Assembly (NCBI GenBank): GCA_021464245.1
Contig: JADCRB010000056.1
Location: 1,419,738-1,483,737 of the forward strand
Source: Carallia brachiata
Lineage: Eukaryota; Streptophyta; Magnoliopsida; Malpighiales; Rhizophoraceae
DNA: 64,000 bases
Direction of reading: 5' to 3'
The notes under the pieces were generated by a model. That model was not told the origin of the DNA. It saw only the letters and a program-made list of their open reading frames with translations, and did no database searches. Of the stretch, positions 1 to 64,000 are shown piece after piece. Within the stretch, counting starts at the first letter, position 1. The number at the start of each line of letters is the position of its first letter. The translations under genes and the position numbers were made by a program.

Positions 1-382
1 TTGTCCACAATGGAGGCAGAATTTGTAGCTTGCTCAGTTGCAATGCAAGAAGTTCTTTGTCTCAAAAGTTTTTTGGAACATTTGGGAGTCTATAACGATA
101 GACAAAAAGGAGGTCAAATTTAATTGCAATAGTCAGACAGCTATTGCACATACAAAAGATCCCAAATACCATTGTAAGACCAAACACATTGATACCAAGT
201 ACAATTTTGTGAGAGACATTGCATCACAAAAAGTTATGACATTGCATTATATTTTGACACATGACATGATTGCAAACCCTCTAACTAAACCAATATCAAG
301 TGACGTGTTTCAGTCACATGTTAAGTCTCTAGGACTTCATAAAGTTCAACGTGTTGTAATATATCGTTACTATGTGTTGTAA
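1..382 (+). pseudogene. Ty1/copia RNase H remnant (3' end of pol)
   Basis: The window opens inside the RNase H region of a copia polyprotein. Frame 1 carries the typical TMEAEFVA start of the RNase H C-terminal part and runs to a stop near 109. The similarity then continues in frame 2, with TKHIDTKYNFVRD, an LTKPI motif and a C-terminal SLGLHKV. The shift near 100-110 shows the copy is dead. In copia elements this domain degrades the RNA strand during reverse transcription and is the last pol domain, so the 3' LTR should follow. The rest of the element lies to the left of the window. Confidence 0.85.
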
Positions 383-1890
383 TATGTTGTGATTGTATTG
401 TTGCATAATGGAAGAACTTGTTTGTTTCCCATTACACACGTGTTAACAATATCATCTCCAGGGTCAATTATTATTTAGCAAGATTGATATGAGATCAATC
501 CTAGCACTAGTTACAGCGAGAAAAGTAAAGGCATGTCCAACAGGTTAAGATTGGTCTACTCACACGGGCAATTGCCTCCAACGCTAAGAGAGCGTGTAGA
601 GATGAGACCATATGAGCCAAATTCTATGTGTGCATAGATTTGATCGCCTTGAGCAAATCAAGATGAGGCTATATTGATTAAAAGCCAATATATAATCCCA
701 CTCTCTATGGAACCTATTGCAAGCCAAATGTGAGATCTCAGTTGGACACTCATGAGTGAGGGGTTTGCTTAGAGAACTCAAATTAGATGCTTGAGAGTGG
801 CTGAACTAAGATCTATACAGTGATGTTATACGAAAATATAAAATGACATATGCTCCTTAGGAGAAAGATCATCATAACACATGTTTCATACCACGCGTGT
901 TATTTTCTGACCAATGAGGGAAATGGAAGAATTAATCCTTACTTCTTCATTTTGAGTCCCTTAGAGATACCATTACTCATTCTTGTACCTTATGTGACTT
1001 TTGACCTTTTTTAAAGTCACAGTATAATGCCTGCTACTTTAGCAGATTACCTACAGTCATGAGTGATTCGACCTTCTAAAATATGTCCAAGAAAGCGGTA
1101 TTGTTAATTAAGAAACTTGAGAGCAAAAGGAAGATTATTAATTGACATCTTTTATGTGTATTCATCGATTAACCAATTATGTTTATTCAAAATGAATGAA
1201 ACATAATTATGGATGCGTATGAGGAAAATAAGGTCTAACTCAACCAAAGAGGGATATGGTGAGTTGAGATTGATGCACAATATCTGTCTGGGCACAGCGA
1301 AACATGAAATTTATAATAACGAGGCTCATTTTTCTTAAAAGTTGTAGTAGCTATGTATCCCTAACATGTACATAGAATGTGCTCCCAGTGCAGGTGTACT
1401 TGCAGGTCACACCATTCATTTGTTTGTATGAATTACTTTTGAAGGATTAGATGTTGAGAATTCATTTGAGTAATAACAGGTTGTGTCAACCTATCATGTG
1501 CGAGTGGAGATGTTGGTTTTATTTGGATGGATAGGCCCACCCATGATGGGTAGACCCACCCAATTGAGAAGATGAAGGGAGTTACCACTCCCTCCCCCCA
1601 CTTTCTCACAATCATCTAAATGGTTTAATAAAAAAAAGACTTATAAAAGGCGTGTGAAACCACTTTTTGTCAGACAATCGACTACCACTGAAAACTTTCT
1701 CTGGAGAGAAAGATACAGAAATCACAAATCCTCACAATTCTCAATCAATCCTCGAGTAAGAAGTCCGTGTGCCGTGAAAAAGGAGTGTTATTTGCTTTGT
1801 GATATCACTCAGATCATGAGGGAATGATCAAACCCGATAATCAGTGTTCTCTTTTTCAATCTAGAGTCATTTAAAGTAACTGTACACTTC
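383..1890 (+). mobile_element. Probable 3' untranslated region and LTR of the copia remnant
   Basis: About 1.5 kb without coding potential follows directly after the copia RNase H. It contains a TATA-like box (ttataaaagg, 1641-1650) followed by a pyrimidine/purine-mixed leader, as expected for the U3-R part of an LTR. I could not place the TG and CA ends or find a second LTR copy in the window, so limits are approximate and the LTR assignment is an inference from position. Confidence 0.45.
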
Positions 1891-1899
1891 CTCTTTATT

Positions 1900-2560
1900 T
1901 CCTTCAGATCTTGATGGAAATCTCTTGCTTGGGAGAAAGATTAGAAAAGACTTTTACATGATTTTGATAAAGTGTTCCCAAAAGGATAAGAATGGTCTTC
2001 ACAACGATGCTTTGCATCAATTGTTAATTTTAGGATTTAGAAATGATTTTAGCAAAGATCTCTAGCTTCAATGGAAATTCAAGAACAAGAATTTGGGCAT
2101 TTCTAGGAATTTTTCTTTGATGACTTTCTCACATTAAGAATTTAAGAGGTTTAGGGATAATTTTTATTGTGAGCCCTTACATCGAGGAAAATTAAAGAAA
2201 AAGAGTTTTGGGACTTTCAAAGATTATTTTTTGATAACTTCTTTGCATCCAGAATTCGAGAGGTTTAGGGATACTTTTTATAATGATCCATTGCACCGAG
2301 CATTGATGAATTTTTAAAGAATCTAGGGATTATTTTGTTGAAAATCCCTTGCTTCAGCAAATTTTTAGAAAAGAGTTTGCAAGGCTTGAAGACAACTTGG
2401 GAATCTCCAATGAATTTCTCTTTTTGTGAATTTATTGCGTCAGGAGCTTAGAAAGACATTTAGATAACCAAGAACTTTTTCTATTTGGTGATTTTTTCTT
2501 ATCAGGAAAAAATGTAGATATTCTGAGGTGTTTGAAAATCTCGCAATGCGGAATGGAAGA
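1900..2560 (+). repeat. Degenerate 57-bp tandem repeat with a 19-residue peptide periodicity
   Basis: The word ttagggat or a close variant recurs at 2153, 2267 and 2325, spacings of 114 and 58, that is about two units and one unit of 57 bp. In the frame covering about 2137-2300 the translation repeats a pattern like FxRFRDxFxxxPLHR, and after a +1 shift near 2310 the same pattern continues (SRDYFVENPLLQQIF). Weaker units can be seen upstream from about 1900 and downstream to about 2500. The whole tract is broken by stops and shifts. I do not recognise the protein family. It abuts the left end of the long inverted repeat. Confidence 0.6.
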
Positions 2561-2582
2561 CGACGATTTTGAAATTCCTCTA

Positions 2583-3960
2583 GGATCAGAAATTTTGGAT
2601 TTTGAGAGAAAAAAACCCTAAAAATAGAGAAAAAAATTCATCATGGGATTTTTTTTTTTAAAATCTTGAAAAAAAAAAGTATATTTATTTGGATTTTGAG
2701 TCTTTATTTTTATAAGTTTTTCAAAAAAAAAAGGGATGAAGTTTTAAATTTTCAAATTGGGATCCTACTAAACAAGGAAAAAAAAGATATTGTTTCTTTT
2801 TTAACTTTTTTCTTGAGAGTTTAATAGATTTCTACTTTGGCACCATCAAATTTCCCCTTTTTTAAAAAAATAAAAAAAAACTAATATAATTCTTATTCTC
2901 ACTACTAAAAAGAATTACATTGAAATTGTTTATGCAATTTTTCTTTTTTTTTGATCACACCCTGCATTCTTTGCATGGGTCCCAACTAACATGCTGAGCA
3001 TCAACTCTTAGGTTATGGTCCATGAGCTAACTCTAACGACAAAATTCTCCCCATAAAGCAGAAAAAGAGTGAGATGTCCTTGAATAGGTCGGAGTTGTTG
3101 AAGAGATGGATAAGCTCATCAAAACAAAGTTTATTCTTGTACCCAAAGAAGATGAATGAGCCTCAAGCAGTCTAGGATGAAATACGCAAACATCGAAGAA
3201 GGGCAAGAAGTGGTGGACAAAGTGAGGAAGAGAGAATGCTTTTTAAGAAAACATTTATATTTTCCTCTCTTTTTTTTTTCAAAAAATGGAACTTAAGCCT
3301 AAACAACGTCATTTTCAGGTGCCTGTGGTGATATATGGGCTTGGTTGACGGTCTTTTTCTTAGCCCATTAGACTAACTTCGCCTGTAATCCAATTTATGG
3401 GTTAATTATTTTTTTGAGTTAGTAACTTTTAAAAAGTTTCAAAATAGATCCCCGACACTTACCCGAGTGGTTAGAGCTTGTAGCTCCAACTGGCCAAACG
3501 GGGGCTCGAATTCCCCTGACGGCTCACCCTTCTCCACCTTGTTCTTTAATGGAACTACCCTATCCACTAGGCTAGCTGACAGAAAAAAAAAAGTTTAAAA
3601 TAGGTTAGTAACTAAGAAAAAGCCTATTTTAAGTTAGTACCGTTAAAAAAGAAAAACACAAATGAGCCAGCAACTTGCATTCCGCCAATTTGGCCATTAT
3701 CTACTAACGTGACAACTACGTCTACTCTGACGTGGCAAACTCAATGTGACAAGTCACAATTGTTCGTTGATGTGGAGAACAACTTATCCATGTCAACTAA
3801 TTTTTATAATATGGTACTCATATTTGGGTTACTAACTTTTTCCCCAAATTTCTCTCTCCTTTCCATCTCTCTCTCTCTTTCACTCACTCACTATCAATCC
3901 CTACACTGGTGCTTTGTTGGCTATGGCCGCATCGTTTGCTTAATTACTTTCTCAGCTCCC
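2583..3960 (+). repeat. Left arm of a long imperfect inverted repeat (foldback-like element)
   Basis: Read against the reverse complement of 5040-5937, this arm matches in order over most of its length. Clear blocks are the ttcatcat start, the tatttatttggatttt block, the atagatttcta...ccatcaaatttc block near 2827-2855, the block around 3395-3420, the ggccattatctact block near 3692, and gtactcatatttgggtt near 3812. The arm is longer than its partner because it holds a SINE (3448-3589) and about 300 bp near 3000-3300 that the right arm lacks. Long inverted arms around a loop are typical of foldback or long-TIR Mutator-like elements; no transposase is visible. Two head-to-head copies of one element are an alternative. 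Confidence 0.7.
3448..3589 (+). mobile_element. tRNA-derived SINE with target-site duplication
   Basis: The segment has a pol III A-box-like start (acccgagtggttagagc, 3461-3477) and a B box (gggctcgaattcccc, 3502-3516), spaced as in tRNA genes and resembling a Ser/Leu tRNA head. It ends in an A-run (3583-3590). It is bounded by near-identical direct repeats aaagtttcaaaatag (3433-3447) and aaagtttaaaatag (3590-3603). The other arm of the surrounding inverted repeat has no such insert at the matching place, which gives an empty-site comparison and supports retroposition into one arm. Confidence 0.8.
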
Positions 3961-5039
3961 ACGCCCCCTCCCCCAACAAGTTTTCATCCTTCTCTCTTTG
4001 TATCTTTTCACTTTTTCCATTCTGATCACTTTCTCTCTCTTCTCTTCCCTTAAACAAGAATTACTCTCTCTAATCTCTACTTCTTCCTCAACTTAGCCAA
4101 GTCAGATCATTGCAATTTGTGGGCCTAACATTATAATGTATCTCCAGCCTTTGCTTGTTAGTTACTTTAATGACTCTTTGTTGGAGTTGCAAGTGTAAGT
4201 TAACAATAGTAGCAAAGAACTCCCACATGGAAAATGAGCAACATGTTCAAGCAATATATAAAAGAAGCTATAAGACTCATATTCCAGACGTTAAAATTTT
4301 AGAAAAGAAGTGGAGTCAAAGGTTATTGTTTTGTTACTTGATCTTGTTTTCATGAAGTGAGAGGTCAACCTCAAAACTAGAAGTCTGAATATACAGAGGC
4401 CAAACCAGGAGCATAGAGGAAAATACAGAGCGTTCTGTGAGCTTCTGTAAATTTTCCAATACTCTTTACCCTTTTTCTGCTTCTTTCTATTTCATTTTTG
4501 TTTGTTTTAGGTTATGAAGTATTGTTTTCCTTCTTTTGTGCTCAATGATTTTATTCATCGTTATCTTTGTGATGCAACAAATTTTTTGTTTTTTTTTTAA
4601 ATTTCTTTTTGTATTGACTATGTTTAGCTATGGAAGAAGGACGTCAAGGTTGGTAACTGGGAATAAGGTGGGCATTTTGTTGCTAGTGGAAGACCCTGAA
4701 ATTCCAAAAATAAATAAATAAATAAGCCAACGGAGAAGAAATTAATTAAAGTCTTAAAGAAAATAACAAAAATTATAAAAAATTTATAAAATTAACGATA
4801 GATCCTCAATGCATTAGCGTACATGTGAGGAGAGAGAGTGAGCGAGGTTAAGAGAGAGAGCGCTTATTTTGTGTGGTATAAGGCTATGGGACAAAGGGAG
4901 AGAGGAAATAAAAGCAAAAAAGGGGATTGGAATTTCTTTGAGAAATCTTTTATTGGCACGGATAATTTGTGAATTTTTAATTTAGAATCAAAATCAGAGT
5001 AAATACTTTGACTAATAGTAAAGGGGCAATCTTTAAGTC
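3961..5039. other. Loop of the long inverted repeat, no gene recognised
   Basis: About 1.1 kb between the two arms. It contains only short open frames (up to 66 codons) without recognisable domains, plus CT-rich and GA-rich tracts near both arm ends that can pair with each other. No transposase signature is seen, so the element, if it is one, would be non-autonomous. Confidence 0.5.
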
Positions 5040-5937
5040 ATGGAGAATTGAGGTTCACTCAGAAAAGCAATGACAAGGAGAGAGAGAGGCCGAGAAGAAA
5101 AAGAGAGTCTGAGGAGAGAGAAATTCGAGTGAAAAAAATTTATTGACCCAAATATGAGTAAACATAGAAAAGTTGTTCTCTACATTAGAGAACAATTGAT
5201 GTTGGGTTCACCACGTCAAATTGCACATAAGCACCATGTCAGTAGATAATGGTTAATTTAATAGAATGCGAGTTACTGACTTATTTGTAAATTGTTTTAA
5301 CGATATTGACCTGAAATGAGTTTTTTTTCAGTGACCAACCCTTTTTAAATTTTTTTAAAAATTACTGGCTTAAAAAAATAGTTAATCCCCCAATTTGTTA
5401 GGTAAGCCTAGGTCTGCATTGAAAGAAGACCACTTAATAAGGGCCTCAAGGACGGGCCTAATCTAAAGCCTATTCTATGCAAAAAGTTTCTTTTGTTGTT
5501 ACCCGGATCCAGCTCAAATCCTCATATGGCTTTGTTTTTTGAAAAAAAGGTATTTGAAAAATAATAATAATAATCGAATAATAAATTTCAGTAAAATCCT
5601 TTTTAGTATTGAAAATCAAAGTTGCAATAATATTTTATTTTTTTTTAAAAAAAAGGATCGAAATATCGAAATTTGATGGCATCAAAAATAGAAATCTATT
5701 TAACTTTCAAGATAAATGTTTTTTTTTAAATATCTTTTTTCCCTTCTTTGGTAAGTTTACAATTTGAAAATTTGAAAATTTATCTTTTTTTCCAAAAATT
5801 TATGAAAATAATCATTTTGGAAATCCAAATAAATCTTCGATTTTTCAAGCTTTCAAAAAAACATCCGTTGATGATGAATTTCTTTTCTCCGAAACAATAT
5901 CAGTTTTTTTTTCTTTCAATATCCGTTGATCAACTTA
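5040..5937 (-). repeat. Right arm of the long imperfect inverted repeat
   Basis: The reverse complement of this arm aligns with 2583-3960. The best blocks are 5640-5700 against 2827-2870, 5760-5890 against 2630-2750, and 5150-5290 against about 3650-3830. The arm lacks the SINE present in the left arm. Its outer end lies near the palindromic-looking gttgatcaac at about 5930; I could not find a convincing target-site duplication. Confidence 0.7.
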
Positions 5938-6174
5938 ATTACTTGCTTACTAGCTCAAAGCTATTTAGTTTGTATCATATCAATTAAATTTAACGCCTAA
6001 GCGGGACTTTTTTTAAAGTCAGACGTTATGTTCAAACAAAAGAATAGAGACGAAGCAACCGCATCTAAGGATCTTTTGGGGGTTGTTGCAGATGCTGTCA
6101 TTGGATTCTTAAGACAGTAATGATTACAATGTTATAGTAATGCCATCAGGGGTCAAATAAAAGAATATAGAGCT

Positions 6175-6508
6175 TTTTTGCTTTTTTTTTTCCCTCAAAA
6201 AAATAATTTTGCTGGCATGTCAGTCATCAGATCCTCATCGAGGTTGGGGGTTACCTGTTGACGTTCTCATTTAACCTCTTCTGCAGGGAGGACTTACCAC
6301 CGAAGCACTACTGTACTTGAAACAGGTCTCTCCCAAGCCCGACCACGGTAATTGTTTAGTTTGAAACCCATGCCGCGCACGATAAGCTGTCAGAGACAGC
6401 CACCTAGCACAAGGCCAAGAGATGCTGATGCAGGGACTCGAACTCGTATCACAACTAGGGGAGATGCACCACGTTACCACTAGGCTGCCACCTCCGATAG
6501 TAAACAAG
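6175..6508 (-). mobile_element. tRNA-derived SINE (minus strand)
   Basis: On the minus strand the segment starts near 6495 with a tRNA-like head: an A box (tggcagcctagtggtaacg) and a B box (gagttcgagtccctg). It ends in an A-run, seen as the T-run at 6181-6192 on the plus strand. Imperfect 10-bp direct repeats flank it: atatagagct at 6165-6174 and atataaagct at 6509-6518. Open frames within it are fortuitous. Confidence 0.7.
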
Positions 6509-6518
6509 ATATAAAGCT

Positions 6519-7308
6519 AATATATAGCCTTTTGTCATGGTTTGTCGGTCTCCTGTTAGAAAAACTTTTTGTGCTATCATGATTAGAGGATTAAGACTTA
6601 TTTTTGTAAAGTATGCTCTTTTTTTTTGGTGGAATACCTACGAATAAAACTGCATTGCTATCCAACAAAAAAAATGTTTGCAATTTGTTTTCTTTTTGTC
6701 CCCCCTAGACATGAGTTACTGGGAAACAAAAAAAAAAGAAAAAACCCAATTAAGGAAGGAACAAGCAACTTGGTATAAAAATACAGAAATAAATTAGACT
6801 TGCTAAAAGATATTTAAATTGACAACATAAAATATTTACATTGAAGGGCAATGTCTTGGTATAAGAATAAACATTACGTAAAGTTGCGATTCGAATCCCA
6901 CTCGCAAAAAAGTACAGGGAAATATACCAATAGAGATGGAACAAACATAAGAATAAGAGATAGCTTTGACAGGTGAGAAAGAAAAAAAACTGGAAATTAA
7001 ACAAGAGAAAAGTAACAAGTGCATATAAAAACCACATAGTTTTTGAAGGAAAGGAGCAGCTCAACAAAGTAGTTACCAGACAAGGATAGGGGCACAAAGC
7101 AAGTCTTCGTCTTCGAATTCCCAGCCATCATACACTATTGGGAAAATTTTGCCCTCTTCAAAACAACGGGAAAACTGCCTTAGCTAGGTTTTCCAATTGC
7201 CGAGGTGTGGTTTTTGAGATCAAGCCTCTTACTCATCCACTCGCTATTCAACAACCTATGAAAGATCGGCGCCAAGAGAGCAGGGAAAGTATTTTGCGTA
7301 ACTAGAGC
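6519..7308. other. Non-coding stretch with a SINE-like tRNA fragment
   Basis: AT-rich DNA without a credible gene. Around 6845-6910 there is a tRNA-like segment: an A-box-like agggcaatgtcttggtat and a B-box-like gcgattcgaatcccac with roughly normal spacing, probably a decayed SINE on the plus strand. The last 200 bp before 7309 may belong to the upstream part of the broken gene that follows, but nothing there is decisive. Confidence 0.4.
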
Positions 7309-7539
7309 ATGGAAAGCTTCTACATGAAGAAGCTTTCTTCTCCACGCATCAGCCATTTCTATGATATTAATTTGGAAGGAGATAATGAAAGCGAATCAAA
7401 TAGAGAGAGGGAGATGGAAGAATGTAAAAAAGAAGAAAGAAAAGAGAAGCCATCTCTAGTTCAGGAGGTTCCTCATACGCAAGAACAACAACCACAAGCT
7501 ACTCAAAAGCAAGAATCAAGAGTGTCCGTTATATTACTC
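7309..7539 (+). pseudogene. 5' part of a broken membrane reductase-like gene, split by a copia element
   Basis: A frame starting with ATG at 7309 encodes a hydrophilic, charged N-terminal region (acidic and Lys/Glu-rich, then Gln-rich) and runs directly into the LTR at 7540. The last host codon, ctc at 7537-7539, is part of the 5-bp target duplication tactc. After the element the same reading frame resumes at 12252 and passes in phase through ATG 12270 into the membrane part. The two pieces are therefore one former coding region interrupted by a transposon. I chose 7309 because it is the first in-frame ATG; the true start could lie upstream. Confidence 0.6.
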
Positions 7540-7839
7540 TGTTAGCCCCCAAAATGAAGAAAATGGTGCTTGATTGAAATTGGTCAAGAGATAAGCAACG
7601 GGAGCAAGAGAACCTTTTTTTTTTTTTTTTAACTCTGTTTTTTCGTCTTCTTTTTCTTCGATAATTTGCCAGACCTTTCCATTATATATAAATCAAAAGG
7701 TTACATTTTTTCTTAGCCATACATGTGTTCATCTAATGACCCTAGATCTCCTTCTAACTTAGATTAGTTTACTTTAGTTACTATTACAAGACATAAACAC
7801 TATTAGCAATTGGACTTTACATCAAATTACTCTTTAACA
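7540..7839 (-). repeat. 3' LTR of the copia element
   Basis: Direct repeat of 11935-12246, with shared long words such as cccccaaaatgaagaaaatggt and agccatacatgtgttcatct. It begins tgtta and ends taaca on the plus strand. A T-rich run is expanded relative to the other LTR. Confidence 0.95.
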
Positions 7840-7848
7840 CTCCCCCTT
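7840..7848 (-). other. Polypurine tract of the copia element
   Basis: On the minus strand aagggggag lies immediately before the 3' LTR, the standard position for priming plus-strand DNA synthesis. Confidence 0.8.
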
Positions 7849-7865
7849 AATGTGATGGTTTGCAA

Positions 7866-8569
7866 CTACCATTGCTGCTCTAAGTTGTTGGAACCTATCC
7901 TTGGCAATGCTTTTGTGAAAATGTCAGCTACTTGTTCCTCGGACCTGCAAATAACTAGTTGTACTTCTCCATCTTCCATCGCCTCTCTAATAAAGTGATG
8001 TTTTAATGCTCGGTGTCTAGTTCTACTATGAAAAACAGGATTGTTGGCTATAGCAATTGTTGATTTGTTATCACAATAAAGCACAGTAGGCTCTTCTTGT
8101 TTCTCTTCAATGTCTTCTAAAATTCTTCACAACCAAATGGCTTGAGAAGTAGCCATTCCAGCTGGAACATATTTAGCTTCTGTAGATGATTGAGCTACTG
8201 ATTGTTGCTTCTTGAACACCACGAAAATACTCCTGAACCCAAAGAAAATACATACCTAGACGTGCTCTTCATATCATCAACACAACCTCCCCAACCACTA
8301 TCCCAAAATCCAACCAACTTCAACTCAGAAATTCTTTCATACTTAAGGCCATAATTCAACGTTCCATGAACATCTCGGAATACCCTTTTTGCTATTCCCA
8401 AATTTATGTGGCTTGCAGAGTGCATAAATCTTGAAAGTAACTTTGTTGTATGCATCAAATCTGGCCTCGTAGCTGTGAGATATATCAAATTTCCAACCAA
8501 GCTTTGATACAAAGTTGCATCCACCTTGTTTCCACCATTTTCTTTCATCATCTTCTCATTGACAATCAA
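7866..8569 (-). pseudogene. Copia RNase H and end of RT (frameshifted)
   Basis: The piece at 8195-8569 carries the end-of-RT/connection region (VDATLYQSLVGNLIYLTATRPDL) and the start of RNase H (GFWDSGWGGCVDDMKSTSRYVF). The piece at 7866-8084 carries the C-terminal half (LYCDNKSTIAIANNP, FIREAMEDGEVQL, DIFTKALP). The break near 8085-8194 separates them. It is a defective copy of the domain that removes template RNA. Confidence 0.9.
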
Positions 8570-8657
8570 AGGTGTTTCAATAGAATTACACCCTTCTATT
8601 CTGAATTTTTTGAGGATTTTCTCTACAAATCTGCTCTAGCAAATGACCACAGCATTT

Positions 8658-9592
8658 TCACCTTTGATAAACTTCAATTCTATGAAAATAATGTAGGAGC
8701 CCCATATCATTCATTGTATATCTTCTCATTTCACTCTTGAACTCTTCAATAAGCTTCTCATTGTTTCCAGTTATTACCAAATCATCAACATACAAAAAAG
8801 AAACAAGTATGCCAGCAACTCCATTGTTTTTAACATATAAAGTTGGTTCCCTTCTACTCCTTTCAACCACCCTTTCTCCAGAAAATAGCCATCAATCTAA
8901 CTATACCAGGCTCTAAGTGCTTGTTTCAACCTGTACAAAGCCTTTTTCAGCTTGTATACTTTATGTTCTTCACCGTTGACAATAAACCCTTGAGTTTGCT
9001 TAACATAAACATCCTCCATTAATTCTCTATTCAAAAATGGAAATTTAACATCAAGTTGGTGTAACAACCAATCTTTATGAGCTGTTACTACAATAATGGC
9101 TCTAACAGAATCCAAGCGAGCTACCAGAGCGAATGTTTCATCATAATCAATTCCGGGTTGTTGTGAGTAGCCTTTAGCTACTAATATCGCTTTATATCTT
9201 TGTATGGAGCCATCAAGTTTATGCTTCACCTTGTAAATCCATTTTAAACCAATCACTTCTTTGTCTTGTGGGTGGTCAACCAGCTGCCATGTATTATTTT
9301 TCTCAATAGCGTCAATTTCTTCTTGCATAGCTTTTCTCCATGATCCATCTTTCACAACTTCTTCAAAATTTTCTAGTTCCATCATCCAAAAATTGCATCT
9401 GGCATACACATCGCTCAAACTCCTCATTTTCTTAGGTGTTGAGCTAGGTGAACTACTTAAAGAAGATGGCAAGTTAGCTCCTATATCATAATTTGGCTCT
9501 TCACTATCACTTTTTTCTTCTGGAATTGGATTTTGTTGAATAACATCCATTGGGACAAACTTTTTTCCTACTTGGCTTTTTCCCAATTCCAA
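8658..9592 (-). pseudogene. Copia reverse transcriptase (broken)
   Basis: The frame at 8897-9592 shows the RT N-terminal part: WRKAMQEEIDAIEKNNTW, GLKWIYKVKHKLDGS, AKGYSQQPGIDYDETF and the QLDVKFPFLN segment, where copia usually has DVKTAFLNG. The frame at 8658-8870 carries the catalytic palm motif YVDDLVITG. A shift and stop near 8880 separate the two, so no full RT can be made. Confidence 0.95.
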
Positions 9593-10259
9593 ATTTTTTT
9601 CTCATCAAATACAACATCACAACTCACAATTATTTTGTTTGTTTTTAAATTGAACAACTTGTATCCCTTCAACTTAGCCAACAAAAATACACTTCTCACT
9701 TGCTTCATCAAGCTTGTGCCTCTTCTCTTTTGGAATATGAACATAGCACACACATCCAAATACTCTCAAGTGCTTAACTGCTGGCTTCCTACCACTCCAA
9801 GCTTCAAATGGTGTCTCATTCTTTAATGCTTTAGTTGGACTTTTATTTATCAAGTAAATAGATGTATACACAGCTTCAGTCCAAAATCTTCTATGTAAAC
9901 CCACTTTAAACAAGATGGATTTTGCCATTTCCATCACCATTTGATTTTTTCTCTCTGATACTCCATTTTGTTGTGGAGTATAACCAACAGTAAGCTGTCT
10001 TTGCACTCCTTCATCTTCACAAAACTTATTCATTTGAAGTGTACTCCTTTCCTCGATCACTCCTTAATATTTTTATGCTACAACCACTTTGCTTTTCAAC
10101 AAGACTCTTAAATTTCTTAAAAATGCTGAAAACTTCATATTTTTGTCTCATAAAATAAACCCATGTCATGCGACTATAATCTTCTATGAACAAAATAAAG
10201 TACTTGTTTTGAGAGTGTGATGGGGTATTCATTGGACCGCAAACATTGGTACGCACCAA
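9568..10259 (-). pseudogene. Copia integrase (broken)
   Basis: Two overlapping frames carry the integrase core: TNVCGPMNTPSHSQNKYFILFIEDYSR and LRSDRGKEYTS in 10026-10259, then GYTPQQNGVSERKNQ and the C-terminal KHLRVFGC...KCIFVG region in 9674-10060. Acidic catalytic positions of the core are recognisable, but the frame break near 10040 inactivates it. A third piece (9568-9759) runs on into the linker before RT. Confidence 0.9.
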
Positions 10260-10356
10260 TTCAAGTAACCCCTTTGCTCTCCATGCGACTCCTTTAGGAA
10301 ATGGTTGCTGGTGTTGTTTTCCTTAGTACACAACCACCACAAACTTCATTTTTCTC

Positions 10357-10872
10357 TTATATGCTCGGCAAACCATGCACTAAATTCTGTTGCTGCAATA
10401 ATTTCAGGCTTCTAAAATTCAAGTGCCCAAATCTGTGATGCCACAACCAACAATCATTAATAAGACTAGCTTTCATAGCCACTTCTTTTGAGTACTTGAA
10501 CCTTAAAGGAAAGCTCCACTGCAACCCCATTTTTATGTCAACCACCTTCTCATTTCTTTGATCAAGAATCACACAACCAAGGTCCTTGAACAATACAGAA
10601 TAGCTATGCTCCAACAATTGTCCAAGGCTAAGTAAGCTTTGGTCTAAGCTTGGTACATATAGAACATCATTTATCACTTTTGTTCCTCTTTTAATTGCAA
10701 CTCCAATCCTCCCCTTACCTGTCACTTCCATAGTTGCACCATTTCCAAGCCTCACTTTTGAATTGAAAGTTTCATCCATATCTAAGAATATTTCCTTACA
10801 CGGTATCATATGGTTGTTACAACCACTATCCCAATACCATAGATCGATCCTTGCTCTCCTCCATGACTTCAT
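10357..10872 (-). pseudogene. Copia gag-pre-integrase / protease region
   Basis: The frame contains WYWDSGCNNHM, corresponding to the protease start where copia usually has a DSG(A/C) catalytic motif, followed by GAT and VLYVPSLDQSLLSLGQL. It ends in the gag-pre-integrase zinc-binding part (CWLWHHRFGHLNFRSL). The aspartate of DSG is present. The piece is cut off from both gag and integrase by stops. Confidence 0.85.
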
Positions 10873-10922
10873 GAAAAAAACATAAAGTAGATTTCCTTCA
10901 CAATCTTTATCCTCTGTGAAAT

Positions 10923-11636
10923 TTACTTGGTGGTCATTCTTAAATTTGCAATCTTTTTGAATGTGGCCAAATTTCTTACAATGATGACATTGGGGTTTTC
11001 CTTCAAACCAACAGTTTTTGCAATGTGGCTAGTCTTACTACAAATATGACACCTTCTCGTGCAATCACCTTCAACTGGTCTACTTTCATTGTTACTTCGA
11101 CCTCTTCCTCTTGTGCCTTGGCCTCTACCTCTTCCACATCTACCACCTCTAGGTGACCAAATCCTCTGGTTTTCATTTATTGAGCGTCCTTTGTCTTGAT
11201 TTTTAACATCAAGAGAGAGCTTAGATTGGAACACACTCTCAATTGGCGTTTCAGAGCGTCACGACAATCTTTGTTCAAATGATTTCGAGTAACCCATTAA
11301 CTCTTGAATACTCATTTCAGCAGTGTCTTTAGTTTGCTTTATTACAACCACCATTGCATCAAATTTTTCAATCAAACTATTCACAATTTTCTCAACAATT
11401 TTCTTATCATCAATCTTCTCACCACATGTTTTCATTTGATTCACCACTTGTATGACTCGACCAAAGAATTCATCAATTGATTCATTCTCCTTCATTTTCA
11501 AATTCTCATAATCTCTCCTTAGATTTTGAAGTTTGACAGCCTGTACCTTATCATCTCCATGAAATTCCTGCTTCAATATCCCATGCTTATTTGGCTTTGG
11601 TTGATCGCATGATTCTAGGGAAAAGAGCATCTGCAA
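10923..11636 (-). pseudogene. Copia gag (broken)
   Basis: The 11259-11636 frame matches the UBN2-type gag core (LQNLRRDYENLKMKENESI, FFGRVIQVVNQMKTCGE, IVEKIVNSL). The 10923-11234 frame continues with a basic GRGRGQGTRGRGR tract and a zinc-knuckle-like CHICSKTSHIAKTVG, in which the last Cys is missing. Gag forms the particle that packages element RNA. The N-terminus upstream to the PBS is further decayed. Confidence 0.85.
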
Positions 11637-11918
11637 CTCCTCTTTGTATCATTGACAATGCCTCTGCATCTAGGCTTCTTTGCTTCCTCAACTCCTTCTT
11701 CTCAGCTTCTGTCAACCTCGTTTCTTGTTGTGGCCCCTCAAATCCAACATCAACTAGCTCTCAAGCATCTATTAATTGGAAAAGTGTTCTCATCTTTATC
11801 GCCCAGAACTCATAGTTCTCTCCTTCAAAGATGGAGACTTGAATATTGCTGAAATTGCTGGAATTTGTGGCTGCCATACCCAATACTCTTCAGACCCACT
11901 TTTTCTCTACAAAACCCA

Positions 11919-11932
11919 CACTCTGATACTAG
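11919..11932 (-). other. Primer binding site of the copia element
   Basis: On the minus strand, two bases inside the 5' LTR end, the sequence tagtatcagagtg matches the complement of the initiator Met tRNA 3' end (TGGTATCAGAGC) apart from one base near the start. This is the usual copia primer. Confidence 0.8.
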
Positions 11933-11934
11933 AT

Positions 11935-12246
11935 TGTTGGCCCCCAAAATGAAGAAAATGGTGCTTGATTGAAATTGGTAAAAAGATAAGCAACGAGAGA
12001 GCAAGAGAAACTTTTTTCTTTTTGTTTTTTTCATTACTCTGTTTTTTCGTCTTCTTCTCCTTCAATCATTTTCGAGACCGTTCTATTATATATAAATCAT
12101 AAGGTTACATTTATTTTTTAGCCATACATGTGTTCATCTAATGACCCTTAGATCTCCTTCTAACTTAGATTAGTTTACTTTAGTTACTTTTACAAGACAA
12201 GAGCAGTATTTAGCCATTGGACTTTACATCACATTACTCTTTAACA
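11935..12246 (-). repeat. 5' LTR of the copia element
   Basis: Direct repeat of 7540-7839, beginning tgttggccccc and ending taaca on the plus strand. It contains a tatatataaa segment shared with the other LTR. Confidence 0.95.
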
Positions 12247-12251
12247 TACTC

Positions 12252-13525
12252 GACAAAGGCCTCTTCACGATGTGGAAGCGCCTATTTGTTATATGCTTGG
12301 TTGTGAACATCGCTTGCTTAGTTCTGGCATATTTTCCATATGCAAGAGACAAAGCTGCCTGTTTTTCAACTGCAAATATTCTTGCATTAACAGTATGCAG
12401 GAGTGAGGCCATCTTACGAGTTGTGTTTTGGAACACAGTCAAAGTCTTGGGTGGATCTTGGGTACCTATTCCAATCAAGATGGCAGTGACATCCTTCTTT
12501 CAAAGTCTTGGTGGAATACACAGTGGCTGTGGGATTTCTTCCATAGCACGGCTTACATATGCCTTGCATCTCACTCTCCAATACAGAGAAAATACTTCAC
12601 CAGAGATCATTGCCGCGGCTTCCATCGTTCTTGCTTTTCTTTGTCTCTCTTCTCTTGCAGTATTCCCGCTGCTTAGACATCCCCATCACAATGTATTCGA
12701 AAGGACTCATCGGTTTGCTCGATGGACAGCATTAGCACTGCTCTGGGTATTCATCATACTGACAATATCATATGACTCTAAAACAAAATCATATGACAAT
12801 GATTTTGGTTCAAGACTGATCAAACAACAGGAGTTCTAGTTCACAGTAGCCATCACCATGCTAATTAATTTACCTTGGATATCAGTTAGACGTACGACCG
12901 GTGAATGTATCATTTCCTTCAGGCCAAAGCTCCATCATCATGTTCCGAGGAGCAGTGAAACCAGGTATCTAGGGCAGAATTAGTACATCACACCGTTTTC
13001 AGAATGGAATGCTTTTGGCATCATTTCTATTGGAAAATCAGAACACATGATACTTGCCAGTGCAGTTGGTGACTTCACAAAATCATTGGTTTCAAACCCG
13101 CCAACCCATTTGTGGGTCAGGCAAACTCACTTTGCGGCATTGCCTTATCTGACCAACTTGTACAACAGAGTCCTCTTGGTGGGAACAGGGTCTGGGATTT
13201 GGTCGTTTCTTTCATTTCTTTTGCAACCTTGCAGAGCTGATGTCCGTGCTTTGTATAGCGAAGGGGATACAGAAAAACTTTAGAAAAGAAATTAAAGATG
13301 ATAAGCAGACATCCAGAAGATAAGGTCATTGTCCACGACACTGCTGTTTTTGGTTGGCCCAACATGTCTGAAATGATCGTCTCTATTGCTAAAAAATGGG
13401 GTGTTGAAGTGGTCATTGTAACCAGCAATCAAGGAGGAACTAGGGATGTTGTTAATGCATGCAAGGTCGCAGGAATCACAGCCTTTGGTCCCATTTGGGA
13501 TTCCTACCCAGTTAATTCAGCTTGA
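12252..13525 (+). pseudogene. 3' part of the broken membrane reductase-like gene
   Basis: After the copia element the host frame resumes and encodes 5-6 hydrophobic membrane segments (for example VICLVVNIACLVLAYF, AASIVLAFLCLSSLAVF, WTALALLWVFIILTIS). A TAG interrupts it at 12837-12839. Similarity continues in other frames: a stretch beginning VRPVNVSFPSG near 12890, then ASAVGDFTKSLVSNPPTHLWVR and VLLVGTGSGIW (13047-13283), a glycine-rich nucleotide-binding type motif, then HPEDKVIVHDTAVFGWPN and a C-terminal AFGPIWDS (13298-13525). The layout, membrane part followed by a ferredoxin-reductase-like FAD/NAD module, is that of plant proteins often labelled adenylate-forming reductase-like. The family name is from memory. 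The gene is dead: one transposon, one nonsense change and at least two shifts. Confidence 0.65.
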
Positions 13526-14326
13526 TTTGCTGCATTTCTTACAATTCTTCCTTACTCTGTAGCATTACGATAATTAATTTCTGATGCCATTATTATTTAC
13601 TACATGTCAGGGTCAGGGACGATTCTTTGTTCTACCTACTTCATCGACTTCAAGAAGCTAGCTAGTGGCAACCGCAACATTAGGGGTGCAGATGGGCGTT
13701 TGCTTTCTCGTCATAAGAAAATTAATAAATGTTTCTCAATTATCGCTCTCTCCACAAACACACAAATTATATTTTTCCTCTTATTTATCACTGCCTTTAT
13801 ATTTGTTGTTGATTGTATTTGTTCTTAATTGTAATTACTAGTTACTAATAATTGATTGTTATTGTTGATCAATAATAATATTATTGATCAATAAAATAAC
13901 TTATTGTGTTTAGCAGAATGATAGTACATATTGTTAATAAAATAATAAAATTATTAATTACAAAGTAGAAAGAACATGATATTTTAGAAATAAGATAATA
14001 TTAGTTGTTGTAGATTGCTAAAAAAGTTCATAGTTGTGCTGTCAAAAAAAACAAAAAGGTTCATAGTTGCATTTTTTTTTATCAACCATTACTCGAGATT
14101 CTTATTATGGGAAAATAAAAAAATTTATGGACCCACACATATATCGCTGCCGCTGGTGAACTTCAAATAACGTATCTAAAAATTTAAATCCAACACCACG
14201 CTTGTTAATTGTACTCACATATTTTGTGCAGTATAGTAAGCTAGCATTACTAAAATTTAAAAATTAAAAAGGTAGGTCATGATTGGGTAAAAAAAATGTT
14301 AGATTGTGTTGTAATTACTTAAGGAA
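13526..14326. other. AT-rich non-coding DNA
   Basis: A 74-codon open frame at 13604-13828 lies just after the broken reductase-like gene and might hold decayed downstream sequence, but I see no domain. The rest is AT-rich with an aataataatattattgatcaat-like palindromic patch near 13870. Nothing else is supported. Confidence 0.4.
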
Positions 14327-14905
14327 GCTTTATTTATTCAAATTTAGAGTATTTTACTTAATTTTGGAAATATAAGCAACAATTTACCCAAGATTCAAAA
14401 TTAAATAAAATAAGCTAAATTTTAAATTAAAAAATCTGATATAAGTCGTGCTCTTAAATGAACCTTAATAAATAGTTTAAGTAATTTGATAATTTTAAAT
14501 AACATGTTACTGGAAACTCAAAAATCAAATAAAATATGGCACATTAGAATAAAAAAAGCATTTTATTACGCAACTACTTAAAAAAAATCACAATGTTATT
14601 TCAATTTGGAGTTGTTTTGAGTAAATAAAGTTGCGTTGCTTTCTTCCCAAAAACAAAATTAGAGTATTTAACCTAATTTAGTAATTTAAGTAACACATTA
14701 CTCAAAAATTTGAAAGTTAAGTGCCAATAGACCAAATTTGAATATAAAAAACATCTGATTTGAGTAGCTGATTAATGGAAGCCCGTTGTTATTCAAATTT
14801 AGAATAATTTATTCAATTTAGAAACTTAAGTAACTTATTACTCAAAATTCAAATTTTAAATAAAATATGTTAAATTCGAATAAAAAACTTCTAATTTAAG
14901 TAACA
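14327..14905. repeat. AT-rich degenerate tandem repeats, unit about 135-145 bp
   Basis: The words attcaaatttaga, aagtaacattactcaaaattca, aaataaaatatg and aaaaaacatctgattt recur in the same order in copies starting near 14335, 14480, 14658 and 14792. The copy between 14480 and 14658 carries extra sequence. The copies are strongly diverged. There is no coding potential. Confidence 0.6.
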
Positions 14906-15340
14906 TGAATTTTTTATTCAAGTGAGTTAATTTGATTCCCTTTTAAGAGAGTTAATTAAAAATTTCTCAAAATACTCTCGTAGATATTGATAGCTGATAT
15001 ATTCTTAGAACGAAGGAGCTAAATGCCCCAAAACTTCGTTAAAAAGAGCTCGGATAGATTGAGCAAAGTCAATTTTTGGAATTATTGACAACATTTGAAA
15101 GACAAACTTTGTTATGTTCGACGTTTCCAGATATACATATCTCAAATTTGAAGAGATATATAATGTTTGATTTACAGCTAAAAGATAACTCTCGAAACGA
15201 CAAACCGGTTCTTAAATTGCCGTACTCCTTCAATGGCATTTCTTCAGACTTCACTCGGAAGGATTTAAAGTGAGTTTGAAACTTTGGATTACCAATTAAA
15301 TACATGCGTAAAAGTTTTATTTCAAGTGGCAATTTCTAAA
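14906..15340. other. Non-coding flank of the gypsy element
   Basis: AT-rich DNA up to the left LTR. Two overlapping short open frames on opposite strands at 15069-15332 show no known motif. Nothing further is seen. Confidence 0.4.
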
Positions 15341-16134
15341 TGTAAACATATTTTATTATTAAAAAAAAAAAAAGGGTTTTGGCAGCCACCAACCTTGAAT
15401 TTAAGATTGGTATCTGCCGCCAATTTTGAATTCAAGATTGGTGGCTCAACAGCCCTTTTTGAAAGGTTTATAAAAAGGCCCTCCAGCCTCCAGTTCAAAA
15501 CAGATTCAGCAAATCTGTAAATAGAAAAATTCAAGTAATTTGAGAGAAAAAGAAAATTTTGAAAATCTAAAAAGAAAAATTTCTCCTTTTTCTATTTGCT
15601 TTTACTCTGCAGTATACTCTCCTAACTCCTTTTTAAGAGATATTTCAGGGGTAAACCCCAAAAAATTTGCTGTTTCCATTTCCTAAATTATTTTTAGGTT
15701 ATATTCTCGAATCGCTTTAAATCTGAATTTATGAGAATATAGATCTAAAAATATCAAATTACTACAAATTCAGCCGGGATCAGTCTCATACGGCCCTTAG
15801 CAAAATCCAGGTAGCTTATCGGAAATAAATCCATTCGCCCTCGGTGAAATTAAACCAGATTGGCTCAGTTCAGGTCTCTGCGGTTCTTAACCGTAGTCTA
15901 AATGTCCAAACAGATCCAGTTTCAGTCTACCCTGTTCAAAATAAAGTTGTGAAAATTATTTCTATCAAGATCAAGCTCGTGCAGCTCTTGATGGAGTCAA
16001 AAATGGAACAGTAATCGGTGGATCTACGGAGATCGACCCCACGTAAATTTTCTTTTATTTTATATTTTTATTGTAATTTATTTTTTTTGTATTTTTGAGT
16101 CTAACTGTTTTAAATTCGAAATTTACCCGTTACA
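15341..16134 (+). repeat. 5' LTR of the gypsy element
   Basis: It begins tgtaaa and ends gttaca. A TATA box (tttataaaaagg) lies at 15467-15478. The part from about 15700 to the end matches the right LTR base for base over long blocks, such as gcggttcttaaccgtagtc and ggatctacggagatcgaccc. The first 350 bp do not resemble the right LTR. The U3 holds an inverted repeat gccaccaaccttgaatt ... aattcaagattggtggc (about 15384-15446), which can form a hairpin just upstream of the TATA box. Confidence 0.85.
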
Positions 16135-16140
16135 AATTTT

Positions 16141-16157
16141 TGGCACGCTCGGTGGGA
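16141..16157 (+). other. Probable primer binding site of the gypsy element
   Basis: tggcacgctcggtggga lies a few bases inside the left LTR, starting with TGG as tRNA primers require. I do not assign the tRNA with certainty. Confidence 0.6.
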
Positions 16158-16179
16158 TCTTTTCACCTCCCATCTCTTG

Positions 16180-16249
16180 TTCCTTAAAAAAAAAAAAAGG
16201 AACAGAAAGCAGAGCGAGTAGAGAAAAGAAAAAAAAAAAAAAAAGAAAA

Positions 16250-16281
<32 letters not shown>

Positions 16282-16437
16282 AAAAAAAAAAAGGAAAAAA
16301 AAAGAACCGAGAAGGAAAAAAAGAAAAAAGAAAAAGAAAAAGAAAAAGAAAAAGAGAAAAAGACAAAATAGAGAAAAAGACGAAAAAAGTAAAAAAGTAA
16401 AAAATAAAAATAAAAAAAAAATTTTACAGGTGTTCAG
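16180..16437 (+). repeat. A-rich leader tract of the gypsy element
   Basis: About 250 bp of almost pure A with scattered G (aaaag, aaaaag units) between the primer site and gag. The minus-strand open frames here, reading as runs of Phe and Ser, are composition artefacts. Comparable A-rich tracts follow pol (22870-22990) and lie inside the right LTR (25626-25658). Confidence 0.85.
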
Positions 16438-16445
16438 CAAATCAA

Positions 16446-18205
16446 ATGGCATCAAAGAGAAGTACAGTCACCGGTACCAATAAGAAGGCAACGGCTCTAT
16501 TACCGGCATTAACTACCCTACCTAGGTACACAGTTCCAGAAATCTGGGACGGACACAATTTCTTGCCGTCCAAACCCGACAAAATATTGAAACGGAGAGT
16601 ACACAGCTCGCACAACAGGATCTCTCCCCTGACTCTCTTGCCGTATGGAGGAGTCGATCACCCACCCCTATCGAAGTCGGGGGCAACACGACGAAGCTCG
16701 TTCAGTAGAATCCAACTCATTCTGTAGAGATCCACACAGAGGAATCAGAAGAGTTCTCTCCCCCAGTCTTTCGCGGAGTCTCATCTGTTGCCGTCATGAT
16801 GACCAACACAACCAGTACAGAAGAAAGGATTTCAGAATTGGAAACAAAATTTTGCAGCTGATCAGAGTTGTAGAGGAAAAAGATCAACAGATCGCCGCTC
16901 TCAAAGGAAAAGTCCAGATCCAAATTGATCCTGAAATCCGCGATGAGCAATCATATCCACCCGGTTTCACTCCAGAAGCCACACCAGCCGACGTCTTCAC
17001 TGTAAAAAGCGACCAGGTAGTTCTACACAGCTGCCACCCTCAAATTATATAACTTCGCTATTTGTTCAACAATTGCAGGAAATGATAACTAATACAATCT
17101 GCAACAAGCTACATCCTTCCAAGGATCACAGATGTACGTTAAACTGTACACTAGACGGATCGAAAGTCTCAACATGCCTCTAGGCTACCAGCCGCCCAAA
17201 TTTCAACAATTTGACGGACGAGACAATCCCAAACAGCACATCGCCCACTTCGTTGAAACCTGCAACAACGCAAGGACTTATGGAGATCTCTTGGTGAAGC
17301 AGTTTGTTCGTTCACTCAGGGAGACCGCTTTCACCTGGTTCATAAATCTTGAACCAGAATCGATCGACAGTTGGGAACAGCTACAAAGAGAGTTTCTCAA
17401 TAGATTTTTCAGCACTCGAAGGACGGTAAGTATGGTGGAGCTTGCCAGCACCAAACAAAGGAAATGAGAGCTCGTTGTCGAATACATCAACAGATGGTGT
17501 GCCCTCAGCTTGGACTGCAAAGATCGTCTGACAGAAACTTCTGCCGTGGAGATGTGCATCCAGGGAATGTATTGGGAGCTGTTATACATCCTGCAGGGTA
17601 TCAAACCCCGAACCTTCGAAGAACTGGCGACCCGCGCACATGATATGAAGATAAGCATCCAGACTTCCGGGGGTACGGTTCCCATCCAGTCGGATCAGCA
17701 AGGAGGCAGAAGGGAGATAAAAAAACCCAACAGTTTCGGAAAAGGAAAAGAAGTGATGACTGTTGAAGCCGCACCAGTAAAAGTGGGAGCTAAAACCAAG
17801 GTAAATCCTCCGACTCAAATAACTCAGCCAAAACAACAGGAAAGGCGGAAGGTGACATTGCGAGAGTTGGAGCAGAAGCAGTGTCCATTCCCCGACTCAG
17901 ACGTTCCCGACATCCTTGACCAACTCCTGGAGGCGAAGCTGATCGAATTCCCAAAGTGCAAGCGGCCCAATGAAAAGGATCGAGTAAGCGATCCAAGATT
18001 CTGTAAATATCATCGCATAGTAAGTCATCCAACTGAGAAGTGTTTCGTCCTGAAGGAGCTAATCATGAAGCTCAAGGGTCAGAATAAAATCATTCTGGAC
18101 CAGGAAGGCGTAACCTCGGCAAACCAAACCACCATCACTTCAAATCCATCAGAAGAGCGGCACACCATAAGGAGGAGCCACTCGGTGACAAAAAGTCAAC
18201 AATAG
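16446..18205 (+). pseudogene. Gypsy gag (broken)
   Basis: An ATG at 16446 opens the first frame, followed by shifted pieces at 16645-17052, 17132-17467 and 17510-18205. The 17132 piece carries the retrotransposon gag core (FDGRDNPKQHIAHFVETCNNA, TAFTWFINLEPESIDSWEQLQ, FLNRFFSTRR). The last piece has a CPFPDSDVPDILDQLLEAKLI segment and a Cys/His cluster (CKYHRIVSHPTEKC) usual for Tat gags in place of a classic zinc knuckle. A stop at 17465-17467 separates them. Confidence 0.85.
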
Positions 18206-18454
18206 AGAAGGTATATGAAGCTCTTCAAACTCTTCTCGCTAACCCTCAGTTGTTTGCACAATCAAAGAAAAATGGCAGAACCAAGTCAGCAGCACTCTCC
18301 ATACCTCAGCTGAACCTCTGTCTTCAAGTAATTCCAATTCGGTGGAGCATCAGACGACCCAAAATCACGTCGGATGTTATTCCGCTATCTCATTTTCAGA
18401 TGAGGATCTCCTGCTAGGGTCCAAACCCCACAATCGGCCGCTATGTATCAGGCT

Positions 18455-18736
18455 ATGTGAGAGAACATAGCGGTAGTCAATGTTATCCCAAAATCCACCA
18501 TAAAGGAGCTTGGCATTGGCATTGATGAATTATCAGACAGCCGCTTGATGATTCATGACTTTAATCAAGGAGGACAGAAAGCAATTGGGATGATTCGCTT
18601 GGCGTTAACTATCAGTAATCTCACTTCTAGCACTCTATTTCATGTGATCGATGCACGTACCACATATAAGATGTTGCTAGGACGACCGTGGATTCATGGA
18701 AATGAGTTGTGCTCTCAAGCCTACATAGTGCTTTAA
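18455..18736 (+). pseudogene. Gypsy aspartic protease (inactive)
   Basis: The frame matches the retroviral-type protease of Tat elements: VNVIPKSTIKELGIG, then FHVIDARTTYKMLLGRPWIHG (18545-18736). At the active site, where D-(N/D)-G-S-A is expected, the sequence reads ENIAV, so the catalytic Asp and Gly are lost. It would normally cut the gag-pol precursor. About 900 bp of poorly conserved linker (18740-19620) follows, without clear domains. Confidence 0.75.
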
Positions 18737-19659
18737 GTACTACAAGGTGGCGTTCAAAAGGTCAATGCTGACTTAAAGCCGTTCGATGATGCTGAATCAC
18801 ATTTGGCGGATGCAGTCTTTACACCGACACAGACAATCCGGAGATCATTCCATCAAAAGCTACTTGGACTGGGGGCATCCACAAAAGAAAAGGAAAAGCT
18901 GTCGAAGAACCTGCCAATGCTCAACCCAGACTCACAAATGAAAAGCTGCCACAGCCTGCTGAACTTCGTCGAAGGATGTTGCATCTTCAAGCTCCACTCC
19001 ATCCTACGCTATGTGCCGAAGTCACGACGCCAGAAGGTCAACCCCCTTTCTCTTATTGTATTGATCCTAAACAGGAGCAAGGACATAGCCAACCAAACAA
19101 AGAACTGCACAACCTGAAGGGACTTACTCTGCCGATACCAAAGATTGAGCCGGTTTTGTCCTCAAACCATTAAAAGGCTTCGTCAAACCACACACGGGGG
19201 CAGTCGAAGGCGGCTCACTTCCAGAAAGAAGAACACATGAAGGATTTGATCCTAATGCATACAAGCTTTTGGCCAAGGCGGGCTATGACTTCTCAAACCC
19301 GAGCACAATGGGTGCTGCCGTCCACACATGGTGCCGCTTCTCAAACATCACAGTCCCGACCTGGCTTAGGCTATCAGAGAAGTCACCTGTGCGGATCACG
19401 CTAAAGAGCCGAAGCCGAGCAGCTGATGCACGTGCCATCACCACCACCACCAAACAAGACAGGCTTATCCAGTCAAACAAAGAAGGTGAAGTCAGAGGCT
19501 CTACATTTCATGTCACAATTAGCGAGAGGCTGAGTCCGACTCATCAGACGGTGAAGTAAAGGATGCTCCCCCGGAACTTGAAGATGGTGGCCAAGCAACT
19601 GTTGATGAACTCAAGGAGGTCAATCTTAGCTCTCCGGAAGATCCTCGACCTACATTTGT

Positions 19660-20640
19660 AAGTGCTTTACTTACTGTAGAAGAAGAGCAAGAATATGTTC
19701 AGATATTAAGTCAATACAGGGACGTGTTCGCATGGAGTTACAAAGAAATGCCTGGACTTGACCCAAAAATTGTGGTGCATCGTCTAGCAGTAAAGAAGGT
19801 GTTCGTTCTGTCAAGCAGCCACAACGACGGTTCCGCCCGGAACTCATTCCACAAATCGAGGAGGAGGTTAACAAGCTGATCAATGCTGGCTTCATCCGAG
19901 AGGTCACCTACCCAACGTGGATTGCCAACATAGTCCTGGTAAGAAAGAAGAATGGACAGTTAAGGGTATGTGTTGATTTTCGAGATCTTAACAGGGCCTG
20001 TCCGAAAGATGACTTTCCGTTGCCCATAACGGAGATCACAGTCGATGTAACAACGGGTCACGAAGCATTGTCCTTCATGGATGGTTCTTCAGGCTATAAC
20101 GAAATCAGGATGGCACCAGAAGACGAGGAGTTGACAGCATTCCGCACCCAAAAGGTATATACTGCTACAAAGTTATCGTTTGGATTAAAAAATGCTGGCC
20201 ACTTATCAACGTGCTATGCAAAAAATTTTTGATGAAATGCTGCACAAGATTGTAGAATGTTATGTTGATGACTTAGTTGTAAAGACTAAGAAGCGCAAAG
20301 ACCACCTCGAGGATCTCAAGACTTCGCAGGCATCAGCTTAAAATGAATCCTCTCAAGTGTGCATTTGGTGTCGCATCATGAAAGTTTCTTGGGTTCGTGG
20401 TGCGACATCGTGGAATCGAAGTTGATCAGTCAAAGGTTGTGGCAATTCAAAAGATGTCTGAACCTAAAAACCTGCACGAGCTGCGAAGTTTACAAGGAAA
20501 GCTGGCCTACATTCGCTGTTTTATTCCAACTTAGCTGGGAGATGTCAACCTTTCCATCGTCTAATGAAGAAGGATGTCAACTTCGAGATGGACGAAGCTT
20601 GCAGCAAAGTCTTTGAGAGCATAAAGAAGTACCTTTCCAA
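19660..20640 (+). pseudogene. Gypsy reverse transcriptase (broken)
   Basis: Conserved blocks appear in order across shifting frames: INAGFIREVTYPTWIANIVLV, KKNGQLRVCVDFRDLNRACPKDDFPLP, a palm block MDGSSGYNEIRMAPED (18 residues downstream of ITEITVDV), FGLKNAG, and the catalytic YVDDLVVK near 20262. The order and motifs are those of gypsy RT. Several shifts between 20155 and 20640 destroy the frame. Confidence 0.9.
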
Positions 20641-20689
20641 TCCACCAGTCGTAGGTGCTCCAATTTAAGGAAAGTCATTGATTCTCTAC

Positions 20690-21060
20690 ATTGCAGCGCA
20701 GGAAAGATCTTTGGGAGCCCTGCTTGCACAGGAAAATGGGTAGGGAAAGAAGTTGCCCTGTACTACTTGAGCAGAACACTAAACGGTCCGGAGCTGAACT
20801 ATTCGCCCATTGAAAAGACATGTCTAGCACTGTTCTTTGCCATTGATAAGCTGAGGCACTACATGCAAGCCCACACGGTACATCTTATTGCCAGAGCTGA
20901 TGCTGTCAAATATATCTTATCTAGACCGATCTTGTCAGGACGACTTGCCAAGTGAGCAGTAATCCTACAGAGCTACGACATTGTCTACGTGCCTCAAAAA
21001 GCAGTCAAGGGACAAGCTCTAGCAAACTTCCTTGCAGATCACCCTGTCCCGTTCGATTGG
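20690..21060 (+). pseudogene. Gypsy RNase H (first domain)
   Basis: The frame at 20767-20955 reads SRTLNGPELNYSPIEKTCLALFFAI and HYMQAHTVHLIARADAVKYI, the RNase H directly fused to RT in all gypsy elements. A TGA at about 20953 and missing upstream sequence break it. Confidence 0.85.
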
Positions 21061-21114
21061 GAGTTCACAGATGATCTTCCGAACGAAGAGGTCTTTTACA
21101 TTGAGACACTGTAA

Positions 21115-21558
21115 CCATGGACGATGTTCTTCGATGGTGCAGCAAAACGTGATGGTGCTGGTGCCGACATAGTGTTTGTCACTCCTCAACGACAAATACT
21201 ACCATATGCTATCATCCTCGGTGAGTTATGTTCAAATAATGTTGCCGAATACCAGGCTTTGATCATTGGTCTTCAAATGGCTGTCGATATGAAGATTCCA
21301 ACTATAGAAGTCCATGGAGATTCCCAGCTCGTCATCAACCAACTTACAGGGTTGTATGACGTGAAGAAAGAGGACCTTGCGCCTTACAATCAACGTGCTC
21401 GACAGCTAATGGATGAATTTGAAAGCATCACCTTAGAGCATGTGCCTCGACGAGAAAACACTCAGGCAGACGCGTTGGCTAATCTGGCCACTTCTCTTGC
21501 AAAGTCAGAAATCCAGGCTACAGTTATTGTCGTATGCCAGAAATGGATAGTGCCATAG
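21115..21558 (+). pseudogene. Second, cellular-type RNase H of the Tat lineage
   Basis: The 144-residue frame 21124-21558 contains FFDGAAKRDGAG (first catalytic Asp), NNVAEYQALIIGLQMA (catalytic Glu), VHGDSQLVINQLTG (second Asp) and RRENTQADALANLA (last Asp). This is the plant/archaeal RNase HI form that Tat elements carry in addition to their own RNase H. Unlike most of pol here, this domain is open end to end with all four acidic residues present. Confidence 0.9.
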
Positions 21559-21731
21559 AAGGATGATGAAGAAACTACAGCAGCCAACGTTGTATCTGTA
21601 CGTCTCACGAGGACGAAGATTGGCGCCAACCAATCATTGACTACCTACAACATGGGAAGCTGCCCGAAAATCGTCGTCATAAGACAGAAATTCAACGACG
21701 AGCTCCCCGCTTCATATGTCTCAAAGATGCT

Positions 21732-22860
21732 TTGTATCGAAGATCTTTTGATGGAGTTTTACTTTGCTGCCTAGGCAATGAAGAGGCAAAACAAGCTCTC
21801 GCTGAAGCGCATTCTGGTGTTTGTAGCGGACATCAATCAGGGCCTAAGTTGCACTTTCAGCTTAGAAGGATGGGATACCACTGGCCGACCATGGTACGTG
21901 ATTCCATTGAGTTTGCTAAAACTTGTCAAGCTTGTCAATTTTATGCGAATTACATACATCAATTACCAGAGCCACTGGATCCAACTGTCTCGTCCTAAAC
22001 CCTTTGAAGCTTGGGGTCTTGACTTAGTGGGGCCCTTGTCAAAGTCATCCCTAAGTCACCTGTATATCCTCGCAGCAACAGACTATTTCTCAAAATGGGT
22101 CGAAACTATTCCACTTAGAGAAGTAAAGAAGGAGCATGTTGCCAATTTCATCCGGACTCAGCTGATCTATTGCTATAAAGTCCCTCGATTCATCATCACT
22201 GATAATGGTAAGCAGTTCTACAACAGCTTGATCGACAAGCTTTGCGAGAAGTTCAAGTTCAAGCAGTACAAGTCATCCATGTACAATGCCCCGGCAAATG
22301 GCTTGGCTGAAGCATTCAATAAGACCTTATGCAACATATTGCGGAAGGTAGTCTCTAAATCCAAAAGAGATTGGCATGACAGAATTTCAGAGGCATTATG
22401 GGCGTATCGTACAACTTACCGGACTCCAACACAGGCAAACGCCATACTCACTTGTCTACGGTGTCGAAGCAATACTGCCGTTGGAAACACAGATTCCATC
22501 TCTGCGCATGACTGTTCTGGAAGGACTCACACAGAGGAGAATGCTCGCTTACGTCTGGATGAGTTAGAAGCCCTTATGAAAGGAGACTCGAAGTACAATA
22601 GCAACTCGAATGCTACCAATCCCGGCTCACCAACACGTTCAACCGTAGGGTCCGCCCTCGATCTTTTCAAATTGGAGACCTTGTTCTTGCAGTACAATGA
22701 CCCATCAATATGAAGCACCGGTCTGGTGACAAGCTTACTTCCAAATGGGACGGGCCATACCTAGTGCATGAGGCCTATACTCACTACGCTTACATGTTGT
22801 CAGACCAAGAAGGCGTCTGAATTGGTCCGATCAATGGTAAATTTCTGAAACAGTATTATG
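21732..22860 (+). pseudogene. Gypsy integrase (frameshifted)
   Basis: The zinc-binding HHCC part (HSGVCSGHQSGPKLHFQLRR, CQACQFYAN) is in frame 21732-21998. The catalytic core (WGLDLVGPL, AATDYFSKWVE, FIITDNGKQFYNSLID, NGLAEAFNKTL) is in frame 21778-22713. The D,D,35E acidic residues are visible. The C-terminal WDGPYLV segment continues near 22748 in another frame. A shift between the HHCC and core parts inactivates it. Confidence 0.9.
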
Positions 22861-22869
22861 CGTAAATAT

Positions 22870-23200
22870 GTTTTAAAAAAAATAAAAAAAATGAAAAAAA
22901 ATCAAAAAAAAAAATCAAAAAACAAAAAAAGAAGAAAAAAATAGAAAAAAAATCAAAAAAAATGAAAAAATAAATAAAAAAAAAGAGTTCGGAAGTCCCG
23001 ATCTGAAAGTCCAAGCAAAAATTCAAACCCGAAAGTCCAAGCCCAAACACTAGAGCCTAAATTAGAAAACCCAAACACTCAACCCAAATACATAAATTCA
23101 AGTCTAGAAGCCCAAAAACTCGACCCAAATCCAATCCAAAGCCCAAAACCCAAAAAAATTCCAAGTTCCAGACACAGTCCAGAACCCAAGTTCAAAATGC
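22870..23200 (+). repeat. A-rich tract and CCCAAA-rich tract after pol
   Basis: From 22870 to 22985 the sequence is nearly all A. From 22990 to 23200 short words such as cccaaa, ccaagcccaaac and aaagtccaag recur irregularly. It looks like low-complexity sequence grown by slippage, and separates pol from the captured gene. Confidence 0.6.
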
Positions 23201-23248
23201 AATACCAACTCTTGGCCCGCATGAGTATAAACTGTGAACGGCCCAAAA

Positions 23249-23256
23249 ATATAAAA
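23249..23256 (+). promoter_or_regulatory. TATA-like box in front of the captured homeobox frame
   Basis: atataaaa lies 89 bp upstream of the ATG at 23345, a distance suited to a plant TATA box with a short leader. It may be a promoter remnant carried with the captured gene; this is inference from position and sequence only. Confidence 0.4.
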
Positions 23257-23344
23257 GCGACGGAGGGTTTGAGTCTGAAACCCAGCATCAGTCTCAACCG
23301 ATCTTCACCACATACCAGACCTTTACTCCTCTGCCACACAAAAG

Positions 23345-23971
23345 ATGGAACCAGTTGCAGAATCTCAAGACAAGGGAGAAGAGAAGTTACCCCGCACAAG
23401 ATGGCAACCAACCATGGCACAACTACAAATTTTGGAGGAAGTCTTCCACAACAATGGAGGTATTATGCCTAATGCATATCAGATTTACCAACTTGTCTCA
23501 CGATTGCGCCCGCTCGGGGCAATCGAAGGAAAAAATGTGTTTTATTGGTTCCAGAATCGGAGAAGTAGGAAGAAACCAGCATTAAGAGCTACTTTTTCCA
23601 AAGAACAGTCTGCCGTTCCGATAGTAAATTCCACCAGTATAGCTTCGCCCTCAAATGAAGCAGGTCCCAGTTCTATCACTGCAATGGTCTCTTCAGGCTA
23701 TAACGATCAAAGCCGTAGCCTGTGGGAGCATGCGTACTGGTCCTAGTGGTCTTACGGAGTCGGTCAAGGGTTCATTCCTCCTAAGTACTTAAGTTCATGA
23801 GGGACTCTTCTAGCAGAAGGAAGTCATTCTGGCGAAACTTTGCCCCTCTTCCCAGAATATTCCAGCAGCCTCAACCAGCCGGGAGGCTCTAGCGACGTCA
23901 ACATCATCGGCCCACCAGACGAGGCCAAGCTTGACTTGGAGCTGCGCTTTGGGCCCCGCCAGGACGGCTGA
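23345..23971 (+). pseudogene. Captured WUSCHEL-related homeobox (WOX) gene inside the retrotransposon
   Basis: The ATG at 23345 has a good context (A at -3, G at +4). The first 133 codons are open and contain a homeodomain at about residues 16-80. It starts RTRWQPT, has the enlarged loops of the WOX family, and ends IEGKNVFYWFQNRRSRKK; W68, F69, Q70 and N71 of the recognition helix are present. IEGKNVFYWFQN is WUS-clade style, while NRRSR is nearer WOX11/12. After TAG (23744) and a TGA (23798) the same frame continues with the WUS box ETLPLFP (23834-23854) and an EAR-type motif LDLELRFG (23930-23953), ending at TGA 23969. WOX proteins control stem cells and act as nuclear repressors through these two motifs. 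Here the first protein would lack both. Sense orientation between integrase and 3' LTR shows capture by the element. No intron is visible. Confidence 0.85.
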
Positions 23972-23982
23972 TAAGATAAGGT

Positions 23983-24087
23983 GCAACGACTTCTGCAACA
24001 CACGGCAATGACTTTTGTAGAACACAGTAACAATTTCTGCAGCATACGGCAACGACCTCTGCAACACATGGTAACGACTTTCGTAAC
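23983..24087 (+). repeat. 22-bp minisatellite, about five units
   Basis: Units of the form caacgacttctgcaacacacgg follow each other with point changes. A second, shorter array with the same unit lies at 24597-24680 in the duplicate copy. The minus-strand open frames over these arrays are by-products. Confidence 0.7.
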
Positions 24088-24335
24088 CCGCGTCAGCCGC
24101 TGCCTCTTTTGTCTCTTATGAGAGAAAGGGACGTGGAGGACTCTACTCGATTCTACGTACCTCCTTTTTTATTTTTATTTTTTTAAAAACAAAATCTTTA
24201 CGTTATATATATCCTGCATGTCCGAGTTATAATATTCACCCCCTCAGCTCTTCTTNACCAGTACAACTTCGCCGTCAAATGAGCAGGTCCGAGTTCTACC
24301 ACTGCAATAGTCTCTCAGGCTTAACATCAAAGCCG

Positions 24336-24576
24336 TAGCCCATGGGAGCATGCACGCTGGTCCTGGTGGTCTTACGGAGTCAGCCAAGGGTTCATCCCTC
24401 CTAGGTACTTAAGTCTAGGAGGAATTTTTCTAGCAGAAAGGAGTCATTCCGGCGAAACTTTGCCTCTCTTTCCAGAATATTCCGGCAGCATCAACCAGCC
24501 GGAAAGCGACGTCAACATCATCGGCCCACCAGACGAGGTCGAGCTTGACTTGGAGCTGCGCCTCGGGCCCCGCTAG
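24336..24576 (+). pseudogene. Second copy of the captured WOX C-terminal region
   Basis: An open frame runs from about 24336 to TAG 24574. It reads PWEHARWSWWSYGVSQGF, then ETLPLFPEY (WUS box, near 24457) and DLELRLG (EAR motif, near 24547). At the two positions where the first copy has stops this copy has sense codons. It has no homeodomain and no ATG in good context, so alone it would not be a DNA-binding protein. It helps show what the captured gene looked like before decay. Confidence 0.75.
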
Positions 24577-24850
24577 GACGGCCGACAAGATAAGGTGCAA
24601 CGACTTTGGCAGCACACGGTAACGACTTCTGCAGCACACGGCAACGACTTCTGCACACACGGTAACGACTTTCGTGACACGCGTCAGCCGCTGCCTCTTT
24701 TGTCTCTTATGCAGGAAAGGACGTGGAGGACCCTACTCGATTCTGCGTACCTTTTTTGACTTTTCAAAAAAAAAAATCTTTATCGTATGTATATATCTTG
24801 CATTCCCGAGTTGTAATACTCACCCCTCAGCTCTTCTTTCTCAAAAGAAA

Positions 24851-25012
24851 ATGGCTAGTCTCTGCACTTGTCTCAGGAAGTTCTTCGATCAAGAAGTTGG
24901 AGGCGCACGAGCTAAGAAAAGAAGGAGTAGTCTTCTCGAGGGATCCCTAAAAGCCCTCGAAACTCAGTCTCCAACGCCATCGGTGTCATGGAGTTCCAAC
25001 TACTCTCCTTAG
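24851..25012 (+). CDS. Unrecognised 53-residue open frame in the retrotransposon 3' region
   Basis: ATG at 24851 with A at -3 and G at +4, directly after the second duplicate copy. It encodes a small, basic, Ser-rich peptide starting MASLCTCLRKFFDQEVGG with a KKRR cluster. I do not recognise it. It may be chance, or the start of another captured or element-specific gene. The following 480 bp up to the polypurine tract contain the partially repeated phrase ggagttccaactactctcctta (near 24990 and 25083) and no clear gene. Confidence 0.25.
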   Translation: MASLCTCLRKFFDQEVGGARAKKRRSSLLEGSLKALETQSPTPSVSWSSNYSP

Positions 25013-25497
25013 TTCACATCTACCACAGAGGGATGAGAAGCTGCAATTATCCTAATCTTTCTTTGGATGCAGCGACGTACAGGGAAGTTCCAACTACTCT
25101 CCTTACGTCGAAGCAGACTTGGAAATCATCACTACAGTCATCTCTGTGAGCCGGTCTTGAAGTTCCAAGGTCCTGGGCCTTCCTCTTGAGGAGGTTCAAG
25201 TTCTTTGCCTACCGGATCATCCTCACCAGAGCTCTGGAACTTTAAGACATATAAAAAATCCTTTGCGGGCTATGGAAGCTCGAATGCACCTGGAGCCAGA
25301 AGGTCAATTTTTATATTGGCTGGGCTGCTAACTTTCTCAAGATCGTATCGGGTTCCTATTGCGATCCAACAACAGCAGGCATGGTCAAAGATAGAAGACT
25401 CCAAGATTCAATGTTCATCAGGACGTTTCCAAGTTTCAAACTGGACTTCAAGACTCGGTGCGGATCATTTCTGTAAAAATCTTTCTTACCGACCTTG

Positions 25498-25508
25498 AAG
25501 TGGGGGCA
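25498..25508 (+). other. Polypurine tract of the gypsy element
   Basis: aagtgggggca directly precedes the right LTR (tgtaaaag at 25511), in the standard place for plus-strand priming. Confidence 0.75.
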
Positions 25509-25510
25509 TT

Positions 25511-25626
25511 TGTAAAAGACAAAAAAAAAGAAAAATCAAAGTTAGGCAGATGAAGAAAAAAAAAAAGGAGGCAATCTAGAAGGTCAACTTCTAGAAAAAG
25601 AAAAAATCCAAAGTTAGGCACCGGCG

Positions 25627-25659
<33 letters not shown>

Positions 25660-26381
25660 TCAGCAAAAGGTTGGTGGCACAGTGCCACCCAAAAAGCCTA
25701 TAAATAGGCAGAACCAATGGCCATTTGCCAAGAGGAAAAAAAAGACAAAAAAAAACAAAGGACGGGACAGCAACAATTGCAAATTGGAATTGCAAATCCA
25801 ATTTGCAATTGTCCCAAAGAGAAAACATTCTCTTCCATACGTTTTATATTTTGGGCATATTCACTTTAGACGCCATTAAGTGCGATCTTCTAAAGTAAAG
25901 GCCTAGAATATTTATCATACACATTTTCAAAAATATTTTGGGTATACACTCTCCAGTCGCCTCAAATCAGAATCTGAGAGAGAAAATATCCAAAATATCA
26001 AAATACTGCAAATCCGGCTGGGATTAAGCCTCATACGTCCCTCAGCAAAATCCAGGCAGCTCATCCGAGAACAAATCCCTTCGACCCTCGGTGAAATTAA
26101 GTCAGATCGGTTCAAATCAGGTCTCTGCGGTTCTTAACCGTAGTCAAAACATCTAAATCAGATCCGGTTTCAGTCTACCCAGTTCAAGAAAAAGCTGTGG
26201 AATTTATTTCTGTCAAGATCAAGCTCGTGCAGCCTTTGACGGAGTCAAAAAAGGAACATTAATCGGAGGATCTACGGAGATCGACCCCACGTAAATTTTC
26301 TTTTATTTTTAAATTTTTATTTGTAATTTATTTTTGTATTTTCGAGTTTAATTGTTTTAGGCTTGAAATTTACGCTTTACA
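25511..26381 (+). repeat. 3' LTR of the gypsy element
   Basis: It begins tgtaaaagac and ends gctttaca. TATA box tataaata at 25699-25706, just after a near-perfect palindrome ggtggcacagtgccacc (25673-25689). From about 25900 it matches the left LTR, but its U3 is different and rich in A-runs. A perfect 15-bp stem with an 8-nt loop lies at 25774-25811, downstream of the TATA box and therefore in the RNA leader. Confidence 0.85.
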
Positions 26382-27189
26382 CCAAGCCTTTGAACGCAGA
26401 AGCGCTCAAACTACGAAGACAACCCCCACCACCCACAATCAGAAATCGAAAACGAGATCAAAGACCAAGAGGACAAACGCCCCACAACAAACCCACAAGG
26501 GGTAGAAAGCCCACAGAGGAGCACGAATGATCAGGCCAACGCCGACCGATCCACTAAAGGCAGAGAAGAAAGCTCACGGTGCACAATAGCGGAAACGTGT
26601 GCATGGTAGCCAAATGTATTATTTTTAATGATAGATTTATGTCTCTGTGTATAAAATAACTACAGTACAATGTGTATGATGGCGACTATTCTTCTAAGAT
26701 ACAATAGACCTTTCTACTGGCATGTACGTCACATGTGAGGTAATAAAAACAACACACGCTTTAATAACCCAACAAATTTCAGAGTGCAGGTATAGAGAAA
26801 AGGAGTATGGTTAGTGTTGTGTCCCTTGGAGAAAGCTGATTGGTTTTTTTAATAATAGTCTTGATATAAAGTCACATAAAAAAGCATAATAAGCATTAAG
26901 GTTAGGTTTAATGCACCGACATATGATCTAGCCACGATCTTTTTGTTAGAATATAAAGGGTATTTTAAAAAGTTTGGATCCTACGTAAGAAAGAAAAGTT
27001 GAGTATTATTTAATAAGAAAGTATAAATAGAGACTAAAATCTCAAATGCAAAAAATAAATTAAGTTTTATTTGTTCATAAACTAATATCTTCTTTATATT
27101 TTATGAAATAAAAGTCTCATAAGAGGTCTTGTGTAATCTAGACTCAAGCCCGATATAAGTGAGCCTATGCGACCTTATGCAGTGGACCC
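26382..27189. other. Non-coding flank right of the gypsy element
   Basis: 26382-26600 is unusually rich in C and A on the plus strand; its complement resembles the G/T-rich untranslated ends of plant LINEs. The rest is AT-rich without a gene. Nothing else is supported. Confidence 0.35.
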
Positions 27190-27390
27190 CCGAACCCAAT
27201 CTTTTGAGAACATTTAGGAATTTTGGTCAAATTAACTGTTTTTGACTAGCCGTTTTTAGTTGTTGGAGAGTCAACTGTTACAACTGCCCCCAAGCCCAAT
27301 CTTTTGAGATCATTCAGAGACTTCAGTCAAACTAACTGTTTTTTTACTAGCCATTTTTGGCTGTTAGAGAATCAGCCATTACAACTGTTA
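27190..27390 (+). repeat. Two tandem 100-bp units
   Basis: The unit starting cccaatcttttgaga occurs at 27195 and again at 27295. The two copies stay alignable through gtcaaa-taactgttttt, actagcc and agtcaactgttacaactg. No gene content. Confidence 0.75.
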
Positions 27391-27479
27391 CAGACTGTTC
27401 GTTGGATCCAAGGACAAAGCTGACTGGTTTGCTATTTTTCTAAACAACAATTTCATTAACATTTAAAAAAAAAAAAAAG

Positions 27480-27590
27480 TAAAAATCATCGAATGCTACC
27501 GGTCGGTGATCTAGTGATCGAATAATTGAATTCTTAATTTCAGCATCCAGTGTTTGAATCATACACCAAGTCCAAAAAAGAAAACCAAAA
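27480..27590 (+). mobile_element. Decayed SINE-like tRNA fragment
   Basis: An A-box-like cggtgatctagtgatcg (about 27503-27520) and a B-box-like gtgtttgaatcatac (about 27549-27563) have roughly tRNA spacing and stand next to an A-run. No clear target duplication was seen. Confidence 0.35.
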
Positions 27591-27984
27591 CAAAGATCAT
27601 GACCTTTTGAAAAGATCATAACCACTGGACATAGATAAGAAAAAAAAAATGTATTGATTAGATTATCCTGGCAAAGGATAGGAAACATGCTTTATTAGGG
27701 TATCCCATGTTTAAGTGCCTATTATTATCAAATATCGATTGGTTCTCTCTTACAAATTAAATTTCAATTTTTCTTTTTTAATGTTTTCATGTATATTATT
27801 TCGTTTGTCCTTTTCCACCAATCTTTTTTTTTTTATTGGCATTGTATTTAGTTTATGTAATTAGTAACTATAATTCTTGATAGGGACTAGTTAGTAACTA
27901 AAAATGGTAATTGGCAGCTCAAAAGGTAATATTTTTATCAAACGTTGAAGCAAATGTTGTAAATAAAGCCAAAAAAAAAAAAAA

Positions 27985-28714
27985 GCTAACGTGTGCTACC
28001 CCTGCTCTAACGTGCATCATGTTCTTTTCCTCTTTCTCCATCGGCCATCTTCGTGCGGTCTTTTGATCCTTTGTGCTGCCCTCTACCTTTCGTGGTTCTC
28101 TTGGTGTTTTGGGGTCTGGTTGTCGTTGGTTGATCTCATCTTTTGGCTTTGAGGGGTCCTCAATGCCTCGGGTGTTAATTGTCACTCTTGGTGCTGAGCT
28201 TCCATTCATGGGTCGCTAAGTCCCCCGCCCTTTTATTTTAGCTCCACTTTGGCGCAGTGTGGGGGACTTTCCAATTTTTGATCCCCGTAGGCCATGTACA
28301 GCTTCCGGTAGGACGTCGGATCGTCATGTTTGTGCCTTGGGAGTTGCGGGTGATGATGGCAGCCGCCGAGCTCTTCGTTTTGGCCTCCTCTAAAGCGGCC
28401 AATCTAGGCTTCTCTCGATCGCGAAGTGGTGTTGGGAGCCAATAGACCAACTGTGCCCTTCCCATGCCTTTCTCTTCATCGGTGATCGGCTGAGGCAAAG
28501 AGTTCCGCCGACTTTTGTGGGTGGAGCTCCCTGCTTCTCTTTTATTTGGTTGGGCCTTTAGGCTCGTTTGGTTTACTTTCCTCTTTTCCTGGGCTTGGCT
28601 TGACTTTCCCTTTTGGGCCATTTGTATGGGCTAGGTTTTAGACTTGGATCTGTAGACCTTATACTTTTGTTGTTTCGGTTAATATAAATTATCTTCCTAT
28701 TCAAAAAAAAAAAT
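27985..28714 (+). mobile_element. Probable 5'-truncated LINE 3' end
   Basis: A G/C- and T-rich island in AT-rich DNA ends with ggttaatataaattatcttcct followed by an A-run (28704-28714), a common ending of plant L1-type LINEs. Two minus-strand open frames here (27919-28209 and 28238-28621) are Lys/Arg/Pro-rich and low in complexity, and I read them as the antisense of the island. No RT domain is included. Confidence 0.4.
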
Positions 28715-29224
28715 AATCCAATAAGTGTTACATAGTATCATGTGATCTTTTATTCACTAAACTGTCATGCATCTAACATCTTTAATTTTTTAAAAAAATT
28801 TTCCTTTAATTTTCTTCGTATTTTTGGATTTTTTTTTTTTTTACTACTCATGAACCAAACAACCAATGAATTAGAAGGTGCTTTTAAAAATATTTTCAGA
28901 CTTTAAAGTTAGAGATTATTTGTCCCTAACAGAGAGAGGGGGCGGGGTGGGGGTGTTTATAGGTTATTTGGAAAATTTTAAGCTTAAAATTTTACTGCAG
29001 TGATTGCTTGGCAAGTTAAGATTGTTTTTACAAAAGATGCCACAGTTGAAAAATCTTAACTTTATGTCTCCAGTAATGCAAGAATTTCCCAAAGAATAAA
29101 ATTTAATGGCTTATTAATCGTCATTTATAATGGTTTGCAGCTTATTAATCGTCCTTGGCAATGTCAGATACAACAGACATTGAGAGAAAGAAATTTTTGC
29201 GCTGATTACATGATTTTCATTGGA

Positions 29225-29730
29225 GATATGCATTTTCTTAGTTATAAACATTTATACTTTTTTTACATATAAGTTTTAAACTTTTTTGAAATTTTATTTA
29301 AATTCTAAACTTTTGGTTTTCTTTCTAAATCAGTACATTCGTTAACTAAAAGTAGTCAATCTGTTAAAAAATAATTTTGACCTTACAAAAATTATTTGAA
29401 AAAAAGTTAAATACATTAATTAAATATTTTTTTCATCAAAAAATATGCACATTACGTATTTAATTTACGTATTTTTTGATTAAAATAATATTTAATGTGC
29501 ATATATATTGATGAAAAAAATATTCAATTCGTGTATTTGACTTTTTTTTAATAATTTTCATTAAGTCAAACTCATTTATTAACGGATTGATTACTTTTCG
29601 TAAAACAAAAGGACTGATTTAATAAGAAATCGAAAGATTTATAATTCAAATAAAATTTTAAAAAAATTTAAAATTTATGTGTAAAAAATATATATATATA
29701 TAAAATTTAGGACTGAAAAAATGCATATTC
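29225..29730. mobile_element. MITE-like foldback element, copy 1 (about 500 bp)
   Basis: The two ends are inverted: gatatgcattttcttagt at the start and gactgaaaaaatgcatattc at the end. The interior is also roughly palindromic (tttaaatacattaattaaatattttt against its complement). The same interior words, such as aaaagtagtcaatc, aacggattgattactttt and ggactgattt, occur in the copy at 38542-39043. AT-rich, no coding. Confidence 0.65.
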
Positions 29731-32700
29731 TGCTTCCGTTGGACCTTCATCTTTAGGTATGAGACTCTCATCCAGTAGCCTTACTAAGAGGCGATGCCAC
29801 CACTTAGTTTAATTTTATTTAATTCTGTATTTTTGTTTTGTTTATTCCAATTTTTTTCATAAAAAATTTAATGGTTGTACTTAGATAATTTTAAAGTAAC
29901 ATAAATTAATATAAACTATTAAATTACTAAATTTACAAAAATAAAAAAATAAATAAATTGTAACATATTATTAAATTTAATTATATAACCAACTTAAATT
30001 TATTTAAATAAAGTCAATGGGAATTACTCATTCCAAAAGGCGGCGACAACTTGCATTTACTTTGAATATCAAAATTTAACCAGCTATAGCCTCATATGAT
30101 TGGTCTATTGTGAAGAGTAAATTTTTTTCTTCGTTACGGTAAGTTACAAATAATATTTTATGACAAGTCACTGGCTGAATAGCAGGTCTATTTTCTACAC
30201 GAACTGAAGAGGTCTTGGGTTCGAACTTAATCTTGCCCTAAATTTTGGTTAATTGGTACCGATAATTCATTGAAGGTGCTAATGGGCTTAACTGAGAATT
30301 CAAGATTGGATCTAGCCACCGTAGACCTTGAATTTTAAGGCTCGCTCCACTTTGGACTGTAAGCCCATCTCACAAACGAAAGGTGTGTGGACCCCGATAC
30401 ACATGCACGCGGCGTAACTGACATCAATAATTTAAGGACTGGGCTAAATGAACACAAGGTTTGCCAGATTGTGCAACTGGGCATAAAACAAAGAATAAGC
30501 CTAACAGTACCTGTCTGAACTAAAAAGTATCATTTTTGTTTGGAGGATGCGAGCCCCTTTGCTCTAATGACAAATGAATAGAGGGGAAAAAAATCTTTAA
30601 TTAACGTGAATTCGGTCAGATGATACTTAGATTAATTCTAAGCGAATTTTATTGGTAATATCAAGGATTCGAAACTTAATCAGCATACATATTTGGAGAG
30701 ACTTTAACTCTTTGGTATGATCTTACAAAAGATCATCATTAAAGTATTCCTAATCTTAGAGTGATTGTCTACTCAGTTACTATTTTTTAAACTAAAAAAG
30801 AATCCCTTTTTTATTGTGAACAAATATCAATTAGTCAATCGTGCATACTTTGAAGTTATTGGACACAATGTTTTCTTCCATAGGTGAAAGGTATTTTATT
30901 GAATCAAAGCAAAAGAAAGAATTATAGTTTCATACTTCTAATACAACTGATTAAGACATTTTATTAAAATTTTTTAATCATTTGTTTGAGTTCTAATGAC
31001 CTATCCTTCTTTCTGGACTTAATAGCCTCTCTCGGTAATTTGAAAAAACAAAAAAGAATAAATTATAAGCCCAACATTTTTGGGTACATAAGTACTGTGT
31101 GCATTTACAAAGTCTGATTGCAAACAAGGAAGACTAGTTATTTATTTGTGTCCTGATGAGATCACATTTGAATTCATCGCACCTTGCATAAGGACATGGA
31201 CAATGCAACAACGGGATGGAGGTACTTTGGTCAAGAGAGAGATGCATAGTACTAGCAAGATCCGCGTCCTCATCCTGCCCCTATGAAGTGAGCAATATTT
31301 CTGCCAAGATCTAATCCAACCAACCAACCAACCAACCTTTTTATTGTCTCTATTTATCATACCATACAACTACAAACAAAACAAAACAAAACAAAAAAGA
31401 AAAAAAAAATTATTCCATTTCATCTCCTGTTTTCAGCTCATTTGACCTATCTGCATTTATTTAGTGCCACTTCCCCACCATCAGCTAAAATGCTTAGTAG
31501 TTTACTCATGAAAAATAAAAAAAATGAAAGAAAAAAAAAACACACACACACACACACACACGTTTGCTACCACCTCCATTCTCAAAAGAGCATAGTTTTA
31601 GAACTAGAGGAGCCTAAGAAATTGTCCCGAATATAAAAAACTTAAGTGATAAATTTTTTTGATGTAAAATATAAATATTATTACTTAAAATTAATAATTG
31701 TTACATTTGGGACATATCCTAGAATGAAATCCTCCTACTACTAACTTTTTAATATGTGAATAACTAATTACTTGAGTGGGAAGCCAATTTTTATTCATAG
31801 TGGGAAGGGAGGGGAGGGAATCATGACTCCTAGACACCCAAATCACATCAATGAACTTATGCAGCTGCAAGGATGACATGAGATAAATTATTGAACAAGA
31901 ACAAATAATAATAATTCTAAGAAAAGAAAAGGGGTGGCATTGGATTTTTATGTATAATAATATATATAGATGGTAGAATTCTAGAAATACTCGTAACCTT
32001 TATCCCTGTCACAAAGAACATGAGAACTTATCCTCAGAAAAGAGGTAGATGGGGGTTGTGAAATGATAGAAAGAATGATGGAATGTGTCAGAGATGGGGA
32101 TACAATGCACTTGGAAGAATGGGAATAGAATAGAATACATGAAAATTTTCTTAAAATTCATGAGAAAGGGAAGGTGGGGATCTCCCCTTTGGCCCTTACT
32201 GATAATCAAAGCCACTACTGTGGTGATGTTGGGGACTTTGTGGGATATCACACATGCATGGGTCTCTCTGCTTAGATGCGTTTTTGACTCTCTTTTTTTT
32301 TTTCCTCTTCAACATAGATTTTTTATTTTTTTATGTTTTTGGATTCTAATGCCCATTTCGGTTTTGTTTGGTTAGCTAGATTGAAGGAATAGCATTTAGC
32401 GAGGCATGATTCTTGAGACATGAACACTACTATAATTCGACTCTGCCTTGGGAGGCAACCTACCCGGCCATCCTCTTTCAATTAGGCCTTAAAAACCACT
32501 AATAAATAGGGCAATTTTAGTTTTAGTTTTAGTTTTTTGTCTTTTTGTTTCCTTTATAGTTGGGAAAATGGAGTATAATTAAACACACTCGTGCACGCAT
32601 CATTTTGGAAGAACATTTTCTTTAAAGATTTAAATAATATATCAACCTCGCAAATGATAACATTGCTTATTAGAAGATTATCGATAAACACGGTTGGAAA

Positions 32701-34774
32701 TGCAAGCAAAAATCTAGTGATAGGGACGACCATTACATGTTTCCGACATACGGATGATCGACTAAACAAAAACAAGCCAGAAAAAAAAAAAGTAAGACAA
32801 TTTATACATTAGACCATAGATTATAAAGACAGATTGTAATTATCTCATTCTTATCATATTCTTTCCAATATATCCCCATCCTCGATCATCATCATGTCAA
32901 GCATAAGTGCAATAAAATTCACATTTTATAGACCAACGATTTCTCATCTTGGTCCCTCCTAGACCCTAATAGGTCTTAGAATTAACAATCTGAGGATAGC
33001 CTTCCTCTTGTTTTGCAAGCGAGAACAAACGTCATTCCTCTTTTCTCCTTGTTTTTTTTTTTTATTTTTAATTCCTGTTCTGTTCAAACTGGAGGAAATA
33101 AGAGAAAATTTGAATCTGATTTGATCCGATTTACATTGACTAAAAGAAAAATAATGTAGAAAAACGATTTGGCCTTAAAATGGAATAACTTGTACGTGAA
33201 ATAACTTATAACATGAATAACTTTTGAAATAACTTGAAACCTAATCACCTGCAATCTGCAATAATTAACCTGCAATATGCAACAACGTAAATCTAAACCA
33301 ACTCCGACCCAAAACTTTAACTGATTTTATTAAAAAGAAATTGAATTTTTTGATATATGTTTATTTTCAATTAAGAAATCTTATTTAATTTACTTTTGTT
33401 TGCGAATAATAATTAATTTAAAAAAAAAATCAAACTAGAATATACTTGTTTGTTCAAACCTATAATATATTTAATTATTCAATTTGAATTTTTTTAGTGA
33501 TGAAATATTCTAACATCTGTGAGATAGCATTTGAAATTTATATAATATTATTATTACTCTATAATCATTATTATCGAAATAAAGTTATTACTCATGATAC
33601 ACATGCATTTAGTTTTGACACTTCACAAATACAAATCTTATGTTGTTTAAGAGAATTCATATTATAAATAACCATAATTATGAAATATTTATGCTTATTT
33701 TTAGAACATAAGTTTTCTTATTCTCTAAGGAAAATTTACAGCTAAAAGTGGCAAAGGCAAACTTAATCCAAACAATCTAACTTAACCACCCAAATCTCAC
33801 TCGATCAAACCTTATTGGTTGAAAGTCATTAACTATCCAATTTGACTTGAAACTAAAAAACGTTAACTCAAATAAGATATATGAAATAAACTAAAACACG
33901 ATTTAACTCAAACTCTAGCTAATTAAAAGTTGAAATACCCGAAACCCAATGAATTTAAAGCACAAAGTACGTAAGGCCCAGATAACCTCCTATATAGATC
34001 CAAAACAACTCTACCTAAAATCTGACTAGACCTGTTTATTTGTCATTTCTATTTCAAACTCTAATATGTCTTGATAGTGGGGTGGTCACAAATTCTCCCA
34101 TCTCGATCCACTTTTTTTTCAGTTAGTGAATTAATTTTATTGCAAAGGCTAAAAAAATACAATAATTTCTATGTCATGAACACCAAGTTATAAAATCGAT
34201 CAAGTAGACACTATGACCAAAAAAAATGTGCACCTAGCTAATATATACAAATGTAAAACAAAACAAAAGGAACATTATCCCAATTCACTCTTTAACAAAT
34301 TAGAAAAGTTGCTCTGATTCCTTACTTCAATAACAAATCGTGTAATTTGTTCTTGATTTTTCGAATAACAAGAGCATTGTCATAAACTTTGGCTTTTACT
34401 GTCCCAGACAAAAAGAAAGAAAAGTTAAAAAATAAAACATAAAAAATAAAAAAAACAATACAACATTGTGGTCTTCATCAAGCAATACTTAGAAACAGAA
34501 TTATTGCTGAATTTCCATATGTTCAATCTTGCATTTACCAAACCAAGGCACAGAGGCCAAAAGAGAGAACCAGAAGAAGAAGAAATAAAGAAAGAAAAGA
34601 TTTCTTCCTACAATATAACAGTTTGAGGCACCCACAACGGAAACATCATAACAAAGACTCTTTCTTAATTTACACTCCCAAAACAATGCTAGAATAATCT
34701 CTAAATTGAATGTCTCAAGTTCGAGTCCAAGACAGTACTAATTTTTACGAAAAAAAAACCGTCTCTTCGGAGTC
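29731..34774. other. Intergenic DNA between repeats and the bHLH gene
   Basis: About 5 kb of AT-rich DNA. Visible items: a SINE-like piece near 30166-30260 (B-box-like gggttcgaacttaat), a (CA)n microsatellite at 31540-31561, and a weak B-box-like gttcgagtccaag near 34719. Open frames are all under 100 codons and lack motifs. I see no gene. Confidence 0.4.
31540..31561. repeat. (CA)n microsatellite
   Basis: An uninterrupted run of about 11 CA units directly after an A-run. Confidence 0.95.
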
Positions 34775-35577
34775 TCATCTAAGCATTTGCAACGAACCCA
34801 CCATGTTTGCAGAGGGCTGTGCGCAATTCTTCAACAAAGAAGAGTAAGCAACGTTAGGCATTGTCAGCCCAGAGAACCCAAAGCCAGTCATAGGCCTATT
34901 AGCCCCAGCTTGTTCCAAAGTTTGCACTTGTTTCTTCAAGAACTTCAAGTAATGTATGGCCTCGTCCAACATTGAAGCTGTGTCCATTTTGGTCCCTCCT
35001 GGCACTAGTCTCTGCAGAATCCTTATCCTCTCGCTTATTCTTTCCCTCCTGTGCCTCGCAGCCACGCTTTGAGGGTCCTTAGATATCTTCACGTTTCTTC
35101 TCTTTGGGGGCCTTATCGATTCCGGGTCTATGTGGATTGGTTGCATTGCCGCTATCCGAAAGATCATCTCTCTGATTGCTGCCGTGGAGTTTTTCTTGTC
35201 TACAGAACATAATAACGAGTTTGTTGTTGACAAATTTGGAGGCGCATATTTGAATTTGCTCTCCGCAAGGTTGGATTGGACAGGTGTTGTAACAAGTTCT
35301 TGGATTGGTGTACCGATGAATGGCATGGCGGGGAGCGGCCCGTTTATCAACCCAAGTGAAGATTGATGTGGATGGTTGTGATGGATGGCATATTTGTGGG
35401 ATTTCCACTGGAGAATTGGATATCTTGCAATGCAGAAGAAGAAGAAGAAGCAGCAGTAGATGTGTTGTGGAATGGCTCATAGAAATCAGCTGGAAGCTTA
35501 TCTATCTGCATAATCATTGTCATCATGTCCATCTGTTCCTCTCCAGTTGGTGATGATTTCATCATGTCAACATCCAT
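34775..35577 (-). CDS. HEC: HECATE-type bHLH transcription factor (one frame break)
   Basis: The gene reads on the minus strand as two overlapping frames. The upstream frame starts MDVDMMKSS at 35577 (an earlier in-frame ATG is at 35616); it is acidic and Met-rich, as HECATE N-termini are, and runs to a stop at 35347-35349. The downstream frame (to 34775) holds [39 protein letters not shown] and the bHLH domain ([23 protein letters not shown], then a loop with [26 protein letters not shown]), about residues 90-147 counted from its own ATG (35350). This nearly matches the HEC1/2/3 family, which acts in the nucleus with other bHLH proteins in gynoecium and meristem development. HEC genes are normally intronless, as here. 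A one-base shift lies between about 35350 and 35391: a real lesion or a base-calling error. Confidence 0.85.
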
Positions 35578-35890
35578 GGATTCTCTAACACAATCCCTTA
35601 AAAGGTGGCCCTCCAATGTAGCAGGACAAAAGATCAGAACTTGGTGTCTGTAAGAAGGAACTGAGAGGGGGAATGGGCTGAGAACAATGAACAGCAGAGG
35701 TATGGAGAGGAGCTGAGAGAAGAAAGCGCTTAAAGTGAGTTGGGTTTTTGTTGCCTGTTAGTGCTATATGTGAAGAGAAAGCAGAGACAGCAAAGTTGAC
35801 AAAAGAAATAATATGTGATATGGAGATGGAAAGTGCAGGATTATCTCAGAAACCCATCACCGGTTCAGTAGGGTTACAGCAAGTAGAAAG

Positions 35891-35900
35891 ATTTATATAG
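35891..35900 (-). promoter_or_regulatory. TATA-like box of the bHLH gene
   Basis: On the minus strand ctatataaat lies about 315 bp upstream of the MDVDMM start, leaving a leader of roughly 280 bp with CT-rich stretches. Position fits the only nearby gene on this strand. Confidence 0.5.
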
Positions 35901-35903
35901 CAA

Positions 35904-37885
35904 CTTGTTTGCAATATTTTATTCGTGCAAAGTTGATACAGAGAAGGGTCTCTGAGCCCATTTATGATGAATTTATGATTTTTGATAGTGACCGCCCATT
36001 TCGGGTGGGGATTAACTACAAAAAAAAAAATATATCGTATATTTATAAATGTGAGCTCAACAATTAAGAGTTAATTTTGATGTGTTTGATTTTGAATTTG
36101 AATTTTGTTAGTTATTATTAAAATTTCTTATAAATTAAGTGACATACAAGTCCTAACCTTCGAAATACTCTTATTACTCCTAAACTTTTTGTCACTGTAA
36201 CATACACATTGCGAGCCACCTTATATTTTCTCATAAAAAATTTGACTAGAACTATCAAAAGATCAATGGTAAATAGACCTTTCATGCATTCAGGCCTACA
36301 CAGCAGAGGGCTCGGATTAAAGGGTTCTTGTGCATGAACCACTTTGGGACCCGTCTTTTATGACCCCTTTTTAAGTGCTTTTCATGCTTGAGTGCAAATC
36401 TGCAAGTGCCTGCTTTGCTTTGCCTAAATTGAAATTTTGCTAAAAAAAAAAAAGGAACCATATCAAAGCCCCAAAAACCACATGATATGTGTCAGAAAAG
36501 CAATCCACCCTACTCTGATCTGAATCAGTAGTCCCAAAAGCAAACCGCTCCCTTGATTTGGGATCACCTCCGGCACTGAATCAAGTGAACAATTCCAGCA
36601 GCTCAGCGGCTCAATTGGGTCAACATGGTTGGGGCCTAAGGGTCCTCGGGGATCACTAGGGACTTACTATTCTCTAGGAAAAATGTTAGTATCTGAAAGG
36701 CACCCAATTGATTGTAATGCCATAAAGTTAAAATTTTCTACAAACATAATAATAAAATGTGCAACAAAACAAAATGGTGATTTTTTTTGTTACACCTTTT
36801 GTCAATATAATTGTGAAAATTTTTAAATTTATTGCATTACATACTTTTTTTTTTTTTAGCACATTTTCATTAGAACCCTATTTTATATACACTAAGCTGG
36901 GTCTCACTCTGGTCCCTTGGCACACTTTTCAATGTGGATCAGTAGCCGGGCGTGATGCTGGTCCTTATTAGTGCAAGTACACAAACTGATCATTTGTGTG
37001 CTGTGCTGGCGAATCACTTAGCTGCTGGCCTGTGATTGACTTCAGTTCTGTTGGAGGTGCCTTTCAGTTTTCCTGGAAATGCAAAGCAGAAAATGCCCCT
37101 TAGTAGTATTTTTGTTGTTACACGGAGTCATCAGTTTATATGGGCTGAAATGGAATGTCGCTCATGTTGAATAAAAAATGTGTAATTAAACAATGAACTA
37201 AAGTTCACTTGTACCCTAATTTATCGAAAGTTTCAAATTTGAGTCTTCGATTTTGAGTTTCTATTAGATAAAATGTGTAAAAGTAGCTCTTATTTCATCT
37301 ACCATTAGATGAGTGAAGGTAGAACGTTTTGAAATCATGATGGCTCCGATGGAGGGAACATGTTAATGTTATCCAGTAAAAGGGTCCATGTCCAACTCTC
37401 AAACCAGATAAAAAGTAACAAATATGTATAAAAATAATAAATAAAAAAATTAATTGCTGGTTGTGTGGGTTGTTTACTTCCTTTACCCATCTGGATCATG
37501 AACATTGAAGCTTCGCCTTATCTTGACTGTATAAAGATTGAAAAAGTGCACGTGCAGGACCTCTCTCGTTTGCTGGAGGTTCAACGGGATTGGTCAATGT
37601 TCCAAATATTTGTTTCCACTAGCTCAAGGTCAGGGAAAAATTCATTGTGAGTCTCTTAATCTCCAAATTGATGACTTGTTTTTAAGGTGGTTTAAATGCG
37701 ATTAAACAAAGGAAAAGATACATATATCTAACTCTCTTTCTAAATCTCACAGTGTGGAAATCTCATGCGATGCAGATTTTTTTCGTAATGTTAAAGCAAT
37801 AAGTGAAATGTTCATATTTTAACTGAAATCTCTCTGTGATATTGCATAGTAGTGTTACCATCACAGTGCAGATAATTGAATTTTG
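35904..37885. other. Intergenic DNA upstream of the bHLH gene
   Basis: AT-rich DNA, with some less AT-rich patches at 36540-36660 and 36890-37080. Open frames are short (74 codons or fewer) and without motifs. Nothing supported. Confidence 0.4.
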
Positions 37886-38329
37886 TCAGTCAGTGGTCCC
37901 GTTCTCTTCCTTCCCGTTCTCTCTCACACACAAAAAGTTACTTATTTCGTTTGAAAATCTGCACCGTCTATACCTCAAATGCACACACCTACACCCAAAA
38001 TGGAATTGAAACTTTTCAGATTGTCTAACTTTTATTCTCATAATTTCTATTAGGCCATTCACAACAAGTTTTTCATGATCGGATGATAAACCGAAAAATG
38101 TGAAAGCAACATCAAATCTTTGGTAAAAAAGAAAGGCTCCAATGTGGTACACTACTTTAAAGTCAACTATCCCATTAATTCCAAATTCAAGCACTAGAGT
38201 GGCAGTTGCTTTCATGAATGCTCCATTGTCAACTCTGCAAATTGTGAGGAATTGACAATGCAATTGCATCAAACGAAAAGGATCAACAATTTGGCTCACC
38301 AACTCCAGCTTTGCATAGTCCAATTGCAA
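37886..38329 (-). other. Unrecognised 147-codon open frame
   Basis: The minus-strand frame starts MQLDYAKLELVSQIVDPFRL and contains ATATLVLEFGINGIVDFKVVYHIGAF-like hydrophobic stretches, then a Cys/Arg-rich tail. The frame is long for this AT-rich surrounding and its codons look less skewed than random DNA, but no domain is recognisable. It might be a gene fragment or chance; no promoter or splice evidence was found. Confidence 0.25.
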
Positions 38330-38541
38330 CCATATTGTTGGTTAGGATTATATCAGCTTTGGATTTAAATTTTGGCCCGTGACATTTGTACTGAATGCAA
38401 CTTTTTAATGTTAATAAGTGTAGTCCTTCAATGTTTTATGCGGTTTTGAGAAGGTTTAAAAAATTAATATTGCACTTCGACCAATAGTTTTAAGTTTTTA
38501 CTGTGATGTTAAGTGTTTGATCATGTATATATATATATATA

Positions 38542-39041
38542 TAGGGATAAGCATTTTTGAATTCTAAATCTTTAGGTCTTTTTACGTTTGAGTTTTAAAC
38601 TTTTTTAACATTTCATTTGAGTCCTAAACCTTTTAATTTTTTTTATATCAGTCCTTTAAATTACAAAAAGTAGTCAATCCATTAATAAGTGAATTTAATT
38701 TAATAAAAATTATTTAAAAAAGTTTAAATACATGAATTAAATATTTTTTTCATTAATAAAATATGCATATTAAATATTTTTTTAATCAACAAATATACGA
38801 ATTAAATAAGTAACATGCATATTTTTTTATAAAAAAGACATTCAATTCATATATTTAATTTTTTTAAAATAATTTTTTATAAAGTTAAAATTATTTTTTA
38901 ATAGATTGATCACTTTTGTTAAATAGATGGACTGATTTGATAGAAAATCAAAAGATTTAAAATTCAAATGAAATGTTAAAAAGACTTAGAATTCAAACGA
39001 AAGAAAACTTAAAGGTTTAGAACTAAAAAAATATTTATCCC

Positions 39042-39043
<2 letters not shown>
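38542..39043. mobile_element. MITE-like foldback element, copy 2 (about 500 bp)
   Basis: It starts tagggataagcatttttgaattctaaa and ends ttagaactaaaaaaatatttatccct, which are inverted relative to each other. The interior is palindromic along its length and shares its order of words with 29225-29730. It sits inside a (TA)n run that continues on both sides, consistent with a TA or short AT target. Confidence 0.75.

Positions 39044-39098
<55 letters not shown>
39044..39098. repeat. (TA)n followed by (GA)n microsatellite
   Basis: About ten TA units directly border the MITE end and pass into about seventeen GA units (39063-39097). Confidence 0.95.
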
Positions 39099-39101
<3 letters not shown>

Positions 39102-40769
39102 GGGGTCTTGAGAGGTGATTCATACGCTTGAGATAAGACTATTATGGCACCCCCTTTGTGCCTTGTTTCTTGCTATCTCTGCATAGAAAGGAATCTGTGA
39201 GGATAATAAAAACAACGGAAAAACGGAACACTGAGATGAGATAGTCACCTTGAAACATAATTGAATTTGTCACATTACTTGTCATGGATTCTAGGGAATG
39301 ATATGATGCTGTTAAAACGTAAATGTAACAGAGCTTTAACACGACACAATTATTGCCTGCCCCGTGGCAGGAGCCAAGAGCCCAATAAGCTCGGAGGCAT
39401 TGGACTGAACGGAAGGGTGAATGAGCATTAAAAAAATGTAAAATAGTGAATTTAATTGTTTTATTGAGGTGGCTTGTCTCAAATTCATTGAGAAAATTAC
39501 TCACTCACAAAATATTCATAAGCGTACCTTTTTTCCATTAAAATATGTTAGACCCCTATTTGGATTTGATCGGCTGATACCAAGACTTTGGGTATTGGGG
39601 GAAGGTTAGGAATTTGACCATAGTTAGCAAAACACTTCGAGCAGTGTCTTCAGACTCGTTTATTCTTTCTTTCTAACAATTAACAAGCTAACTACTAAGT
39701 ATTTTATATATTAAAAAAAAGTTCGATAATGTTTCAAAAAAATTTAAATCTTTGTCATGGTTCAAAGAAATTTGGATCTTTCTCAAACGTCGAAGTGTAG
39801 ACTGTCTTTTTTCCTTTTTTTTTTTTTTTTTTTACCTGTCTTCCTTTATTATCCCTCAACACAGACACCTTCTTTCAAAAATTTTAATATGATAAGTCCA
39901 AGATGGAGGCTTAGAGTCAAACCACATTAAGTGTCCACAATCAAACCAACATTTAAGTCTCTCCCTCCTGGTGCGTCTGTGAATTGGAAGCAATCTTGTT
40001 AAGTTTTCAACCACCAAAAGGTCCAAAACTTTAGGCAGAGGGACTATGTGCAATACCGGGAGAGCACTTCAGTTTTTTTTTTTTTTTTCTTGCAATGGTT
40101 AAGTCTCTCTGAGTCTGCCATCTACTTGCATCAGATCTCGGTTACTGAAGTTTGGTCCAAAACACAAATGAAATAAACCCAGCAGTCCTTATGGCCACCA
40201 TGTTACCGCTCCCTAAGCCGAGCCTTTCTAGGTGTACTCTTAAGCGCTTATTTCAGAATGCCCATAATGGCCTCTGTTTGTCCCAAGCCAGGCCTAATTG
40301 AGAATGGGCTTACAGACGGAAGGACCAGACTTCTGCGGTAGATGGCCTAAAAAATGATCGAGCTTCTACCTCTACAAGAAGTTGTACTTATAGGACAAAA
40401 AAAAAAAAAAAAAAGAATTTGTGCTTAATTTACCAAACAAAAAAAAATGAATTTGTACTTAATTAATGTAGACTGTAGCCATTTCTATGATTAGAAGTTT
40501 CAGAGATTAAATATTTACTTAAATAGTTGAAAGAGTATTTCTTAATTATTAAATAAAGAGTTTAAACTTCACTTAGATTTTATTTTTCTATTCTTTCAGA
40601 TGAATAACACAGAACAGAAGAAAAAAAAAAAAAAAAAAAAAAGTTTTGAGTTTGAGTTACAATTGAACTAATTAATAAAAAAATATATATTGGTCCTTAG
40701 CTGTAGACAATTAATTAGAAATCCAACTTCATTGTCAACAAAAGCCTCTAAAAAAGTCACAAAAATACG
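39099..40769. other. Intergenic DNA
   Basis: A 120-codon minus-strand open frame at 39142-39504 has no recognisable domain and is probably chance. Long A and T homopolymers occur at 39815-39832, 40074-40089, 40397-40414 and 40620-40643. No gene is seen. Confidence 0.4.
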
Positions 40770-41480
40770 TATCTTGTTATTGTGTGCTGGTTTCTCTGAT
40801 CGTGCGTCGAGAGTGTTTCATGCTCGTAGTTGGGTTTTGGGCTTCATCTCCAAGTCTCGACAGTTAAACTAGTGGTTCTGTGTGAGTTTGGTGCTCTTGT
40901 GTGAGCTGAGTGCTCCGATGTGAGCTTGGTTATCTCGTTTTGTGGTCTTTAGTTGTTGTTTCTGGGGGTTTTGGTCTCGTCGGTGGTCTCTGGTTTGGGT
41001 TGCCTTGCTGAGTGGTTGGGTGTTGTTCTGATGAGTCCCCTGCCCCTCGTCGTCTCTCTCTTGGGGCGTGGGGGTGGGAGACGTCCTCCTTTTTAATTGT
41101 TGCTGGCTTGGGTCCTGTCACTGCAGTGAATGGCGCTATACCTTTATGGGTTGCTGATGGTCAATGATAGCGTCATTTCTTATCTTTAGCGTGTTGGGTC
41201 TCCTTTGTTCTCCAACAGTGAGGGTTGGGGGTTGGCCTTTGGGCTGCTATTTCTCTGCTCTACTTTTTCGGCCGTGTTGAAGCCCTGGTTCGTCATGCTT
41301 AGCTGCTGCTAGTTATTCTCGGGTGGTGGTTTCAGAGTGTTTTTGTTCTTGGACTAGGACTTTTGGGCCTGATTGGACTTGGGTTATCTTTGGCCCTTAG
41401 GTTGCTTGATGGGGTTATAGGTTGTATAGTGTATCAGGCTAAGTTTACTCTCTGAGTTTTATAATTTGTGAGTTTTAAAA
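40770..41480 (+). mobile_element. G/T-rich island, possible LINE 3' region
   Basis: A 700-bp stretch strongly rich in G and T on the plus strand (repeated gtgtgagctt-, ttgggtt- and ggttttgg-like words) interrupts AT-rich DNA. Similar islands in plant genomes are often 3' regions of L1 LINEs. I see no RT and no coding frame, so this is tentative. Confidence 0.3.
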
Positions 41481-41495
41481 AATTTTTAACTTTTG

Positions 41496-41623
41496 AGCAT
41501 TTGTTCAATTGGTTAAAGAAGATATCTCTCAACTAATAAGTGGGGGTTCAAATCTCAGCAAACCTCATTTCTCCCTCCCCAAATGCTCAATAAGATTTCT
41601 TATAAACTAAAAAAATAAATAAA
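41496..41623 (+). mobile_element. tRNA-derived SINE with perfect 9-bp target duplication
   Basis: A-box-like ttgttcaattggttaaag (41501-41518) and B box gggttcaaatctc (about 41546-41558) have tRNA spacing. The tail is aaaaaaataaataaa. The identical 9-mer taacttttg flanks it at 41487-41495 and 41624-41632. Confidence 0.75.
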
Positions 41624-41632
41624 TAACTTTTG

Positions 41633-44120
41633 TTAAAAAAAATCAGAAAAAAAAAAAAGCAACTCTTTCATTGACAATCCCCCCCCCCCCCCCCAAAGCT
41701 TGGGTTAAGTCAAATTTAGTCAACCGATGTTGAACAACTAGCTTAATTCGGCTTATAATAACCATTAACTTATTCTAAACAAGTCGAGTAATGACCCAAA
41801 TGCATATCTCTTTAAGTTGGGCTCAAATTGATGCGAACTCTTTGATCCAGGGTACATGGGGATTGGGAACAACTTTGGTTGTGCAACCGTTCGCTAAAAA
41901 AATTCATTAAGAGAAGACCATACAAATTCATTAAGAATAATGTTATTCTTCTAAACTTGATTTCATTAATAAATTACACGGATGTACTAAAAAAAGGAGA
42001 AAGTTGATTTATATTAAAAAAAAGTTCTTCTAATATTTTTTTATTAAATTAAATTTGTCCATATCAATTAATATATCAAAAGTCGAGGTAATAAAATGAA
42101 TTAAAATTGTGGGAATTGTATTAAAAGATCGATGTAAAAATGAGATTGATTATTGATAGGGAAACTTTATTTTTGTTTGAGAGAGTAATTTTAAAATAGT
42201 AATAAAGTCGTATAATCTTTAGTTAATTAAATTTATTAAAAGAAAAGAAAATAATCACATAATTTATCTTTAAGTATTTAACAATTAATCATATAATTTA
42301 TTTAAATTATATAATATTTTATTTTTTAAAATTCGATCATTTATTTAAAATTTATATAATTTTATTATTATTTAAACTTTATTACTTTGCTACTTTGTAT
42401 TTTTAAAAAAATAAATAAATTATTTAATAATATTATATTAATATTTATTATTATTTAAATAAAATAAATATAATTCTTTCATTCATAAAATATCAAGTGG
42501 GACCCAGACGTCCGACCAGGCGCGTCCTGAGAGACAATCCGCCGTAAATGCCGCTCATCTTTATCAGTTCGCTACTTCCCCCCTTGGCGCAAAATAGCAA
42601 AGGACCTGGTCCCCAGCTGTACACCACATCATGATTAAAACGCTTCTTAAAACTGTCCCCACTTTACAGCTCATCAGGACCCCAATGTACCAAAATTAAC
42701 AATATGTCTTAATGCAGCTAATTATTTCCCACCGAAACGACAGCAAAGTCGCATACATATTGCAGACTTCTCGAGACGCGCGTTGTAATTGATGACCTGA
42801 CGGAGCATTAGCTGTAACCCAAAAAAGTGTAGGGTAAATGTGTTTCGTCAGAAAATTTGAACCGGAATTATTCAAAAAATTATAATAAAAAATTATTGAA
42901 AAAATTAAGATTTATCATAAATATAACTACATTTAAGGAATGTTAAATACAGATAAAATTTATTTGTCTTAATAAAAAAAACTTACATTCGAGATATAAT
43001 ATAAATAAATCTTTTGGTTATATATTGGAGCGCGGAATTATTTAAGATGATAATTTAATAGTAAGTTGATATATTTTTATACATAAGACTTAAGTGGGAG
43101 TTTTTGCATTAGCGCTCTTTCTTGGTAAAATGTTGGGTGGCTGTTGAGTTAATTAAACTTTATAACAACGTGATAAGTTATAAACTTAATAATCATCGTA
43201 ATTTTCTGCAACTGAGCCACGCTTAATTTCATTGACATTCAGGTGGGAGATCTGTTCTTTTAAGAATGATTAAATGAAGTAGTATCAAATGAAATTTATT
43301 TTAATTTCATCATATAAATCTAATAACTGATATAGGATCGATAAATTTTTTTTTATGTTCAAAAAAATATATTGGAGCTCATAAGAGTTTAGTTATGTGA
43401 ATGGGAGAATCAATAAGAAAAATTGAATGTGAATTTATATGTCTTAATTTTTTTGTCAAAAAAAATTTGTCGGGTATATTAATCATTATATATATATAAA
43501 ATGAGGTTAGGAGTCACATTTTAACGTTTTCATTTTATTTCTGTTATAGGGAAAACCTATCATTATAACATTAATAAATTTAAGTGAATCTCTATAAAAA
43601 TTTAATTATAATATTAATAAATTTAAAATTTAAAATTATGTTTACATTTAAATCTTTTTTTTTAATTTAGGAAACACTAAGACTCAAACTTGATTAAATA
43701 ATAAGATAGAGGCTGAATCATCATTAAATTACTATATCTACTTTATCCAGTAGTTATATATCTCAATATCAATTGTTTAGTTATGATTAATCCATCATTC
43801 ATCAAAATAAATATTAATTATAACTAATAGTGAAACTTAAACCAGGTGAATCCGTAATAATAATCTTGGGTCTAATTCTCGCCTTTTTTTTTTTTTAATT
43901 TTTGGACAAATAAATCTCACCCCACTTCATTACAAGTTTACAACCGAAGCACAGGGCCTTCCTGTTCTCGCATGTGCCTCACTGACACTGTCCCCACTTT
44001 TTCCCTCTTCATCACTCAAAAAAAAAATGGAGACAAAGTTAACTTTGAGAGCCAAGCAAGCCAACAAACCAAAACACAAACCCCATTTCAGGACCATTTC
44101 CCATTAGCTCTCTCTTTCCC
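41633..44120. other. Intergenic DNA upstream of the RALF gene
   Basis: AT-rich. It includes a run of 16 C at 41679-41694, AT-only tracts at 42190-42480 that belong to a short dispersed repeat family, and a less AT-rich patch at 42500-42800 without open frames. No gene or clear TATA box could be assigned. Confidence 0.4.
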
Positions 44121-44558
44121 ATGGCAACATCACCATTCCAGCGCTTTTCACTTCTTCTCTTCTCTCTCGTTTTCTTCATCGTCGCTAATACTCGAGGAAT
44201 CGAAGCCCAGGTCGAGGACACGGCTGCCGGTTTGAAGATTTTCTCCGACGCGCTGGAATGGCCGCTCCCTATGGCTATGTACGGCGGTTTCGACGGTGGC
44301 GATGATGATGCGGATGACATTGATGATTCTGATGGTGGGTTGTTAGATTTGGATGGAGATGAAGGCGAGAAGGGTCGCCGATCTTTGTACTGGCGACGAT
44401 TTCATTACTATATCTCGTACGGAGCACTGTCGGCTAACAGGATTCCTTGCCCGCCGCGTTCCGGGAGATCGTATTATACCCACAATTGCTACGGGACTCA
44501 CACTCCGGTGAACCCCTATACCAGAGGCTGCTCAATGATTACTCGTTGCCGGCGATGA
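44121..44558 (+). CDS. RALF: RALF signalling peptide precursor (RALF4/RALF19-like)
   Basis: A 145-residue prepropeptide. Residues 1-29 form a hydrophobic secretion signal ending near GIEA-Q. A propeptide with a strongly acidic run (GDDDADDIDDSDGG, about 59-72) follows, then the RRSL processing site (86-89) used by the site-1 protease. The mature peptide holds the receptor-binding YISY (97-100) and four Cys at 110, 123, 137 and 143, ending RCRR. YYISYGALSANRIPCPPRSG is typical of Arabidopsis RALF4 and RALF19, pollen-tube peptides acting outside the cell on FERONIA-like kinases with LRX proteins. The family is certain; the pollen role is inferred from similarity. The upstream ATG at 43972 is in another frame. 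Single exon, as is usual for the family. Confidence 0.95.
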   Translation: MATSPFQRFSLLLFSLVFFIVANTRGIEAQVEDTAAGLKIFSDALEWPLPMAMYGGFDGGDDDADDIDDSDGGLLDLDGDEGEKGRRSLYWRRFHYYISYGALSANRIPCPPRSGRSYYTHNCYGTHTPVNPYTRGCSMITRCRR

Positions 44559-47500
44559 GTGCCGTGTTTTTTTTAGAAAAATGGGGCCTATGAAAAATTA
44601 GTGCTCTAGAGTATTGTGGTAAAAAAAGGGTATGTACTTGTGTGCATGCGTGTGTTTGTCTGTTTGATTGAAGTATGTTCTAATGTATGTGAGCTTTGGA
44701 TCGTTGATGTTATCTTATATATTAATATTAATTTGCAGTACTTTATTGTAATTAATGTGGTTAAACAGTAAGGAAAATGCTGCAACAACTCAGTGAGGAA
44801 TGGCGTTGGTTCACTTGGCAGTACCTGTTTGTGTTTTACTCTAATTGAGACTTTCAATCAAGACAATTAGAGTAGTAATTGAGTTCTAGCTCTTTTCTTA
44901 CGGTTATTCTTTATCATATGAATTGGGTTTTATAAAATTTGCTTGGCAATTGCGCGAGCGATTAGTTAGGATCCCTTTTCGTTGATTCAGAAAAACAACA
45001 AAAATCAGCAAGCACACGAGCATTGGTTTGAGTTTTTGATAATGCAATCGCGTTATATATTTGTTAAGAGATTTTTACTATGTTTTGAGATTTTGTCTGA
45101 ATTGGTTCAGATTAATCAATTTATTAAATTAGACACTGAATGATAAAAAAAAAAACAACCAAAAAGATTAGGATTCATTTTCCTTTGGCAGCATCGCACG
45201 GTCGGCTCATTGTTTCTAGCCGTTCCATGACTGCAGCCTTCAATATTTTTGCTCCCTTAATCCTTGCAAAACCAGGATCAGATATCCATATATATGTAGA
45301 TACAAATTTGCGAGAAACTTGAAGCTTTATCATGAGTCAATTTAAAAGACATCTTTTTAGTTCTTAATCAATAGCAATGTCATGGCTAATGAGGGTTGTA
45401 AATTTATTTGTTGTCTACTGGATAAAGGGGATTATTAATGCATAGGAGGTTGCTACTTGCTAGTCTCCCAACGTCTTCCCTTTCCAACAACCCTCCAACA
45501 ACTTGCATAGCCTTTCAACGGTAATCGAGGAGACTATTAAATGGAGTTTGCATAGCCTTTCCGACGCGATGCTAATGAACATCAATAGCCGTCAAAGATG
45601 ATGGACCTCATTTTTGAACTTATATTAGAATTTATTCGAGAGAAATAGAAAGTCAGAGTTTAAGTGAGATTAAAATAATATTAATTATTAAATAATTAAA
45701 TTTTAAAAAATAAAAATTATTAGATAAAATTAAATAAATTATATAATTATTTTAGTATTACATAAGCTACAACCATTTAATAAAATTCTTTATTAAATAC
45801 AAAATTTATGGCTTGTCCGCTTTTTTTGGAAGTAAAAAAAAGGGTAATATAATGATAATTAAGGTAGGTAATTAAGGGGTTGTTGAATACTTTAAGATTC
45901 ATAGAATTAATATATAAATACATGGAATTAAAATTCACGATAGATACAATGAAATTTACTTCTATTTATAAATTACTTTATTTTTTTAGTCAATTAAAAA
46001 GTTTATTGAGGTACGAACTATATAATTGAGATCACTCTCTCCCTCATAAATCTCACATCACTTTTCTCAAAATTTAAACTCAAGACCTCTAAAATAAAAA
46101 TATAAACTTTAACAACTAAAGTGCATTCTATTATACATAAATGACTTTGTTTGATGGAACTAAGGGCACTGTGGATAATAAAGATATAAATATATAAATA
46201 AATAAAATCAAATAATAATCAAAGATAGAGAGCAAAGAAACCATCACAAACTAGCAATACAAGCGTTGAAATTTGAAGGCTCGGCAATGATTGCCATGGT
46301 TGACCCATGATTTTCAGTTGGCCCCCCTTGGAATAAGATTTTGGGTTCTGGGCCTAATTTTTTCACCAAGAAAATTAGCTGCCAGACTGGTGGGCTGCAG
46401 TACAGCCTCTACCCAATAGTTAGTGGACACAACACTTGTTATTCTTTTCCGTTATGGCACACATGATCCACATCCATGGATCTGCTGGACTTCATATTTT
46501 GCAGACCCAGTAAAACAACAATTTTTTTTTTTTTATTAGTAGAGGTGGGAATTGCTATTTACAGACCAGTTGGCGTAGTCCAAGCTAACCGCATAAACGT
46601 AAAAGATTTGCCTTAGCTATCTATTTCATGAAAAATCACACCTTTTTTTTTTTTAAGCGAATGAATTTTCACACCTACGGCAATGGTATTAAATCAAAGC
46701 ATTACGTGGCAACTGCCTGCATAGCAAAACCAAGTCATGCTCGATTCTTCGATGTGTAGATGACAACTATCTAGAGTTTGACTGCAGACAAAATTAAGTA
46801 TAGCTGCACGCAATTCCAGAGTATAATGTACTCATATTCAAGCTTCAATTCCAATTCGAACTAGAGAAGGCTGCTCTAAGGCCTTGCTTGGATTGAGGGA
46901 TTTTGGGAGGGGGAGGACTTTGGGTGGAAAATTGAAAAGTGTTTTGCTTGAAAAGAGGAAAAGAGAGGGAAAGAGGAGTAGGGGTGTTTGCGGATTAAAT
47001 TGTATCGATTTTAAACTATATTTGTATTTAATTCGTTGATGACGGATTGAATTGAATCAGTTTTGATGGATTGTGCGTAATTGAAAAAAAAAAAAAGCAA
47101 AAATTTTCTAACTTTCAACAATCAGAAAAATTTTCAAATTAAAGGAACTTCTAAGTTCCTAAAATAAGAATTTACAACATTTTGGAGAAAAAAAACTATT
47201 CAGACATTTTAACTAGAAAACAAAATTTGGTTAAAAGTATTAAGGATGCAAATTTGTATTTACGAGCTTTTGAAAGAAAAAAATCCCGAAAACAAAGTAT
47301 GCAAGATTATTTACTTCTTTCTTCCAACTTTAAGGGCGTTTAAAAGTCATTACAAATATCTCTCTTGAACTTTATAAAACCTCAAGGAATAGCCATGTCA
47401 TTTCCAGAAAACAAAATCCTTGAAATAGACAAATGAATAAAGATTTGACTAAATGTTAATAATCTAAATATAGAGTGAATAGACGCAATATTTAAGTAAA

Positions 47501-50500
47501 GTATCTCAAATTACATATGATCGAAGGATTACAACGAACATGAAACTTAGTTTGGTCAACAATTATATAGATATAGATATAAGGGGTGGATCGAATCGAA
47601 TTTGACGGATTGCAGACCCCAATCCACACTCAATCGGCTTCTGACAGATTGAATTTTTTTTAAACTGCAATCAATGTAAAGCTCTGTAGTTTAAGTAGAT
47701 GTGGATTCGTGCGGATCAAATTGGTCAGTTTTCAACGAGTTAATCAGTTTTTGAATAGTCCTAAAGAAGAGTGGGGCACAAGAACAATTTTTCTTGAGTT
47801 CCATTTAAAATCAATCTCCCTAAAGTTGGTGCCAATTTTTTTTTTAAATCAAAAACAAAATGATTTATGTCCCTACATTTATTTTTTATGTTAACTTTTT
47901 AGAAATAAAATTGACATTACAACATATGTTAATTTCTTTCTTCTTTTTTTTTTACTCCTATTTAGTTAGAAATTTATAACTTTGATTTTGCACATTATCT
48001 TTCTCCAAACACGTAGAAAATTCCCCCACAATTTTAACTTTTCTCTCCCCTTTTTTCCTCTGTCCATTTTCCTCTCGCGTACCTTTTTTTCCAATCAGGT
48101 GCTAATCACCTGTTGTTTTACTTTTGAGTGGAATAATCTTGGGCTAGTTGGAGTCCAAGTTTGAACCTTGGGCCAAACCAATGTAATTAATTCTTAATCT
48201 TCTTGACCAATTTCTCAGCTTTGGAGTAGATAATTTACTTTTGACTACACTTTTACCCAACTGTAAACTCTAAGAAAAATCAACTAAAATTCTAGTTTAA
48301 AAAGATAGCCAACGAAATTGGAAGTTTGAAGTTTGATTTGTTTTGTAGTTCAGTTGAAGACCAACTTGAATTTGCTCACGCAGATGCTAGGTTCAACTCA
48401 TTTTTGGTTGACCAGCTATCTGTATGCATTGCGCCCATTTTAATTGATAGCCCGTAAAAGCGAGAATGAAATACTTGGACGAAACCAAGGAAAGCGATAG
48501 AAAGCAAGTGATGAGCGATAAGTACAAGGCCCAAGTCCAAAACTATTGGGACAAGGCCCAAGCTATGGGAGAGTTGGTATAAAGAGACACTCCAGTATCT
48601 CCTAAAAACAACAAAGTCCACTTACCAAGTAAGACATGCCTTTCCTAAGCACACGTTCCCTCAGCCAATGGAAACTCTTTAAGTGACTCATAAATGCCCC
48701 AATTAGTAATGTTTCCAAAGTGATAACCTTATACTTTTTAGATATCTTAACACCTCTTTGTTATTTAATTTACTCACTTAAATATCATAGTATTAATGTC
48801 ATGTCTCACTTTAACACTCTTTAGTCGTATTCTATTTTACAAGTCAAAAGACTCAGTTTAAAATTTTACTTGCTTGATGGTCTGACCCACTCTCATTTCA
48901 GGATGATTCTGATCAGTAAGAAACCTTATCCATTGTGGAGTATGGAAACTATGCGAATAGGGAGTGAAAAACAACTAATAAAGGATCGGATAAGAGAACA
49001 ATCAAAGTAAAACAAGTAAGAATAAATAAAACCCAAGTTGGAGTTTTGACGTACGTGATGATCAATTGTCCACAAGATCGGATCTAAGAACACGCCAATG
49101 AGCACTACTAGTACGCTTTTACCTTTCAAACTTTGGTTACTTAGTCGGTTGACATGGAACTCGAGTTGAATCTATCATAATTGTCGAGAAATTATTAAAC
49201 CCTCCCATATAACAATGACTCGTGCGTTTCCACGCACAAATTATTTGACTAAAAAGTTTAAACAAAATACATAATATAAATACTTCACTATTATGACGAG
49301 AAAGTATATAATTTAAAATTTTAAATTATTAAATATATCACGTATTAAAATTTAATAAAAATAATAAATATTAGAAAAAGTCATGAATATTGTGGATTTC
49401 ATAATAATTTAATGTTGTAAGTAAATAGAAAAGTATCAAACAACGGTCAAAGTGGTACGAGACACACAAATAAAGAAAACCCAAGTTGGAATTTGAACGG
49501 AAGTGTCCACAAGAGCACAACTGAAGAAGATACAATGAACGCGAGTCTTTGTAACGTTGAACCTATCTAAATCAACGCGAACAAGCCTTATCACTATGAT
49601 TTAAATACACGTGGCAAATATTATTTCTGGCCTGTTCGTCCACCAAAGTGAAAGAATATGTTCCTAATTTTCACTGTTTAAAAAAATTATAAAACTAAAA
49701 ATTTTGACCCGGTGAGTAGTTTAGTGAAATTAGTCTTCAAAAATTAAAGTAAAAAAAAAAAGAATTTTCTCAAAGTGTCGTCTCGTGATTGGTGGATCCA
49801 TCAAGACCCAATTCAATGGACTATGTCTCCGTGCATATATACAGAACCATCGTTGGGCCCATCTAAATCAATGTTTCCCAATTGCGAGACCCTCAATAAT
49901 ATATCTGAGCTAGAAGAACTGTATTATAGTAATAATAGTAGGCAGCCATGGATCTAAGTCTAACATACGGAAGAGTCACGGCTTCCTTCATTTTAAAAAT
50001 TCTCTTATTTTGGGAGTCTATTTATAAATAAAGTAGTCGTGACCTTCTATTTCAAGAGTTCTGCAACCTGATCCCCTAATGATGCTCAAACGAAAAAATA
50101 AAAAGAGCAAAAAAGATAGTCGAACAGGAGTGAGGACACAACCCGTTACAGGATAGAGAGAAAGAGGAAGTAGTGGTGAGTCTCACTTATGTTTTGTTTT
50201 TTACTTTTTAAAAGATTGAGTTTATATGTATTAAAGATAAGTTTGATGTAATAGACTTAAAGGAAAAAGAATTCTCGATTTATATGAGTTAAGATTTATA
50301 TGTAATAAATATTATATGTACAAGGGCAGGTTGACATGCAACAAATTTAACTACGACGTACGGTATATAAAATTAAAAAAAAAAAAGAAAAATAAGAAAT
50401 TATCCGTTAGTCCCCCTTGGCTTTAATAGCAGTGGCCGGCTATCGAAGCTCTAAAAGGAAAGCCACCAATTTGTAACGAGGCCGAAAGTGAACCTCTAAA

Positions 50501-52777
50501 GGCAGCCTTTCCTTTAGAGCAAGGTTGAGGAAAATAATTTTCATTACTCCAACGATAAACTTATATATTTTATTATTAATTATAATTATTTTTTTTGTTG
50601 TTACTTACAATTATAAACTAAGAAACAAGTTTAAATGTAGACAATATCCAATGATGGTTACGATATAACGCGTAGGCAAATATGGTGAAAGCGTTCACAC
50701 AATTTCATCGAGATAAAAAAATTTGAAAAACTTTGGTCAAAAAAAAAAAGAAAAACAGGTCAAATGGCCATTTTTGGGTGGTCAAATGATATATCATAGC
50801 TCCAAGCACTAAAAACATTTTTTGGTACGTAGTAATTGGGAATTGACTACTGTAGCACTCTTTACCATATTTGGTGTTCTATAATTAATTTGGCAAAAGG
50901 AGGGCTTTAATTTTTTTGGTTGGTGGCTGCTCGTTATTTTGCGGATTTTTCTTAGACACTTCACTTTCTTCCATTACATACGTAATTTGACTCAGACTGG
51001 GTCGCACCTTCGACTTCGGCAGTGACTCTATTCTGTGTATCTGAGCTTATGTTGGCTAATCCGCGAACCCACAAATGCTAGGAAAAATAAAATCTCAATA
51101 AAAATTGACTTCCTCTAGGCTAAATTTTAGACCCTTTTTTTGGCTCAATATGCAAAATACCCCTTTTTCTTTCTTTGAATGATTCGCTTTGTTACCTAAA
51201 AATCCTTAGGAAGTAATTTTTCTTAGCAAAACATTAAACAGTAATATTTAAGTAACAACAAAAATAATAATATAGTGATATGAATTATTAGATAATTAAA
51301 TTTAAAAAAGATAAATAAATTATTAAATATTCTTGAATCAACTTTATATTTATTTTATTATTACTTATGGTTCAACTATGCAAAGGAAACTCTTTTGTTA
51401 ATCTTTGCTTCTTAATGTTTTGTCTTTAAGGGGCGCTCACAAACACGTAGCACATTGAAAATAAAATAATAATGAAAAATCTCCATTGGGTGACTTGTAA
51501 ATTTAATATATGAAACACGTGAGACACTATTTATCAGATATATTTTTTAATTTTGATTTACATAATTTTGATTTGGCAACGTTCATCCTTTTTTTACTCA
51601 TAAAATGTTTATATGTCTGTAAGCAATTTTCTATGCATATAATTAGATTCAAAAATCATCATTTTAAATCATACATTTTAACAATTATTTTAAATTCATT
51701 GCCTATTTAAAATTGTAAGTTGCAAATTTGTATTCTCCAAAAAACTAATTTATCCTATACTATTTTATGCTAAACTATGAACCATCTCAGGTGCATAATC
51801 ACTATTATATGATGCATATTATAATGTCACCCCCATTTTTCCGTCAAAAAACATATTTTCATGTTTTCTAAAATGCATCAGGGAAAAATCATAGTAGTTT
51901 TACTTGGGTAACTTTAAAATAGTTACAAAATAAAATTAGCTATTAGATGATTGAATTCGTTAAAAAATAAAAATAGGTAAATTATCAGATGCTATTGAAT
52001 GAGATTGTATTATTATTTATTGTAATTTATTTGAATTCGTGTAGTATTACCTATAACTTGATCTATTAAGGCAAACAAAGAATTGAAAGATTGGCGACCA
52101 AATGTGTACAGACTTCTAAAGTGAGAAAAACGCAGCCAAAAAAGATGGCAAATTGGCCATTCAAGACACTTCACCCCATAATGCTAGGAAAGGCAATAGA
52201 TTCAGCAAAACCACGCCCCTCTGGTAATAAATTAAACTCACCCATCAAACCTAACACTTTCGCTCTCAGAAACTAATAACTTTCGAAAATGACCAAAAAC
52301 TATATACCCAACATGTTTTATGCATGTGTGAAATGAATACTGAAATGTTTTACAATCCCTTGACAGTAACTCCAGTAAGTCCGTCCCTGTCCCACAAACA
52401 CGTTGTGTTCACTTGAAGTAATGCTACAGACTTGCAGATTCAACTTGGCCTGCCTAATTTTATCAACTAATGAACCTAAAAATGGTTAGGCGCACGCGAC
52501 CAGTCAAGCTGTGGTAACTTGGAATCTAGCTAACCTAAAAACACCCTCCACCATGCAGTTTCTGTGGTCTGAACCAAAACACAACATTAACATACGCAGG
52601 AAAAAAAAAACACAAAAAAACAGTGATATTTTTTCCGACAAGAAATTTACGTATTAATAAAATGATTTTGTATGTGAAAATACGAGTTAAAATTTAAAAT
52701 ATAATTTATTCTTATATTTTAATAACAGTTTACGTATTTTTATTGATTGGTTTCTTGACCCAACGCTACTCGTTGTA

Positions 52778-52813
<36 letters not shown>

Positions 52814-54351
52814 CATATTTTGTTTGGGTACACATGCTGTAAATTTAAGGATCTGGAGATATGGTTGGGTCCCAATGCTGAAATTAAGAGCCGTGGAACA
52901 GCGAGTGACGCAGGAGTAATATTTTAGCATTTGCTCTTACATCGAACGTGCTAACACGTGATGGCTACGGTTGGCAGACCAATAGAAAACGTGGTTTGTC
53001 TCTCTCAATCTCTATACATTGTATGGACTCGAATGTTACATATTGATGACGGAGGTTCGCACAACTTGGCCATTTTTCATAATTTAGAAACTTCGTATTC
53101 ACACCATGCAGCTGCAACAGAGGGTGATCTCTTCGCAGTGCATCCCCAACTCTTCGTGGTATTTAAAAGCCGCTAGTTCCTGAATGCCCGCAGCCATATA
53201 TCAGGCTGTCAATTATCTATCAAGGACTATAAAAGTAACATTATTTATTGTGTGATATAATACACAAGAAAATAATAAAATAATTTTTTAATATTTAATA
53301 TTATTTATTTGTGAGAATAAGTGATTTGTACTTTTTGTTGCTCTTTCTAACTAACTTTCTCTTTTCTCTATTTAAATTGGTAAATACATCTTTTGCTTAG
53401 TAAACAAGTTTTCTCTCTTTTCTGCAATTTATATAAGGCCTACGATAGATTAAAAAAATGATTCTTATTAATAAGTTTCATAAATATATTATACAAGTAT
53501 TATATGCTAATATTTAAACTTATATTAATTGAATAAATAAATGATTACATAATAAATACTATCTCTTGATAACGAAAGAATGTTGTGTATATTTGTACAA
53601 AAGACTCACAAAAACAGGACAAGATTTATTAAGTGCTTCAAAATTACTATTTTTAAGTTTTTTTGACAAGATTTAATTATATACGCTGGCGGACACACGT
53701 TGTAAGGAGGGTGGGCAAATGTCCATCTTGAAAAAAAAAATAAATATAATTTAGTATAATTTTAACTCTTGACTCCACTGAAATTATGTAATTGTTATGT
53801 TTTTTATTTTTTCATCTTTATTTTCTTATACATATGTAGTATGTAAATTTTTGCTCCACATGACAAAAATTTTTTAATCTGTCACTGATTATACATGAAG
53901 CATTCATGTCTAGCACACATATGGTAGTGAATGCAAGTGTAGCATTTTAATAAAATGCATGCAATAAGAATACAATCTTCTTTTTTCCTGAAACAAAGAA
54001 TTCAATCTTTGTTCGATAAACTCGTAGTTTAATTAATGAGCTATTTAATTGCATTTGCATTTACATTTATCTTTGCAATGCCCATAATTTTTTCAATCCT
54101 TAGCCATGCTACCAGCACATGGTACAACATACATGAGCTGTGGAAAATCGTGGTGGACTGTTGTGCCAGTAGACCTTTTATCTTGGTGGAAAGGTCATTT
54201 TGGATGTCTTACCCTACAGCTATGTTCGCCAAAGGCAAGCTGTTTATGCCGATTAATAATCATGATCTTTTCTTTTATTTTTTCCAATTTGTTGAACAAT
54301 TTTTTTAAAATAAAAAATATTTATTATAAATATATCAGTTATCAAATTTAT
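44559..54351. other. Long AT-rich intergenic region
   Basis: Nearly 10 kb without a supportable gene. Visible structure: copies of a short AT-rich dispersed repeat at about 45680-45770, 51240-51370, 51900-52050 and 53225-53330; a diverged direct repeat at 49018-49180 and 49463-49610; a possible LTR-like remnant near 48440-48900 with a gtataaag box; and a (TTA)n microsatellite at 52783-52813. All open frames are under 100 codons. Confidence 0.4.
52783..52813. repeat. (TTA)n microsatellite
   Basis: About ten uninterrupted TTA units. Confidence 0.95.
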
Positions 54352-54911
54352 AGGGCTGCAAATGAGTCGAGTCGTTCGTTAAGATCTTAGATGCTTGAAT
54401 TGATAAGGACTCGTTCGAATTCGTTTATTTAAATAAACGAGTTGAGTTTGAGTAAAGTCAAATTCAGCTCGTTAGAGCTCGTAAACAGCTCGTTTAATGA
54501 ACTCAATAAAGTTCGATAACAGACTCGATTAAAAAATTATTTGTGAGCTCATTTATAGTATCATTAATAGATATTTTTATAATCATGTACAAATTTTTTT
54601 GTACTTATTTATAAATTATAAAATCTAATGTACTATTTTGATATAAAAAAATATCACTTTTAAATTTTTTATATTATTTATGTCAACCAAAAAAATGTTT
54701 TATATTATTACTTATTTCTGTAAAAAAAATATTTAAAAATACTTCACGAACCGAACCGAGTCAATTCCGAACTTTATCAATACTTCTTCCAGACGAGCTC
54801 GAGCTTTATTTTTTAGGCTTGTCTTGAGCTCGAGCTCCTTATAAATTCTGAGCTGAGCTGAGCCTGAACACACATAAGTTCGGTTCAGCTCGACTCATTT
54901 ACAGTCTTACT
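54352..54911. mobile_element. Foldback MITE with GAGTCGAG-type inverted ends
   Basis: The left end gggctgcaaatgagtcgagtcg and the right end, which reads gtaagactgtaaatgagtcgag on the minus strand, are inverted copies. Further in, ctcg/cgag words repeat on both sides (gctcgttagagctcg; acgagctcgagc), so most of the 560 bp can fold back. No transposase. The target duplication is unclear (possibly TA or TAA). Confidence 0.7.
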
Positions 54912-57396
54912 AATATGTAGACTACCCAATTTATAAGAATAGATCTATTACTTTAATATTGTTGGGTCTAAACGTAACTATTTCAAACTTGTTATGGTGA
55001 TTGTTAGATCTGAATTATCGAGATATAACTTATGATTAAACTGGATAAATCAAAAATCAAAACTCCAAATACTGTTACTAAGAATCAAACTCAGGTTACA
55101 AGTGAATGAAATACGTTGAATTATTGTCAATCACAAACTTTTGGTGATTTTATTGAACAAATTGGGAAGCGGTCGTATTCCAAACGTATATTTAATCCGA
55201 ATGCCATGATTTTTAGCATCAATGAGTGACCTCTTTATTTCTTAGAGCCTTTTAATAATCATGATCCATTACTTAGCCCGACTCTCCTCGACATCGGATA
55301 GCTATAAAATTACGAAAATTTTTAATAATTCTACTTAAAAAATTTTAAAATAATATAATTATTATATAATTAAATTTATAAATAAATAAATAAATTATCA
55401 AATATTATTATATTAAAATAAAATTATTATTTATTATTACTTATTTAAATTCGTGTACTCATAAAATTATATAGTTCTAAAATTTGTTGCAAAAAATATT
55501 TTATTCATTATAAAATTAAATTTTAAGGGAAGTAAACAAAACATAAATTGAGAACTATATTTTTGTCTTATCTATATACTTTCCTGAATTCTAGGCAAAA
55601 TAAACAATTTTATTTAAAACATATACATAGCTTAATTCCTAAGCTCTGATCCAAAAGCCAAGAGTCTCTTGGTTTGTGGTCAGCGGCTTGTTGGTTGTAG
55701 ATTTTCTTTTTATGTTTTTTTTTTTCCCGTAAACACATTTGTCTTCTTCAAACTCTCACCGGCAAACGCCGGTCTTCTTCAAACTCTCACCGGCAGTACG
55801 GTAGTCTTCTTCTTTATTTCCTTTTGGGCCTCTGTCTTCTCTCTCTAACATAACTTGGATACATATGGCAACACAAAAGAAATTTCAACAATAGGAACCC
55901 AAAAAAAAAAAAAATTTCAACAATAAATCAACGAAACAAGACTATATATTTATACTTAAATAATAATAAATAGTAATGAAGTTCTATTTAATATTATTTA
56001 ACAGTTTATTTATTTTTTATAAATTTAACGATCCAACAAACTGTACCACTTTATTAATACTTTCAAACTATTTTTGTGAATTCAAAATTTTTTTCTTGAA
56101 TCAAATACAAAACATATTAAAACTAATTTGCATCATCCATTGATTATGTATCCATTTTCTTTCATCCGAATGTTCATCATTTTAATAAGTTGACTTTGAT
56201 TTTAAACCACCATTCATTTGACCTGAGAAGTTTATCTCTTACCGAAGTTGTCAAATTCTTCGAAGTTATCCATAAGTATGAATAATATTTTTAATTATAA
56301 AATGCATTGGCTATTATAACTGAAACAAAAAATATAATATACTGAATAAGTGAATCTAATATAATTTTTATTTTAAACAAACGCAAAAGATAAAAATCAA
56401 TTATTTCATCGAATAAATAAAATTCTATTACGAAACTAGAACTAAACGAGTTATTTAACTGTAATTTATGAATATATATATAATATAATATAATATCTTT
56501 TTCAAATTTCAACAGCAGGAGAAGTAAGCGTGCCATGCATAGTCTATTGAGTAAGTAAAAGAATGATTAAGTCCATTACAACAAGTACACGCCGCGTAAA
56601 ACGGTAATAATATCATTATTAGGAAAGAGGGAAGTTATATCTCCCCATAGTTTTGTGTTAAAATTTATCTCCGATAAAGTTATGATTATTATTTTTAAAA
56701 TTATAATTAATATTTTTAAAATATAAAAATAATATATATTTTAAAAATATTAATTTTAATTTAAAAAATAACAGTCTCAATTTCAATCAATGTAAAATTT
56801 TACACATAAATTATTATAATATCAACTTTTATTCATTAGAAAATTCAGTTCTTTCATCAAAGAAGTTTCACTTGTCAGTTGTCAGTGAAATAACGAAAAA
56901 GTTTGACCCCACAATAACACAGCTGGAAGCTCCTTACACAATTGGGAGGTCGGTGAGGATGCACAGTTATCTAATATATATATATATTAAAAAAAAAGGA
57001 CAATAACTTGGTAACAAGCGAGTTAGAGCAACGTACAATACTTGTTAATACGGTGTATGGCGTAACTAATAAAAATTTAATAAATTTTTATAAAAAAAAA
57101 ATAGCATATAAATTATTTAATAAATTGTACATCTTTTATCTACTTTTTACTATATTACTATATAATTAAGTCTAAAAGAAATAAATTTTCGATTTAGAAT
57201 CAATTTGTGCCTTTTACTACCAAAACCAAAAAAAAACAAGACAAAAAAAAAGAATATTAGCCGCGTGAGTATTGGATCAACGACCGCGGCGCAGACCTCA
57301 TCAACCACGTTTCGAAATCAAAAGTGGCATGCTATTTCCACCAGAGTTCTGAAAAATCTAAGTCCAAAAAAAAAAAAAAAAAAAATTCCATGCCTA
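54912..57396. other. AT-rich intergenic region before the kinase gene
   Basis: No gene. Further copies of the dispersed AT-rich repeat occur at about 55325-55460 and, inverted, 55945-56065. The phrase cttcttcaaactctcaccggca is tandemly repeated at 55741-55795. A strongly self-complementary AT patch lies at 56690-56770. Confidence 0.4.
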
Positions 57397-57397
57397 T

Positions 57398-57403
57398 CAC
57401 GTG
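57398..57403 (+). promoter_or_regulatory. G-box / ABRE core in the kinase promoter
   Basis: CACGTG lies about 40 bp upstream of the TATA box. It contains the ACGTG core of abscisic-acid response elements; a related gccgcgtg word lies at about 57260. MAPKKK17/18 relatives are ABA-induced, so this fits, but one short motif is weak evidence. Confidence 0.45.
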
Positions 57404-57436
57404 CATTAATTACACCACGAGCCGCCCTTTCGCTCC

Positions 57437-57444
57437 TATATAAG
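57437..57444 (+). promoter_or_regulatory. TATA box of the MAPKKK gene
   Basis: tatataag in a C/T-rich context, 192 bp upstream of the chosen ATG, the only good TATA box between the AT-rich flank and the gene. Confidence 0.65.
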
Positions 57445-57628
57445 TCTCCCCCTTTTGGGCAACTAATTAGCTGCGTTGTGTTCTGTCTTTTTTTCCGTGC
57501 CTTAATTTCACACTTTCCTTTCCTCCAAAGAAAGAGGAAAACCAAACCAAAAACCAAACTAAAAAAACCCCCTCAAGAAGGCACAGAGTTTGACAGCAAG
57601 AAGTTTCCTCATCTGGGTCTTGGCTACG

Positions 57629-58678
57629 ATGGAGTGGGTTCGAGGAGATTCAATCGGTTGCGGCAGCTCCTCGACGGTCAGTATAGCAATACCAAAGAAA
57701 GGCTTCGATCCTTGTATTTCAACAATAGCTGTGAAATCCTGCAGTAGTTTCGAATCTTCTTTGCTTGAGAACGAGAAGGAGATTTTAAATCAACTTGGAG
57801 AATGCGATCAAATAATCCGGTGTTTGGGAGACGGTCGTAGCGTGGAAAACGGCGTCGGATTGTATAACTTGGTATTGGAGTACGCAGCAGGGGGAAGTTT
57901 GGCTCATCAGGTCAAGAAGTCCGGCGGTGGCGGCTTGGGGGAATCCGATGTTAAGAGGTACACGAGATCGGTGCTTAAGGGTCTTTGCCACATCCACTCA
58001 AAAGGGTTTGCTCACTGCGATATAAAGCTTCAAAATTTGTTGCTTTTTGGTGACGGTGAATTGAAGATTGCCGACTTCGGATTGGCAAAGAAAACAGGGG
58101 AAAAACAGGGGAGCGTAGAAATTCGGGGAACTCCTCTGAACATAGCGCCGGAATCTGTTAACGAAAACGAGTATGATTCGCCGTGCGATGTTTGGGCTCT
58201 TGGGTGTGCGGTGGTTGAGATGGTTACCGGAAAACCGGCGTGGGATTGCAAGCCCGGGACCAACATAGCCGCCTTGCTAATCCGAATTGGAGTAGGAGAC
58301 CAACTGCCGGCGATCCCACAAGGGTTGTCCGAAGAAGGGAAGGATTTTCTTACAAAGTGCTTTGTCAAGGACCCTGCAAAAAGATGGACGGCTGAGATGC
58401 TCTTGGCCCATCCATTTGTCTCCGGGAACGACGATACTGTTACAATGAAGCACAGTAAAGAATTGTCATCGTCTCCGAGATGTCCTTTTGATTTCCCAGA
58501 CTGTGGTTTAACTCAATCGTCGGCGAAATCTCAGTTCTGGTCTGATGCTGAAGTGGAGTCAAGTTTTGATTCGTTGTTTACCAGTTCTTCTAGTTTGCCG
58601 GCGGACAGAATCCGGCGACTGACGAGTGATCGGAATTGCGATTGGTCGAATTCCGGGATTTGGGTCACTGTCCGGTGA
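57629..58678 (+). CDS. MAPKKK: MAP kinase kinase kinase of the MAPKKK17/18 (MEKK) type
   Basis: A 349-residue single-exon protein kinase. I use the ATG at 57629 (MEWVRG...) because the family begins just before the glycine loop; the in-frame ATG at 57590 would add 13 residues. The catalytic domain starts almost at once: glycine loop G10-C-G12 to V17, ATP lysine K36 (IAVK), catalytic loop H129-C-D131-I-K133 with N136, DFG 149-151, GTPLNIAPE (168-176), DVWALGC (187-193), and the subdomain XI Arg (KRW). The tail after about residue 265 is Ser-rich and low in complexity. HCD in place of HRD marks a non-RD kinase and is usual in this group. Such kinases start MAPK cascades in stress, chiefly abscisic acid, signalling in cytosol and nucleus. 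The specific pathway is inferred from similarity. Confidence 0.93.
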   Translation: MEWVRGDSIGCGSSSTVSIAIPKKGFDPCISTIAVKSCSSFESSLLENEKEILNQLGECDQIIRCLGDGRSVENGVGLYNLVLEYAAGGSLAHQVKKSGGGGLGESDVKRYTRSVLKGLCHIHSKGFAHCDIKLQNLLLFGDGELKIADFGLAKKTGEKQGSVEIRGTPLNIAPESVNENEYDSPCDVWALGCAVVEMVTGKPAWDCKPGTNIAALLIRIGVGDQLPAIPQGLSEEGKDFLTKCFVKDPAKRWTAEMLLAHPFVSGNDDTVTMKHSKELSSSPRCPFDFPDCGLTQSSAKSQFWSDAEVESSFDSLFTSSSSLPADRIRRLTSDRNCDWSNSGIWVTVR

Positions 58679-61600
58679 GGCGGAGCTGGAGAGAAGAAAG
58701 ATATTCAAGCAACATGGGAGATGAATTTTGCCCAATATGATTTTTTTTTTTTTGCATTGAAGATCAATAGAATACAGATTGATTCTTTTAGCAGACTGAC
58801 GCTAGCTGAAGATTGGTGGCTCGAGCTGCCGTTGTACAGATCAATTTTTTGAACGGAGTTGTACAGAACAATTATTTTCTTAATTAAATTGACTGAATCT
58901 TTCTTCTTTTAAGACTTTCAGTACCGACACTCGTTAAATTATATTTCTCATGAATTTTTTTTTTTAGCTAAGATCTCCGCCACGTCCTTAACTTTAGGAG
59001 ATGAGGGTAGTACAGATTTAACATCTTATTTATTTTTTTATATTTAATTATTTAATAATTCATATTATTATGTACACAATTATTTTTTAAATTAAGCTAA
59101 TTAAGATTTTTGTTTGAGTAATCCGTTCATATTTTAGCAATTTAACTAGGTATTTACCAGCAAAATAAGGAGCACATGGGCAACGTTCATCTTATTCTTA
59201 TTATTAGCGATTGCCATTTAGCCGAGCTATATGGTGTATTTATTAGCTTCAAAGTCCCTAATTTTGTCTTTTTTAATGGTTAACAAATTTTCCTGCTTAG
59301 GCAATTTCTGTGTTTTCAAATTCTTTTTAATTAATTACCATAATAATGAATGAGTTGAACTTCTTTCGTACACTATTTGACTTGCTTGAGAGAGAAGCCC
59401 AAGTTGCCTAACCAACTGTCTAATAAGGAATCAGACTCTCATTATTGTTATTCAATTATGTGCAAGTAAGGGTTTGTGATGAACCGTAAATTTGGTTTAC
59501 CTAAAAATGATTAGGGAATCATCCAGGAAAATATTCTCTAGATTCCTTACGGGTACCCTATTTGGTGTGTCCTTAATAATTTGCCAATTGGAAACTTGGG
59601 TCTTCCATTTAGTTGGGAATTATCGGTGCATCTAACGTGCTGCGTGTTCGAATGTGTATCAAGCTGCAATATTCACACTGAGCTGCCTTACCAAATTTAA
59701 GTGAGTTAATAATATAGGCATTAACTTTCCTTGAAAGGAATATACAATTGGTAAGCCGTACAAACAATCATTTATTAGACTGGCCACCCGCAACACAACT
59801 AGGACTCACAGTAAACAAATTTAAGATGCCATGGACTCGTGTGGTGGGTCGTTAAAAATGTCTAACACCGGATAGTATTACTTAAATATGGTTATATAAT
59901 GAAGCTTTGTGAATAACCATGGGATATACGGTATCTCAGTGTTACTATTGCTTAATTAACACGTGATTCACGTAATGAATGAGATCTCTAAAGATCTTGC
60001 CAATTATCATTTCATGATTCACGAATTTGATAAGGTTGGTGGGTGCATCATTAAAAATTTGCAATTTTAGAGGTGGGGCTTTAGGACATATCATATGGGA
60101 AAAAAGTTAGTGGGTGAAAATTGTGTCATGACCTCTATTTAGGTATTAGTAAAAACAAAAATTATTTTTTTTAAAAAACAAAGATTTAGAATACAGCTAA
60201 GTATATATATATATTTTGAGGGAATATAATTAAGTATATTTAAAATAATACTACATATTATTTAAAATTTACTTTTAAAAAATAAAAAAATAAAATAAAA
60301 TAAATTTGTTTTGCTGACATCAGGATATTTTGTCCCGACTGTGTAATGAGACTCTTATAAAGGCTGAAATTCAGGCAAGCAAGGCTGGATGGTTATAATT
60401 TAGACTCGGGCCTTGTACAACATCTGAGGAAATGGGTCGTGTATTTTGTGGCTGGATAATTGGAAAGTTTGGGCAATGGTTATAGTCATAAGAAGAGGAT
60501 CTGCTCTTAAGAGTATCTGCTTTAGTTGAAGGTTTGGACCTCTCCCTGTTCTTTTCCCCTGTTTTGAACGGCCACAAGTGACTTATATGTTTGTTTCTTT
60601 TTGTTTATAAGAAGTATCAGATTGAAATCTTAAACTTAAAGGTAAGAATTCAAGTAACTTTACTATTTAGTCTCGTGGTTAGTGGTACAAATAATTCATA
60701 CTTATGATCATAAACAAGTTATCAAATGAGTTATAAATATAGAAATTTAAATCTTCCGCATCTAATTTTCGTGACTCCATATTATTTTCGTGAGCATAAT
60801 ATTAGCCTAGATCACCACTTCAGCTGTTGGGCGATTGATTACCGTGACGAAAAACAAGATTGATTTAATCAAAAGCTACAAACAAATTCATCAAGGACTA
60901 GACTTGCCGTGTCCGCCGCAAACATAATTGGGTCAATTTTTCCCAATAGAAGGAATCTTTATACACCCCATGAATTGATAAATATTTTATTTGGAGCTAC
61001 AACTTGCACTAAACTTTGAACCAGTAAATCAGATTAGATACTATCCCGTAGAATACAAAGAATACCATCTTGTAAGGATACTAACTAGCATTGCAAGGAA
61101 ACGATCAAGATATAAATTCACTAAATAGGTGCACAATTTTTCCCTTGGTAGGCATTAATCCCATCCAAGTAAACTCATTACATCTAGCTGAGATTGATTG
61201 ACGATCCAATGGCAAACCAGAATAACTTAGTAGCAAAAAGCCAAAACTGTAAATCCTTTCCATTCCTATCAAATTGTAGTAACCAATTTTGTGGACGCAC
61301 TTGCATTCTAAAACCAGAAAAAAAAAAAAAACTAGTGTTTTTGTAATCAATCTAAAACTATATTTAGAAGGGGAACCAGTGACTGGTTTAAGTTTTTGTG
61401 AAAGGGAAAAAAGGGTTATGCTCTTAACTGTAGTTATATCCTTTGCCATGCCCCTGATGAGTACACACAAAGAGAGTTTTTGTGCTGGGCTTGATGTGGG
61501 CCGCTTTCAGGAACAAGGGCTTAGTCTAAACTTTGTACCTACTAAAGTTGTCAGTTAAACTAGGGCCAGCCTTGAATGGTGGTATAGCAAATTATTTTTT

Positions 61601-62144
61601 GTTCTTAAAAATTAAGCCAGCGAAATCTCTTTTTTGTCAGCGATTTACCTTTTTTCTTTTTGGCCCCTTAATTAGGCAACGCAAAAAAAGCACCAAAGGA
61701 GAAAAAAAAAAAAAAACCAAGCATATTGCTGAAAGGTTTGATTAATTTTTAAACATATACCACCAGTTTGCTTCACATTAACTTTTTTATCACTAATTTG
61801 GTAAGAGATTGTGCTTGATGGTTTATACGCTGCTTGCAATTATCTAATTTTACACTCCCAACTCTATTTTCCTCTGCACCAAAAAAAAAAAAACTCCCAA
61901 TTCAGAATTGTTGTTATTGAAATGTTGCACTTATTTAAAACGTTATTAAGGAAAATTTTTTTAAATGCAACAAAGTACTCAATGTCATTTGAGTTGTTGT
62001 GGTGGGACTTGACAAGCACACAATATCTTTTTTTTTTTTTTTTTTAAGTGGAAAGGGGAGGCTAAAGCCTACAGTGTACAATTAGCAAAAAGGGAAGCTA
62101 GGACACAATATCTTATTTGTTTGTAAGATATTTCTACAATTATA
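58679..62144. other. Intergenic DNA after the kinase gene
   Basis: AT-rich. 58679-58900 is the probable 3' untranslated region of the kinase. Short open frames at 60371-60577 (minus) and 61105-61470 (minus) show no domains. T-runs occur at 58740-58753 and 62028-62045. Nothing else is supported. Confidence 0.4.
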
Positions 62145-62330
62145 TCATTGTCCATCAGATGACCAATTATCAGGCCTAATATTTTCTTGTCCGCCTTTGG
62201 CAGGAGGAGACAAAGTTGTCTGCAACTGTTCCACCACGGACATTTGTACAGGTAAGCCACAGCTTGCATTGAGCTCTCTCAGGAGCTCTATTGCAATAAT
62301 TGTGTGAAACAAAGCCAAAATTCTTACCAA
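62145..62330 (-). other. Possible exon fragment, unrecognised
   Basis: A 61-codon minus-strand frame has protein-like composition: an aliphatic helix-like part (HTIIAIELLRELNASCGLPV) followed by QMSVVEQLQTTLSPPAKGG and a polar end. It lies downstream of the subtilase gene on the same strand. It could be a decayed or last exon of something, but I cannot name it and see no confident splice sites. Confidence 0.2.
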
Positions 62331-62739
62331 GTTGAGCTATTATTGCCAAAATAATGCGTGTACAAATTGTGCCCGTTGATTTGCCTTCAATGGAAAGGGG
62401 CTAGGCAAAATGGAAATGGGCTAGGCAAAAATGACGGGTCAGAAGGCACTCATACGATAGGGGATTTGCTAATTTGATTCCTTCGCGAGGGAGTCGAGTC
62501 AACTAGTAGATAAAAAAAAATTTAAGTAGAAGCCGTATTTTTTAGAAGCCAATTCAATTATAAGTTATACAGTAAAATTCATAAATTTTGTACGCTTTCT
62601 CCTTAAAGTTAAAATTTAATAGATATCTAAATTTTAATTACTAAAAACAATAAATATAGTTTTTGGGAGATATAAAATAAAATCAATGTCAAAAGTAAAA
62701 ATACGAGTAAATATAACAAGAGATTAGATTGTTAATCCT
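62331..62739. other. Spacer, probably 3' flank of the subtilase gene
   Basis: AT-rich non-coding sequence containing one short direct repeat (aaaatggaaatgggctaggcaaaa and a similar phrase just before it, near 62385-62430). No gene. Confidence 0.4.
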
Positions 62740-63999
62740 TTAGTTAGTTATGGGAGAGAGGCTTGTGGCCACTATTGGGCTCCTAACCACATATTTGCCT
62801 CCATCATGCACCCAATATAAAGAGCCATGGACCTTCACTTCTTTCAACAATCTCGGTCCCTCCAAAGTAAGCTTGTAGCTCAACTTCTCATGTTTACTCT
62901 TGAATACTAGCTTCTGGGGCTCCACACTCGCCTTTATGCCATTCATGACTGTCAACTTTGCAGTGTAACTTGAAACTCCTTCTCCAACATTAGTTAAAGT
63001 CCTTCGGAATATGTGCACAACCTTTGCATCAGAATTTGAGTTGTCGACAACACCATTAAAATAAGCAATGAAAGACGGGTAATTGAGATCTAAAGTCCTG
63101 TTGTTTGCACAGCCGTGATTGGACCTTGTGATGATTTGGATTTGTTTAGCAGTGTAGTTCATTCCACAAAGAAGCTTTATGTAGTCCTCTACCGTTGCAT
63201 CATAGATGAGCCCCGGATCAATCGCCTTGTTGGGATTTATGTGGCCAGCTCCCATTTCAAGAGGGCTGGCAGGGATATCAGAGAATGCAGAATCTTTAAT
63301 GGGATTTCGATCGTTATCCAGTGGATTTGCTGTGGTCATGAGAGCAGACCTAATGGCTGCAGGGCTCCAATCAGGGTGCAAACTTTTTACTAGTGCAGCC
63401 ACTCCTGCCACATGAGGGGTGGCCATTGAAGTGCCTGAAATTATATTGAATTTGCTGAACAATGGATGTTCTGAATACTCACCAACTGAACTAAATGGAG
63501 ACCATGATGCTAGGACTAATGAGCCAGGGGCCAGGAGGTCTGGCTTTTGGACATAGGGGCAGCTTGAGAATGGCCCCCTTGAGCTTAATCCATATACTCT
63601 TGGTGCTGGCTTTGTGCCAATTATTGTCTTCCGAAATTGCATACTTCCTCGTGGATCACTGCTCTTCTTTATGTAGTCTATGACGATTTCACCGTCATGT
63701 AGACCCATGAATGCTGCAGGTAACGAAATTCTGCTGTAGAATTGTGACAGAGATATATTTGTAATGAAGACAGCTCCTAACACTCTTGCGGACTCCGCAT
63801 AATCAGCTTGAGTACTGACGCCTAGATCGTCCTTGCATACTATGATTTTGTGCTTAAGCTTCTTCATTTCCTCCACGCTTAAACACCGACCCAGGAACAC
63901 CAGGGGCCTTTGCTTTAGAGAAGAATTTCCCACGTACATTGATGTGAAATTGATTTTAATCCCATTGCCCAAAGTTAAAACTCCACCAAATTCACGGTC
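62740..63999 (-). CDS. Subtilisin-like serine protease, C-terminal part (runs off the window)
   Basis: The open frame continues past the right edge. The codon at 63972 is TTG inside the phrase DREFGGVLTLGNG, so it is not the start. The visible 420 residues cover the end of the catalytic domain with the inserted PA domain (about KIIVCKDDLGV to SDPRGSMQF), then SSRGP...KPDLLAPG, and the catalytic serine in GTSMATPHVAGVAAL (Ser codon 63427-63429). HPDWSPAAIRSALMTTA follows, then the C-terminal fibronectin-III-like domain (LNYPSF, FRRTLTNVGEG). Catalytic Asp and His lie outside the window. Plant subtilases of the SBT1 type are secreted and process cell-wall proteins and peptides; many are intronless, as this part is. 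The stop is at 62740-62742. Confidence 0.93.
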   Translation of the reverse strand, partial: DREFGGVLTLGNGIKINFTSMYVGNSSLKQRPLVFLGRCLSVEEMKKLKHKIIVCKDDLGVSTQADYAESARVLGAVFITNISLSQFYSRISLPAAFMGLHDGEIVIDYIKKSSDPRGSMQFRKTIIGTKPAPRVYGLSSRGPFSSCPYVQKPDLLAPGSLVLASWSPFSSVGEYSEHPLFSKFNIISGTSMATPHVAGVAALVKSLHPDWSPAAIRSALMTTANPLDNDRNPIKDSAFSDIPASPLEMGAGHINPNKAIDPGLIYDATVEDYIKLLCGMNYTAKQIQIITRSNHGCANNRTLDLNYPSFIAYFNGVVDNSNSDAKVVHIFRRTLTNVGEGVSSYTAKLTVMNGIKASVEPQKLVFKSKHEKLSYKLTLEGPRLLKEVKVHGSLYWVHDGGKYVVRSPIVATSLSPITN

Positions 64000-64000
64000 T

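Follow-up and report, generated by a model that had tools for sequence, protein, structure and literature searches.

A WUSCHEL-type homeobox gene as a family feature of Tat-like gypsy retrotransposons in Carallia brachiata

Gene transduction by LTR elements has been described for Bs1 of maize and Rider of tomato, which in the published account carry gene parts or single transductions (PMC13317346). A survey of 121 genomes, which names a dual RNase H as a feature of Tat elements, reports 15 non-canonical domains and describes an orchid element, Gypsy_Pa_2799, with an ALKBH-like m6A demethylase as well as gypsy elements of Citrus and Populus with a LONELY GUY-type (YgdH) domain; in its main text, figures and supplements aside, no homeodomain is named and the strings “homeo” and “wusch” are absent (PMC9289625). 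The top-ranked papers of our literature search (subscription journals, figures and supplements aside) included none on a homeobox in an LTR element of plants. Extra frames have reportedly been surveyed by Steinbauerova et al. in 2011. In animals, retroviruses with oncogenes have captured growth regulators as spliced copies. WUSCHEL maintains plant stem cells, and plant germ cells derive from those of the shoot. The Medicago homologue HEADLESS, a protein of 302 aa encoded with two introns, is described as recruiting TPL through its WUS-box and EAR-like motif (PMC6305195), and LTR retrotransposons are reported to make up 26 of the 54 transposon families that are raised in vegetative shoot stem cells of Arabidopsis (PMC7560203).

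The locus described here lies in a stretch of 64,000 nucleotides from Carallia brachiata (hereafter the window), where a WUSCHEL-related homeobox (WOX) gene sits in a gypsy element. As in Tat/Ogre elements with extra frames such as Gypsy_Pa_2799, as far as that element has been described, there is a gypsy domain order, a second RNase H, and an extra gene kept over many copies; however, in place of an RNA demethylase the cargo is a transcription factor of the WUS type behind a TATA block of its own. The LONELY GUY-type gypsy elements, according to the same source, likewise hold a gene captured from the cytokinin/meristem system, yet theirs encodes an enzyme rather than a transcription factor and goes back to a separate capture event. 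With Bs1 and Rider the element shares the presence of host sequence on an LTR element, whereas here, in contrast to the transductions reported for those two, a whole gene is fixed in a large family. The likeness to oncogene-bearing animal retroviruses is that of an apparently captured, spliced growth regulator, here in a plant host, with no infection, and known from sequence.

An earlier note, made from the letters of the window alone, had pointed to a frame of 133 codons for a WOX-type homeodomain, and this frame is present: it starts with an ATG, runs from 23345 to 23746 on the plus strand, and ends with TAG. The homeodomain (residues 17-77, 23393-23575) was recognized by PF00046 with an E-value of 1.2e-12 and 47.8 bits (cut-off 22.9). 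A sequence search against solved structures gave two matches, the AtWUS homeodomain (6ry3, E 3.7e-18, ungapped) and STENOFOLIA (E 4.5e-16, one gap). The single-sequence fold is predicted to hold the three homeodomain helices (pLDDT ~90), and all 11 Foldseek matches of this predicted fold at E <= 0.001 were homeodomains of WUS or STENOFOLIA. The frame thus encodes a WOX homeodomain, well above chance level. As an account of the gene, the 133 codons cover only the homeodomain part, as the same frame continues (23747-23971) past stops at 23744 and 23798 to a final stop at 23969, with TLPLFP of the WUS-box (ETLPLFP) at 23837-23854 and an EAR-like LDLEL at 23930-23944. Both motifs were searched by their generally known definitions, TLxLFP and LxLxL. 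Since TLxLFP arose in only 7 of 100,000 residue shuffles, the WUS-box exceeds chance, while LxLxL arose in 3,990 of 100,000, so that the EAR-like motif alone is within chance; when the whole window was translated in six frames, TLxLFP was confined to the two WOX 3' halves described below. The copy in the window is itself broken by the two premature stops, and the remainder of the gene is open in several other copies. An openness of the frame amid a gag-pol riddled with stops, which had also been claimed, is therefore weak here, the more so as the integrase frame (312 codons) and a frame after the gag match (245 codons) are open over longer stretches. Upstream, a promoter-like block (23215-23344) contains the TATA-like box that had been proposed, TATAAAAG at 23250-23257, and downstream a 3' untranslated part with 22-base tandem repeats (23972-24255) is common to all 19 other copies considered below.

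The surrounding domains place the gene in a Tat-like element. The left-hand element opens with a 5' LTR (15341-16134, TGTAAAC...GTTACA, most of which matches 3' LTRs found in many other copies) and a primer-binding-site-like stretch TTTTTGGCACGCTCGGTGGGAT (16137-16158), the core of which, TTTTTGGCAC, recurs in nine of the 12 other copies whose 5' stretches were fetched, those of the remaining three (L058-L060) ending within the LTR. In Ogre elements, the primer-binding site matches tRNA-Arg. Further along the plus strand follow a gag piece (17132-17467; PF03732, E 1.8e-7), a reverse transcriptase piece (19762-20229; PF00078, E 2.9e-9), its RNase H (20617-20952; PF17917, E 5.6e-14), a second, Tat-like RNase H of the RVT_3 type (21124-21558; PF13456, E 5.3e-24), the integrase zinc-binding domain (21570-21995; PF17921, E 4.3e-9), and the integrase core (21778-22713; PF00665, E 6.8e-10), whose frame is broken near its end and whose C-terminus lies near 22864. 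An integrase after the reverse transcriptase and its RNase H, and a second RNase H between these and the integrase, are Tat-type traits. The WOX gene comes next in sense orientation, ahead of the polypurine tract and the 3' LTR, and the same order of domains and gene is found in other copies; both the proposed orientation and the proposed capture by a Tat-like gypsy element are thereby borne out.

The window element is composite: two family members meet at the window's sole N (24256). The stretch 23633-24255 is repeated at 24257-24838 with the junction exactly at this N, and the repeat represents the 3' half of another WOX copy, distinct from the first (WUS-box 24457-24474, LDLEL 24544-24558), the two halves differing by 64 substitutions over 580 compared sites. 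This second copy, on the plus strand like the rest, belongs to a right-hand element that continues with a family-specific non-coding block and the polypurine tract GAAGTGGGGGCA (24840-25510, tract at 25497-25508), found in all 19 other copies and with at least 40 genome matches, and with a 3' LTR of a different U3 subtype (25511-26381, TGTAAAA...TTTACA). In the other 19 copies, the 3' untranslated part and the block follow the WOX gene once; their matches are split or shortened in L010 and L011, yet lie in one place. We read the junction as having arisen when two family members were joined in assembly, though it may instead be a real recombinant. The two LTRs, whose starts were taken as 15340 and 25512 in LTR comparison and copy matching, each one base off, are 84.6% alike in R-U5 and just 63% in U3 (z 1.7 and 3.6 against shuffles), and no common 5-mer that could mark a target duplication was found at the LTR flanks of the window element. 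The U3 subtypes (15341-15676 and 25511-25921) are hardly alignable and are joined to one common R-U5, as after template switching.

The WOX gene is a family feature of this retrotransposon. The host genome (337.5 Mb, 164 contigs) was searched with the homeodomain, and the best 150 of 1,348 candidates were scored, so that all counts are lower bounds; at least 101 of these 150 are element-type homeoboxes (manual count; 183-186 bases, 47.8-54.7 bits); 48 distinct ones were read wholly or partly. Twenty loci, chosen for convenience as lying on the plus strand of their contig, were fetched at 10 kb and comprised 19 element copies and one host WOX9-like gene (L014). In all 19 copies the WOX gene is followed by the 3' untranslated part, the family block, and a 3' LTR (only the last 130 LTR bases match in L024); 18 have integrase upstream, and 17 the complete set of reverse transcriptase, RNase H, second RNase H, and integrase. 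The two without the full set are L018, which holds 4,092 N, and L024, which shows none in range; apart from a single N in L027, the other loci contain none. An independent probe, the non-coding block 24840-25500, had its best 40 of 1,321 candidates scored. Upstream stretches were fetched for 20 of the 39 matches besides the window, and all 20 copies (L094 being the same copy as L065) carry the homeobox, 19 with an ATG at the expected place. The homeobox is therefore no unrelated insertion lacking in other family members. LTR pairs with TG...CA ends and 5-base target duplications were seen in other copies, the duplications being readable in six of them (exact in four, one base off by eye in two). 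All 12 LTR pairs fetched from the 19 copies differ by 0.45-7.2% (0.0045-0.0715 substitutions/site; compared over 177-446 bases only in L058-L060), which indicates that WOX-bearing elements moved recently. An identical score of 1071 bits for many matches to the block 24840-25500 suggests a recent burst of nearly identical copies. Searches for relatives gave no match among plasmids, none in viral contigs for WOX, integrase, or the WOX alignment, and none in prokaryote genome contigs. WOX gene counts in plant genomes may include such retrotransposon copies.

The relationship to host WOX genes was assessed within the same genome, where names were assigned by reading of the homeodomains. The host set includes at least two genes each of WUS, WOX1, WOX4, and WOX13, as well as WOX2, WOX3, WOX5, and WOX9. 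The paired genes (L061, L062, L030-L033, L006, L029) look as after a whole-genome duplication. Host WUS has an MEP/MDP start and an ETLPLFPIH...SLEL end, and its homeodomain and this end lie in separate open stretches that we read as exons, whereas the element gene has no intron and thus differs from an ordinary host gene. WUSCHEL proteins (AtWUS, HEADLESS, and those of host L061 and L062) and the element share a homeodomain that aligns ungapped, ETLPLFP, and an LxLxL-type motif near the end; the element gene is distinguished by being intronless and mobile, by its length of ~203-209 codons versus the 302 aa of HEADLESS, by 47-50% homeodomain identity, and by NRRSR in place of NHKAR. Among the homeodomains compared, only WUS aligns ungapped to the element, and a homeodomain longer by one residue is a WUS trait. 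By plain identity, the closest host homeodomain is WOX3 (53%, 34/64, two gaps), compared with 47-48% for WUS (32/66) and 40-48% for the other host genes. In a tree with the host genes, the element sequences group together in a single clade (99/96; stem length 1.38), which agrees with the divergent lineage of its own that the earlier note had suspected; this clade falls among modern-clade genes (86/88, below the starred level and on a long branch) and has no firm sister. A grouping of WUS with the element is absent from the best tree but is not rejected (p-AU 0.40), and neither is one of WOX9 with the element (0.125). Judged from these sequences, the element gene is a deep lineage, and its parentage from WUS is not fixed. 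A kinship with WOX11/12, once suggested by NRRSR, is not supported: identity to the only WOX11/12 sequences compared is 28/64, and the WUS-box and the ungapped WUS alignment oppose it.

We consider it probable that a Tat-like family captured a spliced copy of a WUSCHEL-type gene and keeps it as a WUS-like repressor gene that serves the element. Long ago, the Ty3/gypsy ancestor would have taken up a spliced WUSCHEL-type mRNA copy, which would now be the third gene, behind the integrase. Its protein would be made from its own promoter, enter the nucleus, bind DNA through a homeodomain with changed neighbours in the recognition helix (RRS for HKA), and repress targets by recruiting a TOPLESS-type co-repressor. 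Such repression might tune the expression of the element itself; alternatively, cells in which the element is active might be pushed towards a stem-cell and hence germ-line fate, which would aid its inheritance. The strongest form of the latter, a working WUSCHEL mimic that holds or makes stem-cell fate, or disturbs host WUS, and thereby favours passage into the germ line, is a tentative possibility. A mobile element may thus have taken over a stem-cell switch, and with such a family one could test whether transposons of plants manipulate the fate of stem cells to promote their own transmission.

A different reading is that a WUS copy was caught once by a successful element and is carried along as functionless, decaying cargo, which we regard as rather unlikely. 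It has to explain why the frame, the WUS-box, and the EAR motif persist in several copies despite a homeodomain identity of less than 50% to host WUS. From the anchored start, at least 203 aa can be read in 13 of the 19 copies; nine have both repressor motifs in frame, six of these with ATG at the anchored start, where ATG is found in 15 and an MEP start in 13 of the 19, and the WUS-box occurs in 11, broken-frame ones counted. Some copies are thus readable at 47-48% homeodomain identity to host WUS, whereas a neutral simulation to 50% identity gave a mean of 5.5 stops per 203 codons and only 4 of 1,000 runs free of stops, indels ignored. Between the element and host WUS homeodomains, pN (0.34) is far below a saturated pS (0.86), a low value that is partly due to the host branch. 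Constraint on the WOX gene since its presumed capture is supported by these comparisons.

Among recent copies, constraint on the homeodomain and the promoter block is only suggestive. For the homeodomain, 20 rows gave 16N:14S private (P 0.04) and 3N:6S shared changes (P 0.018), and 39 rows gave 12N:13S (P 0.012) and 6N:9S (P 0.009), respectively, both samples being picked by homeodomain score and hence biased by choice. The block-picked sample, with 4N:2S private and 0N:2S shared, has too few changes and is too uniform. In recent copies, the linker and the C-terminal part cannot be told from neutral sequence (shared-change omega 0.86 and 0.66 in the first sample, 0.69-1.23 in later ones), as expected of decaying cargo; a Ka/Ks comparison of element-borne copies, which the earlier note had proposed, gives a signal for the homeodomain in the homeodomain-picked samples only and a neutral-like result for the rest. 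The window's two WOX 3' halves alone gave no significant result (omega 0.45, P 0.075; codon-position differences 12/10/13). Pooled pairwise omegas (homeodomain 0.17, C-terminal part 0.64) were set aside because they ignore transition bias and stem from a homeodomain-picked sample. As for the pol controls, the second RNase H (shared 3N:9S, P 0.001) and the integrase (private 46N:36S, P 0.005) are constrained, and the RNase H shows no constraint in private or shared changes.

The integrity of the gene was compared as well. Eight of 20 copies (19 loci and the window) have a WOX gene without frameshift or stop, compared with 4/18 for the second RNase H and 1/18 each for integrase and RNase H, domains of differing length; in further samples, the clean copies number 10 of 20 when picked by homeodomain and just 6 of 20 when picked independently of it, the latter in favour of functionless cargo. 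This last set has 47 frameshifting indels and one stop in 3,992 codons, next to a rate of 1.03 per 100 codons at which the second RNase H is frameshifted in the 19-locus sample, so that WOX is there not clearly better kept than pol. Several indels seem to sit at homopolymers, and assembly error may inflate the indel counts. Among one-base changes, no stop is common to two copies, which speaks against functionless cargo. Four copies (L084, L085, L087, and L097) have a disturbed codon at one homeodomain position, either a shared lesion or an assembly error.

Against mere cargo also stands the promoter block. TATA at -94 to -97 before the WOX ATG is conserved in all 19 other copies, and the 130 bases before the ATG have the lowest mean pairwise difference (2.2%) of nine stretches compared. 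The values are 3.6% from the ATG to the homeodomain end (third positions of the homeodomain 6.1%, first 2.1%, second 2.3%), 6.9% in the linker, 6.1% in the C-terminal part, 7.8% in the 3' untranslated part, 6.7 and 11.6% in the family block, and 12 and 23% in low-complexity stretches upstream of the promoter block. Neither the two LTRs of the window nor the sequence ahead of the ATG are convincingly enriched for WUS-type binding sites (lowest P among 15 tests 0.038), a result that fits the cargo reading.

The remaining explanations fare worse than a gene serving the element. That some copies have become additional WUS-like regulators in the service of the plant, the rest being debris, could account for the several intact frames and is nonetheless improbable: intact copies such as L010, L020, and L028 sit in elements with recent LTR pairs, and among the 19 loci read, a minority of all copies, no intact one stands without an element LTR. 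A main effect through small RNAs matching host WOX genes rather than through the protein is very improbable; many similar copies could feed siRNA production, but the element homeodomain is only 40-53% identical to the host ones compared, and at such identity, with synonymous sites saturated relative to host WUS, extended perfect matches are unlikely. That an ordinary host WOX pseudogene merely lies amid retrotransposon fragments is hardly credible and is refuted for the family, given the 17 of 19 other loci that show domains and gene in this order over a single 10 kb (one N in L027, none in the rest of these), the LTR pairs and target duplications of other copies, and the 20 of 20 block-picked copies with a homeobox; it holds only for the join in the window, whose copy straddles the sole N between two LTR subtypes with no target duplication found there.

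Elsewhere in the window, a broken copia-type element lies at 8195-11636 on the minus strand (RVT_2, E 3.5e-44; SH3-like domain, E 3.5e-19), and an imperfect inverted repeat at 29382-29565 has 79-base arms that are 81% complementary and separated by 26 bases. Ordinary host genes in the window include a bHLH gene (34775-35350, minus strand), RALF (44121-44558, plus strand), a protein kinase (57590-58678, plus strand), and a subtilase (62740-63972, minus strand).
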